Positions 1-64,000 of a stretch of DNA of 64,000 nucleotides are shown piece after piece. The DNA is from Arsukibacterium perlucidum DSM 18276 (GTDB taxonomy: Bacteria; Pseudomonadota; Gammaproteobacteria; Enterobacterales; Alteromonadaceae). Within the stretch, counting starts at the first letter, position 1. Each line of letters begins with the position of its first letter. The translations under genes and the position numbers were made by a program. Location: NCBI RefSeq assembly GCF_000382165.1, contig NZ_KB907709.1, positions 1 to 64,000 of the forward strand. The letters are read 5' to 3'. The notes beneath the pieces were generated by a model. The model searched no databases, had not been told where the DNA came from, and saw only the letters and a program-made list of their open reading frames with translations.

Positions 1-294
1 CTGCCTGATGCCGAACACGTTATCGCTGACCGGGGCTATGATAGCGAGAAGATACGAGAGCAGATCCGAGAAAAAAAGGGCGTCCCTAACATACCGCGCA
101 AGCGTAATTCGAAGATTGGTAATGGCGATATTGACTGGTGTCTGTACAAATATCGCCATCTGGTTGAGAACGTGTTTGCCAGGCTAAAACATTACCGCTC
201 AGTAGCAACAAGGTATGATAAATTAGCCCAGAATTATGCAAGTACACTGGCCTTGGCTTGCTGCCTTATATGGCTGCCAATGTGGGTTGGCTAA
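1..294 (+). CDS. IS5-family transposase, C-terminal fragment (cut by window edge)
   Basis: Frame 1 is open from the first base to the TAA at 292-294, giving about 97 residues of a DDE transposase C-terminus. The DRGYDS segment near residue 10 fits the second catalytic Asp region. The IS5-family signature Y-(2)-R-(3)-E-(6)-K is present in LYKYRHLVENVFARLK around residues 46-61, so the third catalytic Glu is intact. The N-terminus lies outside the window, so whether the element is complete cannot be judged. It would cut and join the ends of its own element. Family call is confident; subgroup (IS427/IS1031-like) is a guess. Confidence 0.88.
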   Translation: MPDAEHVIADRGYDSEKIREQIREKKGVPNIPRKRNSKIGNGDIDWCLYKYRHLVENVFARLKHYRSVATRYDKLAQNYASTLALACCLIWLPMWVG

Positions 295-325
295 ATTATG
301 AACAGCAAAGATCAACAGGCCCTAG
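1..325 (+). mobile_element. Right end of an IS5-family insertion sequence
   Basis: The transposase stop is followed by about 28 bases ending in caacaggccctag (313-325). Read on the other strand this begins ctagggcctgttgatc, which resembles the terminal inverted repeats of IS427-type IS5 elements. The outer boundary is therefore placed at about 322-325. The matching left end is outside the window, so the inverted repeat and target duplication cannot be confirmed. Confidence 0.55.
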
Positions 326-522
326 TGAGTTGCGGCGCATATTTCTGACAATCCCTTTGTAAACATTTAATTAAAGATAGCCATGGCCTGAAAAAAAGCG
401 AGCTGCTGCCGGGAGTTTTTTAAAAAACCGGTACAACAGCATAAGGAAAATATCTTCAGAGGGACAGGCCGTTGGGCGTGCAAAAACAGCTGCAGCCAGG
501 CTGCAGCATAGAGATACAACCA

Positions 523-1608
523 TCAACTTCTGTTCTGTTTCTCCAGAAAATCACTGAACTCGATGGTATAGAGTTTAATTAATACATGGGTTAATGCAAA
601 GATGATAGGGCCGTAGATAAGGCCAATAACCCCAAACAACTGCAAGCCACCAATTAGCGACAAAAACAACACTAACGTACTCATGTTTGACGTGCCTTGC
701 ATTAAAACGGGCCGCAGGAAATTATCAATAGAGCCAACCAGGATTGCCCCCCAGAGTGTTAGGAATAATGCCCAGGGCCAATCGCCGGTAAGTAACAAAT
801 ATAAACTGGCCGGCACCCAGATCAACGCAGCGCCAACCAGCGGGATCAAGGAGGCAAACACCATCATCGTGCCCCAGAACAAACCCGGCATACCAACAAT
901 AGCCATACCAATGCCGCCCGCGACGCCCTGGGCTAACGCGGTCAGAAAGGTTCCAAATACCGCTGAGCGTGCAACGGTGTTGGCTTCAGTCAGTAGCTTT
1001 TCTTCCTGCGAACGGGCCAGTGGCAGGATCCAGAACAGGCTTTCAATAATCTTTTTGTGGTCGCGCAGTAAAAAGAACAATACGAATAACATCAGGAAAA
1101 AGCTGACAATTATTCCGGTCACATCGCCCAGCACTGTAGTACTAATATCAAGCAGCTCTGTGCTAAAGCCCAAAGCAAACTCTGTTAATCTGTCAATAAT
1201 CCCTCCGATACTAAAGTCGGCAACGGGTAAAAAGTCGTTTAATCTTTCAACACTATTTTTTATAAACGGCTGCTGTAACAACTCTCCTGCTCCGCCATCT
1301 TCAACCCACTGATAGCTTTGTTTAGCGAAAGCAATACTTTGCTGAACTATCGCCATTAACACCAGCGCGGCAGGCACCAGAATTACCACCACCAGCAAAG
1401 AGCAGGTTATGGTTGATGCCAGGTTAGGTTTGTTCGGAAATTTACGGGCAACGCGCTGATGCACCGGAAAACACAGCAACGACAATACAAATGCCAATAC
1501 CACAGGGCCAATAAAGGGAGCGATCAGCAGATAACTGGCATACAGTGCCAGCAATAAAAACACAATCAACACCCAATGGCCTGGCTCGATTTTAACTTGG
1601 TTACTCAC
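523..1608 (-). CDS. AI-2E family transporter (PerM/YdiK-like membrane protein)
   Basis: 361-residue polytopic membrane protein. Hydrophobic segments lie near residues 10-45, 60-90, 155-185 and several times between 210 and 345, the usual seven-to-eight-helix plan of the PF01594 family (PerM, YdiK, TqsA). The C-terminal part has the conserved DNFLRPVLM stretch and the GLIYGPII motif of the family. Members export autoinducer-2 or act as permeases or Na+/H+ antiporters; the substrate cannot be told from sequence. It starts at GTG with a GGGAG ribosome site about 10 bases upstream. It appears monocistronic, with DUF819 upstream on the same strand about 40 bp away, so the two may be co-transcribed. 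Confidence 0.85.
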   Translation of the reverse strand: MSNQVKIEPGHWVLIVFLLLALYASYLLIAPFIGPVVLAFVLSLLCFPVHQRVARKFPNKPNLASTITCSLLVVVILVPAALVLMAIVQQSIAFAKQSYQWVEDGGAGELLQQPFIKNSVERLNDFLPVADFSIGGIIDRLTEFALGFSTELLDISTTVLGDVTGIIVSFFLMLFVLFFLLRDHKKIIESLFWILPLARSQEEKLLTEANTVARSAVFGTFLTALAQGVAGGIGMAIVGMPGLFWGTMMVFASLIPLVGAALIWVPASLYLLLTGDWPWALFLTLWGAILVGSIDNFLRPVLMQGTSNMSTLVLFLSLIGGLQLFGVIGLIYGPIIFALTHVLIKLYTIEFSDFLEKQNRS

Positions 1609-1647
1609 CGGTAAAACTCCCTTTCCTGACAGTCGTCCTTTTAATTA

Positions 1648-2883
1648 TTAAGGCGCAACCTGTTGTAAAATTAACCCACATATATAGGCACCATAAGTGC
1701 CTAAACCATAGCCCAGCACCGCCAGCAATACGCCAACTGGCGCCAGCGAAGGGTGAAATGCTGCCGCTACCACCGGCGCTGAGGCAGCGCCACCAACGTT
1801 GGCCTGACTTCCCACAGCCAGATAAAACAGCGGCGCCTTAATTAACTTAGCCACCACCAACAACAAGATGGCATGCACCAGCATCCAAATGATACCGACC
1901 AGAAACATCAGTTTGTTACTCATAATGGCGGTAACATCCATTTGCATACCAATGGTAGCCACCAGAATATATAAAAATGCTGTACCCACTTTAGAGGCTC
2001 CGGCCCCTTCCAGTTTGCGGGCAGGGGTCAGTGATAACAGCAAACCAACAGTAGTGGCAATTACCACCAGCCAGAAAAAGCCGCTGGTTAAACTGTAATT
2101 GGCCAACTGTGGCGCAACCTGGCCAATCCACGGCGCAATAATATCTGCCAGCGCATGTGCCAGGCCGGTAACCCCAAATGCTACCGCTACAATCAGCATA
2201 ATATCCTGAATAGTTGGAATACGGGAATTTTCAGCCTGATATTGCTCTATTTTTTGCTGTAAATAGCCAATAGCGCGGGTATCGGCGCCATTCGCTTTAT
2301 CAATCTGTGCAGCCCGGCTGGCCATAAATAGCAACACAGCTAACCAGACATTGGCTACCAGTACATCCACAGTAATCATCACCGAGAACAGACTACCGCC
2401 TACTTCAAATACCTCTTTCATCGCTGCCTGATTGGCACCACCACCAATCCAGCTGCCGGCAACAGTGGTCATGCCGCGCCAGACATCACCACCCAGCTGT
2501 TCCGGGAAAAAATAGCCGACACTTAGTAACGCTATAGGCCCGCCAATAATAATGCCGAGGGTGCCGGTAAAAAACATAATCAATGCTTTGGGGCCCAACC
2601 CTAAAATAGCTTTAAAATCGACACTCAGGGTCAGCAATATCAGGCTGGCAGGCAACAGGTAACGGGACGCCATTTTATAAAGTGACGATGCCTCACCATC
2701 AATTATATTAAAACTGTTTAACAACGATGGAATAAAATAGCAGAGCAGTAACGCCGGCACATACTTATAAAAACCTCTACAAAAGCGGTTATTGCTGTGG
2801 CTGGTGTAAAAGACCAGGCCAAGAATAATGGCCAGTAAGCCTAGCACCACGGCGTCATTGTTAAACATAGGTGGTTGAGACAT
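1648..2883 (-). CDS. DUF819 family membrane protein (YjcL-like)
   Basis: 411-residue, strongly hydrophobic protein with about ten predicted membrane helices. It matches the DUF819 family (YjcL of Bacillus) by its overall plan and by the GSWIGGGANQAAMKE and GSQANVGGAASAPVVA segments, which recall the paired Gly/Asn-rich repeats of bacterial anion or Na+-coupled carriers. The substrate is unknown. The ATG is preceded by an AGGA ribosome site. It is followed after about 40 bp by the AI-2E family gene on the same strand. Family call is good, function open. Confidence 0.82.
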   Translation of the reverse strand: MSQPPMFNNDAVVLGLLAIILGLVFYTSHSNNRFCRGFYKYVPALLLCYFIPSLLNSFNIIDGEASSLYKMASRYLLPASLILLTLSVDFKAILGLGPKALIMFFTGTLGIIIGGPIALLSVGYFFPEQLGGDVWRGMTTVAGSWIGGGANQAAMKEVFEVGGSLFSVMITVDVLVANVWLAVLLFMASRAAQIDKANGADTRAIGYLQQKIEQYQAENSRIPTIQDIMLIVAVAFGVTGLAHALADIIAPWIGQVAPQLANYSLTSGFFWLVVIATTVGLLLSLTPARKLEGAGASKVGTAFLYILVATIGMQMDVTAIMSNKLMFLVGIIWMLVHAILLLVVAKLIKAPLFYLAVGSQANVGGAASAPVVAAAFHPSLAPVGVLLAVLGYGLGTYGAYICGLILQQVAP

Positions 2884-2931
2884 ATCGCGTCCTGTGTCAT
2901 TTTATTATTATTGTGGCAGCGGCGTATCCGC

Positions 2932-2999
2932 CAATTTTTTGGTCAACCCTGTACTTTGGCCAACCCAAAACTCTGGTCAAGCCAAAACTCTGGTCAACA
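2932..2999. repeat. Four imperfect 17-bp tandem repeats
   Basis: Four back-to-back 17-base units start at 2932, 2949, 2966 and 2983. Units 3 and 4 are nearly identical (caaaactctggtcaagc and caaaactctggtcaaca). Units 1 and 2 are degenerate but keep the TTGG(T/C)CAAC core. They lie in the 280-bp gap between the DUF819 gene and the HopJ-like gene, upstream of DUF819 on its strand. No coding role is apparent. Confidence 0.75.
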
Positions 3000-3141
3000 T
3001 AGCACAGCGCACCAGTTGGAGAAAATAGTCTGCAGCCTCTACCCAGCGAATTGCTAGTTGCAGCGATAATAAGAGGATGGAAAAACATAAAAAACTGCCA
3101 GTTGGTTTGCACAGGTAAAGCAGTTTGCTGAAAAACATCAG

Positions 3142-3170
3142 GCACCTGCTTTAAGCAGGTGCTTTATTCT
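3142..3170. terminator. Hairpin terminator at the end of the HopJ-like gene
   Basis: A perfect 9-bp stem (gcacctgct / agcaggtgc, 3142-3150 and 3154-3162) encloses a 3-base loop. It is followed on the + strand by a T-rich run to 3173. On the minus strand it lies just after the HopJ-like stop codon and is followed by a short T tract about five bases further on. It could serve both directions. Confidence 0.65.
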
Positions 3171-3505
3171 TTTAAGCGCAGCGGTTGCTGTTCAAACTGC
3201 ACACCATCCCACCCGTTTCGCATAAAGTTACGGATATTAGGATGATCTTCACCTTTCGGGTTCTCTAACACAGACTGATAAAAGTTACCAAATAGAAACA
3301 GTGTTTGCGGCTCTGATAATTGATGCAGCGCACCAAAAGCCAGAATTTTACAGGCGCCGGTATTTTCGCCGGCCAGATTGCTCAGCTCGCCATTTTGAAA
3401 AGCACACGGCTGGAAGTGATACATCTGATCAATAATCTCAATACTTTGCTGGAAACTAATGGTTTCAGGTTCAGTACTTAACTGAATGAAAAAGCTTTCT
3501 AACAT
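3164..3505 (-). CDS. HopJ type III effector family protein (DUF/PF08888)
   Basis: 113-residue soluble protein without signal peptide or membrane segment. The AFGALHQLSEPQTLFLFGNFYQSVL stretch and the following HPNIRNFMRNGWDGVQFE segment are characteristic of the HopJ family, named after a Pseudomonas effector but widespread as a chromosomal gene in free-living gammaproteobacteria. No secretion genes are nearby, so an effector role is unlikely; its cellular function is unknown. A GGAG ribosome site precedes the ATG. The length matches the family. Confidence 0.8.
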   Translation of the reverse strand: MLESFFIQLSTEPETISFQQSIEIIDQMYHFQPCAFQNGELSNLAGENTGACKILAFGALHQLSEPQTLFLFGNFYQSVLENPKGEDHPNIRNFMRNGWDGVQFEQQPLRLKE

Positions 3506-3755
3506 TGCAACTCCTGCCTTGTGCCGGCCTCGCTGGCCACTGTTATCCTGCCCGGACCTACCTGACTAAATATTAAGCTGCCATAACCTTAACTGCAATA
3601 CGAATAGCGCTGCGCTACCATTAAATTACCTTTTAGTAGCGGATCTGGCCAGTTTTTAGCAGCACTGTTGATATACTCTACGGCAAAAACTGACACTCTG
3701 GCGCCATGGCGCAGCTATGCCACCTTTCAGCTGTGGTTTCAGACAGGAGATTAAT

Positions 3756-4211
3756 ATGTTTCAGCAAACGATCGACAGCCCGTTAGGTCCGGTGCAGATT
3801 TGCGCTGATGAGCATGGTATCTGCAAGATTAATCTTGGGATAGCAACGCCAGCGCCAGATCTGCCATCCAAACTAACAGAACGCGCTGCCAGCCAGTTAA
3901 AGCAGTATTTTGCCGGTAGCTTAACCCAGTTCAGTTTACCACTGGCCGCCACTGGCACCGCTTTTCAGCAACAGGTTTGGCAAGCTCTTAGTCAGTTGTC
4001 ATTTGGCCAAACCTGCAGCTATGCCGATATTGCCAGAGAAATCGCTAACCCAAAAGCTGTGCGGGCCGTCGGCGCCGCCAATAGCAAAAACCCGATAGCT
4101 ATAGTAGTGCCCTGCCACCGGGTAATTGGCAGCAATGGCACCCTTACCGGCTATGCCGGTGGCCTGGATAATAAAGCCTGGCTGTTATCTCATGAACAAA
4201 AAGTTAGCTAA
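3756..4211 (+). CDS. ogt: Methylated-DNA--protein-cysteine methyltransferase
   Basis: 151-residue suicide repair protein that moves the alkyl group from O6-alkylguanine or O4-alkylthymine in DNA to its own cysteine. The active-site motif PCHRV is complete, with Cys at about residue 120. The upstream helix-turn-helix AFQQQVWQALSQLSFGQTCSYADIA and the downstream GYAGGLDNKAWLL loop are also typical. I chose the ATG at 3756 because AGGAG sits eight bases upstream and the protein begins with the family's usual strand; an in-frame ATG 39 bases earlier would add an unlikely cysteine-containing extension. There is no Ada-type N-terminal domain. Confidence 0.93.
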   Translation: MFQQTIDSPLGPVQICADEHGICKINLGIATPAPDLPSKLTERAASQLKQYFAGSLTQFSLPLAATGTAFQQQVWQALSQLSFGQTCSYADIAREIANPKAVRAVGAANSKNPIAIVVPCHRVIGSNGTLTGYAGGLDNKAWLLSHEQKVS

Positions 4212-4261
4212 TGAACAAAAATTCACCCTACAGCGCTGAAGCCTGAGATTAAATTGGCGCC

Positions 4262-4285
4262 ATAAAAAAACCGGGCTAAGCCCGG
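4262..4285 (-). terminator. Rho-independent terminator for the small outer-membrane protein gene
   Basis: On the minus strand the stem ccgggcttagcccgg (4271-4285) is followed by seven T residues (complement of 4264-4270). It lies about 60 bp beyond the stop of the outer-membrane barrel gene and also sits between two convergent genes. Confidence 0.85.
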
Positions 4286-4304
4286 CAAACCTGCAAGCAA
4301 AAAT

Positions 4305-4335
4305 GATAAGACGTTGCCGTCAGCAACGTCTTATC
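4305..4335 (-). terminator. Long perfect hairpin just after the barrel gene stop
   Basis: A perfect 13-bp stem (gataagacgttgc / gcaacgtcttatc) with a 5-base loop starts ten bases after the stop codon. On the minus strand it is followed by ATTTTTG. It may be a first terminator or a 3'-end stabiliser in front of the second hairpin at 4262-4285. Confidence 0.6.
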
Positions 4336-4344
4336 AGCCAGTCG

Positions 4345-4881
4345 TTAAAACTGGTAAGAGACACCAAACCGGAACTCATTTTTGGTATCGCCGCTGTTAA
4401 GCGCTAAATTGCCGCGGATCGCCCAGTCCGGACTTAAGAAATAAGCAATACCGCCAGCAAGGCTACCATGATCGTCATACACAGTGTGGTAAGTCGCTTC
4501 ACTGTACAATTCTACTTGAGGCGTTAATGGATGACGCACACCTACACCGGCATAGGCGCCTGTTTCATCAGCATCGCCTGACCAGTTTTCAACACCACCT
4601 AACAGATAAGTCTGGGTTTTAGGTGAAAAATCTAAAGTGTTACCCATAATGTAATTCAGGCCGGCTTTCAGCTGGTTAGCATCGAACGGACCGTTTGATA
4701 AACGGGCATAGCTGGCATCAGCAACCCAGTTACGATTCAACAGGAACGACCCTTCAACATATGGACCATCGCCAGCAGCATCGGTGTAACCTGCACCAAC
4801 GTAATCCCAAACAGGGTTAGCCATGCTATTTGCGCTTACTGTCATTGCCACCAGGGCTGATGCTACTAATAATTTCTTCAT
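4345..4881 (-). CDS. Small outer-membrane beta-barrel protein
   Basis: 178-residue exported protein. Residues 1-21 form a Sec signal peptide ending SMA. The mature part alternates short amphipathic strands with turns and ends in ...GVSYQF, the C-terminal aromatic signature recognised by the BAM complex; about eight strands would fit. It resembles the YfaZ/Ax21-like small barrel group of Shewanella and relatives. Nothing suggests an enzyme: I see no lipid A deacylase His-Ser pair in the right setting. It appears monocistronic and is followed by two hairpins. Confidence 0.7.
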   Translation of the reverse strand: MKKLLVASALVAMTVSANSMANPVWDYVGAGYTDAAGDGPYVEGSFLLNRNWVADASYARLSNGPFDANQLKAGLNYIMGNTLDFSPKTQTYLLGGVENWSGDADETGAYAGVGVRHPLTPQVELYSEATYHTVYDDHGSLAGGIAYFLSPDWAIRGNLALNSGDTKNEFRFGVSYQF

Positions 4882-5092
4882 TTTGTTACTCCATTAATTC
4901 TTCAAGTCAAGACTATCTGTCAGTGTCGCAATTGTGATGTATCTTAGCCCTCCAGACTTAACAGCTGCTGAACTCAGCGTCGTTGGCACTAATCCTCCAG
5001 TTTTTTCGAACGAATTGCCGCGTAAAATGGCATTTTATATTCGGATTAGTTGCGCTTTAATAGTGTCATAGACTATATGTCAGGAGCAAACC

Positions 5093-5989
5093 ATGAGCAG
5101 CCGCCATTTACAGCAGATCATTCCAGCCACGTCGGTATCAGATGGTGCCGGCGTAAAAATTAAACGCAGCCTGGGGCTGAATGCCCAGTTGCGGTTTGAC
5201 CCGTTTTTAATGCTCGACTGTTTTGGTTCTGAGCAAGCTGATGATTACATTAAGGGCTTTCCGCCCCATCCTCATCGCGGCTTTGAAACCGTAACCTATA
5301 TGCTGGATGGCCATATGTTGCATGAAGATCATTTGGGCAACAAAGGCCATTTAAAAAGTGGTGGTGTGCAGTGGATGACTGCTGGTCGTGGCATTATTCA
5401 CTCGGAAATGCCCCAGCAGGAACAGGGCCTGATGCGAGGGTTTCAGTTATGGTTAAATTTACCGGCAGCAGAGAAAATGAAGCCTGCAGCCTATATTGAT
5501 ATCAGCCCGGAGCAGATACCACAATTTGAACCAATGCCAGGCGTTAGCGTTAAAGTGATTGCCGGTAGTTTTAACCATGAAACTGCTTCAGTAACCGGCC
5601 CGATTAACGGCTTAAGCACAGAACCCCTGTTTTACGATATTCGCTTAACAGCCGGCAGCGAAATAACAGTGCCATTGCCACCAGGTCATCATGCAGTGCT
5701 TTACCCTTTCACAGGCACCGTACTGGTCAGAAAAGCAGATGGCCTGCAACAATTAAATGAACATCATGCCGGCTTATTAAGCCAGGGCGAAAGTGTAACC
5801 CTGGCAGCCAGTGCTGATGTCAGCTTAATATTACTGGCCGGTAAACCGATTGCAGAACCTGTAGTGCAATATGGCCCTTTTGTAATGAACAGCAGCGCCG
5901 AAATCGAGCAAGCCATTCGCGACTACCAGCACGGCAAGCTGACCGCTGGTGGCCCGGCAACCCAAATTAAGCTGTCGTCCCCCGCATAA
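5093..5989 (+). CDS. Pirin family protein (bicupin)
   Basis: 298-residue cytoplasmic bicupin. The N-terminal cupin carries the metal-binding motif FPPHPHRGFETVTYML (about residues 56-72) and the later RGIIHSEMPQ histidine and glutamate (about residues 99-108), matching the iron site of pirins such as YhhW, which can have quercetin 2,3-dioxygenase activity. The second cupin (about 170-285) lacks obvious metal ligands, as is usual. An AGGAG site lies six bases before the ATG. The biological substrate is unknown. It appears monocistronic. Confidence 0.88.
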   Translation: MSSRHLQQIIPATSVSDGAGVKIKRSLGLNAQLRFDPFLMLDCFGSEQADDYIKGFPPHPHRGFETVTYMLDGHMLHEDHLGNKGHLKSGGVQWMTAGRGIIHSEMPQQEQGLMRGFQLWLNLPAAEKMKPAAYIDISPEQIPQFEPMPGVSVKVIAGSFNHETASVTGPINGLSTEPLFYDIRLTAGSEITVPLPPGHHAVLYPFTGTVLVRKADGLQQLNEHHAGLLSQGESVTLAASADVSLILLAGKPIAEPVVQYGPFVMNSSAEIEQAIRDYQHGKLTAGGPATQIKLSSPA

Positions 5990-6086
5990 TCTTTGCCAGT
6001 CTGCGCGGTATTAACAGAGGATTTTCAGACGCAGGGCCTTTATACTAGTGTTTTTAATCTAGTGTTTTCAGTAAATGGGCCCAGTT

Positions 6087-6797
6087 ATGAAATTATTTGG
6101 TATTATCGGTGCAATGGAACCTGAAGTTGCCTTGCTTAAGCAACAGCTGACAGCTGGTAGCAGCGAACAGATTGGCAACTATCAGTTTATGCGTGGTCAG
6201 CTGGCCGGTTACGAGGTTGTCATTGTCCAGTCAGGCATTGGTAAAGTTGCTGCAGCCGTTGCTACCACCTTATTAATTGATCACTTTAAACCTGATTGCG
6301 TTATAAATACCGGCTCGGCCGGGGGCTTTGACCCTGAATTGAACGTCGGTGATATCGCCATTGGTACTGAAGTCCGCCATCATGATGTAGATGTTACCGC
6401 CTTTGGCTACGAGTATGGCCAGGTACCACAAATGCCCGCTGCTTATATTGCCCATCCGACGCTGGTCAATGCTGCAGAACAAACCATCGCCAGCCTGGGG
6501 TTTTGTAAAACCAAAAGCGGCCTTATTACTACTGGCGACAGTTTTATGTGCGACCCAGAGCGGATTGCACAAACCCGCGAACGTTTCCCCGGCATGCTGG
6601 CAGTAGAAATGGAAGGCGCGGCCATTGCCCAGGTTTGCCATATGCTGAATACACCTTTTGTGGTGATCAGAAGTTTAAGTGACATTGCCGGCAAAGAATC
6701 ACCGGTGTCTTTCGATGCCTACCTTGAAGTTGCGTCAAAAAACAGCTCAGCTATGGTAGTCGCCTTGCTCGGCCAACTGCGTGCTGTAAGTTTATAG
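6087..6797 (+). CDS. mtnN: 5'-methylthioadenosine/S-adenosylhomocysteine nucleosidase
   Basis: 236-residue cytoplasmic enzyme that hydrolyses methylthioadenosine and S-adenosylhomocysteine to adenine and the thiosugar, feeding methionine salvage and AI-2 synthesis. The opening [17 protein letters not shown], the [21 protein letters not shown] phosphate/ribose loop, the [12 protein letters not shown]-type ribose motif (here [13 protein letters not shown]) and RSLSDIAG with the catalytic Asp are all present. The start at 6087 matches the family N-terminus; an in-frame ATG four codons earlier is possible. The next gene, cbiB, begins about 50 bp downstream, a neighbour pair seen in Shewanella-like genomes. 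Confidence 0.95.
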
Positions 6798-6845
6798 TTA
6801 TGCACCTATTTGCGATCCAGTATTCAGCTACCCGGTTGCATAAAG

Positions 6846-7817
6846 ATGCATTGGCTTAACGCCCTGCCCATCTGGCCCGTGATGGCGTTACTGGCCCTGC
6901 TGGCCAGCAGGTTGCTGGTGCTGCCAGCAGCCCGTGCCCCGTTTAAAATATTGGCCTTGTTGCTACAGCGGCTGGCCAAAAGGGTGCATCCGGATATTAG
7001 TCGCAGTCACTTCCAACAGCAACTGTCTGGCACCCTGGCATTACTGCTGGTTCTGTTGCTGCCGCTGGCCATCACTTACGGTTTTTACTTAGTATCAGAG
7101 TTACCGCTGGTGCTGGATGCGCTTATATTGTATTTCTGTCTCGGCAGCAGGCTTGACCTGCAACGTGCCGCAGTAGTAGCTGGCAGCCTTCACAGGCAAC
7201 AGCTAACTCTGGCCAGAGAACAAGCCAAACCATTACTATTGCGCGACCGGCAAAATTTATCAGCAATGGGCTTAAGCAAAGCATGCATTGAAAGCGTGCT
7301 GCTGCAAAACGCTGCCAACCTGATTGCAGTATTATTCTGGTTTTTGCTTGGTGGCGGCTTACTGGCCCTGGCTTACACCCTGTTGCAAATCGCTGCCCGC
7401 CAGTGGAACAGTAAACTGCCGCATTACTGCTATTTTGGCCGCGCTGCTGCACGCTGTTATCAGCTTGCTGTTGCCCCTGCACTAATTATCTCGGCACTTT
7501 TGCTGGCTATTCAAACCGGGCTTGGCAAAGCCTGGCGCAACTATCGTGCCGCCGACGCAATTTATTTTAACTGGCCCAGCCGCATACTGCTGGCAGCAGG
7601 CGCCAGTGCCCTGCACAGTAAACTGGGCGGGCCGGCTTTCTATGCTGGTATAAAAACCCCGCGCCAGCGGCTGGGTACCGGCCCCGAACCCACAGTCAAT
7701 GACATTCTGCGGACAATATTGCTGGTCAACGCCCAGCAAACCGCGTTAATTATCTTATTTGGCAGTACTTTAGCTTTATATTATTCCAGTATCTTATTGG
7801 TAGTCCGGCCTGTTTAG
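6846..7817 (+). CDS. cbiB: Cobalamin biosynthesis protein CobD/CbiB family
   Basis: About 323-residue membrane protein of the CobD/CbiB family, which attaches the aminopropanol (phosphate) side chain to cobyric acid during B12 assembly. It has four to five hydrophobic segments and the conserved LDLQRAA..., KLGGPAFYAG and NDILRTILL blocks. The sequence is rather divergent. I prefer the ATG at 6846; a TTG 36 bases upstream is the alternative. No other cobalamin gene lies in the window, so salvage or remodelling is as likely as full synthesis. It follows mtnN closely on the same strand. Confidence 0.75.
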   Translation: MHWLNALPIWPVMALLALLASRLLVLPAARAPFKILALLLQRLAKRVHPDISRSHFQQQLSGTLALLLVLLLPLAITYGFYLVSELPLVLDALILYFCLGSRLDLQRAAVVAGSLHRQQLTLAREQAKPLLLRDRQNLSAMGLSKACIESVLLQNAANLIAVLFWFLLGGGLLALAYTLLQIAARQWNSKLPHYCYFGRAAARCYQLAVAPALIISALLLAIQTGLGKAWRNYRAADAIYFNWPSRILLAAGASALHSKLGGPAFYAGIKTPRQRLGTGPEPTVNDILRTILLVNAQQTALIILFGSTLALYYSSILLVVRPV

Positions 7818-7929
7818 GTTATATACTCTGCACTGGATACTGAACGCTAGAAAATGTTGCTATAGTCAGTATATGGTCAGTTGCTGCAAAATGGCTGAAG
7901 CATTAAATAGATGATTTAAAGCGGCCGGG

Positions 7930-10900
7930 GTGGGAAATTACGTGATATTCAGAGTTGATCTGTTGCCTGAACAAACATGGTTCTGTGTCAGAACCATGCT
8001 GTTTAGCTTGTTGTTGATCTTATCTGGCTCCAGCCTGGCACAAGCGCCATTATTGCAGCCATTAACGCCTGATCAAGGCTTATCACAGGGGTCTGTAAAT
8101 GACCTGATGATAGATAGTGATGGTTTTTTATGGATTGCAACTGCAGGCGGTCTGAATCGCTATAACGCTAACAAAGTTACTGTGATGAACTCGGCAGAGC
8201 ATAATATTAGTGATATCGCTTTTAACAGTGTGATTGAAGACAAACAAGGCCGGATCTGGACTGCAGCAACCACAATTGGCGTATATTTATTCGACAAAGA
8301 CAGCAGTACGTTTAATTTATTTATGTCCCTGCCGACTGATAGTGAGCAACCACGTTATCGGTTTATTATTGATGTGATTGATGAAGATGCTGACCATCTG
8401 CTATTTATCGTAGATGATGAAGTGCACCGCCTGAATAAAAATAATGGCCGGACTACCCGGCTACTGAGCTTAGCAGAAAATAATGTTAAAGATGGCTGGT
8501 TAAGAAAGCTGTTTATATATGAAGATCAACTTTTTATCGGGGCTTTCAACGGTCTTATCCAGTACGACCTGGCAACGGACCAACACCATTATGTGCCCTA
8601 TTTAGAGAAACACACAGCAACTAAAGATCAGCAGCATGTAAAACATCTGAGCATTGCCGCTGACCGCTTGTATATCGGTACCGTTGAAGGTCTGTACAGC
8701 GTCAATCTAAAGGATTTAATGGCAGCAAAGCCTGGCTCGGCAGAGGCCAGCGCGCCATTGCATGCCAGGCAGCATATTGCCGATTATAATATCTGGCAAA
8801 TGCACTGGCTTGGCGAGGATGCGCTGGTAGCCACCAACCAGGGCTTGTTTACCTTTGCCAGCAATGACAATACCTTGCAGTTTTTGCTGCGTTTTAGTGA
8901 CAGTAATCTGGAACTTTACAACGATAATATTCTGGAGTTAGTAGCAGATGATTTTGGCGGCTACTGGCTGGCTACAAGGGATGATGGCGTCTTTTACTGG
9001 CATCCGCGTTCGCTGGCTTTCGAGCATATCAGCCGCCAGAGCACGCTTGGCCAAGGCCTTAGTAATGACAAAATTTACCAGTTGGTGGCTGATGTAGACA
9101 ACAATTTATGGATTGGCACCATCAATGGTTTAAATAAAGTGAATCTCACCACCGGCGCTACCCAATCATACTTTGTCTCAGAAGATCTTAAGGCAGTCTG
9201 GCATTCTGGCACCATAATTCAGCTGATGTTAGATCCGACCAACCCAAGCTTACTATGGCTTGTTTCGGCCGATGGCCTCACTTTATTTGATATTAACAAC
9301 GGCAAATCTTTAGCTCTGCCAGTGGCAGAGACGGAACATCTTAAGCTATTGGGTAGCAACAGTTTCTATTACTACGTCCAGGCTAACCAGGGTAACAGCC
9401 AGCTTTACTTCAGTCAGCACAATAAAGTGTATCGCTATATGCCTGCTACAGGCGCAGTTACCGAGCTGGAAGTATTTCAGCAGTTACCCATGCATTATTA
9501 CGGTGGTATTGTTGGCGCCCTGCCTGGTAAGCCTGATGAGTTGCTGGTAACGACATCAGATCAGTTATGGGTCTATAACAGCAGCCGCAATACATTACGA
9601 CAAATTTACCAGGTCAGCCCCTTTCGGCCCGAGTTACAACGCTATGCTGAGCACATGCTGCTTGATGACTACGGTATCCTCTGGTTGGGCACAAACGGTA
9701 TTGGTTTACTGGGTTTCGACAGTCAAACGCTTGAGTTAAAACACCACTTTACAACCGACAATAAATTAATAGCCGGCCAGGTGTATGCGCTGCAAAAAGA
9801 TCAGGCAGGTGATATCTGGTTTTCATCCCATAGCGGCCTGAGCCGGCTACAACCCGACACCCTGCAGATTGAACATTTTAGTAAAGCCGATGGCATAAAG
9901 GTGCATGAATATAATGCTACTGCATCAACGGTGTTAACCGATGGCAGGATTGCCTTTGGCAGTATGCGCGGGATCACCGTGGTAGACCCGGCCAAACTAG
10001 CCAGTCCAGAGCCGCGACCTAAAGTAAATATTACAGATATTAAAGTATTGGCCGGAGACTTTAAGGCTCGCAGCGGTGTACTCAATAACAAGCAGTTGCA
10101 GTTGAGCCATGAGGATCTGGGTATTGAACTGCATTTTAGTGCTATGCATTTTCGGGATAACCACAAAATGCGCTACCGTATCTGGTTAGAAGGTCGTGAT
10201 AAACTCAACTTCCCGGAACAACACGCGAATAATGTGGTATTTCCCAGGCTTCGCAGTGGTAAATATCAGTTTAACGTCGTGGCAATTGCTCCCCATACCG
10301 GTTTGGAAAGCGAAGTGAGCTCAGTCACTCTGGTCATTGCCCCTGCACCGTGGCGCTCGCCATGGGCGCTGGCATTTTATGCGTTAACTGGCTTTGCTCT
10401 GCTCTATCATTTGTACCGGCTACGACGGGAACAACAGCGGATTATCAGTGAAGCACACCATGAAGTCGCTACCAGCGAGCAACGCTTAAAGCAAGCGCTG
10501 GCCTCGGTTGACAGCGGTGCTTTTGAGTGGCGGGCCGATAAAAACAGCTTATATGGCTCCAGGATGCAGTTAATGCTGGGCTACGGCGAGTTAATGAATA
10601 ACATTACTCTGCAGCAGCATCTGTCACTGATCCATCCGGAAGATCGGGAGAATTATCAGCAACAATGGCAACGCTTTTTGCAGCATCCAGCCGGTAGCTT
10701 TAATATCACTTACCGTTTAAAGCATAAAGAAGGCCATTGGCTGTGGTTCCGCGATCAAGGCCGGGCTACCGAATCAGACCACAATGAACACGTTCTGAAA
10801 GTGACCGGCACTTACAGCAATATTACCGAAACCCGGGCGAATATGGAAAAGGCCAAGCTGTTTGGTGAAGCGTTTCAGCAAACCCGGGACTGGGTAGTCA

Positions 10901-12522
10901 TTCTGGATAATAAACAGCGGGTTATTGCTGCCAATCAGTCATTTGCAACAGCGTTTGGCAATGTTGAGCAATATCTGGATACCCCCCGCACCCACCATCT
11001 GGGTATCAGCCTGGTGCGGCGACGCTTTTATACTAAACTGTTGCACGAACTAACCGCTGGCGCACACTGGCAGGGAGAAGAACAAGTTATCACCCCGGAT
11101 GGTCGCGAACGTCCTACCCTGATTAACATCAGCGCTATTAGCGAACAGGACAACGTCGCCTTTTACGTGTTGGTATTTACCGATATCACTGCTCAGAAAA
11201 TGGCAGAGGAAGAACTTCGTTACCTGGCCAATTATGACTCATTAACCGGCCTGCCAAACCGGGCGCTGCTGATGGACCGCATTCTGCACGCCATGGAACA
11301 ATCGCGGCGCGAGAAAAAATCACTGGCGTTGTGTTTTATCGATTTAGACAAATTTAAGCAGGTAAATGACTCGCTGGGTCATGACATTGGTGATTTATTG
11401 TTAAAAGAAGTGGCCCGCCGGCTGGCTTTAACCCTGCGCGAGCGGGATACCGTTGCCCGCTTAGGGGGCGATGAGTTTGTGGTTTTGCTGGAAGGCTATC
11501 GGCGGGGCGAGAATGTCAGCATGGTGGCCCGCAAAATGTTGTCGGTCGTCAGCGAGCCTATGCAGTTGGGATCACATACCGTTGGCGTATCACCCAGTAT
11601 TGGCATTGCCTTGTATCCTGATGATGCGCTGACAGCCCAGGAACTGCTGAAGCATGCTGATGTGGCGATGTATCATGCTAAAGAAGCAGGCCGCAATAAC
11701 TTCCAGTTTTTTACCAATGAAATGAATGAAAAAGCTCATATGCAGCTGGCAAAAGAAACCCGGCTGCGGAAAGCCCATCAGAACAATGAATTTTTCAATG
11801 TGTATCAGCCTATTGTCGACAGTAGTAAGCAACAAATGGTTGGCACTGAAGTACTGATGCGCTGGCAAAGTAGCGACGGCGTGGTATCGCCGGTCGAGTT
11901 TATTCCGCTGGCAGAAGAGCTCCGTCTGATTGTCAGCATGACGCAACAGTTACTGGAGCGGGCACTGGCCGATCTAAGTCAGTGGCGACAAAGCGGTATC
12001 GACATTTATCTGTCGGTAAACCTCTCCACCCAACATCTGGAGCAGGCTAATCTGGCCAGCCATACAGCAGCTTTACTGAATAAATATAAGTTACCCGCCA
12101 GTTGTCTGCGTTTCGAAGTAACCGAAAGCGCCCTGATGAACGACCAGCAAAGCGCAATTGAAACCATGCTGGCCCTGAATGACCTTGGTATTCAGTTAGC
12201 ATTGGATGATTTTGGCACCGGTTACTCGTCGTTAAAGTACTTAAAACAGTTGCCGATAGACGCCATCAAAATTGACCGCAGTTTTGTCAGCGACATTGGT
12301 ATTGATAAAAGCGATGAAGCTATTATCGACGCCATGCTTAGCATGGCGAACAGCCTCGGCATGTACTGCGTTGCTGAAGGGGTGGAAACCACCGAGCAAC
12401 TGGCTTTCTTCACCGCACGCCACTGTATGTTAATTCAGGGCTATTTGTATTCAAAGCCATTGCCTGCGGATCAAATCCCGCTGTTCTGGCAACAGCAGCA
12501 AGCACCAGGCAATAAAAGCTGA
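7930..12522 (+). CDS. Two-component-type propeller sensor with PAS, GGDEF and EAL domains
   Basis: Up to 1530 residues. A signal segment (MLFSLLLILSGSSLAQA, residues 23-39) exports a sensor made of ligand-type propeller repeats (LWIATAGGLNRY, LWIGTINGLNKV, LWLGTNGIGLL, IWFSSHSGLSRL) and a Y_Y_Y domain (about 745-805). One membrane helix follows near 812-830, then two PAS-like regions (about 845-1090). The GGDEF domain (motif near 1179, with an RERD inhibitory site five residues before it) looks able to make c-di-GMP. The EAL domain (EVLMRW near 1306, DDFGTGYSS, KIDRSFV, AEGVET) looks able to degrade it. Starts at GTG 7930 or 7942, or ATG 7996, are possible. It is probably a bifunctional or switched c-di-GMP enzyme. 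Confidence 0.9.
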   Translation: MGNYVIFRVDLLPEQTWFCVRTMLFSLLLILSGSSLAQAPLLQPLTPDQGLSQGSVNDLMIDSDGFLWIATAGGLNRYNANKVTVMNSAEHNISDIAFNSVIEDKQGRIWTAATTIGVYLFDKDSSTFNLFMSLPTDSEQPRYRFIIDVIDEDADHLLFIVDDEVHRLNKNNGRTTRLLSLAENNVKDGWLRKLFIYEDQLFIGAFNGLIQYDLATDQHHYVPYLEKHTATKDQQHVKHLSIAADRLYIGTVEGLYSVNLKDLMAAKPGSAEASAPLHARQHIADYNIWQMHWLGEDALVATNQGLFTFASNDNTLQFLLRFSDSNLELYNDNILELVADDFGGYWLATRDDGVFYWHPRSLAFEHISRQSTLGQGLSNDKIYQLVADVDNNLWIGTINGLNKVNLTTGATQSYFVSEDLKAVWHSGTIIQLMLDPTNPSLLWLVSADGLTLFDINNGKSLALPVAETEHLKLLGSNSFYYYVQANQGNSQLYFSQHNKVYRYMPATGAVTELEVFQQLPMHYYGGIVGALPGKPDELLVTTSDQLWVYNSSRNTLRQIYQVSPFRPELQRYAEHMLLDDYGILWLGTNGIGLLGFDSQTLELKHHFTTDNKLIAGQVYALQKDQAGDIWFSSHSGLSRLQPDTLQIEHFSKADGIKVHEYNATASTVLTDGRIAFGSMRGITVVDPAKLASPEPRPKVNITDIKVLAGDFKARSGVLNNKQLQLSHEDLGIELHFSAMHFRDNHKMRYRIWLEGRDKLNFPEQHANNVVFPRLRSGKYQFNVVAIAPHTGLESEVSSVTLVIAPAPWRSPWALAFYALTGFALLYHLYRLRREQQRIISEAHHEVATSEQRLKQALASVDSGAFEWRADKNSLYGSRMQLMLGYGELMNNITLQQHLSLIHPEDRENYQQQWQRFLQHPAGSFNITYRLKHKEGHWLWFRDQGRATESDHNEHVLKVTGTYSNITETRANMEKAKLFGEAFQQTRDWVVILDNKQRVIAANQSFATAFGNVEQYLDTPRTHHLGISLVRRRFYTKLLHELTAGAHWQGEEQVITPDGRERPTLINISAISEQDNVAFYVLVFTDITAQKMAEEELRYLANYDSLTGLPNRALLMDRILHAMEQSRREKKSLALCFIDLDKFKQVNDSLGHDIGDLLLKEVARRLALTLRERDTVARLGGDEFVVLLEGYRRGENVSMVARKMLSVVSEPMQLGSHTVGVSPSIGIALYPDDALTAQELLKHADVAMYHAKEAGRNNFQFFTNEMNEKAHMQLAKETRLRKAHQNNEFFNVYQPIVDSSKQQMVGTEVLMRWQSSDGVVSPVEFIPLAEELRLIVSMTQQLLERALADLSQWRQSGIDIYLSVNLSTQHLEQANLASHTAALLNKYKLPASCLRFEVTESALMNDQQSAIETMLALNDLGIQLALDDFGTGYSSLKYLKQLPIDAIKIDRSFVSDIGIDKSDEAIIDAMLSMANSLGMYCVAEGVETTEQLAFFTARHCMLIQGYLYSKPLPADQIPLFWQQQQAPGNKS
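7976..7998 (+). other. Perfect hairpin over a possible start codon
   Basis: The stem catggttctg / cagaaccatg (10 bp, 3-base loop) covers 7976-7998. Its right arm contains the in-frame ATG at 7996, the most natural start for the exported sensor by signal-peptide logic. If translation begins at one of the upstream GTG codons, the hairpin is simply within the coding region. Confidence 0.5.
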
Positions 12523-12628
12523 TTAGACAGCCAGACCAGCTATTGCGACCAAATTAAGCTGACTGTTCGTTTTATGCCGTGCAGGCCTGTTATACTGCGC
12601 GGCTAAACACCCCGCTGCCAGGATTGTT

Positions 12629-13477
12629 ATGCAACCTCACCTGCTTAAAGGCGCCTTGCTGTTATTGCTGGCTGAAGCCTGCTTTGCCGGTATTGGCGCT
12701 GTGGTTAAATACAGCAGTGATCTGGCCAGCGAAGCGCAAATTGTGTTTTTCCGCAACCTGTTTGCATTAGTGCTGATGCTGCCCTTTTTATATCGTCATG
12801 GTTTTGCCATGCTAAAAACCCAGCGCTGGTATCTGCATTTAAGCCGGGCCCTGACCGGTCTGGTATCGATGTACTGTTTCTTTTATGTATTATCACAGCT
12901 GCCTCTGGCTCAGGCGATGATGGTTATTATGCTATCGCCTTTTATTGTGCCTATTCTGGCCCGCTTCTGGTTAAATGAACGTCCCAGCCGGGTGACCCGC
13001 TTTGGCATTGCCCTGGGCTTTATCGGCGTCATCCTGGCGCTGCCAAGCCCGGAGCCGGGACTGAACCTGGTATTACTGTTAGCTCTGTTTTCAGCCTTTT
13101 TAGTGGCGATAACCAAAACCACCATCAGAGCAATGGCCAGCACCGAGTCAGCCGTACGGATTGTGTTTTATTTTTCGCTGCTAACCGCCTTACTATCAGC
13201 CATACCGGTACCCTTTTACTGGCAGCCGCTCGCAGCTGAAGTATGGCTGGCATTTATCGGTATGGGTGTCCTGGCGGCAATTGGCCAGCTGGCAATGACC
13301 CGCGCCTTTGCCATTGCCCCGGCCAGTGATATTGGGATGTGGACCTACAGCAGCGTGTTATTTGCCGGTGCCTTTGGTTATTTTTTCTGGCAGGAGCCAG
13401 TAACCTGGGGCTGGTTGGCCGGGGTGATTGTGATTTTTTATGCTGGCTATGTTACCACCCGCCAACGTCTGTTTTAG
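12629..13477 (+). CDS. DMT (EamA/RhaT) superfamily transporter
   Basis: 282-residue inner-membrane protein with ten predicted helices in two EamA repeats of about 140 residues each. The first repeat has the family's FFRNLFA and SPFIVPILARFWLNERPS segments. The second has GQLAMTRAFAIAPASDIGMWTYSSVLFAGAFGYFFWQEP. Such proteins move small metabolites; the substrate cannot be predicted. AGGA precedes the ATG. It is separate from the signalling gene upstream (about 100 bp) and from miaB downstream (about 110 bp). Confidence 0.88.
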   Translation: MQPHLLKGALLLLLAEACFAGIGAVVKYSSDLASEAQIVFFRNLFALVLMLPFLYRHGFAMLKTQRWYLHLSRALTGLVSMYCFFYVLSQLPLAQAMMVIMLSPFIVPILARFWLNERPSRVTRFGIALGFIGVILALPSPEPGLNLVLLLALFSAFLVAITKTTIRAMASTESAVRIVFYFSLLTALLSAIPVPFYWQPLAAEVWLAFIGMGVLAAIGQLAMTRAFAIAPASDIGMWTYSSVLFAGAFGYFFWQEPVTWGWLAGVIVIFYAGYVTTRQRLF

Positions 13478-13590
13478 CCGCCAAAAATCAAGCAGCAAAA
13501 AGCTTTTGCCAACGATGCTGGCACTGCGGCGTCGAACAGGCTAAAATACTCTCCCTTTTTTAGACGCGACAACACAGGTAACGACCGACA

Positions 13591-15015
13591 ATGGGCAAAA
13601 AACTGCACATTAAAACCTGGGGCTGCCAGATGAACGAGTATGACTCGTCGAAAATGGCAGACCTGCTGGATGCAACACATGGCTACACCCTGACCGAGGA
13701 AGCAGAAGAGGCAGATGTTATTCTGCTGAATACCTGTTCGATCCGGGAGAAAGCCCAGGAAAAAGTGTTTCACCAACTTGGTCGCTGGCGTCCGTTAAAA
13801 GAAAAGAATCCGGATTTAATTATCGGGGTAGGCGGCTGTGTTGCGTCACAGGAAGGCAAAGCCATTCGTGATCGCGCACCTTTTGTCGATATCGTGTTTG
13901 GGCCGCAAACCCTGCATCGCCTGCCGGAAATGATTAACTCGGTGCGCGGTTCACACTCTCCGGTAGTCGACGTATCTTTCCCGGAAATAGAAAAGTTTGA
14001 CCGGTTACCAGAACCTAAAGCAGAAGGGCCTACTGCTTTTGTGTCGATAATGGAAGGCTGTTCGAAATACTGTACTTTTTGTGTGGTGCCCTATACCCGT
14101 GGTGAAGAAGTCAGCCGACCGCTGGACGATGTATTGTTTGAAGTTGCCCAGCTGGCAGCCCAGGGCGTGCGCGAAGTTAACCTGCTCGGTCAGAATGTTA
14201 ACGGTTATCGTGGCGCAACCCATGATGGCAATATTTGCCACTTCTCTGAGCTGCTACGCTTAGTCGCCGCCATTGATGGCATCGATCGTATTCGCTACAC
14301 CACGTCACACCCGATTGAATTCAGCGACGATATTATTGAAGTATACCGTGACGTGCCGGAGCTGGTTGATCACCTGCACCTGCCGGTGCAATCTGGCTCA
14401 GACCGCATATTAAACCTGATGAAGCGGGGCCATACTGCGCTGGAATATAAAGCGCAAATTCGCAAGCTTAAGAAAATCCGGCCGAACTTAAGTATGTCGT
14501 CTGATTTTATTATCGGCTTCCCTGGCGAAGACGACTCCGATTTCCAGGCGACCATGGACCTTATTCAGGCCATCGACTTTGATATGAGCTTCAGCTTTAT
14601 TTACAGTGCCCGCCCGGGTACGCCGGCCGCCGACTTACCGGATGATGTCAGTGAAGAAGCCAAAAAACAACGGCTCTATATTCTGCAGGACCGGATTAAC
14701 CAGCAGGCGCTGAAAATCGCCCGTAATATGCTGGGCACTGAACAGCGTATTCTGGTTGAAGGGCCGTCGAAAAAGAATATTATGGAACTGACTGGCCGCA
14801 CCGAAAACAACCGGGTGGTCAACTTTGAAGGTTCACCAGAGATGATAGGCCAGTTCGTTGACGTTAAAATTACCGACGTTTTCAGTAACTCATTGCGCGG
14901 CGACTTAATCCGCACTGAAGCGCAAATGGGGCTACGCCGTGAAATTGCCCCGGCCCAGATTTTAGCCAGGCAACCTAAGGTTGATCCTCTGGGTGTGACG
15001 ACTTTTACGCCCTGA
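13591..15015 (+). CDS. miaB: tRNA-2-methylthio-N6-dimethylallyladenosine synthase
   Basis: 474-residue radical-SAM methylthiotransferase that converts i6A37 to ms2i6A37 in tRNAs reading UNN codons. The N-terminal domain carries the three cysteines of the auxiliary cluster (C12, C49, C83). The radical-SAM motif CSKYCTFC follows (C157, C161, C164). A TRAM RNA-binding domain closes the protein (about 380-450). Length equals the family norm. It opens the conserved cluster miaB-phoH-ybeY-corC-lnt; phoH begins 38 bp after its stop. Confidence 0.97.
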
Positions 15016-15053
15016 TTTTACGCCCTGAGCGGGCCTTAACCGCGAGTGCACTA

Positions 15054-16058
15054 TTGAACACTGACAATTTGAATGTAGCAGAACTGGTACTGGAACCGGC
15101 CGACAACAACAGATTAAACCTGCTTTGTGGCCCTTACGACGATAATTTAAAGCATATTGAACGGCGCTTGCTGGTTGATATCAGCTATCGGGATAACCTG
15201 TTTAAAGTTGCTGGCCCTGAGGTTAATGTTGCTGCAGCCAGTGATATTTTACGTCAGTTGTTTCAGTTAACAGCGGGTGGGCGCCAGCAGGCTGCAGCAA
15301 TCAGCCCGGAGCAGGTGCATCTGACTATCAGTGAAAATTTTGATATTCAGTACCAGAATGACAATGGCAGTACGGGCGACTTTAGCCTGAAAACCAAAAA
15401 AGGGCTGATTAAAGCACGTAACCCTAACCAGGCGAGCTACGTTGCCAATGTGCTAAGGCATGACGTGTGTTTCGGTGTTGGCCCGGCTGGCACCGGTAAA
15501 ACCTACCTCGCCGTAGCCTGTGCGGTCGATGCGCTGGAAAGTGGCCAGGTGAAACGGATAGTGCTGACCCGACCCGCGGTGGAAGCCGGTGAAAAGCTGG
15601 GTTTTTTACCCGGCGATTTAGCCCAGAAAGTCGACCCATACCTGCGCCCACTGTACGATGCCTTATTTGAGATGCTCGGCTTTGAAAAAGTAGAAAAGTA
15701 TCTGGAACGCGGTGTTATCGAAATAGCGCCACTCGCCTATATGCGTGGCCGCACCCTGAACGATGCTTTTATTATTCTGGATGAAAGCCAGAACACCACC
15801 ACCGAACAGATGAAAATGTTTTTAACCCGGATAGGCTTTAGCGCCAAAGCGGTCATTACCGGCGACATTACTCAGGTCGACTTACCACGCGGTCAGTATT
15901 CAGGCCTGAAACACGCTATAGATGTCCTTAGCGATGTTAATGAAATCAGCTTTAACTTCTTTAACGCCAAAGATGTGGTACGCCACCCGATAGTACAGCG
16001 CATTGTCCAGGCTTATGAAGCACACGAAGCTGAAAAGTTGCAGAGCAAAACCGAATAA
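15054..16058 (+). CDS. ybeZ: PhoH-like protein YbeZ
   Basis: 334-residue predicted ATPase/RNA helicase. An N-terminal KH-like part is followed by a P-loop domain with Walker [12 protein letters not shown] (about residue 143) and Walker B IILDESQN (about 243). YbeZ partners with the endoribonuclease YbeY in 16S rRNA maturation and ribosome quality control. The start is a TTG: it gives [18 protein letters not shown], which aligns with the family N-terminus, and no ATG or GTG is available in frame. The stop overlaps the ybeY start by one base, showing translational coupling. Confidence 0.94.
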
Positions 16059-16519
16059 TGAGCATACTGCTTGATCTGCAATTAGCCAGCACTGCCCCCG
16101 GCATTCCTGCTGAAACCGATTTCCAGCGCTGGCTTGATGCGGCCATTCAGCCGTTTCAGGCTGAGGCAGAAGTGACAGTGCGGATTGTCGATAATACTGA
16201 AAGCCAGCAGCTTAATTTACAATACCGTGGTAAAGACAAACCTACCAATGTGCTCAGTTTCCCATTTCAGGCGCCACCAGGCCTGGAACTGCCCTTACTG
16301 GGCGATTTGGTAATTTGTAGCCAGGTGGTGCAAGCAGAAGCAAACGAGCAACAGAAACTGCTAAATGACCACTGGGCGCATATGGTGGTACACGGCTGCT
16401 TGCATTTGTTAGGTTTTGACCATATAAATGACGACGATGCCGAGGCAATGGAAGCCGAAGAAATTCAGATCCTCGCCAGTCTTGGCATCAAAAACCCCTA
16501 TTTATTGGATGATAACTAG
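16058..16519 (+). CDS. ybeY: Endoribonuclease YbeY (rRNA maturation factor)
   Basis: 153-residue zinc-dependent single-strand endoribonuclease needed for 16S rRNA 3'-end processing and 70S quality control. The metal site [11 protein letters not shown] is intact (His at about 112, 116 and 122). The [10 protein letters not shown] and NVLSFPF segments are also conserved. It starts inside the phoH stop codon (TAATG), and corC follows after 33 bp. Confidence 0.96.
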
Positions 16520-16552
16520 GTATCTTTTTACTAACGGAGCATAAGTTCACGA

Positions 16553-17431
16553 ATGAGTGACGACAACCCCCACTCTAGCCGCGGTTCTGCCGGCAAAACC
16601 TGGTTAGAGCGTATCGCCAGTATTTTTAGTGCAGAACCACAGGACATTTCAGACCTGGAAGATATCATAAGCGAAGCGGCCAGCCGCGAACTTATCGATA
16701 GTGATACCAAAAGCATGCTGCAGGGCGTGCTGGATGTATCGAAAATGCGCGCCCGCGACATTATGGTGCCACGCTCGCAAATGGCTACCATCGATATAGA
16801 ACAACCCGTTAGCGCTTTCTTACCTATTTTGCTTGAAAATAATCACAGCCGTTACCCGGTAGTCAACGAAGATAAAGATCATGTTGAAGGCATTTTGCTG
16901 GTGAAAGATTTACTGCAATATGCGCTGGATCCCAATCAGACCGACTGGCACATCCGTGAGTTTTTGCGCCCGGCCGTTATTATTCCGGAAAGTAAGCGGG
17001 TTGATGCCCTGTTAAAAGAGTTTCGCCAGAAACGTTACCACATGGCCATAGTAGTTGATGAGTACGGTGGGGTTTCCGGTCTGGTGACTATAGAAGATAT
17101 CCTGGAGCAAATCGTCGGCGAAATTGAAGATGAACACGACGATGAAGAAGATGACGATATTAAGAAAATGGCTTCACGGGTATTTCAGGTTAGTGCCCTG
17201 ACCCCGCTGGACGAATTTAACGAGAGCTTCGGTACCGGTTTTGATGAAGAAGACGCCGACACTATAGGCGGTATCGTTCTGCATGCTTTTGGCCATATGC
17301 CAGAGCGTGGTGAAAGTATTCAGCTGGGCGATCTTACTTTTAAAGTCAGTAAAGCTAACAGCCGGCGTCTGTTGCAACTGCAGGTAATTAAAGCCAAAGA
17401 AAGTGTGACCACTGAGGAAGCCGGATCATAG
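16553..17431 (+). CDS. corC: CorC/YbeX family CBS-domain protein
   Basis: 292-residue cytoplasmic protein with a CBS pair (about 65-190, [15 protein letters not shown]... and [34 protein letters not shown]) and a C-terminal CorC_HlyC domain. Homologues are linked to magnesium/cobalt efflux and, through this conserved location, to ribosome maturation. It has no membrane helices. An acidic patch links the domains. The last codons of the gene contain a GAGGAAG that doubles as the ribosome site of lnt. Confidence 0.94.
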
Positions 17432-18975
17432 CTACCGTTACTGCTAAAACTGCCTTTGCAGCGCTACTATTAAGCGGAGCCGGCGCGTTAAACACCCTGG
17501 CTTTTGCCCCCCTCACCCTTTGGTGGCTGCCATTTTTCACCCTGGCACTGTTAGTTATGGTGCTTAACCATGTCAGCAATTGGCGCCAGGCAGCACTGGC
17601 CGGCTTTTGTTACGGTTTGGGTTGGTTTGGCGTTGGGATTAGCTGGGTCCATGTCAGTATTGACCAGTTTGGCGGCTTACCGCTCGTTGCCAGTCTGGGC
17701 CTGATGGCGTTGCTGGTGGGCTACCTGGCATTATTCCCGGCACTTGCCGCCTGGCTAAGTTACCGGCTTAGTGCCGGCCGCGGCGACAAAAGCGGCATAA
17801 GTGCGCTAACCTTTGCCGCTTGCTGGGTGATGGTGGAATGGCTGCGCAGCTATCTACTCACCGGTTTTCCATGGTTATCGCTCGGTTACAGTCAAACCAG
17901 TGCCGGCTTGGCGGATTTAGCGCCGTTTATCGGCGAAACCGGTATCACCTTTATCCTGACAGCCAGTGCGGCCGCGTTGGCCCGCTTGTACCAGAGCGGC
18001 CCGATATTGCCAAGAGTTGGGCCGGCAGTATCAGCCGCAGTGATGATCGCAATTGCACCGCTACTGGCGCCATTAAAAGGTTGGCACTACAGCGAGCAGA
18101 GCGTTAACGTGGTGATGGTACAGGGCAATATCAAACAGGAGTTACGTTGGCAACCTGAGCAGGAATGGCCAACCATGCTGAAATATCTGGATTTGACCCG
18201 GCCGCATTTCGCCGGTGCAGAAATAGTGATCTGGCCCGAGGCCGCTATTCCGCAACTGGAACCGCTGGCGGAAGCCTTTCTGGATAACCTGAACAGAGCA
18301 GCATTTTATAACGATGCAGCACTGATTACCGGCATACTTGATTACAACCTTAAAACCGAGCAAGCCTGGAATAACTTAATTGTATTGGGTAAAGATACCG
18401 CTGATGCCAGCGAAGGTCAGTATTTTTATGGCCATGCTAATCGCTTCAGTAAGCATCACTTATTACCAATTGGCGAATTTGTACCCTTTGAAAACTGGCT
18501 GCGGGCGCTGGCGCCGATCTTTGATTTACCGATGAGCTCTTTTAGCCGCGGCAGTTATATTCAACCCAATTTGCTGGCCAACGATTACCATCTGTTAAGC
18601 GCCATTTGCTTTGAAATTGCCTTTCCCCGCCAAATTCGCGCTAATTTCACCGCCGATACCGACTTTATTCTGACAGTCAGCAACGATGCCTGGTTTGGCG
18701 ATAGTATCGGGCCGCACCAACATTTACAGATCGCCCAGATGCGGGCCAGAGAATTTGGTAAACCCGTGCTGCGGGCGACTAACAATGGTATTACAGCTAC
18801 GATAAACGCTGATGGCTCAGTCCGCCAGCGCTTACCGCAATTTAGCGAAGCGGTGCTGCATGATACTGTGCCGCTGAGCAAAGGCTCCACCTGGTACAGC
18901 CGTTTTGGTGACTGGCCGCTGGCTGGCTTGTGCCTGTTACTATTGGCGTTGGCCGGTTTGCGGACGCGACGTTGA
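17428..18975 (+). CDS. lnt: Apolipoprotein N-acyltransferase, apparently with a non-canonical start
   Basis: Inner-membrane enzyme that adds the third acyl chain to lipoproteins. The nitrilase domain has the expected Glu (IVIWPEAAIP), Lys (FSKHHLLPIGEFVPFE) and Cys (LSAICFEIAFP). The frame is open from 17416, and the first membrane helix (AFAALLLSGAGALNTLAFAP) lies before the first ATG (17557). From 17428 to the first ATG there is no ATG, GTG or TTG in frame. GAGGAAG (17414-17420) sits seven bases before ATA at 17428, which overlaps the corC stop and would give a 515-residue protein, the family length. I therefore place the start at ATA 17428 (ATC 17425 is the alternative). A base-call error or an N-terminally short form is possible. 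Confidence 0.85.
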   Translation: MATVTAKTAFAALLLSGAGALNTLAFAPLTLWWLPFFTLALLVMVLNHVSNWRQAALAGFCYGLGWFGVGISWVHVSIDQFGGLPLVASLGLMALLVGYLALFPALAAWLSYRLSAGRGDKSGISALTFAACWVMVEWLRSYLLTGFPWLSLGYSQTSAGLADLAPFIGETGITFILTASAAALARLYQSGPILPRVGPAVSAAVMIAIAPLLAPLKGWHYSEQSVNVVMVQGNIKQELRWQPEQEWPTMLKYLDLTRPHFAGAEIVIWPEAAIPQLEPLAEAFLDNLNRAAFYNDAALITGILDYNLKTEQAWNNLIVLGKDTADASEGQYFYGHANRFSKHHLLPIGEFVPFENWLRALAPIFDLPMSSFSRGSYIQPNLLANDYHLLSAICFEIAFPRQIRANFTADTDFILTVSNDAWFGDSIGPHQHLQIAQMRAREFGKPVLRATNNGITATINADGSVRQRLPQFSEAVLHDTVPLSKGSTWYSRFGDWPLAGLCLLLLALAGLRTRR

Positions 18976-19052
18976 ATTCTTTGCTTTACGCACCAGCGTT
19001 AAATCCACTAAACTGGTTACTTCTGGCTAGTTTTCGGGCATAAATGTAAATT

Positions 19053-20543
19053 ATGATAGTTTTCCTCAGGTTAGCGGTGCTTGCATTGCTGTTAAGCAAT
19101 CCGCTGCTACCCGGTCGCGCTGAGTCAGGCTTCACCATAATTTATGCGGCGGAAATGGCAGTAGCTAATCACCCGCAGGCAAACTATGCCCACCTTGCCA
19201 GCTTGCTGGCGCAACATCGCGACAACGACAGCCCGGTTTTTTTTCTGTTTGGCGGCAGCAGCATCGGCCCAAGCTCACTGGGTTTTTTTGACCGCGGCGC
19301 CCATATTATTGACATCCTGAACACGTTAGATCCGGATGCTATGGCAGTAGCGCACCGCGATTTTGCCTATTTTTCAGAAGAGTTATCACAACGGGCTTAT
19401 GAGGCGGCATTCCCGCTGGTGCTAAGTAATCTGTATGATCCAATGACTGAGGGCAACCTGGACGGTCTGGTAGACAGTATTCTGGTGCAGCAAGGCGAGA
19501 TTAAACTGGGCATAATCGCTCTGGTTGCACCCTACGTGGTACAGCAGTACGGCTTAGATCGCTTACAAATAACCTCCGCCAAACAAACCATCTTATTGCA
19601 GGCAGATAAATTACGCGCTAAGGGAGCAAACCTGCTGATAGTGATGCATACCACTGAGCTGGATTTTTTACCAGAACTGCTGGCAAATGGCACTATCGAT
19701 CTGGCTTTTCGCAACAACTATGATAGCCAGCAATTATTGCCGGACCAGCCGGATATTATCCTGCAACAGCAGCTGAATCAGGCAGTAGTAGTTACTGGTG
19801 AATTGGTTACCGAAAATAGACTCGCTAAGTTGCAAACCCACTACGTTGATCTGGCAACGATGCCTGCAGATCCGCAGGTTAGCAGGCAAATTAAGGATCA
19901 TAGTCAACGGCTGCAATTATTACTGCGGGAGCCTCTTGGCCGCAGTATTGTCAGTTTTACTACCCGGCGAGAGGACGTGCGTAACCGCGAAAACCCTTTT
20001 GCCAATTTTGTCGCCGACACTCTGAAAAACTATACCGACGCTGAACTAGCTTTTATTAACAGTGGCACAATTCGCGGCGGAAAAGATTACCCGGCAGGGA
20101 CAATGCTAACCCGTGGCGACATTCTGGCAGAACTGCCTTTTCGGAATCCCCCGGTGTTACTCGAGCTTAGCGGCCAGGATCTTATCAGCGTGTTTGAGCA
20201 TGGTTTAACCGGCTTAGATAATCAGCGGGGATTTTTCCTGCATAGCGCCGGCGTTACCCTGCGTTTTGACAGTACTGCGCCGGCAGGTAGCAGAATAAAA
20301 GAGTTACGGGTAAATGGTGCCCCCGTTGTTAATAATAAAATGTATAAAGTTGCTACCTTGCGTTATCTGGCTGATGGTGGGGATGGTTTTGACGTGTTAA
20401 ATAAGCGCAGTAAACTGAGTTTCTTTAACCCGAATGACCGTAATATTGCAGATATTATTGCCGCAGCAATCAAAAAACAACAAAGCATTGAGCTGGTGAA
20501 CGATGGCCGGCTGCAGGATGTCAGCCAACAGAGGCAACCATGA
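19053..20543 (+). CDS. Periplasmic 5'-nucleotidase-like protein with degenerate metal site
   Basis: 496 residues with a signal peptide (1-23) and the two-domain 5'-nucleotidase/UshA plan. The N-terminal metallophosphatase motifs are eroded: the usual DxH is AAEMAV, GGD is GGS, GNHEFD is AHRDFA, and the GHxH motif is FRNNYD; only one MHTTE histidine looks kept. The C-terminal substrate domain keeps FINSGTIRGG and YLADGGDGF. It is therefore probably a nucleotide- or sugar-binding pseudoenzyme rather than a phosphatase. Its stop overlaps the start of the diguanylate cyclase gene (ATGA), which suggests it is a periplasmic input partner for that protein. Confidence 0.8.
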   Translation: MIVFLRLAVLALLLSNPLLPGRAESGFTIIYAAEMAVANHPQANYAHLASLLAQHRDNDSPVFFLFGGSSIGPSSLGFFDRGAHIIDILNTLDPDAMAVAHRDFAYFSEELSQRAYEAAFPLVLSNLYDPMTEGNLDGLVDSILVQQGEIKLGIIALVAPYVVQQYGLDRLQITSAKQTILLQADKLRAKGANLLIVMHTTELDFLPELLANGTIDLAFRNNYDSQQLLPDQPDIILQQQLNQAVVVTGELVTENRLAKLQTHYVDLATMPADPQVSRQIKDHSQRLQLLLREPLGRSIVSFTTRREDVRNRENPFANFVADTLKNYTDAELAFINSGTIRGGKDYPAGTMLTRGDILAELPFRNPPVLLELSGQDLISVFEHGLTGLDNQRGFFLHSAGVTLRFDSTAPAGSRIKELRVNGAPVVNNKMYKVATLRYLADGGDGFDVLNKRSKLSFFNPNDRNIADIIAAAIKKQQSIELVNDGRLQDVSQQRQP

Positions 20544-22156
20544 GCCTGCTAAGCACACGTTATTACTCCAGCGCCAGGTTATTATTAGCGTCTTTACTGC
20601 TGATTTTATTGTTATTTATTTTGCTTAGTTTACTGTTTTATCATCGCTTGCAACAAGCACAGCAAATTGTTACTAACGTGGCTGAGCAAGCCGTTCCTGC
20701 AGTACTGGAAGCCAGCCAGGTTCACGATAAAGTCAAAGAACTTAACCTGCAATCAGAGCTGTTGCGTAATGCCATCAGTCAGGCGGCCAGAGCCAGAGCT
20801 TCACAACAAATAAGTCAGATTATTGTCCAGATCAGCAGCCTGGATCATCAGCAGTATGTCCAACATCAATATCAGCAGCAAAGGTTGCAGTTGATTGCTG
20901 ATGAAGCCCGCAGCCTGGATAGGTTAATCGCCGAACGGTTAGTGTTACAACAGCGCAGCCGGCAATGGCTGGACAAGCTCAGCCAGTTGCAGCAGCAAAG
21001 CCAGCAATGGACAGGCAGCTCTGCCAGTCAGCCCTGGTTACTACATTATTCAGGCTTGTTACGAGACATTACCGCACTGTACAGCATTGACCGGCTGTAT
21101 AATTTGCGGCAAAGCCGGACAGAACTGAATAATTTACTGACCATCAATAAACAGATGCTCAGCCAGTTAAGCACCGCCGAGCGGCCGGCAGCAATGGCTT
21201 TATCCCAGCAACTGACAGATACCTTGTTAGCAGAGCAAGGTATTCTGGCGCTGCGTGAAGCCGAACTGAGCAATATTGCCAAAGCGACCGGCAAAGCAAA
21301 CTTTCTGCGTAGTCTGGTTACTGATTATGCCAGTGAAACCGAACTGAATGCCTACCAGTCAGCAGCATCACTCATGCAGCTGAGTCAGCAATCATCACAT
21401 GCGCTGGCAAGGCAAAACCAGTTCAGTGTTGCGCTGGCATTAGCAGCGATGCTGTTATTGCTGGCGATTATGTTTAATACCCAGAAACGGGTAATTAAGC
21501 GACTGAAATTACTTAACGAAAAAGTGTTGGCCGGTAGTGGCTTTGATGAGGATGAGCGCTTATTCGCCAGTAATGACGAAATTGCCGAGATTGCCCGGTC
21601 ATTTACCCAGTACAGCAAAACCGTCACTGCGCAGCAAACGGCTCTGGAACGCCAGTCATTAACCGATGGCCTGACCAGCATTGCCAATCGTCGCCACTTC
21701 GACAGCCAGCTGCGCAGTGCCGTCGCCATGGCAAAACGGATAAAACAGCCACTGGCAATTATTCTGCTCGACGTCGACCACTTTAAAGCATATAACGACA
21801 GTTATGGTCACCTGGCCGGTGATGACACTTTAAAAGCTATTGCCAATACTCTGGCCAACACCCTGCAGCGTCAGATAGACCTGGTAGCACGTTACGGCGG
21901 TGAGGAATTTGTCTGTATATTACCTAACACCAACCCGCAACAGGCGTTGATTATGGCTGAACAGTTGCGGTTAGAAGTACTGGCACTAATGCTGCCCCAC
22001 CAAGCCAGCCCAACAGCCGGTTTTATTACCATCAGCCTTGGTATTGCCTGCCTGCAAATGGGTCAGGATATCAGCGAAAAGATATTGCTTAACCAGGCCG
22101 ATAAGGCGCTATATCAGGCTAAAAGTCAGGGCAGGAACTGCAGTGTCATGCTGTAA
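20540..22156 (+). CDS. Membrane diguanylate cyclase (GGDEF)
   Basis: 538-residue inner-membrane protein. Helix 1 (about 13-35) and helix 2 (about 294-312) flank a 260-residue periplasmic, Gln-rich helical region; a HAMP-like linker follows, then a GGDEF domain (about 370-538). The active loop reads YGGEEF and a product-inhibition site RQID lies five residues before it, so it should make c-di-GMP from GTP. There is no EAL domain. The start overlaps the upstream nucleotidase-like gene by four bases, so the two are translationally coupled and likely one sensing unit. Confidence 0.9.
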   Translation: MSLLSTRYYSSARLLLASLLLILLLFILLSLLFYHRLQQAQQIVTNVAEQAVPAVLEASQVHDKVKELNLQSELLRNAISQAARARASQQISQIIVQISSLDHQQYVQHQYQQQRLQLIADEARSLDRLIAERLVLQQRSRQWLDKLSQLQQQSQQWTGSSASQPWLLHYSGLLRDITALYSIDRLYNLRQSRTELNNLLTINKQMLSQLSTAERPAAMALSQQLTDTLLAEQGILALREAELSNIAKATGKANFLRSLVTDYASETELNAYQSAASLMQLSQQSSHALARQNQFSVALALAAMLLLLAIMFNTQKRVIKRLKLLNEKVLAGSGFDEDERLFASNDEIAEIARSFTQYSKTVTAQQTALERQSLTDGLTSIANRRHFDSQLRSAVAMAKRIKQPLAIILLDVDHFKAYNDSYGHLAGDDTLKAIANTLANTLQRQIDLVARYGGEEFVCILPNTNPQQALIMAEQLRLEVLALMLPHQASPTAGFITISLGIACLQMGQDISEKILLNQADKALYQAKSQGRNCSVML

Positions 22157-22348
22157 AATTGTAACTCTTCCCACCTGTTATTAACCCTTAAGCTCTTTCT
22201 CATTACAAATTATTACAATTGAGTTGTTGCTTTAGGTAAATCTAAAAAACTGCTTGCATTTTCACCAATATCATTGCAGATTGAATCTGTTGCTTGGCAA
22301 TAGGGTTTGCGCCAGATTGCCTTATATTTACGCTCAATTCAAAAAAGA

Positions 22349-22360
22349 ACTCTTAAGAGT
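22349..22360. promoter_or_regulatory. 12-bp palindrome upstream of the secreted protease
   Basis: A perfect palindrome, actcttaagagt, lies 33 bases before the protease ATG, in a 236-bp gap. It could be an operator or simply chance in AT-rich DNA. No clear promoter hexamers are assigned. Confidence 0.3.
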
Positions 22361-22392
22361 CATAGATTTTGATACTTTGAAGGAAGTACTAA

Positions 22393-24078
22393 ATGAAATA
22401 TTCGAAAATTACCCCTGTTGCAGTAGCAACCTTAATGGCACTTGGCCTCGTTTCTCAGGCTCAGGCATCAGATCGTTACGTCATCCAGGTAGATAACAAT
22501 AAAAAAGGTCTCGTGAAAGCATTAGCCGTTCAAATGGGCGGTCAGATTGAAGTAGACTCTGATGGCTTTATTGCCGCCACATTCAGTGGCCAGGATCTTA
22601 ATTCAGTTAAAGGCTTACTGAACAACCCGCATATTAAACTGATTGAAGCTGATGTTAAACGCTATCCTATGGCGCTGTTTAATGATGACGCCGGCAATCC
22701 GGAAATTCAGCAATTAACCCCATATGCGGTGTATCAGTCTCAAGCCAATCAGGTTGGCCTGAACTTAGGCAACGCCAAACGGGTTTGTGTTATCGACTCA
22801 GGCATAGCTAAGGATACTGGTGAAACCGGTGGCGGCAATAACGATTTTGACTGGTCAAATATTACCGGCACCAGCAATTCTGGCACTGGCGACTGGTTCC
22901 GCGATGGCGGCCCGCACGGTACTCACGTTGCAGGTACTGTTGCTGCAGCCGATAACGGTTTTGGTGTAGTCGGTATGGCACCAGGCAACCCGATGCATAT
23001 TATTAAAGTATTTAATGATGCTGGCTGGGGTTACTCGTCAGACTTAGCACATGCTGCCAACCTGTGTGCCCAGAATGGCGCTCAGATCATCAGCATGAGT
23101 TTAGGCGGCGGCGGTGCCAACAGCACTGAAGAAAATGCCTTTATCAACTTTACCAATAATGGTGGTTTAGTATTAGCCGCAGCAGGTAATGATGGTAATA
23201 CCACCCGCTCTTACCCGGCAGGTTATGCCTCGGTAATGATGATCGGTGCTAACGATGCCAATAATAACATCGCTACTTTCTCGCAGTATCCATCTTGTAC
23301 CGTGACTTCTGGTCGTGGCAAAAACGCCACCACTACTACCAATGAAGGTTTCTGCGTAGAAGCCACTGCTGGCGGTGTTGATACCTTATCAACCTACCCG
23401 GCAGGCGGCACGTCAATGGTTACCGCAACGGCTGACGGTATTGGTTTTAATGCAGCACCTTCTGATAACACCGGTAACCTGAACGGTGCTACTTATCATA
23501 TGGGTTTAGCTACAGCGACTGATGCCGGTGCCAACGGTAAAATCTGTACTATTGACCGTGGTAGCATCTCTTTTGCTGACAAAATTAATAACTGTGCAAA
23601 CTCTGGTGGTATCGGCGCTATTGTAATTAACAACGTTGCGGGCGAAGGCCCGGTTTATATGGACGTTGCTGGCTCAGCTAATATCCCGTCATACGGTGCA
23701 GCTTTTGAATCACGTAGCAATATCGTGGGCGCTGTTAACATTACTATCTCAGCCTCAGCTGGCGATTATGGTTACATGAGCGGCACTTCGATGGCCACGC
23801 CTGCTGTTTCTGGTGTAGCAGCACTGGTTTGGTCAAACTTCCCACAATGTTCTGGTACTGAGATCCGTAATGCACTAAAAGCAACGGCAATACTACCAGC
23901 TAACGGCGACCCGGTGAAGTTTGGTAAAGGTATTGTTAAAGCCAAAGCAGCTTACGATTACCTGCAAACTAACGGTTGTAGCGGCGGCACTGGTGGCGGC
24001 GGCGGCGATGGTGGCGGCGATGGTGGCGGCGATGGCGGTACAGGTCCTTGTAAAGGCGGCCCGAAAAAATGTGGCTAA
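22393..24078 (+). CDS. Secreted S8 (subtilisin-like) serine protease with PA domain
   Basis: 561-residue pre-pro-protease. A signal peptide (1-25) is followed by an inhibitor I9-type propeptide (about 28-95). The S8 catalytic domain has the triad Asp in CVIDSGIA, His in HGTHVAGTVA and Ser in GYMSGTSMATPAVSG. A PA-domain insertion (about 345-450) sits between the His and Ser blocks, as in proteobacterial extracellular subtilases. The C-terminus ends in a Gly/Asp-rich tail and CKGGPKKCG with two cysteines. No autotransporter or sortase-like tail is present, so type II secretion is likely. A strong terminator follows. It appears monocistronic. Confidence 0.93.
   Translation: MKYSKITPVAVATLMALGLVSQAQASDRYVIQVDNNKKGLVKALAVQMGGQIEVDSDGFIAATFSGQDLNSVKGLLNNPHIKLIEADVKRYPMALFNDDAGNPEIQQLTPYAVYQSQANQVGLNLGNAKRVCVIDSGIAKDTGETGGGNNDFDWSNITGTSNSGTGDWFRDGGPHGTHVAGTVAAADNGFGVVGMAPGNPMHIIKVFNDAGWGYSSDLAHAANLCAQNGAQIISMSLGGGGANSTEENAFINFTNNGGLVLAAAGNDGNTTRSYPAGYASVMMIGANDANNNIATFSQYPSCTVTSGRGKNATTTTNEGFCVEATAGGVDTLSTYPAGGTSMVTATADGIGFNAAPSDNTGNLNGATYHMGLATATDAGANGKICTIDRGSISFADKINNCANSGGIGAIVINNVAGEGPVYMDVAGSANIPSYGAAFESRSNIVGAVNITISASAGDYGYMSGTSMATPAVSGVAALVWSNFPQCSGTEIRNALKATAILPANGDPVKFGKGIVKAKAAYDYLQTNGCSGGTGGGGGDGGGDGGGDGGTGPCKGGPKKCG
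23992..24039 (+). repeat. 12-bp Gly/Asp-coding tandem repeat
   Basis: Units of gatggtggcggc (12 bp) repeat around 24007-24030, with degenerate flanking copies. They encode the GGGD-type tail of the S8 protease. Such a tract may expand or contract between strains. Confidence 0.7.
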
Positions 24079-24093
24079 TTGCTATTAGCTGAC

Positions 24094-24126
24094 AAAAAAG
24101 CCGATGTTCACATCGGCTTTTTTTAT
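24094..24126 (+). terminator. Rho-independent terminator after the S8 protease
   Basis: The stem aagccgatg / catcggctt with a 4-base loop is flanked by an A run upstream and seven or more Ts downstream. It starts 16 bp after the stop codon. Because of the A run it can also work on the other strand, for the convergent DUF389 gene. Confidence 0.92.
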
Positions 24127-24158
24127 TTCTGTAACATACCGCGGCGTAAAGACTAATT

Positions 24159-26072
24159 TCAACGAATAACCTTCACCCCTATCTCTAACTCTACCGGCTG
24201 TTGTAATTTTTGCTCTATTCGCTGTTTAACCCGGTCCATAGTGGCGTCATCTACTGCGCTACCTGATACCAGAGTCAGGCTGATCCGCAGCGGTGTGCCT
24301 GGCCGCACACTGACATCCCGCAGTTTTACTTCATCCAGTACAATGCCATCCAACTGCTGCACTATGCGGTGCTCTGCTACCATATGGCTGAATCCTATCG
24401 CTAGTGGGATACATAAAATGGCTGCCAGGGCAATAGTGAGGACCAGGCCGCGCTTAGCCCGGTGAAACGGACTGTAGCCAAGAAACATAAAGGTGACTAC
24501 TGCTGCCAGAACAATCCCCACCAGGTTAGTCAGAAACAGCAGAAAAGCGCCCCAGAATACCGTTAAATCCAGCCAACCCAGACCAATACCAGCCACTGCC
24601 AGCGGCGGCACCAACGCTACCGCAATGGCCACGCCGGCTAAGCTTTTCGCCACTTCCGCCCGGGCATGGGCGTAAGCTCCGGCAATTCCGGAAATCACAG
24701 CTACACCTAAATCGAGTAACGTTGGGCTGATCCTGGCCGCAATCTCGCTGTTAATGGTGGTAAGCGGAATAAACCAGGTTGCCACCATAGCACAGCCCAT
24801 TGCCAGACCAGTGCCGACCGCAATACTGCGGCTACTCACCAGCATCAGCCCCTCATCCTGGCGCAGGGTACCCAACGCCATTGCAATAATTGGCCCCATC
24901 AGCGGCGCTAAAATCATCGCACCAATAATCACCGGGGTAGAATTGGCAAACAAGCCAAATACCGCCAGCAAAGTCGCCAGCACCATCAGGGTTAAATAAG
25001 AAGGCGAAGCTTTAGCGCTTTCGCGCATCGCCATAAATAACTCTTTAAATTCATCAGTAGCAGCATGGTGGATCCACGGCAGAGGATAAGTCACCAGTTC
25101 AGTTTTTGCTTTACCCGCGGGTAATGCCCTGGTTCTTACTGCCTCTTTGCTCTCAGCTTCGGCCTCTTCCAGTGCCAGATGGCGGCCAGGAGCAAGCAGT
25201 AACACGCGCGGCTCTACCCTTAACTGTAAGGTGGTGCTTTTTTCAATCAGGCCATCGTGGGTATAGCTGATCAGTTTCGGGCTGCTGATAACCAGGCTGC
25301 GGCTTTTTAAATGACCGACAAAAGACGGGCTGTTATTGTTCCAGTAATCGCGTAAAAACAGTGAAGCAAATAAAAACCGCAGCATTTCAAACACACTGCG
25401 CGGCGCCAGCACCAAGGCATGTAACATGCCATCGTTTACGCTGGAGTCTGCTACCAGCCGGCGCGACAGCACTGAGCTGCGGCCGTGCTCAACCACCACT
25501 ATGCCGAGCGCCGCAGTGTCGACTATTTTTTCTTTATAAGTAGTAATCTTAAAAGCGTTAAAGGTAACGTCACCAATGCCCTTTACCAGCCGGATAAAAC
25601 GTTTTACCCGCTGTGCCAGAGGCTCAGCCAGCGCTTCACCGGGGGTTAATGTCAGGGCATCACCAATCACCACTGAATTAAACACCGGCACCTCGTTGCA
25701 CAACAGTAAATCAGCCTCTACCGCAACATTGTTCAGAGCATCGGTCAGTGCGTCTTCCATTTTGCCGGCAATGCCAAAGCCATAACGGGCATGCTTCATT
25801 TCCGGGTGTGGTAACAAAGCCAGCGTTAATGGCTGGTTTTGCACTTGCAATACTAATTCCCGTAATTGCTCATCACTTAAATAGCAGAGCAGCCGGCTGC
25901 CGGGTTTAAAGCTTACCGGTTGCTCCGGATTATAAACTTGTATTGCTATCTCAGCCGTATTGCCGTCCAGCTGGATGTTTAGCAGCGGCATTAACTGCTG
26001 CTGCACCCGCTGCGCGTCTAAATCGGCGTATAGTAATACTAAGGGTTCACTACTAACTGAACTGCTATTCAT
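24159..26072 (-). CDS. TIGR00341-type membrane protein: DAGK-like domain fused to DUF389
   Basis: 637 residues. The N-terminal 310 residues are soluble and read like the C-terminal lobe of diacylglycerol-kinase/YegS proteins (e.g. NDGMLHALVLAPRSVFEMLRF, LQLRVEPRVLLLAPG), without a clear nucleotide-binding GGDG motif. Residues about 350-550 hold five to six helices of the DUF389 family (TPVIIGAMILAPLMGPIIAMALG). The tail is a small periplasmic or cytoplasmic domain. The function of the family is unknown. Its start overlaps the end of the Lon-like protease gene by eight bases, so the two form an operon. Confidence 0.8.
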   Translation of the reverse strand: MNSSSVSSEPLVLLYADLDAQRVQQQLMPLLNIQLDGNTAEIAIQVYNPEQPVSFKPGSRLLCYLSDEQLRELVLQVQNQPLTLALLPHPEMKHARYGFGIAGKMEDALTDALNNVAVEADLLLCNEVPVFNSVVIGDALTLTPGEALAEPLAQRVKRFIRLVKGIGDVTFNAFKITTYKEKIVDTAALGIVVVEHGRSSVLSRRLVADSSVNDGMLHALVLAPRSVFEMLRFLFASLFLRDYWNNNSPSFVGHLKSRSLVISSPKLISYTHDGLIEKSTTLQLRVEPRVLLLAPGRHLALEEAEAESKEAVRTRALPAGKAKTELVTYPLPWIHHAATDEFKELFMAMRESAKASPSYLTLMVLATLLAVFGLFANSTPVIIGAMILAPLMGPIIAMALGTLRQDEGLMLVSSRSIAVGTGLAMGCAMVATWFIPLTTINSEIAARISPTLLDLGVAVISGIAGAYAHARAEVAKSLAGVAIAVALVPPLAVAGIGLGWLDLTVFWGAFLLFLTNLVGIVLAAVVTFMFLGYSPFHRAKRGLVLTIALAAILCIPLAIGFSHMVAEHRIVQQLDGIVLDEVKLRDVSVRPGTPLRISLTLVSGSAVDDATMDRVKQRIEQKLQQPVELEIGVKVIR

Positions 26073-28455
26073 CCAGACTTCCGTTAACCAGTTCGGCTAT
26101 TTCTGCCAAACGCTGCATGGCCCGGCCATTGACCGACTTCTTCGGATACTGGCCACGCCGGTTGCGCTCACCGGCCTCTTCGCCGGTTAATAAGCCAAGC
26201 GCTTCATCAACGGTTTTTACCACATAGATATGAAACTTTTGTTGCGCAACCGCGGCAATTGCCTCATCCCGCAGCACCAGGTTAAGTTGATTGCTGGCCG
26301 GAATAATCACCCCCTGCTCACCGGTCAGGCCCCGTGATTGACACAGCCGGAAAAAGCCCTCAATTTTCTCGTTAACACCACCAATAGCCTGCACCTGGCC
26401 ATGCTGGTTGATCGAGCCGGTAACCGCCAGGCTTTGCTTAATCGGGATATCAGTGATCGCAGAAATCAGAGCACACACTTCGGCTAAAGAGGCACTGTCG
26501 CCATCAATATGGCCATATGACTGCTCCATAGCAATATTGGCACTTAAGGTCAGCGGGAACTGACGGGCATATTTTGCTCCCAGATAACCGGTAAGCAGTA
26601 ATACGCCTTTAGAGTGAATGGCTTTACCTAACTCTACTTCGCGTTCAATATCAATAACGCCACTGGAGCCGGCAAATACGGTCGCGCTAACCCGGGCCGG
26701 AGTACCAAAGGCAGTATCACCAATTTCCAGTACCGTCAGACCATTTATTTTGCCAACTGCCAGCCCTTCGGTATCAATTAATATCTGGCCTTCCTGAATA
26801 TCTTCCAGAAAGCCTTCGCTGATCCGACCGGTACGATGCTGTTTGCCCTGCAATGCTTGCTGCACATGGTTTTCATTTAGAATATCGCTGTCTGCCTGGG
26901 CAGCGTAATAGCAGGCCTCACGGACCAGCTCCAGCACATCTGCGAAGCGGGCTGACAACTTGCGCTGATGCTCGGCCTGGCGAAAACTGAACTGTAATAA
27001 CTGGCGCAAGCCACACTGGGTTAGCTGGTTAACATTCAGTTGCTGCATTTGCAGCTGAATTTGGCGCGACATATAGCTCAGCGTTTGTTCGTTATAAGGC
27101 AGGTAATGCTCAAAATCAGCCAGCACCCGGAACAATTCGTTAAATTCTTCGTCGACTTCCTGCACCAGATAATATAAGTCGCGCGAGCCCAGCAGCACCA
27201 CTTTGACATTTAGCGGAATAGCCCGCGGGGTAATAATGGTTGAGTTGGTAACCGCATGTTCGCTTAGGGTATCTATCACCACCTCACCACTTTTCAGTGC
27301 AAGTTTCAGCGCATCCCATACCGATGCCTGGGACAATAAGCGGTCTGCGTCCAGAATTAAATAACCGCCATTAGCTTTGTGTAGTGCCCCCGGGCGGATC
27401 ATCCGGTAGTTAGTGTAAAGCGCACCGCTGGACGAGTTATATTCTACCCGGCCAAATAAATTGCCATAACTGGGGTTAGGCTCAAAAATAATCGGCGCAC
27501 CAGACATCGTTTCATGATGGACCAGTACATTGGGCACAAATTCTTCAACAAAAATTTCCCGGCTGTCGATCTCTTCCTGCTTCTCGCCGTCTGACTCGTC
27601 AGGCAGCAGCTCCAGCACAGCTTTTACCAGATGGGGCCGCATTTCTTTCAGGTACTTCAGCACACCAAGCTCGGTGCTGTAATCATGCTCCATTTCTTTT
27701 AGCATCGGTTTAATGGCCTGCTCGATCGTTTCTTTGCGCAGGGCTCGCAGGTTTTCCGACAATTCCCGCTTCCAGCGCGGTAACTCAAGCAAGGCATCGT
27801 TTAACACCGTTTCCAGTTCTGACACCAGGGAATAGAAATACTGACGCTGCTCATCAGTCATTTTGCTGAACTCACTGTCATCCAGCGGTTTACCATCGAT
27901 AATCGGCGAAAAACTGACGGCACCATTGTCTTCGTATAAAACAACCTGCTTTTCCAGTGCGGTTTTCTCTACCCGTTCTATCGCCTGCTCATAGCGGTCG
28001 TCAAACTGGCGGGCGATAGTTTTTTTCTTCCGCTGATAGCCCGGGTTATCAAAAGCAGCTGGGAAGGTATCCAGTAATTCATCAATTAATGCTTCTAACT
28101 TTTTTACCAGAATGCGGCCGTCACCAGGCAACAGGCGCAGGGTATTCGGCACCCGCTCATCATCAAAATTATTCAGGTAACACCACTCATTTGGCGTGGC
28201 CTTTTCGGCGGCGGCATGTTGCAGAATATCCTGCACCAGGGTAAAGCGACCAAGTGCCGGCTCGCCCATCACATACAGGTTGTAACCCGGCATATCCATA
28301 CCAATGGCAAAGGCTAACGCCGACTTTGCCCGGTCCTGGCCGATAAAGCCGGGAATAAGCTCGGCGGTGGCCAGCGCCTGTTCAATTTGAGCGCTATCTA
28401 ATACCGGGCCAAGGTCAGCAGGCTGCAGTGCTGCGGGTAAACGGCTGTGGGTCAT
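26065..28455 (-). CDS. Lon-family ATP-dependent protease (AAA_32 type, YcbZ/LonH-like)
   Basis: 796-residue cytoplasmic AAA+ protease. The N-terminal helical domain (about 1-200) is followed by an ATPase-type core with the altered P-loop GEPALGRFT, an Arg replacing the Lys as in relatives of E. coli YcbZ, and by the central LILDADRLL Walker B-like strand. The C-terminal S16 domain (about 570-760) has the Ser-Lys dyad: Ser in HIDGDSASLAE and Lys in GGVNEKIEGFF. It degrades unknown substrates, perhaps misfolded or regulatory proteins. It is co-transcribed with the downstream DAGK-like/DUF389 gene. Confidence 0.9.
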   Translation of the reverse strand: MTHSRLPAALQPADLGPVLDSAQIEQALATAELIPGFIGQDRAKSALAFAIGMDMPGYNLYVMGEPALGRFTLVQDILQHAAAEKATPNEWCYLNNFDDERVPNTLRLLPGDGRILVKKLEALIDELLDTFPAAFDNPGYQRKKKTIARQFDDRYEQAIERVEKTALEKQVVLYEDNGAVSFSPIIDGKPLDDSEFSKMTDEQRQYFYSLVSELETVLNDALLELPRWKRELSENLRALRKETIEQAIKPMLKEMEHDYSTELGVLKYLKEMRPHLVKAVLELLPDESDGEKQEEIDSREIFVEEFVPNVLVHHETMSGAPIIFEPNPSYGNLFGRVEYNSSSGALYTNYRMIRPGALHKANGGYLILDADRLLSQASVWDALKLALKSGEVVIDTLSEHAVTNSTIITPRAIPLNVKVVLLGSRDLYYLVQEVDEEFNELFRVLADFEHYLPYNEQTLSYMSRQIQLQMQQLNVNQLTQCGLRQLLQFSFRQAEHQRKLSARFADVLELVREACYYAAQADSDILNENHVQQALQGKQHRTGRISEGFLEDIQEGQILIDTEGLAVGKINGLTVLEIGDTAFGTPARVSATVFAGSSGVIDIEREVELGKAIHSKGVLLLTGYLGAKYARQFPLTLSANIAMEQSYGHIDGDSASLAEVCALISAITDIPIKQSLAVTGSINQHGQVQAIGGVNEKIEGFFRLCQSRGLTGEQGVIIPASNQLNLVLRDEAIAAVAQQKFHIYVVKTVDEALGLLTGEEAGERNRRGQYPKKSVNGRAMQRLAEIAELVNGSLDE

Positions 28456-28637
28456 ATTATCCCTTAATTAAAGCAAGAGTATTAAAGCAAAAGTTACGCA
28501 AACGCATCTGCCGACATACTACCAAAAACCCGACGAACTGTGCTGGCTATTTTGTTTTTTCAACAACCAGATTAAAGATCCCGCTAATCACGCCGATACA
28601 AGCTTAGCAACAGAAATCAACCCAGGTCGAGGCCAAT

Positions 28638-28913
28638 ATGAACGAACAAAATTGTCTGCAAAAAATTCGCAATCTTGGTGTTCGTTTACAGGAGCTGGAA
28701 TTAGTGCAACTGGAACCCGGTAAATCTTACGCGACCACGGCCCTGAATTTCTTATTTGCCGACCATGGTGTGCAGCGCCCGGCTGGCGTGCCGCTGGACC
28801 ATACGTTACGTGCGCTTGGTGAAGCAATAGTTGCTAATCGCAAGGTACGCTTCAGCACGCTTGACCCGGACAGCGTCATCGATTTTTTCTGTCGTTTTTA
28901 CCGGGTACATTGA
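28638..28913 (+). CDS. Hypothetical small protein
   Basis: 91-residue soluble protein with no signal peptide, cysteine cluster or recognised motif. An AGG-GAGG stretch precedes the ATG and the codon use resembles its neighbours, so I take it as real. It lies divergent from the Lon-like gene and 78 bp before the copper-RiPP precursor. A probable promoter of that precursor starts just after its stop, so it is not clearly in that operon. Function unknown. Confidence 0.6.
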   Translation: MNEQNCLQKIRNLGVRLQELELVQLEPGKSYATTALNFLFADHGVQRPAGVPLDHTLRALGEAIVANRKVRFSTLDPDSVIDFFCRFYRVH

Positions 28914-28927
28914 AATAAACATTTTTT

Positions 28928-28958
28928 TGAAATACCTTTGCTGGTGGGCAGGTCTTAT
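28928..28958 (+). promoter_or_regulatory. Candidate ECF-type promoter of the RiPP precursor operon
   Basis: TGAAAT (28928-28933) and GTCTTAT (28952-28958) are separated by 18 bases, 34 bases before the ATG of the precursor. The same two elements at exactly the same spacing occur before the thioredoxin gene (31097) and the DoxX gene (33039). An ECF sigma gene lies in the same cluster, so this is the likely sigma-dependent promoter set. The assignment of -35 and -10 roles is inferred. Confidence 0.7.
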
Positions 28959-28991
28959 AACTGACTCTGACAACCATAAAGGTAATATCTG

Positions 28992-29429
28992 ATGAAAACA
29001 CTGAACAAAACCCAACTTTCATTCGCCCTTGGTGCCATGGCATTAGGCTCAGTAGCCTCTGGCGCCGCTCATGCCGATACTAATCCTTTTGCTGCTGCTG
29101 AACTTAGCATGGCGTATCAGCTGGCTGCCACTGAAGGTAAATGTGGTGAAGGCAAATGCGGTACTGATAAAGCGAAAGATAAAGCCAAAGACAAAGCAAA
29201 AGAAATGAAGTGCGGCGAAGGCAAATGCGGTGAAGGTAAGTGTGGCGCCGACAAAGCAAAAGCCAAAGCTGAAGATAAAGCAAAAGAAATGAAATGTGGC
29301 GAAGGCAAATGCGGTGAAGGTAAGTGTGGTGCCGACAAAGCCGCCAAAATGAAAGACGATGCCAAAGCCAAAGCTGAAGATAAAGCAAAAGAAATGAAGT
29401 GTGGCGAAGGCAAGTGTGGAGCTGCTTAA
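28992..29429 (+). CDS. hvfA: HvfA/bufferin-type copper-binding RiPP precursor
   Basis: 145 residues. A Sec signal peptide (1-28, ending AAHA) acts as the leader. The core has ten cysteines (51, 56, 74, 79, 84, 102, 107, 112, 137, 142), all as KCG: seven EGKCG and three EMKCG motifs. Lys/Ala/Asp-rich spacers (DKAKDKAK, AKAEDKAK) separate four modules. In HvfA and bufferins, an MNIO enzyme turns such cysteines into thioamide/oxazolone or related copper-binding groups, and the peptide is exported to the periplasm. The maturase gene starts 3 bp after the stop. Number and type of modifications are not predictable. Confidence 0.9.
   Translation: MKTLNKTQLSFALGAMALGSVASGAAHADTNPFAAAELSMAYQLAATEGKCGEGKCGTDKAKDKAKDKAKEMKCGEGKCGEGKCGADKAKAKAEDKAKEMKCGEGKCGEGKCGADKAAKMKDDAKAKAEDKAKEMKCGEGKCGAA
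29133..29426 (+). repeat. Internal modular repeats of the RiPP precursor core
   Basis: The core is built of four modules, each a cysteine block of two or three KCG motifs followed (except the last) by a Lys/Ala spacer. Modules 2 and 3 are nearly identical at DNA level over about 60 bases; module 3 carries an extra seven residues (AKMKDDA region). This indicates growth by internal duplication. Confidence 0.8.
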
Positions 29430-29432
29430 GCA

Positions 29433-30287
29433 GTGACCACCCAAACGCCATTAACCGGCGCCGGCCTTGGCCTGCGCCGGGAAATGCTGGCAGACGTGCT
29501 GGACAGCAGCAACCAGGCTATCGACTTTTTTGAAGTCGCACCGGAAAACTGGCTGCCTTATGGCGGCAAACTGGCCGCTCAGTTTAAAACACTAACCGAG
29601 CGTTACCCTTTTGCCTGTCATGGCTTATCGTTGTCAATTGGCAGCCCTGATCCGCTGGATATCGATTTTATTAAGCAGTTAAAAACATTTTTTAAAACCC
29701 ACAACATCCGTCTGTACAGCGAACATTTAAGCTATTGCTCAGCCGGCGGTCACTTATACGATTTAATGCCGATACCCTTTACCGAAGAAGCAGTAAAATA
29801 TGTGGCAGAACGGGTGCGGACCGTGCAGGACATTCTGGAACAGCCACTTATTCTGGAAAACGTGTCTTACTATGCTGCGCCTGGTCAGCAAATGAGCGAG
29901 CTGGAATTTATCTGCGAAGTGCTCAAACAAGCCGATTGCCAGCTGTTGCTCGATGTAAATAATATCTATGTTAATTCGGTAAACCATGGTTATGACCCAC
30001 TGGCTTTTTTACAGGCCTTGCCAACTGAGCGCATTGCTTACTATCACGTTGCTGGCCATTATCAGCAGGCAGCTGATTTACTGATTGATACGCACGGCGC
30101 CGATGTGCCGGATCCGGTCTGGCAACTGCTGCAGCAAACCTATCGCCAGCATGGCGTCAAGCCCACCTTATATGAACGCGATTTTAATATTCCCTCGCTT
30201 GGCAGCCTGCAGCATGAACTGACGTATATCAGAACATTGCAACAGCAAGCCAGCAGCACCAGGGCTAAAAAGAAGCTGGCCATATGA
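29433..30287 (+). CDS. hvfB: MNIO (DUF692) RiPP maturase, HvfB/BufB type
   Basis: 284-residue multinuclear non-heme iron oxidase (PF05114). The TIM-barrel metal residues are visible: His63 in CHGLS, Glu97-His98 in YSEHLS, Glu142 in LENVSYY, Asp174 and Asn176 in DVNNIYVN, His185 in NHG, His205 and His209 in YHVAGH, Glu248 in YERD. It should modify precursor cysteines using iron and oxygen. It starts at GTG, 3 bp after the precursor stop, with GGAG inside the precursor's last codons. Its stop overlaps the DUF2063 start (ATGA), so all three are coupled. Confidence 0.93.
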   Translation: MTTQTPLTGAGLGLRREMLADVLDSSNQAIDFFEVAPENWLPYGGKLAAQFKTLTERYPFACHGLSLSIGSPDPLDIDFIKQLKTFFKTHNIRLYSEHLSYCSAGGHLYDLMPIPFTEEAVKYVAERVRTVQDILEQPLILENVSYYAAPGQQMSELEFICEVLKQADCQLLLDVNNIYVNSVNHGYDPLAFLQALPTERIAYYHVAGHYQQAADLLIDTHGADVPDPVWQLLQQTYRQHGVKPTLYERDFNIPSLGSLQHELTYIRTLQQQASSTRAKKKLAI

Positions 30288-31078
30288 GTACTGAGCCAAG
30301 CAAACCAGATAACGCTGATTTTAAACAGCTGCAACAGCAGTTTGCTGCGTATATTCGAAATCCGGCAGAAACGTCGCCGCCGACAGGCATCGAGCAGCGC
30401 CGGCTTAACGTCTACAGTGAGCTATTTTTTAATAACGTGCAAGGCTTTCTCGATACGGCCTTTCCGGTGTTAAAAACCCTGTACAGCGAATCTGACTGGA
30501 CTGCCCTCGCCCGGCAGTTTTTCAGCAACTATGCCTGCCACAGCCCCTACTTTTTGCAGATAGCAGAGCAGTTTGTAACCTTTTTACAGGATTACCAGCC
30601 AACAGCTGCCGATCCGCCATTTTTAGCCGAGCTGGCGCATTACGAATGGGCTGAGCTGTATATAGCCACTTTAACAAGTGAGCAGCAATTGCCGCCACTT
30701 AGCCCGGCAGAACTTGCCGGCGACGCCCTCAGCAGCAGCCGGTTGCAGTTATCTGAACTGGCCATGCTGTGTGCTTATCAGTATCCGGTGCAGCAAATTT
30801 GTGCTGAGTTCCAGCCGGCCGAACCAGCACAGCCGGTATTTTTTCTGTTGTATCGCAACAGCGAGCACGAGGTAAAGTTTGTGCAGCTGAATCAGGCAAC
30901 TCTACTGCTGTTAAACACTCTGGCTGAACAACCGGGCCTGACGTTTAAGCAATTAATTCAGGCAATATCACTGCATTTACCTGGTTTAACTTTGCCGCAA
31001 CTGCAACAAGGCGCCCTGCCATTAGTGCAGGAATTGGCCAGCAAGGGCGCCATTTGCCGCCATGTAACACAATATTGA
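30284..31078 (+). CDS. hvfC: DUF2063 RiPP maturation partner, HvfC/BufC type
   Basis: 264 residues. The N-terminal DUF2063 domain (about 15-110) has the family features RRLNVYSELFFNNVQGFLDTAFPVLKTL and the FFSNYACHSPYFLQIAEQFVTFL segment. The C-terminal half is a winged-helix-like region. These proteins partner the MNIO enzyme, in part like the RRE-containing MbnC/TglB-type helpers, to present the precursor. It overlaps the maturase gene by four bases. Its stop lies within a candidate TetR site for the following gene. Confidence 0.92.
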   Translation: MSTEPSKPDNADFKQLQQQFAAYIRNPAETSPPTGIEQRRLNVYSELFFNNVQGFLDTAFPVLKTLYSESDWTALARQFFSNYACHSPYFLQIAEQFVTFLQDYQPTAADPPFLAELAHYEWAELYIATLTSEQQLPPLSPAELAGDALSSSRLQLSELAMLCAYQYPVQQICAEFQPAEPAQPVFFLLYRNSEHEVKFVQLNQATLLLLNTLAEQPGLTFKQLIQAISLHLPGLTLPQLQQGALPLVQELASKGAICRHVTQY

Positions 31079-31091
31079 ACATTTGTTCCAA
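31075..31091. promoter_or_regulatory. Candidate TetR operator before the thioredoxin gene
   Basis: TTGAACATTTGTTCCAA contains the core GAAC-N4-GTTC and matches 14 of 16 positions of the perfect palindrome upstream of tetR (32896-32911). It overlaps the DUF2063 stop codon and ends six bases before the candidate -35 element at 31097. Confidence 0.55.
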
Positions 31092-31096
31092 ATAGC

Positions 31097-31127
31097 TGAA
31101 ATAGTTTGAGTGGTCGTCTGGTCTTGT
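31097..31127 (+). promoter_or_regulatory. Candidate ECF-type promoter of thioredoxin-ccdA
   Basis: TGAAAT (31097-31102) and GTCTTGT (31121-31127) are 18 bases apart, 43 bases before the ATG. Elements and spacing match those before the RiPP precursor and the DoxX gene. Similarity to the precursor promoter continues past the -10 (ACTGAC). Confidence 0.65.
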
Positions 31128-31170
31128 TACTGACACTTAAAACTTATTATCACTAACAGAGGAACAGCCA

Positions 31171-31554
31171 ATGAAATCACTTTTACTTACCTTGCTATTT
31201 GCTTTAATGATAGGCAGCGCTGCCGCAGCGCAAACACCTTTCACTGCTGAGAAGTTTCAGCAGGCACAAGCTGAAGATAAAGTTATTCTGATCGACATAT
31301 ACGCCGAATGGTGTCCAACCTGCCGCCGCCAAAGCAAAATTATCAATGAATATTTCACGGCAAACCCGGACAGCAAAATCCAGCTGCTAACCGTTGACTT
31401 CGATAGCCAAAAAGACTGGGCAACCCATTTTAAAGCGCCAAGACAGTCTACCCTGTTGGTATACAAAGGCTTTGAGCAAATTCACTTTTCAGTGGCTGAA
31501 ACCAGCAAAGAGCGGATTTTCAAAACCCTGAGCGACGCTGAGCAGGCTAACTAA
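31171..31554 (+). CDS. Periplasmic thioredoxin-fold protein
   Basis: 127 residues. A signal peptide (about 1-20) precedes a thioredoxin fold with the active site AEWCPTCRRQ (Cys about 48 and 51), as in the C-terminal domain of DsbD and related reductases. It probably acts as a periplasmic thiol reductase. The next gene, a CcdA-like membrane electron carrier, starts directly after its stop, so the pair could rebuild a split DsbD. Its own promoter matches that of the RiPP precursor, suggesting it keeps precursor cysteines or metal sites reduced. Confidence 0.85.
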   Translation: MKSLLLTLLFALMIGSAAAAQTPFTAEKFQQAQAEDKVILIDIYAEWCPTCRRQSKIINEYFTANPDSKIQLLTVDFDSQKDWATHFKAPRQSTLLVYKGFEQIHFSVAETSKERIFKTLSDAEQAN

Positions 31555-32247
31555 ATGGAATTTACTGCTATTCCCCTAGCCTTGCTGGCCGGCGTGCTAA
31601 GCCTGCTATCGCCCTGTGTGCTGCCTATGGTACCGGCAGTCGCGGCGTCAGCTATACAGTCGTCACGGCTTGGCTTGCTGATGCTGGCTGCAGGTATCAG
31701 TTTGTCCTTTGCGCTGGCCGGTACCATACTGACTTTTCTGTTACTTAATGCCGGTATTTCACCCGATGTTATGCGTTACTTTTCGGCTGGCTTATTGCTG
31801 CTGATGGGTATAGTGCTGCTGGTGCCGGCACTCAGTGACCAAATGGCATTCTGGTTGTCGCGCTTCACCAGCCGCTTACCCGGCCAGAATATTAGCGGCA
31901 ATGGCGTGGCAATGCAGTTTGTGATTGGTGCCTCACTGGGCTTAATCTGGTTACCTTGTGTTGGCCCTACCCTGGGCACCGCTATCGCGTTGGCTTCCAC
32001 CGGACAAAGTATGCCCATGGCCTTTATAGTGATGCTGACATTCGGTTTGGGTGCGGCACTACCGCTGGTGTTTGTCGGCCATTTATCCGGGGCGCAACTG
32101 GCAAAGTTACGCTTATCAGGTCAGTTTAGTAAATATTTGCTAGGGGCAGCACTGCTGCTGATAGCACTTATGATTTTTACCGGCTTTGATAAGGTACTGG
32201 AAATCTGGGCCATTGAGTGGTTGCCAGACTGGGTAACCTCAATCTGA
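31555..32247 (+). CDS. CcdA/DsbD-type membrane thiol-disulfide transporter
   Basis: 230 residues with six predicted helices. Two conserved cysteine motifs, LLSPCVLPMVPA (about Cys 21) and LIWLPCVGPTLG (about Cys 135), match the DsbD transmembrane domain and CcdA, which pass electrons from cytoplasmic thioredoxin to the periplasm. The ATG follows the thioredoxin stop without a gap. It likely reduces the upstream periplasmic thioredoxin. The gene is convergent with tetR downstream. Confidence 0.88.
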   Translation: MEFTAIPLALLAGVLSLLSPCVLPMVPAVAASAIQSSRLGLLMLAAGISLSFALAGTILTFLLLNAGISPDVMRYFSAGLLLLMGIVLLVPALSDQMAFWLSRFTSRLPGQNISGNGVAMQFVIGASLGLIWLPCVGPTLGTAIALASTGQSMPMAFIVMLTFGLGAALPLVFVGHLSGAQLAKLRLSGQFSKYLLGAALLLIALMIFTGFDKVLEIWAIEWLPDWVTSI

Positions 32248-32256
32248 GGTCTCATT

Positions 32257-32302
32257 GCACACTGTCGGTATTGCGTTATGCCATGCCTTCAGTGTGCTTT
32301 TT
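32257..32302 (+). terminator. Possible terminator between ccdA-like gene and tetR
   Basis: The stem gcacactg / cagtgtgc (32257-32264 and 32290-32297) with a 25-base loop is followed by five Ts. The large loop makes this a weak call. It overlaps the 3' end of tetR. Confidence 0.4.
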
Positions 32303-32885
32303 CTGCAGGTAGTATTGCCAGCGCTTGTTGTAACAAACAATCCAACACTGCCGGTTCAGGCTGCAACCTGGTAACGCTTTTCAGACCAATCAATTGCATC
32401 TGATAAAAACTGGCCAGCGCTGCCGGATCAGTATCTGCCGCCAGTAAGCCTGCTTGTTTAGCCTGTGCCAACAGCCGGGTAAATTGAGCAGCCATTTGCT
32501 GCAGCAACTCCCGGGCCAGGCTGGCCAACGGATGCTGCTCTGCCCCAAGCTCGGTTACCGTTTTTACCAGCATACACACTTTATCGGGTTGGCCCGTTAA
32601 GCTGTTTGCGAGTGCCTGGCGCATAAACTGTCGCAGCACCTTAAGCGGGCAATCCAGCTGTTGCTCAAGTGCCTGTAATGAGGCAAGGCCAGCGGCGGCA
32701 TAATGCAGCAGAGCTTCACGGTACAAATTTTCTTTGTCACCAAAACTGGCGTACAGGCTACCCGGCCGTAAATTTACCGCCTGTTGCACATCCCGCATGG
32801 AGCAGCCCTTAAAGCCCCGGGCCCAGAATAATGTTGTGGCATTGGCGATAACCTGTTGCCTGTCAAATTTTGCACTGTTAACCAT
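32289..32885 (-). CDS. TetR/AcrR family transcriptional regulator
   Basis: About 198 residues. The N-terminal helix-turn-helix reads VIANATTLFWARGFKGCSMRDVQQAVNLRPGSLYASFGDKENLYREAL, typical of TetR. The C-terminal ligand domain (about 60-195) has no recognised ligand motif. I chose the ATG at 32885 because AAGAGGTGG lies just upstream; a TTG 18 bases earlier would only lengthen it. A perfect 16-bp palindrome lies 11 bases before the start and similar sites precede the thioredoxin and sigma genes, so it probably represses itself and parts of this cluster. Confidence 0.9.
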   Translation of the reverse strand: MVNSAKFDRQQVIANATTLFWARGFKGCSMRDVQQAVNLRPGSLYASFGDKENLYREALLHYAAAGLASLQALEQQLDCPLKVLRQFMRQALANSLTGQPDKVCMLVKTVTELGAEQHPLASLARELLQQMAAQFTRLLAQAKQAGLLAADTDPAALASFYQMQLIGLKSVTRLQPEPAVLDCLLQQALAILPAEKAH

Positions 32886-32895
32886 AAACCACCTC

Positions 32896-32911
32896 TTGAA
32901 CAATTGTTCAA
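32896..32911. promoter_or_regulatory. Perfect 16-bp palindrome, candidate TetR autoregulatory operator
   Basis: TTGAACAATTGTTCAA is a perfect palindrome just upstream of the tetR ribosome site. The core GAAC-N4-GTTC recurs at 31077 and 33760 within the same cluster. The position fits autorepression. Confidence 0.7.
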
Positions 32912-33038
32912 ATATATATTAACCAGCCAGCCAATAGCAACCAGCTAAAGCTGATATTGCGAAACTCGTTTTTAAATCAATTTCGGCGGTGCCGGTGATC
33001 TCAGGTATTAAACTTATTGAGTTTATTTTAAAAAATAC

Positions 33039-33069
33039 TGAAAGTTTTCTGCTGCTGGTGCTGTCTTAT
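33039..33069 (+). promoter_or_regulatory. Candidate ECF-type promoter of doxX-sigma operon
   Basis: TGAAAG (33039-33044) and GTCTTAT (33063-33069) are 18 bases apart and 33 bases before the DoxX ATG. Spacing is identical to the two other candidate promoters of the cluster. If the sigma gene downstream is read from here, it is autoregulated. Confidence 0.65.
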
Positions 33070-33102
33070 CAGTAAGACACAATTTAAAGACAGGACAACC
33101 CG

Positions 33103-33738
33103 ATGTTGCAATCGATCCGGCAAGTTTACCTAAAGTCACTGCAATGGCTGACCCCAATAGATGGCCTGGCGCCGCTGCTGTTGCGGCTTATTCTGGCCCC
33201 GGTGCTTATTCAGGCTGGCTGGAATAAATTCAGTCACTTTGCCGATACCGTAGCCTGGTTTGGTAACAGCGATTGGGGGCTGGGTTTACCATTGCCATGG
33301 CTGCTAGCGAGTCTGGCGATAGCCGCGGAACTTATCGGTGGCGTTATGCTGTTACTTGGTTTGCTGACCAGATTGGTGACGATACCGCTGCTTGTTACCA
33401 TGCTGGTTGCCATTTTTGCCGTTCACCTGCCCTATGGCTGGCCTGCTATAGCCGATAGCAGCAGCTGGCTGGCCGATGGCACCCTTTTACTGAACGAGCG
33501 GGTGATGGATAGCAGCGATAAAATAGAAGCCGCCCGCAGCTTGCTGCAACAACACGGTAATTACGACTGGCTGACCTCAAGCGGCAAACTGGTGATCCTG
33601 AACAACGGTATTGAATTTGCGGCAATTTACTTCGCTATGTTACTGAGCTTGCTATTTAGCGGCGGTGGCCGCTATGTCAGCGCTGATTACTGGCTGCAGC
33701 GCTATAGCAATGCGGCTTCAAAAACTGTTGCACAATGA
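33103..33738 (+). CDS. hvfX: DoxX family membrane protein, HvfX/GigT type
   Basis: 211 residues with four helices typical of DoxX (LAPLLLRLILAPVLIQAGWNKFSHF; IAAELIGGVMLLLGLLTRLVTIPLL). A 60-residue polar insert lies between helices 3 and 4, as in the DoxX proteins that accompany DUF692/DUF2063 genes (HvfX, GigT). The role in copper-RiPP systems is not settled. Here it is separated from the precursor operon but has the same promoter type. The ECF sigma gene follows after 59 bp. Confidence 0.85.
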   Translation: MLQSIRQVYLKSLQWLTPIDGLAPLLLRLILAPVLIQAGWNKFSHFADTVAWFGNSDWGLGLPLPWLLASLAIAAELIGGVMLLLGLLTRLVTIPLLVTMLVAIFAVHLPYGWPAIADSSSWLADGTLLLNERVMDSSDKIEAARSLLQQHGNYDWLTSSGKLVILNNGIEFAAIYFAMLLSLLFSGGGRYVSADYWLQRYSNAASKTVAQ

Positions 33739-33757
33739 GCCACTAACATGAGCTTAC

Positions 33758-33774
33758 TTGAACATGCGTTCCAA
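33758..33774. promoter_or_regulatory. Candidate TetR operator before the ECF sigma gene
   Basis: TTGAACATGCGTTCCAA has the GAAC-N4-GTTC core and matches the site before the thioredoxin gene at 15 of 17 positions. It lies between doxX and the sigma gene, 24 bases before the sigma ATG. Confidence 0.55.
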
Positions 33775-33797
33775 TTAATCCTTTACAGGTTCCGGCT

Positions 33798-34400
33798 ATG
33801 TCTATTACGCTAATGACACCTTCCAGCGAACAAAAGCTGCCAGCAATGTCACAATCACGAAATAGCCTGTTCAGTTTGCCGGTCTCTTTATTTAAGCGCA
33901 AAGCAGAAAGTAACAGCCAGCGCTATGAACAGCTGGTGCGGCTATACCATGCTGATTTATACCGCTATGCCTTCTGGCTGTGCCGGGACCAGCATATTGC
34001 TGAAGACATCGTCCAGGATACGTTTTTACGGGCCTGGAAAGCACTCGATTCATTACTGGACGACAATGCAGCAAAAAGCTGGCTTATCACCATTTTGCGC
34101 CGGGAAAATGCCCGGCGGTTTGAGCGCAAACAACTGGATTACAGTGATATTGAGCAAGAAAGCTTAACCGATGAGATTAACCCGGCATTGGAGCAACAGT
34201 ATGATAATGCCTTACTGCAACAGCAGTTACTGTTGCTGCCAGCCGAGTATGGCGAACCGCTGTTGCTGCAGGCCCTGGCCGGGTTTAACAGTGACGAAAT
34301 TGGCCAGCTATTAAGTTTAAATGTGAATACCGTTAATACCCGCTTATTCCGGGCCCGGCAATTACTGAAACAGCGCCTGACAGCACAGCATAGAGGGTAA
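33798..34400 (+). CDS. ECF sigma factor
   Basis: 200 residues. Region 2 (about 42-110) contains YHADLYRYAFWLCRDQHIAEDIVQDTFLRAWKAL. Region 4 (about 140-195) contains LLLQALAGFNSDEIGQLLSLNVNTVNTRLFRARQLLKQRL. There is no region 1.1 or 3, so it is an extracytoplasmic-function sigma. A 40-residue N-terminal extension is present; a start at the second Met (residue 17) is possible. The DUF3379 gene four bp downstream is the likely anti-sigma. The three matching promoters in this cluster are its probable targets. Confidence 0.93.
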   Translation: MSITLMTPSSEQKLPAMSQSRNSLFSLPVSLFKRKAESNSQRYEQLVRLYHADLYRYAFWLCRDQHIAEDIVQDTFLRAWKALDSLLDDNAAKSWLITILRRENARRFERKQLDYSDIEQESLTDEINPALEQQYDNALLQQQLLLLPAEYGEPLLLQALAGFNSDEIGQLLSLNVNTVNTRLFRARQLLKQRLTAQHRG

Positions 34401-34404
34401 GCAG

Positions 34405-35112
34405 ATGGCAGATTTAACCATAAAACAAGCCCTGATAGCGGATCCACAGGCCCGCAATGCGGATCTGGCCAGAGCCGTGGCTGCCGACCCTGAGTTGCAG
34501 CAACTGCAACGCCAGTTACTGCTGGATCAGGCCAGAATTAAACAGGCATTGCAATTTGCCGTGCCCGATTCGCTGCAGCTTAAACTGTTGCGCCAGCAGA
34601 TGCTGTTGAGCCAGCAAGCCCAGAAAAGGCGCTTTAGCGGGGCTATTGCCCTGGCTGCCTCTATCGCTTTTGTGGCCGGCCTTACCCTGAACTGGTTTAA
34701 CTATGGTTACCCGCAAATGACCTTAGGCGAACATGCACTGGCCCATGTATACCATGAAGCCCCTTACCTGGAACAAATGCTGGCACCACAGCCGCTTAAT
34801 CAGGTTAACGCTAAGCTGGCCAGTTTCGGAGCCGAGTTAACTGACTGGCAACAAGCCATTGTTTATGCCAACTTTTGTGATTTTCGCGGTACCCGGTCCC
34901 TGCATCTGGTGATGCAAACCGAGCATGGCCTGGCGACGGTGTTTTTGGTGCCTGACAGCAACAAGCTGAAATTTGAACATCATTTCTCAGATAATACCTA
35001 TCGTGGCCGCAGCCTGGCTTTAAAAACAGCAGATTTAGTGATAGTGAGTGAAAATGATGCTGATCTTCAGCAATTACCCGCTAAACTGAAGCAACAACTT
35101 AAGTTTATATAA
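34405..35112 (+). CDS. DUF3379 membrane protein, probable anti-sigma factor
   Basis: 235 residues. A cytoplasmic helical N-terminus (1-75), one membrane helix (about 78-97) and a periplasmic domain (about 100-235) form an anti-sigma topology. It belongs to DUF3379, a family found next to ECF sigma genes in Shewanella and relatives. There is no HxxxCxxC zinc anti-sigma motif, and the periplasmic part has a single cysteine near residue 158. It starts four bp after the sigma stop. The signal it senses is unknown; copper or envelope stress is plausible from context. Confidence 0.8.
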   Translation: MADLTIKQALIADPQARNADLARAVAADPELQQLQRQLLLDQARIKQALQFAVPDSLQLKLLRQQMLLSQQAQKRRFSGAIALAASIAFVAGLTLNWFNYGYPQMTLGEHALAHVYHEAPYLEQMLAPQPLNQVNAKLASFGAELTDWQQAIVYANFCDFRGTRSLHLVMQTEHGLATVFLVPDSNKLKFEHHFSDNTYRGRSLALKTADLVIVSENDADLQQLPAKLKQQLKFI

Positions 35113-35136
35113 GCCAGCACCAAGCAGGGATGCCCA

Positions 35137-35538
35137 ATGACCGACAAAAATCAGGCCGAATGGCTGTTAGTTCAGCAAAGTTACGATAAACAAGAACAGC
35201 AAGCACTGTGGCTGAAAGTTATCACTATTCTGGTATGGCTGTGGCTACTGAAAAACGCCGCAGGTATTGAACTGCAGCTCGGGGTTATTGGCTTGTTCTG
35301 GCTGCACGAAGCCATACTTAAAACCTGGCAGCAACGCGCAGCCAACCGCCTGTTGCAGCTGGAGCAAGCCATTTTACAGGCGCAGGATATTGGTTGTCAG
35401 TGGCATAGCCAGTGGCAGTATCAGCGCCAAAACCCGCTGCAACTGCTGCTGGGTTATGCCAAGCAGGCTGCCAAGCCTACCGTTGCAGTAACTTACCTGG
35501 CATTAATAGCCGCCAGCCTGCTGCGGCTCTGGTTGTAG
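35137..35538 (+). CDS. Hypothetical small membrane protein
   Basis: 133 residues with two to three hydrophobic segments (about 25-42, 45-62, 112-132) and a central Gln-rich helical loop. No family recognised. It starts 24 bp after the DUF3379 gene in the same operon, so it may take part in the same stress response. Its last 36 bases overlap the 3' end of the convergent PnuC-type gene. Confidence 0.7.
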   Translation: MTDKNQAEWLLVQQSYDKQEQQALWLKVITILVWLWLLKNAAGIELQLGVIGLFWLHEAILKTWQQRAANRLLQLEQAILQAQDIGCQWHSQWQYQRQNPLQLLLGYAKQAAKPTVAVTYLALIAASLLRLWL

Positions 35539-36123
35539 CTGGTAGATACGGCGCCACAGATACAAGCCATACCAGGCATTAAACCAGAAGCCACAGTAAA
35601 CGATGGCAGTAACGTATAACTCGCGGGAAATATACAGTGGGATGGCAATGGTATTAACCAGTAACCAGAACCACCAGGTTTCCAGTTTGCGGTTCATCAG
35701 CAAAAACTGGGCAATCAGGCTGAACATTAAAATTGCCGAGTCGACATAAGGCGCATAAGCGTTAGTCAGGTTATGCAACATAAAACCATGAACTGCAGTT
35801 ACTGCCAGGGCAATGCCGGTATAAAGCACTAAACGGCCAATGCGGCTGCTACTTACCTGCTTAATACCACCTGGCCGGCCCCACTGATACCAGCCAATAA
35901 AATTGGTGGCGATAAAAAACAGCATTAGCATACTTTCGGCGTACAACTGCACCTGAAAAAACAGCACCGAAAACAAACTACAGCCAATAATACCTAACCA
36001 CCAGGTATGGATGCTGTTGCGCGCTGCCAGCAATACTGCCAGCAGGTAAAAGCCATTCGCTGCGTATTCCAGAGCCGCCAGGCTGAGAAGATGGGGTAAC
36101 AGCTCAGACAATTCCATATGCAC
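35503..36123 (-). CDS. pnuC: PnuC-family vitamin-precursor transporter
   Basis: 206 residues with seven predicted helices. The C-terminal WWFWLLVNTIAIPLYISRELYVTAIVYCGFWFNAWYGLYLWRR block, rich in Trp and Asn, is the PnuC/PnuT substrate-site signature. PnuC moves nicotinamide riboside by facilitated diffusion, with NadR-type phosphorylation trapping it; PnuT members carry thiamine. No kinase or riboswitch is seen here to decide. It is convergent with the small membrane protein and overlaps it by 36 bp. Confidence 0.82.
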   Translation of the reverse strand: MHMELSELLPHLLSLAALEYAANGFYLLAVLLAARNSIHTWWLGIIGCSLFSVLFFQVQLYAESMLMLFFIATNFIGWYQWGRPGGIKQVSSSRIGRLVLYTGIALAVTAVHGFMLHNLTNAYAPYVDSAILMFSLIAQFLLMNRKLETWWFWLLVNTIAIPLYISRELYVTAIVYCGFWFNAWYGLYLWRRIYQLQPEPQQAGGY

Positions 36124-36168
36124 CCTCTGCCTGAGCCGGCCATGCCGGCAACAAGCTGATTACCATCA

Positions 36169-37626
36169 CTAGCGGTCTAAGCCGCCAAGACACAAATACT
36201 TGGTATCCAGGTAGTCAGCCAAACCATATTTTGAACCTTCCCGGCCATAACCGGATTGTTTAACGCCACCAAAGGGCGCTGCCGGGTTGGAGATTAGCCC
36301 TTCGTTAATGCCAACCATGCCATACTGCAGACCTTCAGCTACCCGCCAGATCCGGCCGATATCCCGACTATAAAAATAGGCTGCCAGGCCAAACTCGGTG
36401 GCATTAGCCCGGGCTATTGCCTCAGCTTCCTCACTAAAGCTTTGCAAAGCGACCACCGGTCCAAAAATTTCTTGTTGAGTAATGTCCATCTCAGCGGTTA
36501 TGTCGCTAAGCAGGGTTGGCAAATAAAATAAGCTGTCAGCACTTTGGCGTTTGCCACCACAGTGCAGCTTAGCGCCCTGTTTAAGTGCGGCTTGCAGCAA
36601 TTTATCCACTTTGGCGCAGGCATCTTCGCTGATTAACGGGCCGATATCGACGTTGTCCCGGGTGCCATCACCTATTTTTAACTTGCTGATAGCCTGTTGC
36701 AGTTTTTCGGTAAAAGCAGCTATTACACTTTGTTGTACCAGTACTCTGTTGGTACAAACACAGGTTTGGCCGGCATTGCGGAACTTCGATGCCATCAGGC
36801 CGTCAACTGCAGCATCCAGATCAGCGTCAGCAAACACAATAAAAGGCGCATTGCCGCCCAGCTCCAGCGATACCCGCTTAACCGTACCGGCGCACTGTTT
36901 TGCCAGCTGCTTGCCAATGTTGGTTGAGCCGGTAAAGCTGAACTTGGCCACTCTGGCATCCTGCGTCAGCACTTCACCTATGGCTGCAGCATCAGTACCT
37001 GCAATAACATTAAATACCCCGGCCGGAATACCAGCACGATGCGCCAACTCGGCCAGCGCCAGCGCAGATAGCGGCGTTAGCTGGGCCGGTTTAACCACAA
37101 AAGTACAACCTGCCGCCAGCGCCGCAGCTGCTTTTCGGGCAATCATCGCATTAGGGAAATTCCAGGGGGTAATGGCTGCCACAACCCCGACGGGCTGTTT
37201 CAGCACCATAATACGCTGATTTGCAGCCTTTGCTGGAATGGTATCGCCGTACACCCGCTTGGCTTCTTCGGCAAACCACTGCAGGTAAGAGGCGCCATAG
37301 GCTATTTCACCTTTGGCCTCTGCCAACGGCTTACCTTGTTCCAGGGTGAGCAGCAGGCCTAAATCATCCTGATGATCCAGCAACAATTGCTGCCAGCGCA
37401 TTAACAGCTGCGAGCGCTCTGCCGCAGGCCGGGCGGCCCAGTCAGCAAAAGCAGCATGGGCTGCAGCAACCGCTTGTTCGGCGTCTGCCGCGCTGGCATC
37501 CGCCACTTTAGCAATTACTTCGCCGCTAGCCGGATTGGTGATATTAAAATGAGTATTGGAGCGGTGCCACTCGCCGTGCCAGTATGAAGAATTTTTCAGT
37601 AAACCCTGATCGTGTAGCTTGGTCAT
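36169..37626 (-). CDS. gabD: Succinate-semialdehyde dehydrogenase (NAD(P)+)
   Basis: 485-residue aldehyde dehydrogenase that oxidises succinate semialdehyde to succinate in 4-aminobutyrate use. The catalytic Cys is in [14 protein letters not shown] (about residue 286), the general-base Glu in [12 protein letters not shown], and the Asn in [10 protein letters not shown]. The double-Cys CVC motif is typical of GabD rather than other aldehyde dehydrogenases. GAGGAG precedes the ATG. No gabT is nearby. Confidence 0.92.
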
Positions 37627-37743
37627 TGCATCTCCTCTTTTGAATGGCCCCCTCAGCCAGCTAAACGCTGACTAAGTGGGCAGACTTGCAGGCTATGCGG
37701 CTAAGCTTAGCAGTTCTGAGATGGTACGCTGGCGCAAATACCT

Positions 37744-39195
37744 TTAACTTACCAGGCCATACTCAGCAAAGCTGGCGGCATTTAACCATAAATGCACGGC
37801 AATACTGGCAATGTAACCAAGCAAAATAACCGGTGTCCATTTCAGATGGCCGGCAAAGGTATAATAACCGCGGGCCTGGCCCATTAACGCCACACCGGCA
37901 GCAGAGCCTATCGATAATAAGCTACCACCCACCCCGGCAGTTAAGGTTATTAATAACCAGTGGCCATGTGACATTTCCGGCATCATGGTCAGCACCGCAA
38001 ACATTACCGGAATGTTATCAATTACTGCAGATATAATGCCCAATGCAATATTGGCATAGGTGGCATCCCACTCGGTATATAGCACAGTCGACATTAGCTC
38101 CAGATAACCCATAAAGCCCAGGCCGCCGACGCACATCACCACACCGTAGAAGAACAGCAGGGTATCCCATTCTGCCCGCGCCACCCGGTTAAACACATCA
38201 AAGGGTACAACCTGGCCCAGGGCTCTAATCCGCTCCTGATCTCCTTCCCGCTCAGCCATCGCTCTTTTGCGCGCCAGTGAGCCAGGTAGGGTAACCCGCA
38301 GGAAAAAACCAAAGAATTGTAAGTAGCCAAGGCCAGTCATCATGCCCAGTACCGGCGGTAAATGCAGCACAGAGTGGAAAGCCACAGCACTGGCAATAGT
38401 TAGTAAGAACAGGCACAAAATGCGGATAGCGCCGCGTTTCAGTTCAATCTCTTCGTATACGGCTGATGGTTTACGTTTTTCAACAAAGAAACTCATAATA
38501 AGTGCCGGGATAAGATAGTTGGCTACCGCCGGGAAAAACAGCACCAAAAACTCGGTAAAGCGCAGCACGCCAGCCTGCCACACCATCAGGGTGGTAATAT
38601 CACCAAACGGGCTAAAGGCGCCGCCGGCATTGGCTGCCACCACTATATTAATACAACACAAGTTAATAAATTTCTTGTCGCCTTCTGCGACCTTCATCAC
38701 TACCGCACACATCAGCAAAGCTGTGGTCAGGTTGTCAGCAATTGGCGAGATAAAGAACGATAAAATACCGGTTATCCAGAACAACGACTGATAACTAAAG
38801 CCCTTGCGGACCATCCAGCTGCGCAAGGCATCAAATACCCGGCGCTCTTCCAGGGCATTAATATAGGTCATCGCTACCAGCAAAAACAGCATCAGCTCAG
38901 CAAATTCCAGTAAGGTGTGCCGGAACGCTTCTTCGGTAACCGTTGGCATATCAGCCTGAACATAGCGCCAGCCAATCAGCGCCCAGATAATACCCGCTGC
39001 TACCAGTACCGGCTTCGACTTACGTAAATGAATTTTTTCTTCCAGCATCACCAATATATAAGCGATGATAAAAATAAATAAGGCAATATAACCAGTGGTG
39101 GTTGCCGTTAACGCTAGCGGGCCACTGGCAGCAAAAGCAACGGGGGAACAGAGTAACGCGAACAAACTTAACAGGATGATGCTGAACTTAAACAT
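37744..39195 (-). CDS. nhaD: Na+/H+ antiporter NhaD
   Basis: 483 residues, about 12 helices after a cleavable-looking N-terminal signal (MFKFSIILLSLFALLCSPVAFA). The SPIADNLTTALLM, NAGGAFSPFGDITTLMVW and IDNIPVMFAV segments are the ion-transport-superfamily motifs of NhaD. It exchanges Na+ (or Li+) for H+, mostly at alkaline pH. It is the last gene of a possible run sulP-usp-nhaD on the minus strand; a terminator-like hairpin separates it from the usp gene. Confidence 0.92.
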   Translation of the reverse strand: MFKFSIILLSLFALLCSPVAFAASGPLALTATTTGYIALFIFIIAYILVMLEEKIHLRKSKPVLVAAGIIWALIGWRYVQADMPTVTEEAFRHTLLEFAELMLFLLVAMTYINALEERRVFDALRSWMVRKGFSYQSLFWITGILSFFISPIADNLTTALLMCAVVMKVAEGDKKFINLCCINIVVAANAGGAFSPFGDITTLMVWQAGVLRFTEFLVLFFPAVANYLIPALIMSFFVEKRKPSAVYEEIELKRGAIRILCLFLLTIASAVAFHSVLHLPPVLGMMTGLGYLQFFGFFLRVTLPGSLARKRAMAEREGDQERIRALGQVVPFDVFNRVARAEWDTLLFFYGVVMCVGGLGFMGYLELMSTVLYTEWDATYANIALGIISAVIDNIPVMFAVLTMMPEMSHGHWLLITLTAGVGGSLLSIGSAAGVALMGQARGYYTFAGHLKWTPVILLGYIASIAVHLWLNAASFAEYGLVS

Positions 39196-39235
39196 GATTG
39201 GCTACTTCAAATTTAAACAACAATAATAACAAGAC

Positions 39236-39274
39236 AAAACAGACAACCCGGCGGGGAACCGGGCTGTCTGTTTT
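39236..39274 (-). terminator. Terminator between usp and nhaD
   Basis: The stem aaaacagacaacccgg / ccgggctgtctgtttt is near perfect, with one G-U pair on the minus-strand RNA, and a T-rich tail. It starts just after the stop of the universal stress protein gene. Confidence 0.85.
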
Positions 39275-39275
39275 A

Positions 39276-40130
39276 TCAGCGAAGGATTAACAAGGAACAC
39301 TTTGCCTTGCTAATCATGGCAGTAGTGGTACTGCCAACAATAAACTGACGGATCCGGGAATGGCCATAAGCCCCCATTACCATCAGGTCTATAAAATGCT
39401 CCTGCTGGTACTGATTCAGTACCGCATCCGGCTCGCCAGCAACAATAGCAACCCTGGTATCAAAACCGGCATTGCGCAGAATTTCTGCGGCAGTTTCCAT
39501 TTGCTGCTGCGCTGCTTCCACATTGGCACCGGCCATGACCAGATGTACCGGCAAACCTTTACCCAACGGGCTGGCTGCCAGCATTTCCAGGCCTTTCAGC
39601 GCGGTGGCACTGCCATCATAGGCCAGCATAATCCGTTGCGGTTCTTTATAACTCTGCTGAGTTAGCAATATAGGCTTATGCAGGCTGCGAATAACCTGCT
39701 CTACGTGCAGGCCCATATGGCCATGCGCATCGGCACTGCTAAAGCCACGCTTGCCCAGCACCAGTAAGCGGGTCTCATCTTCCAGTTCAACCAGGGTTTC
39801 AACCAGGGTGCCATGGCGCAAGCGCTCATCCACACCATTGACACCGGCTTGCTCAGCCCGGCTTTTCGCCGCATCCAGCATTAAACGGCCCCGCTCCATT
39901 GCCAACTTGCCATGCTTCTCATCCAACTCAGCCAGTTGCTGCAATAATACCTCTTGCGAACCTAAACCGATACTTCCACTTAAGTCGGGGGTGTGAGTAT
40001 GCTGGGCCTTGTCCAGCACATGAATAACGGCCATTGGCACCGCCAGGCGCCTGGCTGCCCACACGGCATAATCACATACAGCTTCGGCATAGGGTGAGGC
40101 GTCAATACACGCCATTACTTTTTTTGTCAT
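39276..40130 (-). CDS. Tandem universal stress protein
   Basis: 284 residues with two UspA domains (about 1-150 and 155-284). The second domain keeps an ATP-type motif GAYGHSRIRQFIVGSTT; the first has GKRGFSS. Such proteins bind ATP or AMP and tune stress responses or transporters. It is 62 bp downstream of the SulP gene on the same strand, a frequent pairing. AGGAG lies before the ATG. Confidence 0.9.
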   Translation of the reverse strand: MTKKVMACIDASPYAEAVCDYAVWAARRLAVPMAVIHVLDKAQHTHTPDLSGSIGLGSQEVLLQQLAELDEKHGKLAMERGRLMLDAAKSRAEQAGVNGVDERLRHGTLVETLVELEDETRLLVLGKRGFSSADAHGHMGLHVEQVIRSLHKPILLTQQSYKEPQRIMLAYDGSATALKGLEMLAASPLGKGLPVHLVMAGANVEAAQQQMETAAEILRNAGFDTRVAIVAGEPDAVLNQYQQEHFIDLMVMGAYGHSRIRQFIVGSTTTAMISKAKCSLLILR

Positions 40131-40192
40131 TATTATGCTCCTGTTGCCTGATTTAATTTAACCCGGATTAGCACCACTTAGCTTACTCAGGA

Positions 40193-41677
40193 TCAATGTC
40201 CCATCAACTTTGCGACGGCATCAGGCTGATTATGTACAGCAAACTTATCGACCAGGGTCGCACTGGCTTCATTTAGGCCAATCAGTTCAACTTCAGTCCC
40301 TTCGCGGCGGAATTTCAATACCACTTTATCCAGTGAGCTGACGGCAGTGATATCCCAAAAGTGAGCCCGGCTTAAATCAATCGTTACTTTCTCTACCGCT
40401 TCTTTAACATCAAAGGCCGCAATAAATTGCTCGGCGGAAGTAAAGAACACCTGCCCCACCACCTGATAATCGCGCTGATGACCATCGGCAGCGGCTTTCG
40501 AACCGATATACAAAATCTGCCCGACTTTATTGGCGAAGAACAAGGCACTTAATAACACTCCAACCAACACGCCATAAGCCAGGTTATGGGTGGCGACCAC
40601 CACAATAACGGTCATAATCATCACTACTGAAGAGCTTTTCGGGTTTTTGCGCAAGTCTTTTACCGACGACCAGCTAAAGGTACCGATAGACACCATAATC
40701 ATAACGGCAACCAGCGCAGCCATAGGAATCAGCCCCACCCATTTGTCTAAAAAGACCACCATTATCAACAGCAAAATGCCAGCTAATAACGTCGATAACC
40801 GGGTGCGACCGCCTGATTTAACATTAATAATTGACTGACCAATCATGGCACAACCGGCCATACCGCCAATTAAACCCGAGCCTAAGTTTGCTACACCCTG
40901 ACCAACACATTCGCGGTTTTTATTACTGCTGGTATCGGTTAAATCATCGACGATAGTTGCCGTCATCAGCGATTCCAGAATACCGACTACCGCCAGCGCC
41001 AGCGAGTATGGGAAGATTATTTGCAGGGTTTCAAAATTCAGCGGCACATCCGGCCACAGGAAAATGGGCAGACTATCCGGCAGTTCGCCCATATCGGCTA
41101 CAGTACGAATGTCCAGCCCGAAATAAAGCGTCAGGGCTGTCAGCACCACAATGCAAACTAACGGCGATGGCACGGCTTTGGTGACATAAGGAAACAGGTA
41201 AATAATGGCCAAGCCTAAGGCTGTCATACCATATACGGTAACGGTACCGTAGCTGCCACTAAGCTCAGGCAGCTGCGCCATAAAAATCAGGATCGCCAGC
41301 GCATTAACAAACCCGGTTACCACCGAGCGCGAGACAAAGCGCATTAAGTCGCCCAGTTTAAATAAACCAAACACAATCTGGATCAGGCCGCACAACAAAG
41401 TGGCCGCCAGCAGATATTCCAGGCCGTGGTTTTTAACCAGGGTAATCATCAACAGTGCCATAGCACCGGTGGCAGCAGAGATCATCGCCGGGCGGGCGCC
41501 GACAAAAGCAATAATTAAGCAAATGGCAAAAGAGGCATACAGGCCGACCTTAGGATCAACCCCGGCAATAATAGAGAAGGCAATAGCTTCAGGGATCAGG
41601 GCGAGCGCTACCACGATAGCAGCCAGAACGTCTCCTTTGATATTAGAGAACCAGTTCTGTTTCAGGGTATTAATCAT
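40193..41677 (-). CDS. SulP-family anion transporter with STAS domain
   Basis: 494 residues. The membrane part (about 1-390, some 12-14 helices) has the family start [36 protein letters not shown]. The C-terminal STAS domain (about 400-490) includes [22 protein letters not shown]. SulP members carry sulfate, bicarbonate or other anions. Proximity to nhaD suggests a sodium-coupled bicarbonate role, which is only an inference. Confidence 0.88.
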
Positions 41678-41983
41678 TTAGATGTCCAACAAGTTATTTT
41701 CCGACATTCAGCACAGACGCTTTGGATAAACTGCGTTAAAAGTGTCTGCACCAGGCTGCTTTTTAGCTTTGAGCCTTGAACTTTATTTGCAATTTATGAG
41801 TGGTTCTGAGAGCTACACCGGCCCATCCTCGTTGGTCAACAATTGTACACTGGCAAAAAATAAGGGCGCATTATAGGGGTTTAAAGGCGACAAAACCAGT
41901 AAAAACAGCGTTAAACTGGCTTGCAGCCCTGTAAAACATCAGAATTAACGCTTTGTCCTTTCGCCATTAGCAAAGCGCTAAAA
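41678..41983. other. 306-bp gap between sulP and ybeL
   Basis: This gap between two minus-strand genes holds the presumed sulP promoter. I see no ORF, RNA gene, clear terminator or repeat. A short palindrome-like attgtac element lies near 41842. Confidence 0.5.
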
Positions 41984-42475
41984 TTAAACCGGCAACCCCT
42001 CCCGGTAAAACTGCACGCCGTTGCAATTACTGCATGCTAGTAGTTCGGCCGGGTGGGTATAATCAATGTGCTGATAGCAGTTGCTGCAGCGATAACGCCC
42101 CATCCCCACTTTTTCTCCCTGATAATAAACCCCCTGATGTTTGAAATCCTGAGTGAGTTCCTGCCATTCCAGCTGAGTTTTATCGGTGATATTGCTCAAT
42201 TCCTGCCATAACGCTTCAGGCCAGAGTGACGGCGCCTCCTGCTGTGACGCCACGTCTTCAGTATCCTGTTGTTCCTGCTGCTCATGCCACTGGCGTTTCA
42301 ACGTCTCAATAAACAGTCGTGTCTCATATGCACTGAGGTCTTTACCGGCTTTTATATAGGCTTTTAATGTATCGGCAAATTTAACCAACTGATTGTCGTA
42401 GTTATCCGGGTTTTGCTGCATATTCCGGTTAAATTCGGCTAACCAGCGTTGATACTTTTTATAAAAATCACTCAT
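41984..42475 (-). CDS. ybeL: Zinc-ribbon DUF1451 protein
   Basis: 163 residues. An N-terminal helical part (about 1-100) precedes a zinc ribbon with two CxxC knuckles, CSNC and CSNC (about residues 131-153). It matches E. coli YbeL (DUF1451), whose function is unknown. It is divergent from leuS, 133 bp away, the same neighbour as in Enterobacteria. AAGGAG precedes the ATG. Confidence 0.88.
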   Translation of the reverse strand: MSDFYKKYQRWLAEFNRNMQQNPDNYDNQLVKFADTLKAYIKAGKDLSAYETRLFIETLKRQWHEQQEQQDTEDVASQQEAPSLWPEALWQELSNITDKTQLEWQELTQDFKHQGVYYQGEKVGMGRYRCSNCYQHIDYTHPAELLACSNCNGVQFYREGLPV

Positions 42476-42608
42476 ATCGTCTCCTTGTTAGTTTTTCCAG
42501 TATAGACAACGCGCTTGCTTATTGTTGTCAAAACCGCGCTGCGGTATGCTATAGCCACTTTTTCCGGCCATGCCGGCCCCTGCCAGAACTTTATCGTGGA
42601 TGATGTAG

Positions 42609-45194
42609 ATGCAACAACAATATGACCCGCAGCAAATTGAAACCGCTTTGCAACAACAATGGGAAGCAACTAACGCCTTTCAGGTGACAGAAGACCCCAG
42701 CAAAGAAAAGTTTTATTGCCTGTCAATGTTTCCCTACCCAAGCGGACGCTTGCATATGGGTCATGTTCGCAACTATACCATTGGCGATGTGGTTAGCCGT
42801 TTTCAACGGATGCAGGGCAAAAACGTTATGCAGCCTATGGGTTGGGATGCTTTTGGTTTACCGGCTGAAAACGCTGCCATTAACCACAAAACGGCCCCAG
42901 CCAAATGGACCTACGAAAATATCGACTATATGAAAAACCAGCTGAAACGGCTGGGATTCGGCTACGACTGGAGCCGGGAAGTCGCCACCTGTAAACCCGA
43001 CTATTATCGTTGGGAACAATGGTTTTTTACCAAGCTGTATGAAAAAGGCCTGGTTTACAAAAAAATGGCTACCGTTAACTGGGATCCGGTAGACCAGTGC
43101 GTGCTGGCCAACGAGCAGGTTATTGACGGCCGCGGCTGGCGCTCAGGCGCCGTGGTCGAGCAGCGTGAGCTGGCCCAGTGGTTTATTAAGATTACCGCTT
43201 ATGCTGAAGAACTGCTGGCCGATTTAGAGCAGTTAACAGAATGGCCGGAGCAAGTCCGTACCATGCAGAAAAACTGGATTGGCCGCTCAGAGGGCGTCAA
43301 TATCCGCTTTGATATTGCCGGACAACAGACCGAAGTTGAAGTTTATACTACCCGGCCCGACACTTTATATGGCGTAACTTATCTTGCGGTGGCAGCACAG
43401 CACCCGCTGGCGCGTCAGGCTGCAGCAACTAATCCACAGCTGGCTGCTTTTATTGAAGACTGCAAAGGTGGCAAGCTGGCGGAAGCTGAGCTGGCCACCA
43501 TGGAGAAAAAAGGCTGCGCTACTGGCATTTTTGCTATTCATCCGTTAACCGGTGAGCAACTGCCAGTTTGGGTTGCCAATTTTGTGCTGATGGATTACGG
43601 CTCTGGCGCGGTAATGGCGGTACCTGGCCATGATCAGCGTGACTATGAATTTGCCACTAAATACGGTTTAACTATCAAGCAAGTCGTTGCCGCCAGCAGT
43701 GGTGATGCCGCCGATTTAAGCCAGGCTGCCTATACCGAAAAAGGCACCCTGATTAACTCAGCAGAATTTGACGGCCTGGCCTTTAGCGAAGCCTTTAATG
43801 CTATTGCCGCCAAATTGGCCAGTATGGGTAAAGGCGAAGTAAAAGTGAATTACCGCTTGCGCGACTGGGGCGTATCGCGTCAGCGTTACTGGGGCACCCC
43901 CATCCCTATGCTTAACCTGGCTGATGGCTCTGTTGTGCCGGTACCTGAAGATCAGTTGCCGGTGCGCTTACCGGAAGATGTGGTAATGGATGGCGTAACG
44001 TCGCCGATAAAAGCTGATGCCCAGTGGGCAAAAACCGAATATAACGGCGCGCCGGCATTTCATGAAACCGATACCTTCGACACCTTTATGGAGTCAAGTT
44101 GGTATTATGCCCGTTATTGCAGCCCGGATTATGATAAAGCCATGCTGGACCCGGCCAAAGCCAATTACTGGCTGCCGGTAGACCAATATATTGGTGGTAT
44201 TGAGCACGCCATATTACACTTGTTGTATGCCCGCTTCTTCCATAAACTGTTGCGTGATGTTGGTTTGGTGCAGTGCGATGAGCCTTTTAAACGCTTGTTA
44301 TGTCAGGGCATGGTACTGGCCGAAACCTTTTATCGCGAGACTGATAATGGCGGCAAGCAATGGCTGTCACCGCAGGATGTCACGGTAGAGCGCGATGAGA
44401 AAGGCCGCATTACCCGGGCAATGTTGCAAAGCGATGGCTTGCCGGTGCTGTCAGCCGGCATGAGCAAAATGTCCAAGTCGAAAAACAACGGTATCGACCC
44501 GCAACAGGTCATCAACCAATATGGCGCTGATACCGTGCGGCTATTTATGATGTTTACCGCCCCGCCAGAGCAAACCTTAGAGTGGTCAGACTCTGCCGTT
44601 GAAGGTGCGCATCGCTTTATTAAGCGGGTTTACACTCTGGTGCATGACGTGAAAGCTGCCGGTACAGCAGAGCCATTGCAGCTAAGTACATTAAATAACG
44701 AGCAAAAAACGTTACGGCGCGAACTGCACAAAACTATTTTCAAAGTCAGCGATGATATTGGCCGGCGTTACACCTTTAACACGGCCATCGCTGCCATTAT
44801 GGAACTGAGTAATAAACTGCAACGAGCCAGCCTGAACACTGCTCAGGATAAAGCGGTAATGCATGAAGCCGTACTGGCGTTACTGCAAATGCTAAACCCG
44901 ATAACCCCTCATGTTGCCCAGTACCTGTGGCAGCAGATGGAACAGAGCCAGGGTATTGAACAAACACCATGGCCGGCAGTTGACACCCAAGCAATGGTTG
45001 AAGATGAAAAGCTGGTTGTAGTGCAGATCAATGGCAAGGTGCGGGCTAAAGTTACTGTTAATGCTGATGCCACAGAACAACAGGTGCTTGAGATGGCGAA
45101 GCAGGATGACAATGTGCAGCGTCATCTGGACGGTGTTGCGGTGCGCAAAGTGATTTACGTACCGGGTAAACTGCTGAACCTGGTGGTTGGCTGA
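42609..45194 (+). CDS. leuS: Leucyl-tRNA synthetase
   Basis: 861-residue class I synthetase that charges tRNA-Leu. The HIGH-type motif is [12 protein letters not shown] (about 41-52) and the KMSKS motif is [11 protein letters not shown] (about 618-628). The CP1 editing domain contains [16 protein letters not shown]. Length is normal. It starts the block leuS-lptE-holA-nadD; lptE begins one base after its stop. Confidence 0.98.
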
Positions 45195-45195
45195 T

Positions 45196-45669
45196 ATGCT
45201 AAAGGCAGCATTAGTTCTGGCCCTGACGTTAATGCTCAGTAGCTGCGGTTTTCATCTGCGTGGCAACTTGCCACTAAGCCAGTTTCCGGCTGTTTATGTG
45301 CAAAGTGATGCACATTCTGAGCTGGCGAAGTTACTGAACGAACGATTGAGTCAGAACAGCGTGCGTTTACTTAGCAGTATGCAAGCTGATGCTCCAACCA
45401 TTCAGTTGATAACTGATACCTTAGAACGGCGGACGTTGTCGTTGTTTCCCAGTGGCCAGGTAGCTGAATATGAGCTGATTTATAAAGTCAGTTACTATTT
45501 GATCATGCCCGGCACAGAGCCTGCTTTTAATCAGTTTGAACTATACCGCGATTATCAGGATGACCCAAATCAGGCGCTGGCCAAAGCCCGCGAGCTGGAC
45601 TTGTTGCTCAGTGAGTTACGCCAACAGGCCGCGAACAGGATTATCCGGCAACTGGCCCGGTTAGACTGA
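45196..45669 (+). CDS. lptE: LPS-assembly lipoprotein LptE
   Basis: 157-residue outer-membrane lipoprotein that plugs LptD and helps insert LPS. The signal peptide ends in the lipobox LSSC (Cys17) followed by GFHLRG, the LptE hallmark. I prefer the ATG at 45196; a TTG nine bases earlier overlaps leuS. Its stop overlaps the holA ATG (TGATG). Confidence 0.93.
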   Translation: MLKAALVLALTLMLSSCGFHLRGNLPLSQFPAVYVQSDAHSELAKLLNERLSQNSVRLLSSMQADAPTIQLITDTLERRTLSLFPSGQVAEYELIYKVSYYLIMPGTEPAFNQFELYRDYQDDPNQALAKARELDLLLSELRQQAANRIIRQLARLD

Positions 45670-46712
45670 TGCAAAAGTTGTACGCTAACCAGCTGGTTGC
45701 CCAGCTTCAGCAGGGGTTAGCTGCATGTTACCTGATTTTTGGCGAAGAGCCGTTACAAAAGCTGGAGGCCATCGATGCTATTCGGATTGCTGCCAAAGCC
45801 CAGGGTTATGACGAACGACTCAGTTTTACTCTCGATAATCAGTTTGACTGGAGCCAGCTGCATAATGAGCTGAGTGCCATGTCGCTATTTGCTGACAAAC
45901 GCCTTATAGAGCTTGAACTTAGTCAGAAATTGCCGCCGACCGCCAGTGAGCAGTTAAAACAGTTAGCCAGTGCATTGTCACCTGCTATCGTGCTGGTGCT
46001 GCATGGCCAGCGTAGCTTTGCTGAAGTCAGTAAACTGGCCTGGTTTAAGCAACTGCAAAACGTTGCATTACAGGTAGCAATTTATCCACTGGACGACCGT
46101 CAGACCAGACAGTGGCTGCAGCAGCGCGCCCGCCAGTTGAATTTGCAGTTGACTGGCGACGCCTTTAACCTGCTGCAACATCATAGCGCCGGCAATTTGC
46201 TGGCCGCTCGTCAGGAACTGGAAAAACTGGCGTTAACTCACCCGAACCAGAACATCGATGCCGATACACTGGCTGGCTTTCTGGCTGATCATTCCAGCTT
46301 TACGGTGTTTCAGCTCGGCGATGCCATTCTGGCCGGCGAAGGCCAACAGGCACTGCATCGGTTACAACGTTTGATCCAACAGGATTTAGAGCCCGCTATC
46401 GTCATCTGGCAATTACAGAAAGACTTACAACAGTTACAACAGCTGCATCACAACCAGCAACAGGGCATTGCCATTAGCCAGACTTTTAAACAACTTGCTA
46501 TCTGGCCCAAACGTCAGCCGCTGTATCAACAAGCATTGCAGCGGTTATCGTTGAACTATCTGAATTATTTATTGCAGGAGCTGGCGGCATTCGACCGTTT
46601 ATATAAAGCAGGCCAGTTAGTTGATATTACAACGGCACTAAACCATCTGGTCTGTTTATTTATCAAACCTGTACCACGAACCTACAGTTTGCAACAACAC
46701 AGCGATGACTAA
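45669..46712 (+). CDS. holA: DNA polymerase III delta subunit
   Basis: 347 residues; the clamp-loader subunit that opens the beta clamp. The N-terminal YLIFGEEPLQKLEAIDAIR block and the AAA+-like fold without a P-loop are typical. It overlaps lptE by one base and nadD by eight, in the conserved leuS operon. Confidence 0.94.
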   Translation: MQKLYANQLVAQLQQGLAACYLIFGEEPLQKLEAIDAIRIAAKAQGYDERLSFTLDNQFDWSQLHNELSAMSLFADKRLIELELSQKLPPTASEQLKQLASALSPAIVLVLHGQRSFAEVSKLAWFKQLQNVALQVAIYPLDDRQTRQWLQQRARQLNLQLTGDAFNLLQHHSAGNLLAARQELEKLALTHPNQNIDADTLAGFLADHSSFTVFQLGDAILAGEGQQALHRLQRLIQQDLEPAIVIWQLQKDLQQLQQLHHNQQQGIAISQTFKQLAIWPKRQPLYQQALQRLSLNYLNYLLQELAAFDRLYKAGQLVDITTALNHLVCLFIKPVPRTYSLQQHSDD

Positions 46713-47355
46713 TTTACCCACGTCCCGTTCTCTGATCGGTATTTTAGGTGGCACTTTTGATCCGGTTCACCAGGGACACCTGGCCTGTGGCCGTTATGTG
46801 CTGGAGCACTGTGGCTTAGATCAGCTTCAGTTGATGCCCTGTCATGTGCCCCCACACCGGGCCAGCCCGGGCGTGAGTGCACAGCAGCGTGCGGCAATGG
46901 TTGAACTGGCAATAATTAACGAGCCAAAAATGCAATTGCAGCCACTGGAGTTAAACCGTGCCAGCCCGTCTTACACCGCTGGCAGCCTGGCACTGTTAAA
47001 GCAGAGCATGCCTGCAAGTACCCTGGCTTTTGTTATCGGCATGGATTCTCTGTGCTATTTCAAGCAATGGCATAACTGGCAGCAAATTCTCAAGCTAAGC
47101 CACCTGATTGTTTGTCAACGCCCGGGTTACAGTCGCGAGAATGGTGATGCCCCTGCACTACTGGCAGAGTTCGGTGCAGCCATTGCGGTATTGCAGCAAC
47201 AAGAGCATGGCCGGATTATTGAACTTCATAACCCCGATTTTTACCCCAGCGCCACAGCCGTGCGGGCAGCACTGGCTGAAAAACAGCAAAATATCAGTGC
47301 ACTTGCCCCGCAAGTACTGAACTATATTCAGCAACATCGACTCTATCAAAGCTAA
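46705..47355 (+). CDS. nadD: Nicotinate-nucleotide adenylyltransferase
   Basis: 216 residues. It transfers AMP from ATP to nicotinate mononucleotide in NAD synthesis. The nucleotidyltransferase motif GILGGTFDPVHQGHL (about 12-26) and the C-terminal SATAVRA (an ISSTxIR-type motif) are present. It overlaps the holA end by eight bases. Confidence 0.95.
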   Translation: MTNLPTSRSLIGILGGTFDPVHQGHLACGRYVLEHCGLDQLQLMPCHVPPHRASPGVSAQQRAAMVELAIINEPKMQLQPLELNRASPSYTAGSLALLKQSMPASTLAFVIGMDSLCYFKQWHNWQQILKLSHLIVCQRPGYSRENGDAPALLAEFGAAIAVLQQQEHGRIIELHNPDFYPSATAVRAALAEKQQNISALAPQVLNYIQQHRLYQS

Positions 47356-47418
47356 GCGCTATAACCATGGAAAAACTGTGGTAAAATAGCCGCTTTTAGT
47401 CAGCATTGAGGAAAATAG

Positions 47419-47739
47419 GTGCAAACGAACGAACTGGTCGCCTTTGTCACAGACAAAATTGATGATATGAAAGGCCGCGATATCGTAACATTGGATGTCC
47501 GTGGCAAATCAAGCGTAACCGAATTTATGGTAGTGTGCTCGGGCACATCTACCCGCCATGCTAAATCTGTTGCCGGCTATTTAGCGGCTGAGTGCAAAAA
47601 AGTAGGTGTGCAACCCCTGGGTATTGAAGGCGAAAGCACTGGTGAATGGGTATTACTCGATTTAGACTCGGTCGTCGTCCACGTGATGCTGGACGAAACA
47701 CGAAACTTTTATCAGCTGGAAAAACTCTGGAGTGCCTGA
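47419..47739 (+). CDS. rsfS: Ribosomal silencing factor RsfS
   Basis: 106 residues of the Iojap/DUF143 family. It binds L14 of the 50S subunit and blocks subunit joining in starvation. The DIVTLDVRGKSSVTEFMVVCSGTSTRHAKSVA and GEWVLLDLDSVVVHVM segments are diagnostic. It starts at GTG with GAGGA upstream. Confidence 0.96.
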   Translation: MQTNELVAFVTDKIDDMKGRDIVTLDVRGKSSVTEFMVVCSGTSTRHAKSVAGYLAAECKKVGVQPLGIEGESTGEWVLLDLDSVVVHVMLDETRNFYQLEKLWSA

Positions 47740-47745
47740 TCTGGT

Positions 47746-48216
47746 ATGAAGCTTAGTCTGATCGCTGTTGGTACCAGAATGCCTGATTGGGTGCAAACCG
47801 GTTTTACCGAGTATGCCAGACGCTTTGGCCGCGATATGCCACTGGAGTTAATAGAAATTCCGGCCGGCAAACGTGGTAAAAATGCTGATATTAAACGGAT
47901 CCTTGAGCTGGAAGGGGAAAAAATGCTGGCTGCGGTAAGCAAAGGCAGCCGGATTGTGACCCTGGAAGTAACAGGTGACAACTGGAGCAGCCCGCAACTG
48001 GCGCAACGGCTGGAACAGTGGCAACATGACGGCCGCGATGTGGCTTTGCTGATTGGCGGGCCAGAAGGGTTGGCACCTGCCTGCATTGCTGCCAGTGAAG
48101 CTAAGTGGTCTTTGTCGGCGCTTACTTTGCCGCATCCTATGGTGCGGGTGGTATTGGCAGAAGCACTATACCGGGCCTGGAGCATCAGCACCAATCATCC
48201 TTATCATCGCGAGTAG
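47746..48216 (+). CDS. rlmH: 23S rRNA pseudouridine-1915 N3-methyltransferase
   Basis: 156-residue SPOUT methyltransferase acting on assembled 70S ribosomes. The knot motif FLIGGPEG-type (here [12 protein letters not shown]) and the C-terminal [29 protein letters not shown] are complete. It begins seven bases after the rsfS stop. Confidence 0.97.
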
Positions 48217-48218
48217 TT

Positions 48219-50087
48219 ATGCTGAAGAAACGCGTTGCTATGCAGGACATTGCCGCCGAAACCCGTCTGTTTAACAGCAGAGCGCTGGTAGCTATGCTGA
48301 TTGTCTGCACCTTATTCAGCATTATCTTAGTAAACATGTACAACCTGCAAATCCGCTCCTATCAGGATTACCAAATCCGCTCAGAGGGCAACCGGATTAA
48401 AGTTCTGCCGCTGGCGCCCAACCGCGGTTTAATCAGTGATCGAAACGGCATTTTACTGGCAGAAAACCGGCCGGTTTTTTCACTGGAGCTGGTGCCCGAG
48501 CAAATAGACAATATCAACACAACCCTGAGCAAACTGGCCCAGTTAATCGAGATATCTGAGGAACAACAACAGGATTTTTTGCAACAGGTTAAGCAACAAC
48601 GGCGCTTTAACTCTATTGCCTTAAAAGAACGCTTAGACGAACAGGAAGTGGCAATTATCTCGGTAAATTTACACCGTTTTCCTGGCGTAACGGTAGAAGC
48701 CCGCTTAAGCCGGCATTACCCCTTTGGTGATTTATTTACCCATGCCCTTGGCTATATAGGCAAAATTAATACTGACGATTTACGTCGCCTGGATGAACAG
48801 GACCGGCTGGCAAACTATGCGGCCAGCCGTGAAATCGGCAAGTTAGGGCTGGAAAGGTATTACGAAGAACAACTGCATGGCACCATGGGTTATCAGGAAG
48901 TAGAAGTTAATAACCGTGGCCGGGTTATCAGGGTGTTGCGTTCAGTACCTGCCCGCTCCGGCAAGAATATCCGGCTAAGCCTCGACGTTGGTCTGCAACT
49001 TACTGCCCAGCAAACCCTGAACCAAAGCCGGGGCGCTATTGTGGCGATGGATCCACGCGATGGTGCGGTGCTGGCGTTTTATTCTAACCCAAGTTACGAC
49101 CCGAATTTATTTGTGCATGGTATCAGCAGCAGCAATTACAATGCTCTGCTTCACTCGCCGGACCGGCCGCTGATTAACCGGGTGACCCAGGGTATTTATC
49201 CCCCGGCCTCAACCATTAAGCCACATTTAGCATTACTGGGGCTAGAAACAAACACTGTGCAGCCTGATACCCGGATCTGGGACCCGGGCTTCTTTACGTT
49301 ACCTAACAGTGATCACCGTTTTCGTGACTGGAAACGCAGTGGTCACGGTTGGGTAGACGTTTACAGTGCCGTAGCGGAAAGCTGTGATATTTATTTTTAT
49401 GATCTTGGGATAAAACTGGGTATTGACCGGATTTCTGACTATATGCGTCAGTTTGGCTTTGGTGAGCGTACCGGCATCGACATTCATGAAGAAGCCAGTG
49501 CCAATATGCCATCGCGCGGCTGGAAACGGGCCCGCTTTAACCAACCCTGGTATCCGGGCGACACGGTACCATTGAGCATTGGTCAGAGTTTCTGGACCGC
49601 GACGCCGGTGCAGCTGGCATTATCCACCGCCGTTATCGTTAATAAGGGCATGATGCCTACACCACATATGGCCGCAGAGTTCAGTTCTGCCGACAGCACT
49701 GAATTAGTTAATCCCGGGCTCAAACCCGCTCTTAATGTGGTTGACGAAGAGAATTGGCGGATAATAGCGGATACTATGGTACGCACTGTAGCTACGTTAA
49801 AAGGCACAGCCCATACCGCTTTCAGAAATAGCAGCTACAGCTCCGGAGGCAAAACAGGTACAGCACAAATTGTTGCTATTGCCCAGGACGCTAAATATGA
49901 TGCCGACGCCCTGGATGAGCGGCAGCGGGATAATGCGATGTATATTGGCTACGCCCCGGCAGAAAATCCCACTGTGGTATTTGCGGTAGTCGTTGAAAAT
50001 ACCGGTGGCGGTGGCAGTGTTGGCGCGCCGATTGGCCGCCAGTTACTGGATTATTATTTTTCGGCCGGAGTAAACAGCGATGAATAA
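48219..50087 (+). CDS. mrdA: Penicillin-binding protein 2
   Basis: 622-residue peptidoglycan transpeptidase of the elongasome. One N-terminal helix (about 20-42) anchors a dimerisation domain and the transpeptidase domain. SxxK is STIK (catalytic Ser about 331) in GIYPPASTIKP, the SxN-type motif is SCD in VAESCDIYF, and KTG is in SGGKTGTAQ. The start at 48219 follows rlmH by two bases and gives the family N-terminus; a longer in-frame ORF inside rlmH is not used. It overlaps rodA by eight bases. Confidence 0.96.
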   Translation: MLKKRVAMQDIAAETRLFNSRALVAMLIVCTLFSIILVNMYNLQIRSYQDYQIRSEGNRIKVLPLAPNRGLISDRNGILLAENRPVFSLELVPEQIDNINTTLSKLAQLIEISEEQQQDFLQQVKQQRRFNSIALKERLDEQEVAIISVNLHRFPGVTVEARLSRHYPFGDLFTHALGYIGKINTDDLRRLDEQDRLANYAASREIGKLGLERYYEEQLHGTMGYQEVEVNNRGRVIRVLRSVPARSGKNIRLSLDVGLQLTAQQTLNQSRGAIVAMDPRDGAVLAFYSNPSYDPNLFVHGISSSNYNALLHSPDRPLINRVTQGIYPPASTIKPHLALLGLETNTVQPDTRIWDPGFFTLPNSDHRFRDWKRSGHGWVDVYSAVAESCDIYFYDLGIKLGIDRISDYMRQFGFGERTGIDIHEEASANMPSRGWKRARFNQPWYPGDTVPLSIGQSFWTATPVQLALSTAVIVNKGMMPTPHMAAEFSSADSTELVNPGLKPALNVVDEENWRIIADTMVRTVATLKGTAHTAFRNSSYSSGGKTGTAQIVAIAQDAKYDADALDERQRDNAMYIGYAPAENPTVVFAVVVENTGGGGSVGAPIGRQLLDYYFSAGVNSDE

Positions 50088-51201
50088 CGCCATGGTCGAT
50101 CCGGCACAGCGCAGTGGCAGACTGGCCGCATTTCATATTGACTTACCTTTACTGCTTGGCCTGCTGACATTACTGGCGTTTGGTCTGGTCATTTTATACA
50201 GCGCCACCGGCCAGAGTGAAGCGATGATGAAAGCACAAGTCATCAGGCTCGGTATAGCCCTGGCCGTAATGGTTGGGGTTGCTCAGTTTAGCCCGCAAAC
50301 CATCAGACGCTGGGCATTAGCCTTATTCAGTCTCGGTCTGTTAATGCTGATTGCAGTGTTACTGTTTGGTTATGTCGGCAAAGGGGCTCAACGCTGGCTG
50401 GACTTAGGCTTTATGAAATTCCAGCCCTCTGAAATTATGAAACTGGCAGTACCTATGGCGGTCGCCTGGTTTATTGCCTCACATAACTTACCGCCACGCA
50501 TTTGGCATTTATTTATCGGCTTTTTAATGTGCGCCATCCCTACCTTGCTAATTGCCAGGCAACCTGATTTAGGTACATCACTCCTTATTGCTATGTCTGG
50601 CGTATTTGTGTTGTTTATGGCGGGTATGAGCTGGCGCTTGATTAGCTTTATTGCGGTGCTGGTGTCAGCCTTTACCCCGGTAATGTGGTTTTTTTTAATG
50701 CGCGACTATCAGCGACAGCGGGTACTGACTTTTTTAAACCCGGAAACCGACCCGCTGGGCTCAGGTTACCATATCATTCAGTCTAAAATTGCTATTGGCT
50801 CTGGCGGCTTTGAAGGTAAAGGCTGGTTGCAGGGCACCCAATCTCAGTTAGAATTTTTACCCGAGCGCCACACCGACTTTATCTTTTCAGTGCTCAGTGA
50901 GGAGTTTGGACTGGTTGGGGTGATTGTTTTGTTAGCAATTTATCTGTTTATCATTGGCCGTGGTTTGATAATCGCCAGCCGGGCTCAGGATAATTTCAGC
51001 AAACTGGTAGCAGCCAGCTTTACCCTGACGTTCTTTGTCTATGTTTTTGTTAATATAGGTATGGTTTCCGGTTTGTTACCTGTAGTTGGCGTACCATTAC
51101 CGCTGGTCAGTTACGGTGGTACCTCTATGGTGACCCTGATGGCAGCCTTTGGGGTGTTAATGTCGGTAAGTACTCATAAGCGGATGTTAGCAAATGTTTG
51201 A
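50080..51201 (+). CDS. rodA: Rod-shape peptidoglycan glycosyltransferase RodA
   Basis: 373-residue SEDS protein with ten helices, the polymerase partner of PBP2. The RWLDLGFMKFQPSEIMKLAVP and FLPERHTDFIFSVLSEEFGLVG segments, with the conserved Asp, and the C-terminal GVPLPLVSYGGTSM are typical. It overlaps mrdA upstream and rlpA downstream by eight bases each. Confidence 0.97.
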   Translation: MNNAMVDPAQRSGRLAAFHIDLPLLLGLLTLLAFGLVILYSATGQSEAMMKAQVIRLGIALAVMVGVAQFSPQTIRRWALALFSLGLLMLIAVLLFGYVGKGAQRWLDLGFMKFQPSEIMKLAVPMAVAWFIASHNLPPRIWHLFIGFLMCAIPTLLIARQPDLGTSLLIAMSGVFVLFMAGMSWRLISFIAVLVSAFTPVMWFFLMRDYQRQRVLTFLNPETDPLGSGYHIIQSKIAIGSGGFEGKGWLQGTQSQLEFLPERHTDFIFSVLSEEFGLVGVIVLLAIYLFIIGRGLIIASRAQDNFSKLVAASFTLTFFVYVFVNIGMVSGLLPVVGVPLPLVSYGGTSMVTLMAAFGVLMSVSTHKRMLANV

Positions 51202-52012
51202 ACACTTTCGCGTTTTTACAATTTTAACCGTAGCGGCGTTACTTAATTTGGCGGGTTGCAGCTCAAATCCTGCACCGCCAGAACCCAATGCCGGGCGTTA
51301 CCAGCAGCAGCAGGATAGCATTCCTGATCGCTTGCCAACCTTACTGGAGATGACAGACCCTGCACCCAAGGCTGAACCGCTTAGTCGCGGTGGCAACCGG
51401 CCATATCAGATTTTTGGTCAGCACTATTCGCCACTAGCCAACATAACGGTCTTTCAGGAAAGCGGTATTGCCTCGTGGTACGGCAATAAATTTCACGGCC
51501 ACCTGACATCAAATGGTGAAACGTACAATATGTTCGCTATGACAGCAGCCCATAAAACCCTGCCGCTGCCCTCTTATGTCAAAGTAACCAACCTGGACAA
51601 TGGCCAGAGCGCGATAGTCCGGGTGAATGACCGCGGCCCTTTTCACCGCGACCGGATAATTGACTTATCCTATTCTGCCGCCAGTAAAATAGGCATGTTA
51701 CAACAAGGTACAGCCAGAGTTCAGTTAGAACTTATAAAATCTCCGGCGATGCTGGCTCAGGATTTAGCCAATACTAAGCAACAATGTTATATTCAGATCT
51801 TTGCCAGTACTGATAATGATAAACTAAGCCAGTTAAGCGCTGAAGTTGCTCAAAAATTAGCCGTACCAACCCAGATCCAGGCGGCAAATGGAATTTTTCG
51901 GCTGCTTGTGGGTCCGAGTAAAGATAAACGACAAGCCCATAACTGGTTAGCAAAACTAAAAGCCAATCAGTATCCTGGTGCTTATTTTTTTGACAGCTCC
52001 AGTTGCACTTAA
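51194..52012 (+). CDS. rlpA: Septal ring lytic transglycosylase RlpA
   Basis: 272-residue outer-membrane lipoprotein (lipobox LAGC, Cys22). The double-psi beta-barrel (about 90-180) has GIASWYGNKFHGHLTSNGE and VNDRGPFHRDRIIDLSYSAA, with the catalytic Asp-type residues of RlpA enzymes. A C-terminal SPOR domain (about 195-270) binds denuded glycan at septa. Confidence 0.93.
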   Translation: MFEHFRVFTILTVAALLNLAGCSSNPAPPEPNAGRYQQQQDSIPDRLPTLLEMTDPAPKAEPLSRGGNRPYQIFGQHYSPLANITVFQESGIASWYGNKFHGHLTSNGETYNMFAMTAAHKTLPLPSYVKVTNLDNGQSAIVRVNDRGPFHRDRIIDLSYSAASKIGMLQQGTARVQLELIKSPAMLAQDLANTKQQCYIQIFASTDNDKLSQLSAEVAQKLAVPTQIQAANGIFRLLVGPSKDKRQAHNWLAKLKANQYPGAYFFDSSSCT

Positions 52013-52088
52013 ATAAAGAGTGCACTTAACACAAAGAATGCAGTTAAATTTTACTTTAGCCATTTCCAATAATAAAAGATTAGGTCTC

Positions 52089-53252
52089 ATGAATAGTTAT
52101 CGACGCATCGTCACTTCCGGCATTTTTGCCATCAGTAGTTTTTGCTTTGCCAGTGTCGCTCAGGCGCAGGTTGTGGTTCCGCAGGCACCGACAGTTGCCG
52201 CTAAGGGCCATATCTTAGTTGATTTTGATACCGGCAAGGTGTTGTCAGAAAATAATGCTGACATGTCATTATCACCCGCCAGCCTGACCAAAATGATGAC
52301 CAGCTATGTTATCGGCACCGAGCTGAAAAACGGCAATATCAGCCTGAGCGATAAAGTGACCATTAGTGAAAAGGCCTGGGCTAAAAATTTCCCTGGTTCG
52401 TCATTAATGTTTATTGAAGTCGGTACCCAGGTAACTGTCGCTGATTTGAACAAAGGCATTATTATCCAGTCAGGAAATGACGCCTGTGTGGCAATGGCCG
52501 AGCATATTGCCGGCAGTGAAAGCGCCTTTGTTGACTTAATGAATGCTCATGCTGAGCGCCTGGGTATGAACAATACCCGCTTCGGTAACAGCCACGGCTT
52601 GCCTGTAGCTGAGCAATATACCACTCCGCGGGATATGGCAAAATTGTCGATAGCAATGATAAAAGACGTACCGGAAGAGTACGCCATTTATGCTGAAAAA
52701 GAATTTACTTACAATAATATCCGTCAATACAACCGTAACTCCTTGTTGTGGGACCGCAGCCTTGAAGTTGACGGCATTAAAACCGGCCATACCAGCGAAG
52801 CTGGTTATAGCTTGATAACCTCGGCCACTCGTGATGGTATGCGCCTGGTTTCAGTGGTTATGGGAGCGGACAGTGAACGCAGCCGCGCTACTGAAAACAA
52901 AAAATTATTGAGCTACGGCTTTCGTTTTTTTGAAACCTTTTCACCTTATCAAAGCGGTGAAAAATTTGCTGAACAGCGGGTATGGCAAGGTGATAAAGAG
53001 CAGATCAAGCTCGGTTTACTGCAAAGTACCCCCATCACAATTGCCCGGGGCCAGCGTCGTAATCTGAAAGCCGATGTCAGCCTGGATCAACAATTGGTTG
53101 CGCCCATCAGCAAAGGCCAGGTGGTAGGAACTATCTACCTGAAGCTGGAAGGTGAGGATATAGCTGAATATCCGTTGGTCGCGCTGGAAGATGTCGGTCG
53201 CGGTGGCTTTTTCAGCCGGATGATTGATTACGTAAAAATGCAATTTAACTAA
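52089..53252 (+). CDS. dacA: D-alanyl-D-alanine carboxypeptidase (PBP5/6 type)
   Basis: 387 residues. A signal peptide (1-26, SVAQA) leads into the S11 domain: SLTK with catalytic Ser65, SGN near 128, and KTG in [13 protein letters not shown]. The C-terminal domain ends in an amphipathic helix ([15 protein letters not shown]) that binds the inner membrane. It trims pentapeptide stems. I chose the ATG at 52089 with TTAGG upstream; the longer ORF would bury the signal peptide. Confidence 0.95.
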
Positions 53253-53276
53253 AACGGTTGCTGTCAGTCTAACAAG

Positions 53277-53300
53277 TCCCGGCAACCGCCGGGATTTTTT
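53277..53300 (+). terminator. Rho-independent terminator after dacA
   Basis: The stem tcccggc / gccggga with a 4-base loop is followed by six Ts. It begins 25 bp after the dacA stop and separates the envelope block from ybeD-lipB-lipA. Confidence 0.92.
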
Positions 53301-53400
53301 GTTACAATGTCGGCCATTTAAAACCGGCGCCATTTTCGGCAGGCATCAGTTCAAAGCGGCCCAGTTAAAAACTTGCAATAGCGTCAATGAGAGTAAGCGT

Positions 53401-53682
53401 ATGGCTAATGAAGTAAAAGATACTAAATTCGATCAATACCTGGAATTTCCCTGTCAGTTTAACTTTAAAGTGTTAGGCCTGGCTGAGCCGCAACTGGTTG
53501 ATGAAGTAATGAGCGTAATTTGCCGCCATACCGATGCTACAGATTACAGCCCAAACGTGAAACCAAGCGCCAAAGGAAATTACCATTCTGTGTCGGTCAA
53601 AGTCACCGTCACCAGTAAAGACCATATTGAATTACTGTATACAGAGCTTGGCAAAATTGAATTGGTTCGCTACGTCCTTTAA
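53401..53682 (+). CDS. ybeD: DUF493 protein YbeD
   Basis: 93-residue ACT-like protein of the DUF493 family. [28 protein letters not shown] and the C-terminal [15 protein letters not shown] are diagnostic. Function unknown; always beside lipB. The start at 53401 gives the family N-terminus. Confidence 0.93.
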
Positions 53683-53747
53683 TCTGCTGAACTCGCATTA
53701 ACAGCACAAATCGCTATAATGCAGCCAGTTTTCCAGCGGAGTAAACC

Positions 53748-54401
53748 GTGAGTCTCAGCCAGCAACTTGTGATCCGTGATTTAGGCAGCCAGGACTATAC
53801 TCAGGTATGGCACGCTATGCAGCGTTTTACCGACGAGCGTAACGAACAAACACCCGATGAGCTTTGGCTGCTTGAGCACCCTGCGGTATTTACTCAGGGC
53901 CAGGCCGGCAAAGCTGAGCATCTGTTACTACCGGGTGATATCCCGGTAGTAAAAGTAGATCGCGGCGGTCAGGTTACCTACCATGGTCCGGGCCAGCTGG
54001 TAGTATACGTTCTGCTGGATATCAAGCGACGTAAACTGGGTGTACGCGAACTGGTTACTATGCTGGAGCAGGTGTTAATTGAATTGCTGGCACAACACGG
54101 TGCAACTGCCAACGCCAGACCTGATGCGCCAGGGGTGTATATAGACGGTAAAAAAATAGCCTCGCTGGGCTTGCGGGTGCGCAAAGGTTGTACTTTTCAT
54201 GGGTTGGCACTGAATGTCGATATGGACCTCAGCCCTTTTAACCGGATTAATCCATGCGGTTATGCCGGTATGCAAATGATCCAGAGTAAAGACTATGGCG
54301 GCCCGCTGACCATCAGCCAGGCAAAAAGCGGGATCAGCAACATTTTCCAACGGCTTCTGGCCGTATCCGAACTGAGTTTTAAAACAGGGTTAGAGTGGTA
54401 A
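53748..54401 (+). CDS. lipB: Octanoyltransferase LipB
   Basis: 217 residues. It moves octanoate from acyl carrier protein to lipoyl domains. The [23 protein letters not shown] motif, [21 protein letters not shown], and the catalytic Cys and Lys (GCTFHG-adjacent NPCGYAG) are present. It starts at GTG. lipA follows after one base. Confidence 0.96.
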
Positions 54402-54402
54402 C

Positions 54403-55368
54403 ATGACTAAAACAGCACGTATGGAACCAGGTGTTAAATTACGTGACGCCGATAAGATGGCGTTAATTCCGGTTAAGGTATTGCCGACCGAACCCGATGA
54501 AATGTTGCGCAAACCGTCCTGGCTGAAAATAAAATTGCCAAAAACCACCGAGCGGATTGACCAGATAAAAGGCGCTATGCGCAAACATGGTCTGCATTCA
54601 GTATGTGAGGAAGCCGCCTGCCCTAACCTGCCGGAATGTTTTAATCATGGCACTGCGACCTTTATGATCCTGGGCGCCATTTGCACCCGGCGCTGCCCGT
54701 TCTGTGATGTGGCCCATGGCCGGCCGTTGCCACCGAGCGCGGAAGAGCCGGAAAAACTGGCGTTAACCATTCGTGATATGAAATTGAAGTACGTGGTTAT
54801 TACCTCGGTAGACCGCGACGACTTGCGCGATGGCGGCGCCCAGCATTTTGCCGACTGTATCACTGCTATTCGTAAATACAGCCCGGATATTAAGATTGAA
54901 GTGCTGGTACCGGATTTCCGCGGCCGGATGGATGTGGCGCTGGAAATTTTAAGTAAAAGCCCGCCAGATGTGTTTAACCATAACCTGGAGACCGCGCCAC
55001 GCCTTTACAAGTTGGCCCGGCCGGGCGCTGACTATAAATGGTCATTGCAGCTGTTAAAACGCTTTAAACAAGCACACCCTGAAGTATCTACTAAATCAGG
55101 CCTGATGGTTGGCCTGGGCGAAACCACCGAAGAGCTATTACAGGTATTACAAGACTTGCGCGAGCACGACGTCGATATGCTCACCGTAGGTCAGTACCTG
55201 CAACCCAGCAAACACCACCTGCCGGTAAAACGTTATATGCCACCGGCTGAGTTTGATGAAATTAAACACTTTGCCAACAGCATCGGCTTTAAACACGCTG
55301 CCTGCGGCCCATTTGTCCGCTCCAGCTACCATGCTGACCGCCAGGCCGCTGGCGAAGAAGTCAGTTAA
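54403..55368 (+). CDS. lipA: Lipoyl synthase LipA
   Basis: 321-residue radical-SAM enzyme that inserts two sulfurs into octanoyl groups. The auxiliary-cluster cysteines are in [12 protein letters not shown] and the SAM-cluster cysteines in CTRRCPFC. The C-terminal [13 protein letters not shown] contains the RSSYH serine that ligates the auxiliary cluster. It ends the lip operon. Confidence 0.98.
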
Positions 55369-55389
55369 CACTGAACAGTACTTACCTTC

Positions 55390-55416
55390 AAGGCTGCTAA
55401 TTTGCAGCCTTTTTTA
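55390..55416 (+). terminator. Rho-independent terminator after lipA
   Basis: The stem aaggctgc / gcagcctt with a 6-base loop is followed by a T run. It starts about 20 bp after the lipA stop. Confidence 0.9.
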
Positions 55417-55494
55417 TTAGTCTGGTGCTAAGCCTTGTTGTGCTATTTAAGACTAAAACAGCTACACTTGCTGCAATGATAATTGGGGGTATAT

Positions 55495-55860
55495 ATGGAA
55501 CAACGACGTTTTAGCCGGGTAAATTTTCAGGGGAAGGCTCACCTGGAAACACCAGAGCAAAGTTATCCGACTGAGGTGCTCGATTTATCATTAAAAGGGG
55601 CTTTGATCACAGTGCCGGCTGACTGGCAACCTGCAGTCTCCGGGCCGCTGATATTACGGGTGCATTTAAGTGATTATCCACTGGATTTCAGTATGCAGGT
55701 AAGCGTGGCCCACCAGCATAATGAGGTAATTGGCTTACACTGCGATAAAATTGATTTGGAAAGCGCCGGGCATTTAAAGCGTTTAATTGAGCTTAATTTA
55801 GGTGACAGCCAGTTATTAAGCCGCGAGCTTTCTGAATTGTCAGTCGATGAGCAAACCTGA
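55495..55860 (+). CDS. PilZ domain protein (c-di-GMP effector)
   Basis: 121 residues. A single PilZ domain has RRFSR (residues 4-8, the RxxxR switch) and DLSLKGA (D/NxSxxG), so it should bind c-di-GMP. GGGGG lies five bases before the chosen ATG. It is monocistronic and may read the c-di-GMP made by the GGDEF proteins elsewhere in the window. Confidence 0.88.
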   Translation: MEQRRFSRVNFQGKAHLETPEQSYPTEVLDLSLKGALITVPADWQPAVSGPLILRVHLSDYPLDFSMQVSVAHQHNEVIGLHCDKIDLESAGHLKRLIELNLGDSQLLSRELSELSVDEQT

Positions 55861-55867
55861 AGAGTTT

Positions 55868-57064
55868 TTAAAGATGCTGCAGCGCATTGACTGCGTCGTC
55901 ATAACCGTGACCGGCGGCAAGTTGCATTAGAGTGTGCCATTGCTGCCAAGCTTGCTGCTGCCGGGCTAAATAGGCAAAATAGTACTGCACCGGCATAATA
56001 TTTTCGGGATTGCTTAACGCCCTTACCATAAGCTGCTGATACAACTCCGGCATGGCGGTCTGATATGATTCCATCGGATTAATCTTAGCTACAACCCGGT
56101 AAGCCTGCTGCCCCGTTTCCTGGCAGGTATTAACAGCGGTCAGCTCAACACCCCCTACTGGCAAGTGCCAGTGCTGCCGCCAGGCAGCCAGGGTAGCCGG
56201 ACTATTATCGAACAATAAGTTAGCAACATAGTTACCCGGCTGACACAGCTGCGCTGCAGCCGCTTTAGCTAACGGGTATTCATCAATGAAACCCAATACA
56301 TGCATAAACTCATGCTGCAGCAAAGCCAGGCTGGCCGTATCAGGAAGTTGGATAATACCATTGTTATAACTGGCCACCCCCTGACCGGCAATAATTAGCA
56401 ACTGGCTGAACTCACCCGCTACCACCTGTTCGGTTAATACCGGATAATCGCACTGGATCCTTGTACCGGCCTGTTCTGAACAGTTAAGTTCAGTTGCATT
56501 TACTTTGAGCAGATCTTTAAAACACACAGGTAACTGGCTGAGCAATCCATCTGCAGCCCAGGCTGCTTTTAAATGCTGCCAACGGCCGACACCAGCTTGC
56601 TGGCTTGCAACAGGTTGAATAGTAAGGTTACAGCCGGTAGTCGCCTGATAACCACTAGCCGCGACGGCCACGGGGGCTGAGCGCCATAAGCCGAGAGTTG
56701 CCCGTTGTTCGCTGTTTATCGCCGCCGGATTGAGTTGTTCATTCGCTGCTTGCTGCTCTAGCCATTTCGCTGTGGCTAACCGTCCTTCCAGCCTCTGCTG
56801 TAACTGAATAGCATGATTTAAACCATCAGTATCACCAAGGCTGGCCGCTTGCCGGAACCAACGCAGGGCGTCAGTAAGTTCGTTGCCGGCCAGGCGCTGC
56901 CGGGCCAGTTGCATCGCTGCTGCTGGCTCAGTAGTAGCCTGTAGCATTAATTGTTGCTGGCGGTCGGGTTGAGTCTGAGGGGTACAACCCAACAGTAATA
57001 ATGCAAAAAAGCCAGCGAGCTGGCTTTTTAATCGAATTATGCAACCAAACCTAATGGAACTCAT
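55868..57064 (-). CDS. Putative zinc-metalloprotease lipoprotein (HEXXH) downstream of nlpI
   Basis: About 398 residues. A signal peptide ends in lipobox LLGC (Cys about 27). A helical Sel1/TPR-like region (about 50-110) precedes a domain with HEFMH (about 251-255) followed by VLGFIDEY, the pattern of M64-like zincins (HExxH...DEY). Several cysteines suggest disulfides. Its start overlaps the nlpI end by 14 bases; a GTG eight codons earlier is the alternative. NlpI recruits proteases (Prc) to substrates, so a coupled metalloprotease is notable. I do not recognise a named family. Confidence 0.6.
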   Translation of the reverse strand: MSSIRFGCIIRLKSQLAGFFALLLLGCTPQTQPDRQQQLMLQATTEPAAAMQLARQRLAGNELTDALRWFRQAASLGDTDGLNHAIQLQQRLEGRLATAKWLEQQAANEQLNPAAINSEQRATLGLWRSAPVAVAASGYQATTGCNLTIQPVASQQAGVGRWQHLKAAWAADGLLSQLPVCFKDLLKVNATELNCSEQAGTRIQCDYPVLTEQVVAGEFSQLLIIAGQGVASYNNGIIQLPDTASLALLQHEFMHVLGFIDEYPLAKAAAAQLCQPGNYVANLLFDNSPATLAAWRQHWHLPVGGVELTAVNTCQETGQQAYRVVAKINPMESYQTAMPELYQQLMVRALSNPENIMPVQYYFAYLARQQQAWQQWHTLMQLAAGHGYDDAVNALQHL

Positions 57065-57947
57065 CTGTCTCACCAGAGAGCGTGTCACCTCTCAGCCTGG
57101 CAATTTCCAGCCGGGCATAACGATGTTCAACAAACTCATAAACATTAGTTGCCAATACTTTCTTATAGTATTCAATAGCCTGCTCAGGCCGCTGTTGCCG
57201 TTCATGCCACTTGGCCAGATAAAAATACACTTCGCATAAGCGCTCTGCCAACACCTGAGGCCCGCTTAAATTGTCGAGAATAGAATTCAACAATTGCTGC
57301 TCAGAAAGCTCACCCTGGTAAAAACGCGGGATATTAGTGGCCCAGTCATCTGCCGCCAGTTTGCTAATGTTTGCCGTTAACCGCTCATTTGCCGCAGTTT
57401 CAGATAAATCTGATTCGGCCAGAAATAACCAGACAACCCGGTACGGATCGGTTGGCCGTAATTGTAAAAACCGCACAAAATCCGGCACCGCTAAGTCGGC
57501 CCGGCCGGCATAATACAAGGCGATACCACGATTCAAATAAGCATATTCGTAATCAGGGGCCAGTTCCAGCGCGGAATCAAAAGCTTCATAAGCCTGATCA
57601 AAATTGCCGCTAAGGGTGTAATGAATACCAACAAAATTATAAGCGTCGGCCATATCTGGCTTCAGGCGCAGTGCCCGCATAAAATCGAGCCGGGCAAGTG
57701 AACGCAAGCCTGCGCTGTCATACATCACGCCGCGGTCATAGTATAGACGTGCTGACTGCTCTTCTGATAACTCAGCACGTTGCAGAATTTCTGTTAAGCG
57801 GGCAATTGCCAGCTCAGTACGATAGGGTACCGCCAACGGCTCTGGCGTAAGCCAGGCCGCAGACGATAACGGTTGGGTCGAAACACAACCGCTTAAGGCT
57901 AACAGCGCTAACATCAGCGCTGCTACACCAGATTTAACGCTGAACAT
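57051..57947 (-). CDS. nlpI: Lipoprotein NlpI
   Basis: 298 residues. The lipobox LSGC (Cys21) is followed by about four TPR repeats (e.g. LYYDRGVMYDSAGLRSLAR, AYNFVGIHYTLSGNFDQAY). NlpI is an outer-membrane-anchored adaptor for the protease Prc and peptidoglycan hydrolases such as MepS. It lies one base after pnp, the normal order. Confidence 0.93.
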   Translation of the reverse strand: MFSVKSGVAALMLALLALSGCVSTQPLSSAAWLTPEPLAVPYRTELAIARLTEILQRAELSEEQSARLYYDRGVMYDSAGLRSLARLDFMRALRLKPDMADAYNFVGIHYTLSGNFDQAYEAFDSALELAPDYEYAYLNRGIALYYAGRADLAVPDFVRFLQLRPTDPYRVVWLFLAESDLSETAANERLTANISKLAADDWATNIPRFYQGELSEQQLLNSILDNLSGPQVLAERLCEVYFYLAKWHERQQRPEQAIEYYKKVLATNVYEFVEHRYARLEIARLRGDTLSGETDEFH

Positions 57948-57948
57948 A

Positions 57949-60078
57949 TTACGCGTCTTGCTCTGCGTTCGCAGCGGCTTCGGCTGGTTTAGTATTGGCT
58001 TCTTTAATACTTAACCGTACCCGCCCCTGCTTATCCACTTCCAGTACTTTAACTGCCACTTTCTGGCCTAACTGTAAGTGTTCAGAGACATTACTTACCC
58101 GCTCATCAGAGATTTGCGAAATATGCACTAAACCGTCTTTGCCTGGCAGAACGTTAACGAAGGCACCGAAGTCCACAATCCGCACCACTTCGCCCTGATA
58201 GATAGCACCCACTTCAATATCAGCAGTAATGGCATTGATTTTATCAATGGCAATTTGTGCTGCTTTAGCAGTAGTAGCAGCAATTTTTATGCTGCCGTCA
58301 TCTTCCAGCTCAATAGTAGTACCTGACTCTTCAGTGATCTGACGAATGACGGCACCGCCTTTACCGATAACTTCACGGATTTTCTCCGGGTTAATCTTCA
58401 TGGTGTAGATACGCGGTGCGTATTCAGACATTTCTTCACGGTGACCGCTAATTGCCTGATCCATTACGTTCAGAATATGCAAACGGGCAGCTTTGGCCTG
58501 CTTTAACGCAGTTTGCATGATTTCCTGAGTAATACCGTCGATTTTAATGTCCATCTGCAGCGCAGTAATACCTTCAGTAGTACCAGCTACTTTAAAGTCC
58601 ATATCACCTAAGTGGTCTTCGTCACCTAAAATATCAGACAGAACGACATAATCGTCGCCTTCTTTAACCAGACCCATAGCAATACCGGCAACAGAGGCTT
58701 TAATTGGCACACCGGCATCCATTAAGGCTAATGATGAACCACATACCGATGCCATAGAGCTTGAACCGTTAGATTCGGTGATTTCAGACACGATACGAAC
58801 TGTGTACGGGAAATCTTCAAAATCAGGCATTACAGCCAGTACGCCACGTTTCGCCAGACGGCCATGACCAATTTCGCGACGCTTCGGCGACCCTACCATA
58901 CCAGTCTCACCGACGCTGTACGGAGGGAAATTGTAGTGCAGCATAAAGGTATCGGTTTTCTGACTTAATAAGTCATCGATATTTTGCGCATCACGGGCTG
59001 TTCCTAAGGTACAGGTTACCAGCGCCTGAGTTTCACCGCGGGTAAACAGTGATGAACCATGGGTACGAGGTAACACACCTGTCATGACGCTTAAACCACG
59101 GATCATTTCCGGGTCACGGCCATCGATACGAGGCTCGCCTTTAGTAATACGGCTACGTACCACTTTACTTTCCAGGTCATGGAAAATATCACCAAACTCG
59201 TTTTTATCCAGCGCTTCGCCTTCAGCCAGCTCTTCTGTCAGCTTAGCGTGCAGGGCGGTTTTAATTTCTGCGATACGCTCATAACGCTTGGCTTTTTCAG
59301 TGATCTGATAAGCCACACCGATATCAGCAGTAGCCAGTTCAGCCACTTTAGCAATTAACGGCAGGTTCTTAGCAGGTGCCTGCCAGTTCCAAGATGGCTT
59401 AGCACCTTCAGCCGCTAACTCATTAATAGCATTGATGGCGGTTTGCATTTGCTCATGGCCATACATTACAGCGCCTAACATCACATCTTCTGACAGGATG
59501 TTGGCTTCAGATTCAACCATTAATACCGCGTTATGGGTACCGGCAACCACTAAATCCAGTTTCGAGCTTTTCAGCTCTTCTTCAGATGGGTTTAACACGT
59601 ACTGGTTATTTATATAACCAACCCGCGCAGCACCGATAGGGCCGGCAAATGGGATACCTGATAAGGCTAAAGCTGCAGATGTACCGATTAAGGCAACGAT
59701 ATCTGGCTGAATTTCCGGCTGTACTGATACTACAGTAGCAATAACCTGAACTTCATTGGTAAAGCCTTCCGGGAATAACGGACGGATTGGACGGTCGATT
59801 AAACGACAAATTAAGGTTTCGCCTTCACTTGGCCGGCCTTCACGTTTAAAAAAGCCACCCGGGATCCGGCCAGCTGCATACATTTTTTCCTGGTAATTAA
59901 CGGTTAACGGAAAGAAATCCTGACCAGGTTTAGGTTCTTTTTTACCAACAACTGTTACTAAAACGGAGGTATCTCCCAGGCTAGCCAGAACTGCGGCGTC
60001 TGCCTGACGGGCGATTACGCCGGTTTCTAAAGTAAATGTATGTTGGCCAAACTGAAATGATTTTACGATGGGAGTCAC
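57949..60078 (-). CDS. pnp: Polyribonucleotide nucleotidyltransferase
   Basis: 709 residues. Two RNase PH domains are followed by KH (about 555-615, [20 protein letters not shown]) and S1 (about 620-690, [33 protein letters not shown]) domains. It phosphorolyses RNA 3' to 5' as part of the degradosome. The start is GTG. The preceding gap and terminator follow rpsO, as in other gammaproteobacteria. Confidence 0.98.
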
Positions 60079-60216
60079 GTGTGTATTTCCTTTATCTTAA
60101 TCGCCGAATTGCGATGTTTTTCTCTGTGTTTTCTACCGGCACAGTATACTCTGTAACCTGTTACAAAAGATAGTTCAGTCAAAACAGCGATGAAAATAAT
60201 TCCTGTAACAAACCCA

Positions 60217-60246
60217 TAAAAAAAGAGGCTCGCAAGCCTCTTTTTT
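60217..60246 (-). terminator. rpsO terminator/attenuator before pnp
   Basis: On the minus strand the stem gaggcttgcgagcctc is flanked by A and T runs (seven Ts). It lies about 20 bp after the rpsO stop, the position of the partial terminator between rpsO and pnp in E. coli. Confidence 0.9.
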
Positions 60247-60266
60247 ACAGCGTTATCGCTTCGCGA

Positions 60267-60536
60267 TTAACGACGTAAACCTAAACGACCAATCAGAGTA
60301 GCATAACGGCTCTGATCTTTACCTTTTAAGTAATCTAACAGCTTACGACGCTGGCTAACCATCCGTAACAAACCACGACGAGAATGGAAGTCGTGCTTGT
60401 GCTCGGCAAAGTGGCCTTGCAGGTGACTGATTGACGCAGTTAACAGGGCAACCTGTACTTCTGGTGAACCGGTATCGCCTTCTTTTACAGCGTAGTCAGC
60501 AACAATTTTTGCTTTATCAGCAGCGCTTAATGACAT
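60267..60536 (-). CDS. rpsO: 30S ribosomal protein S15
   Basis: 89 residues with the canonical [28 protein letters not shown] start and the [27 protein letters not shown]-binding block. A longer in-frame ORF to 60623 is ignored because the family starts at this Met. Confidence 0.98.
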
Positions 60537-60635
60537 GTTTAACTCCAATGTGAGTGAACTAAAATAAGGGAATCGCCGATCACTCATCCAGCAGACCCCG
60601 GAAAATCCGGCGTATAATAGCACTTTGCCGCCTTT

Positions 60636-61589
60636 TTACAAGGCGTTTATCTGTGTAGCAGGCTTTTGCACTGCACTGGTGTTTAGCAAGCGGCGCGAGC
60701 TCAGCACGCCCTGCTGCACCCGGCCAATGCCGATAAAGAGCTCTGCCGGCCCCAGTAATCTGATAGCATCTATATCATCCGCTACCACACTACAGTTCTG
60801 GCCATGTTGCAGCTGATGCTGCTGCTCAAGGTTTAACTGTAATGCTGGCATAGTAACAATACCGGCATCCAATGGCAGCAACAGTGCATCCAACGCACTA
60901 AAATCAGCCGAACTGTGGCACTGCTCTGCCAACGCATCTAACTGCCCCGGCTTGACCATTTGTGCTGCCGAAAAAGGCCCGACCTGAGTACGATGTAGTT
61001 TGCTGACATGGCCGCCACAACCCAGCAGTTCACCTAAATCATCAATTAAGGTACGGATATAAGTACCCTTAGAGCAATGGACAATGAAGTCAGCATGGTT
61101 GCCGTCACGTTCTAACAGCTCAAAGCGGAAGATACTGATTGGCCGCGCTTCGCGTTCAATGGTGATGCCCTGCCGCGCGTATTTATATAGCGGCTGGCCC
61201 TGATGCTTTAAGGCCGAGAACATGGTAGGCACTTGCAAAATATCACCACGTAATGACTGCAATGCCTGCTCCAGTTCAGCATCGCTGAAACTCACCGGCC
61301 GCTCATTGATAACCTCGCCCTCTGAGTCGCTGGTGCTGGTACGAATACCAAAACAGGCCGTTACCAGATAGGTTTTATCAGTATCGAGTAAAAACTGACT
61401 GAATTTAGTGGCTTCACCAAAACAAATTGGCAGTAAACCTGAAGCCAGCGGGTCAAGCGCGCCGGTATGGCCGGCTTTTTGTGCCTGATATAGCCAGCGT
61501 ACCCGCTGTAAAATGCCATTACTGCTTACTTCAAGTGGTTTATCCAGCAACAGAATGCCATTAACTGCTCTGGCATTTTTACGAGCCAT
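60636..61589 (-). CDS. truB: tRNA pseudouridine-55 synthase
   Basis: 317 residues. The catalytic Asp46 lies in HTGALDPLASG. KPLEVSSNGILQRVRWLYQAQKAG and GTYIRTLIDDLGELLGCGGHVSKLHRT are typical. A C-terminal PUA-like domain completes it. Its start overlaps the rbfA stop by one base. Confidence 0.97.
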   Translation of the reverse strand: MARKNARAVNGILLLDKPLEVSSNGILQRVRWLYQAQKAGHTGALDPLASGLLPICFGEATKFSQFLLDTDKTYLVTACFGIRTSTSDSEGEVINERPVSFSDAELEQALQSLRGDILQVPTMFSALKHQGQPLYKYARQGITIEREARPISIFRFELLERDGNHADFIVHCSKGTYIRTLIDDLGELLGCGGHVSKLHRTQVGPFSAAQMVKPGQLDALAEQCHSSADFSALDALLLPLDAGIVTMPALQLNLEQQHQLQHGQNCSVVADDIDAIRLLGPAELFIGIGRVQQGVLSSRRLLNTSAVQKPATQINAL

Positions 61590-62005
61590 TACTCATCAGC
61601 TCCGTCACTGTCAGTGGGCTCTAAGCCGGCATCTTTACGTTTGCGCTCATCTTCCTGGCGTACCGAGGCCACTAAGGTTGCCATCCGGATACCTTCGTTT
61701 AGTGATTGGTCAAACGCAAAGCGGATATGCGGCACTATCCGGGTCTGAATGCGCTTACCTATCAAGCTGCGGACATAACCGGCGGCGTCATTAAGGATTT
61801 TAAGATTATCTTCAACCTTGCTGTCATCCATACCTAAAAAGGTAACGAACACTTTGGCATGCGACAGGTCGCGTGAAACCTCAACGTCAGAAACGGTGAT
61901 CATTGAGTGCAAGCGCGGGTCTTTAATTTCGCGCTGCAGAATAACCGCCATTTCTTTTTTAATATGTTGTGACAACCGGTCAACGCGGGAGAATTCTTTT
62001 GCCAT
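61589..62005 (-). CDS. rbfA: Ribosome-binding factor A
   Basis: 138 residues with a KH-like fold. [25 protein letters not shown] and [22 protein letters not shown] are diagnostic. It helps mature the 16S 5' end. The C-terminus is acidic. Confidence 0.97.
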
Positions 62006-62111
62006 AATTGTCTAATCCAAATTTGGAGCCAGGGAGAACACAACAGGGGCACGAAAGGCCCCTGTACTAGTGTACTATCTTGTTGCCAGCTGCGTGCTGG
62101 CCTGCACTACT

Positions 62112-64000
62112 TTATAAAGTACGTTCAACCTGAATGGTTTCAAATACTTCAATCTGATCGCCTTCACGAACATCATTGTAGTTTTTAACGCCGATACCGC
62201 ATTCAAAGCCGTTTCTGACTTCGTTAACATCGTCTTTAAAGCGACGCAGCGATTCCAGTTCACCCTCAAAGATAACCACATTATCACGCAGAACCCGGAT
62301 AGGGGCGTTGCGTTTAATCAGGCCTTCGGTAACCATACAGCCGGCAATAGCACCAAACTTCGGCGAGCGGAACACATCACGTACCTGAGCCAAACCAATA
62401 ATTTGTTGTTTAAACTCTGGTGCCAGCATGCCGGTCATTGCCGCTCTGACTTCGTCTAACAGCTCATAAATGATGCTGTAGTAACGCAGGTCAAGGCCTT
62501 CATCTTCAATCATCTTGCGGGCAGAAGCATCGGCACGCACGTTAAAGCCAATAATAATAGCTTGTGACGCTGCAGCCAGGGTTACATCTGTTTCAGTAAT
62601 TCCGCCTACTCCGCTACCGATGATTTTAATTTTCACTTCATCAGTAGACAGTTTAGCCAGAGATTCAGAAATTGCCTGTACTGAGCCCTGCACGTCGCCT
62701 TTCAGTACCAGATTAAGTTCTGATACATCGCCTTCTTCCATGTTAGCGAACATGTTTTCCAGCTTGGCTTTTTGCTGACGCGCCAGTTTCACATCGCGGA
62801 ATTTACCCTGACGGTACAAGGCAACTTCCCGTGCTTTACGCTCATCTTTAACCACGGTAACTTCGTCACCGGCTTGTGGCACCCCGGATAAGCCCAGTAT
62901 TTCTACCGGAATAGACGGGCCGGCAACTTTTACTTCACGACCATTTTCGTCGCGCATTGCCCGAACCCGGCCATATTCAAAACCACAAAGAACGATGTCG
63001 CCCTGATTCAAGGTACCTTCCTGGACCAGGATAGACGCTACCGGACCACGGCCTTTATCAAGTCGTGATTCAATTACCGCACCACGTGCCAGACCATTCT
63101 TAACCGCTTTTAATTCCAGCAGTTCAGCCTGGTTCAGGATAGCTTCCAGCAAGTCATCAATACCCTGGCCGGATTTAGCTGATACCTGAACAAACTGGGT
63201 ATCGCCGCCCCATTCTTCAGAAATAACATCAAACTGCGATAACTCATTACGAACCCGGTCCGGGTCAGCTTCAGGCTTATCGATTTTGTTAACTGCAACA
63301 ACCAATGGCACGCCCGCCGCTTTTGCGTGCTGAATTGCTTCACGGGTTTGTGGCATTACGCCATCATCTGCTGCTACAACCAGTATAACGATATCGGTAG
63401 CTTTGGCTCCGCGGGCCCGCATAGAGGTGAAAGCAGCGTGGCCTGGTGTATCCAGGAACGTCACCATACCGCGTTCAGTTTCAACGTGATAAGCACCGAT
63501 ATGCTGAGTAATACCACCGGCTTCACCGTCGGCAACCTTGGCTTTACGGATATAATCCAGCAAGGAAGTTTTACCATGGTCAACGTGACCCATTACGGTA
63601 ACTACCGGTGCCCGCGGCTCCAGCTCACCTTCGCCGGCACGGTCAGACATTACCGCTTCTTCTAATTCATTTTCTTTGGTCAGGGTAAATTTGTGGCCCA
63701 TTTCTTCACAAACAATGGCCGCAGTTTCCTGATCAATCACCTGATTAATGGTCGCCATCGCACCCATTTTCATCATGGCTTTAATTACTTCAGACGCTTT
63801 AACCGCCATTTTCGATGCCAGTTCAGCAACAGTAATGGTTTCACCAATTTTGACTTCGCGCTCTACCGGCTGGGCAGGCTTGTTAAAGCCATGCTGCATA
63901 CTGGTTGGCGTTTTCTTTTTCTTGGTATGACGGTTAGCACGATTAAAAGCTTCTTTATCGTTGCCGTCGTCTTTCTTTTTACCCTTGGCTGGTGGGGCTT
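62112..64000 (-). CDS. infB: Translation initiation factor IF-2, N-terminus beyond the window
   Basis: The reading frame continues to the right edge, so the protein starts outside the window. The G domain has [22 protein letters not shown] and NKIDKPEAD. Domains II, III and IV follow, ending in the standard IQVERTL. A Lys-rich linker is seen near the edge (KKKKTPTSM). IF-2 delivers fMet-tRNA to the 30S subunit. rbfA lies 106 bp downstream. Confidence 0.98.

Follow-up and report, generated by a model that had tools for sequence, protein, structure and literature searches.

Why should a gene cluster for a putative copper-binding peptide be accompanied by its own sigma factor, a TetR regulator and genes for thiol reduction? 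The question is raised by a locus at positions 28992-35538 of the window, by which we mean the whole 64,000-nt stretch of DNA that was analysed. Its gene order is hvfA-hvfB-hvfC, a thioredoxin gene (trx), a CcdA-like carrier gene (ccdA), tetR on the opposite strand, hvfX, an ECF sigma gene, a DUF3379 gene and a gene for a small membrane protein (Table 1). An earlier sequence-only reading had given this content and order, and the open reading frames and family matches agree with it; the same matches bear out its description of a copper-RiPP locus of the HvfA type that also carries a sigma factor, a TetR and genes for thiol reduction. The 133-residue membrane-like protein at the end of the locus has no NCBIfam or Pfam match.

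Table 1. Genes, promoter boxes and operators of the locus, numbered from the first nucleotide of the window.
Feature	Position	Strand	Basis
ECF box 5' of hvfA, TGAAATA-N16-GGTCTT	28928..28956	+	exact match
HvfA-type precursor	28992..29429	+	NF050137 69.4 bits, cut-off 19.5; signal peptide by eye
HvfB, MNIO (DUF692) maturase	29433..30287	+	NF003818 443.5, cut-off 360
HvfC, DUF2063/RRE partner	30284..31078	+	NF050145 280.4, cut-off 142
TetR operator TTGAACATTTGTTCCAA, just 5' of trx box	31075..31091	+	sequence; exact
ECF box 5' of trx-ccdA	31097..31125	+	exact match
Periplasmic thioredoxin-like protein (Trx), C48-x-x-C51 (CPTC)	31171..31554	+	Pfam Thioredoxin; signal peptide by eye
CcdA/DsbD-TM-like electron carrier, C21 and C135	31555..32247	+	PF02683 (DsbD_TM) above cut-off
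TetR (TetR_C_13), CifR-like	32289..32903	-	TetR_N and TetR_C_13 both matched
TetR operator TTGAACAATTGTTCAA, at tetR start	32896..32911	.	sequence; exact
Degenerate ECF box 5' of hvfX, TGAAAGT-N16-TGTCTT	33039..33067	+	3 mismatches to the strict form
HvfX (DoxX family)	33103..33738	+	NF050144 231.6, cut-off 80
TetR operator near-copy TTGAACATGCGTTCCAA, 5' of sigma gene	33758..33774	+	sequence; one mismatch
ECF sigma factor (PRK12517 subfamily)	33798..34400	+	NF009170 257.9, cut-off 197
Box CGAAATA-N16-GGTCTC within 5' part of sigma gene	33858..33886	+	resembles box preceding unlinked ECF genes
DUF3379, proposed membrane anti-sigma factor	34405..35112	+	PF11859 203.7, cut-off 33.2; 235 aa
Small membrane-like protein, 133 aa, 3' of DUF3379	35137..35538	+	ORF

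The peptide cluster itself is readily classified. The equivalog models for HvfB, HvfC and HvfX all score above their cut-offs, and the precursor, in which ten Lys-Cys-Gly (KCG) units were counted by eye, matches the HvfA family while scoring 50.2 bits against a stricter equivalog model (NF050188, cut-off 95). The first three genes are as tightly packed as had been claimed, with a gap of 3 bp between hvfA and hvfB and an overlap of 4 bp between hvfB and hvfC. By curated models the alternative label of bufferin is wrong for the window: the BufB model (NF050167) scores 281.5, below its cut-off of 310, and a profile search of the window proteins found no DUF2282-type precursor. The HvfA/B/C-type genes are the same as those for the captophorins fontiphorin, oxazolin and gonophorin, which are 5-thiooxazole copper peptides; a regulator is not discussed in the available part of the captophorin account (PMC13097082). 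We propose that the hvf product here is a 5-thiooxazole copper-binding peptide of the captophorin type.

In the ScsBCD, DsbD and CcdA systems a membrane carrier is coupled with a periplasmic thioredoxin, and the Scs system is linked to copper. The window has a comparable membrane carrier (of the DsbD_TM, or beta, type) and one separate Trx but, unlike DsbD, no DsbD_N domain; the genome also has a dsbD elsewhere, the retrieved part of which has both DsbD_N and DsbD_TM. Both cysteines of the Trx motif are present in 22 of 22 aligned sequences, as are both of the carrier cysteines.

A candidate for the partner of the sigma factor is DUF3379. Its predicted structure has four N-terminal helices, one hydrophobic segment and then a confidently modelled domain, a topology compatible with the class I ECF anti-sigma plan of an N-terminal helical domain, a single membrane segment and an extracytoplasmic sensor. 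In the alignment His114, Cys158 and His167 are invariant and His117 is nearly so; that these residues bind a metal is a guess. The DUF3379 sequence had no meaningful match in the PDB, and our literature search found no paper using the word DUF3379.

The box TGAAATA-N16-GGTCT precedes hvfA and trx in the window, and the degenerate version before hvfX has the regular form, read by eye, in all four sister loci. The claim that the island is tied by shared promoters, unproven when it was made, holds at the sequence level for hvfA, trx and, in degenerate form, hvfX; tetR is tied in by an operator instead. A further box inside the sigma gene is found in four of five relatives (three of these sisters and locus L094), the fourth sister having three mismatches, and is absent in three other loci (L046-L048); it is perhaps a relic, and coding constraint could account for its conservation.

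By number alone the boxes are not enriched. With up to three mismatches the window contains 17 boxes, against a chance mean of 15.7. The strict form (TGAAATA and GGTC) with one mismatch occurs at 21 sites in the genome, against 27 for the reversed control. A loosened form, which allows C or T at the first position, T or G at the sixth and C or T following GGTC, has eight exact sites in the 4.0-Mb genome, against 30 for the reversed pattern. We therefore relied on where the sites lie, taking exact or near-exact ones at the starts of genes, and on how well they are conserved. Five of the eight loosened sites lie upstream of hvfA, trx and genes of the DsbD, catalase and MsrA-Trx-MsrB types; one is that within the sigma gene, and the remaining two, which fall inside other genes, were treated as chance occurrences. 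A site at a gene judged by eye to encode a helicase (TGGAATA) was set aside as weak.

Across the GTDB family the box occurs together with the ECF-DUF3379 pair. Tests at hvfA, trx and the ECF gene, and a first test at dsbD, used the strict form. The hvfA box was found in 49 of 56 loci with DUF3379 and in one of 18 without (a genome being negative when not among the DUF3379 matches listed); one of the seven misses at this threshold is a locus that has no upstream sequence, and the sole DUF3379-negative box has a spacing of 15 and the sequence TGAAAAA. These counts omit four of 81 loci that have no recognisable hvfA, all DUF3379-negative, and set apart three with weak or outlying DUF3379 matches, of which none has the box. 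At dsbD a preset rule (at most one mismatch within 350 bp) gave 13 of 30 with DUF3379 against 0 of 28 without, leaving 17 of the positives without a box. The loosened form, exact and within 650 bp, gave 20 of 30 against 0 of 28, with ten positives lacking it; this form and the longer stretch were chosen after the dsbD rows of the preset test had been seen, and the form was then kept unchanged for catalase, the genome scan and msrAB. For catalase, 13 of 15 against 0 of 8 had a box with at most one mismatch (exact, 6/15 against 0/8), and for msrAB 14 of 14 against 1 of 6 (exact, 6/14 against 0/6). Shuffle nulls were 0.02-1.3%.

The same box could be read by another sigma factor, DUF3379 being a mere phylogenetic marker of the lineages that bear it. 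The association is underlain by only about four independent losses. Correction for kinship gave about four changes of DUF3379 on each tree and ten and eight changes of the box; two supported pairs for hvfA showed a box change in the same direction in 1.6 on average and no difference in 0.4, and four supported pairs for dsbD gave 2.3 and 1.7; the test lacks power, and a sign test cannot reach 0.05. Against a marker role, a like box (at most two mismatches) also precedes the ECF gene of the pair in 12 of 20 loci, drawn from 20 genera (null 2.9%), and all three DUF3379-negative genomes tested from the genus of the window lack the box at both hvfA and dsbD; it is also missing at catalase and msrAB in G230 and G242, the two of these three genomes in which those genes are present. 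We therefore regard another sigma factor as improbable, and infer that the ECF factor paired with DUF3379 recognises the box. As a sigma factor for hvf its identity is correlative, since in most loci of the neighbourhood survey the ECF gene is not found within 9.5 kb of hvf. The pair probably has further duties, as DUF3379 occurs in 240 of 295 family genomes and an HvfB-like protein in 211.

The trx-ccdA-tetR cassette is far less constant. Seven Arsukibacterium-type genomes, defined by an HvfB identity of 80% or more, were compared. In two of them, the window and L094, it is placed after hvfC and ahead of the sigma gene; four have no such cassette in that gap, and in L034 trx-ccdA is inverted after hvfC without a TetR, with no hvfX or ECF gene in the stretch. 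A stable island is not supported by these neighbourhoods. The sequence-only reading had considered that trx, ccdA and tetR might never be linked to hvfABC in related genomes: linkage does occur but is uncommon. The CcdA subfamily of the window is present in 19 of 295 family genomes and adjoins hvfABC in two, the window and G185, a DUF3379-positive sister with no box there; in a third genome (G042) it adjoins a bufferin-type cluster (DUF2282 precursor, MNIO, DUF2063 and DoxX). A family search with the distant CcdA of L100 returned 16 genomes, all among the 19.

Such a distribution might mean that the cassette is an unrelated accessory element that entered the hvfC-hvfX gap by chance, since most of the 19 genomes carry it elsewhere and in L252 it stands alone with its own TetR. 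The control sites speak against chance. Exact TetR operators occur in the whole genome only at trx and at tetR, where autoregulation may be inferred, and the distance from operator core to ECF box at trx is nearly constant (20 bp in the window, 20 in L094 and 19 in L252). The third operator, at the sigma gene, has a perfect core in L094 and is not seen at the same place in four sisters lacking TetR. Copies of trx-ccdA distant from hvf have near-boxes (one or two mismatches) in six genomes, all DUF3379-positive, and in L250 a copy of the same subfamily is divergent from a DUF2282-MNIO-DUF2063-DoxX cluster. Chance insertion is, in our judgement, very improbable. The regulator itself, for which an ATG lies at 32885, has CifR as its best solved relative, and its Cys110 aligns with a cysteine whose place is taken by Ser in the 6nsm chain; it is likely a sensor of reactive electrophiles or oxidation. 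In L099, L100 and L104 an NrsF-type ECF system and a distantly related trx-ccdA lie immediately ahead of hvfABC. L250 and these three loci pair trx-ccdA with MNIO genes without DUF3379, so such pairing does not depend on the ECF-DUF3379 genes. Judged by the boxes, the regulon is conserved and the island is not; the tie to thiol reduction runs through the regulon, with its boxes at dsbD, msrAB and a catalase elsewhere in the genome, more than through the island.

Comparable regulons have been described. In Haemophilus influenzae (RpoE2) and Neisseria meningitidis (SigE) one ECF factor governs both msrAB and the DoxX cluster, whose genes are homologues of hvfABCX; its anti-sigma factor is a small protein of 67 residues that has been compared with the zinc-type (ZAS) anti-sigmas known from ECF group 13 (PMC7907618). 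Here too the hvf cluster and msrAB appear to have a common ECF box, but the sigma gene adjoins the 235-residue DUF3379 gene, with no small ZAS-like anti-sigma gene, and dsbD, trx-ccdA and catalase bear the box as well. The regulon resembles those of SigE and RpoE2, with a different anti-sigma candidate and added thiol-reduction genes. In Cupriavidus metallidurans, gigPABT-rpoQ-rsqA similarly places precursor, MNIO, DUF2063 and DoxX genes near an ECF/anti-sigma pair; it is induced by periplasmic Cu(I) and has an interplay with glutathione, control by RpoQ is unproven, and the text has no match to DsbD, catalase or methionine sulfoxide (PMC10304878). The Caulobacter sigma-F/NrsF system likewise combines an ECF factor with a membrane anti-sigma factor bearing periplasmic cysteines and has DUF692, DUF2063 and DoxX targets, but differs from the window in its DUF2282 precursor and in NrsF (PMC3511200), for which the window proteins scanned gave no match and which is present in L099, L100 and L104.

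Alternatively, trx-ccdA and dsbD may serve MsrA-Trx-MsrB and general repair of oxidised proteins, the metallophore being co-induced and never a substrate. MsrA-Trx-MsrB has its own Trx domain and is preceded by the same box, and the Haemophilus regulon unites msrAB with the DoxX cluster, no thiol carrier being named in the available part of that account (PMC7907618). A role confined to repair sits less well with the several ways in which trx-ccdA is attached to MNIO clusters (the window and L094, L034, L099/L100/L104 and the bufferin-type L250), with a DsbD_N-DsbD_TM-Trx protein that begins 2.1 kb 3' of hvfC in L077, and with the reducible disulfides of MNIO peptides: that of a Microbulbifer peptide is reduced by TCEP (PMC12538549). 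Fontiphorin, for its part, has alkylatable thiols and aggregates (PMC13097082). We consider the repair-only explanation rather unlikely.

The reading that we favour, and think reasonably probable, is of a copper- or oxidant-responsive ECF-DUF3379 regulon that directs the production of a thiooxazole metallophore, provides for reduction and repair in the periplasm, and has here captured a TetR-controlled thiol-reduction cassette. The locus would be the core of this small regulon, with DUF3379 as the membrane anti-sigma factor holding the sigma factor until periplasmic copper or oxidant stress acts on its periplasmic domain. The freed sigma factor would switch on hvfABC and hvfX, giving the captophorin-type peptide; dsbD, which cutA accompanies in certain other genera, plus the trx-ccdA of this genome, for periplasmic thiol reduction; MsrA-Trx-MsrB, for protein repair; and the periplasmic catalase. 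Trx-CcdA would pass cytoplasmic electrons through the membrane to the periplasmic thioredoxin, and the reducing arm that it forms with dsbD would most likely maintain both the thioredoxin domain of MsrAB and the sulfurs exposed on the peptide in the reduced state. The TetR would be a second input to trx-ccdA, to tetR itself and to the sigma gene. As the hvf and thiol/repair genes seem to be under one sigma switch, synthesis of the peptide and its maintenance in reduced form may be one coordinated stress response. More tentatively, DUF3379 could represent a new copper- or redox-sensing class of anti-sigma factor, with the thiol carriers of the regulon devoted to recycling, so that the 5-thiooxazole sulfurs stay reduced; the copper-binding peptide would then be a rechargeable, not a single-use, copper buffer.

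Among the papers listed by a literature search on the words dsbD, DUF692 and DoxX, none had both dsbD and DUF692. The analysis proposes a candidate role for DUF3379 and connects thiooxazole copper peptides with reducing power in the periplasm in a way that can be tested. If this link is real, it would offer an explanation for the copper as well as oxidant responses reported for MNIO copper peptides, and electron supply would be a missing part of the MNIO copper-peptide system.

Open-reading-frame and family checks recovered every gene named in the sequence-only reading, each in its place. The label of bufferin did not hold: the window MNIO protein (DUF692 maturase) falls below the equivalog cutoff of the curated NCBI model for BufB, a profile search of the window proteins gave no match to DUF2282, and HvfB, HvfC and HvfX are above their own equivalog cutoffs. 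By the curated NCBI models the cluster is of the HvfA type rather than a bufferin cluster. The nearest named relatives of the window HvfB are from Arsukibacterium tuosuense and A. indicum. The minus strand carries tetR, which converges with ccdA and diverges from hvfX. A 91-residue reading frame with no Pfam match lies between a Lon-like gene and hvfA, a position that is kept in Arsukibacterium and Alishewanella loci (Lon-like gene, reading frame, then hvfA or trx-ccdA-hvfA). In three loci of genus g45 (L046, L047 and L048) the run hvfX-ECF-DUF3379 shares its strand with hvfABC, at a distance of about 8 kb.

Coordinates of sites, reading frames and clusters in the window and in loci of relatives
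Locus	Position	Feature	Form or remark
Window	28638-28913	91-residue reading frame	
Window	28928	ECF box upstream of hvfA	TGAAATA-N16-GGTCTT, exact
Window	31097	ECF box upstream of trx	TGAAATA-N16-GGTCTT, exact
Window	33039	Variant box upstream of hvfX	TGAAAGT-N16-TGTCTT
Window	33858-33886	Box in 5' part of sigma gene	
L250 (genome G042)	1789-5702	Full bufferin-type cluster	DUF2282 precursor, MNIO, DUF2063, DoxX
L259 (genome G250)	4497-6834	trx-ccdA, then ECF gene of a different type	With 198-residue protein without Pfam match
L077	12757-16099	DsbD-like, then TlpA-like and DsbA-like frames	Last two by eye

Promoters of ECF factors are usually bipartite sites with GTC in the -10 element. The regular form of the hvfX box was seen by eye in four sister loci (L032, L033, L035 and L036). 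The 4.0 Mb genome was scanned with zero mismatches for the loosened form of the box, YGAAAK-N17-GGTCY, with the reversed pattern as a control. The loosened box is no commoner than chance by number, because it gives eight exact sites and the reversed pattern gives 30. Five of the eight sites stand before genes, one lies in the 5' part of the sigma gene and two are inside unrelated genes. The five upstream sites precede hvfA, trx-ccdA, dsbD (divergent from groES), a catalase gene (whose neighbour looks cytochrome b561-like by eye) and the gene for MsrA-Trx-MsrB (msrAB; with a signal peptide, by eye), the last of which surfaced in the scan without having been sought. The functional coherence of these five putative promoters is the strongest evidence of the whole analysis. 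The box within the sigma gene resembles that upstream of unlinked ECF genes and may be a relic, as no in-frame start lies closely downstream.

An HvfB-like protein is present in 211 and DUF3379 in 240 of the 295 sampled genomes of the family. The hvfA box was assessed in 77 loci and was present in 49 of 56 with DUF3379, one of 18 without it and none of three with weak or outlying DUF3379 matches (1.1% in shuffled regions). For dsbD, the preset rule (at most one mismatch within 350 bp) gave 13/30 with DUF3379 versus 0/28 without (null 1.1%), two of 30 DUF3379-negative genomes having no dsbD match; the loosened exact form within 650 bp, which was chosen after viewing the preset-rule rows, gave 20/30 versus 0/28 (null 0.14%). 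Among the tested genomes of the window's genus, the strict dsbD box was found in 11/11 with DUF3379 and 0/3 without. In two loci, L313 and L309, dsbD is preceded by a frame identified by eye, from its translation, as cutA, and the box is directly upstream of that frame. The catalase gene was present in 23 of 35 genomes queried, and the loosened box preceded it in 13/15 with DUF3379 versus 0/8 without at up to one mismatch (null 1.1%) and in 6/15 versus 0/8 when exact (null 0.02%), about half of these 15 being distant relatives. For msrAB, present in 20 of 32 genomes queried, the corresponding figures were 14/14 versus 1/6 (null 1.3%) and 6/14 versus 0/6 (null 0.03%). The ECF gene itself is preceded by a box (up to two mismatches) in 12 of 20 loci, which represent 20 genera (null 2.9%). 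In five loci of the same or a near group without DUF3379 (L038, L039, L041, L099 and L100) no ECF box was seen by eye upstream of hvfA; L041, L099 and L100 have in common a CTGTTTAGGCT-like stretch there, which may be a replacement promoter.

Owing to shared ancestry, these counts are not mutually independent: DUF3379 changes about four times on both the HvfB and the DsbD tree, and the box changes ten and eight times, respectively. Two supported independent pairs were obtained for hvfA (box in the same direction in 1.6 on average, no difference in 0.4) and four for dsbD (2.3 and 1.7), with the opposite direction at 0.0 on average for both, and these are too few for a sign test to become significant.

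In an alignment of 26 DUF3379 proteins His114, Cys158 and His167 are invariant and His117 is nearly so. The AlphaFold model (mean pLDDT of 83.5) begins with four helices, is uncertain over residues 76-101, which coincide with the one hydrophobic segment, and is confident for the domain beyond. We take this predicted layout to match that of a class I anti-sigma factor, for which the protein is a candidate. The name DUF3379 was absent from the literature searched.

The window-type CcdA subfamily is present in 19 of the 295 genomes and adjoins a thioredoxin in all 17 loci inspected besides the window. A trx-ccdA pair is near hvfABC in the window and in five of 140 hvfB-centred loci, which come from two collections with some genomes counted in both. 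Among seven Arsukibacterium-type genomes, trx-ccdA lies with TetR between hvfC and the sigma gene in the window and L094 (where hvfX was not found within the stretch covered), is inverted and without TetR in L034, and is absent from the hvf position in four. Away from hvf, near-boxes with one or two mismatches precede trx-ccdA in six genomes (loci L244, L245, L246, L252, L253 and L258; shuffle p up to 0.033), which span four genera and all have DUF3379; GTTC replaces GGTC in four of the six. No trx-ccdA box was found in four further DUF3379-positive genomes (G185, G035, G036 and G250), and the sole site in seven trx-ccdA genomes without DUF3379 was a two-mismatch box on a start codon. Given the unlinked near-boxes and the patchy linkage to hvf, trx-ccdA-tetR is read as an accessory unit, a putative regulon member by promoter in part of its range, that is docked into the hvf locus.

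The putative TetR operator, TTGAACANNTGTTCNA, has two exact occurrences in the genome, one upstream of trx and one at tetR; five more sites differ from it by one mismatch, including one upstream of the sigma gene, and the reversed form gives six matches. The window has five core sites at up to one mismatch, compared with 1.5 in shuffles, and five were reached in 0/100 shuffles. Perfect cores occur at all three places (trx, tetR and the sigma gene) in L094. In the four TetR-less sister loci the operator was not found, except for a one-mismatch site in L035, some 3.5 kb away from the sigma gene. The unlinked trx-ccdA of L252 has its own TetR and operator-like sites, and the distance from operator core start to trx box is 20 bp in the window, 20 bp in L094 and 19 bp in L252. 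As the nearest TetR relative of solved structure is CifR, and Cys110, which is kept in all three TetRs, aligns with a cysteine that is serine in chain 6nsm, our guess is that TetR could be a reactive-cysteine sensor.

Parallel arrangements occur in other genomes. In Alishewanella longhuensis (L099), Rheinheimera sp. UJ63 (L100) and A. agri (L104) a distant trx-ccdA pair is immediately 5' of hvfABC, with a divergent ECF gene accompanied by an NrsF gene and no DUF3379 labelled in the loci. The gap between the ECF gene and trx in L100 and L104 has a common TGTAAC-rich stretch followed by GTC (by eye), possibly an NrsF-type sigma promoter for trx-ccdA-hvfABC. In L250 the window-type trx-ccdA and the bufferin-type cluster are transcribed divergently; this genome has no match to DUF3379. 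In L077, whose genome gave no DUF3379 match, a DsbD_N-DsbD_TM-Trx protein starts 2.1 kb past hvfC with one gene intervening, giving an Scs-like run near hvfABC. These few cases point in the same direction, thiol reduction beside MNIO peptides, with DUF3379 not required.

Haemophilus RpoE2 and Neisseria SigE each place msrAB and a DoxX (hvf) cluster under a single ECF factor (PMC7907618), and the Cupriavidus gig operon responds to periplasmic Cu(I) and acts together with glutathione (PMC10304878). A survey of MNIO clusters describes sigma and NrsF genes in Buf1 and not Buf2 clusters and mostly core genes only in EGKCG clusters; its main text does not mention thioredoxin, TetR, DsbD or DUF3379 (PMC12452194). 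MNIO products are capable of forming disulfides that can be reduced (PMC12538549), and they can bear reactive thiols (PMC13097082). From the regulon parallels and these properties of MNIO products, we infer that the metallophore and MsrAB may be substrates of the putatively co-regulated thiol carriers, which would hold both in the reduced state.
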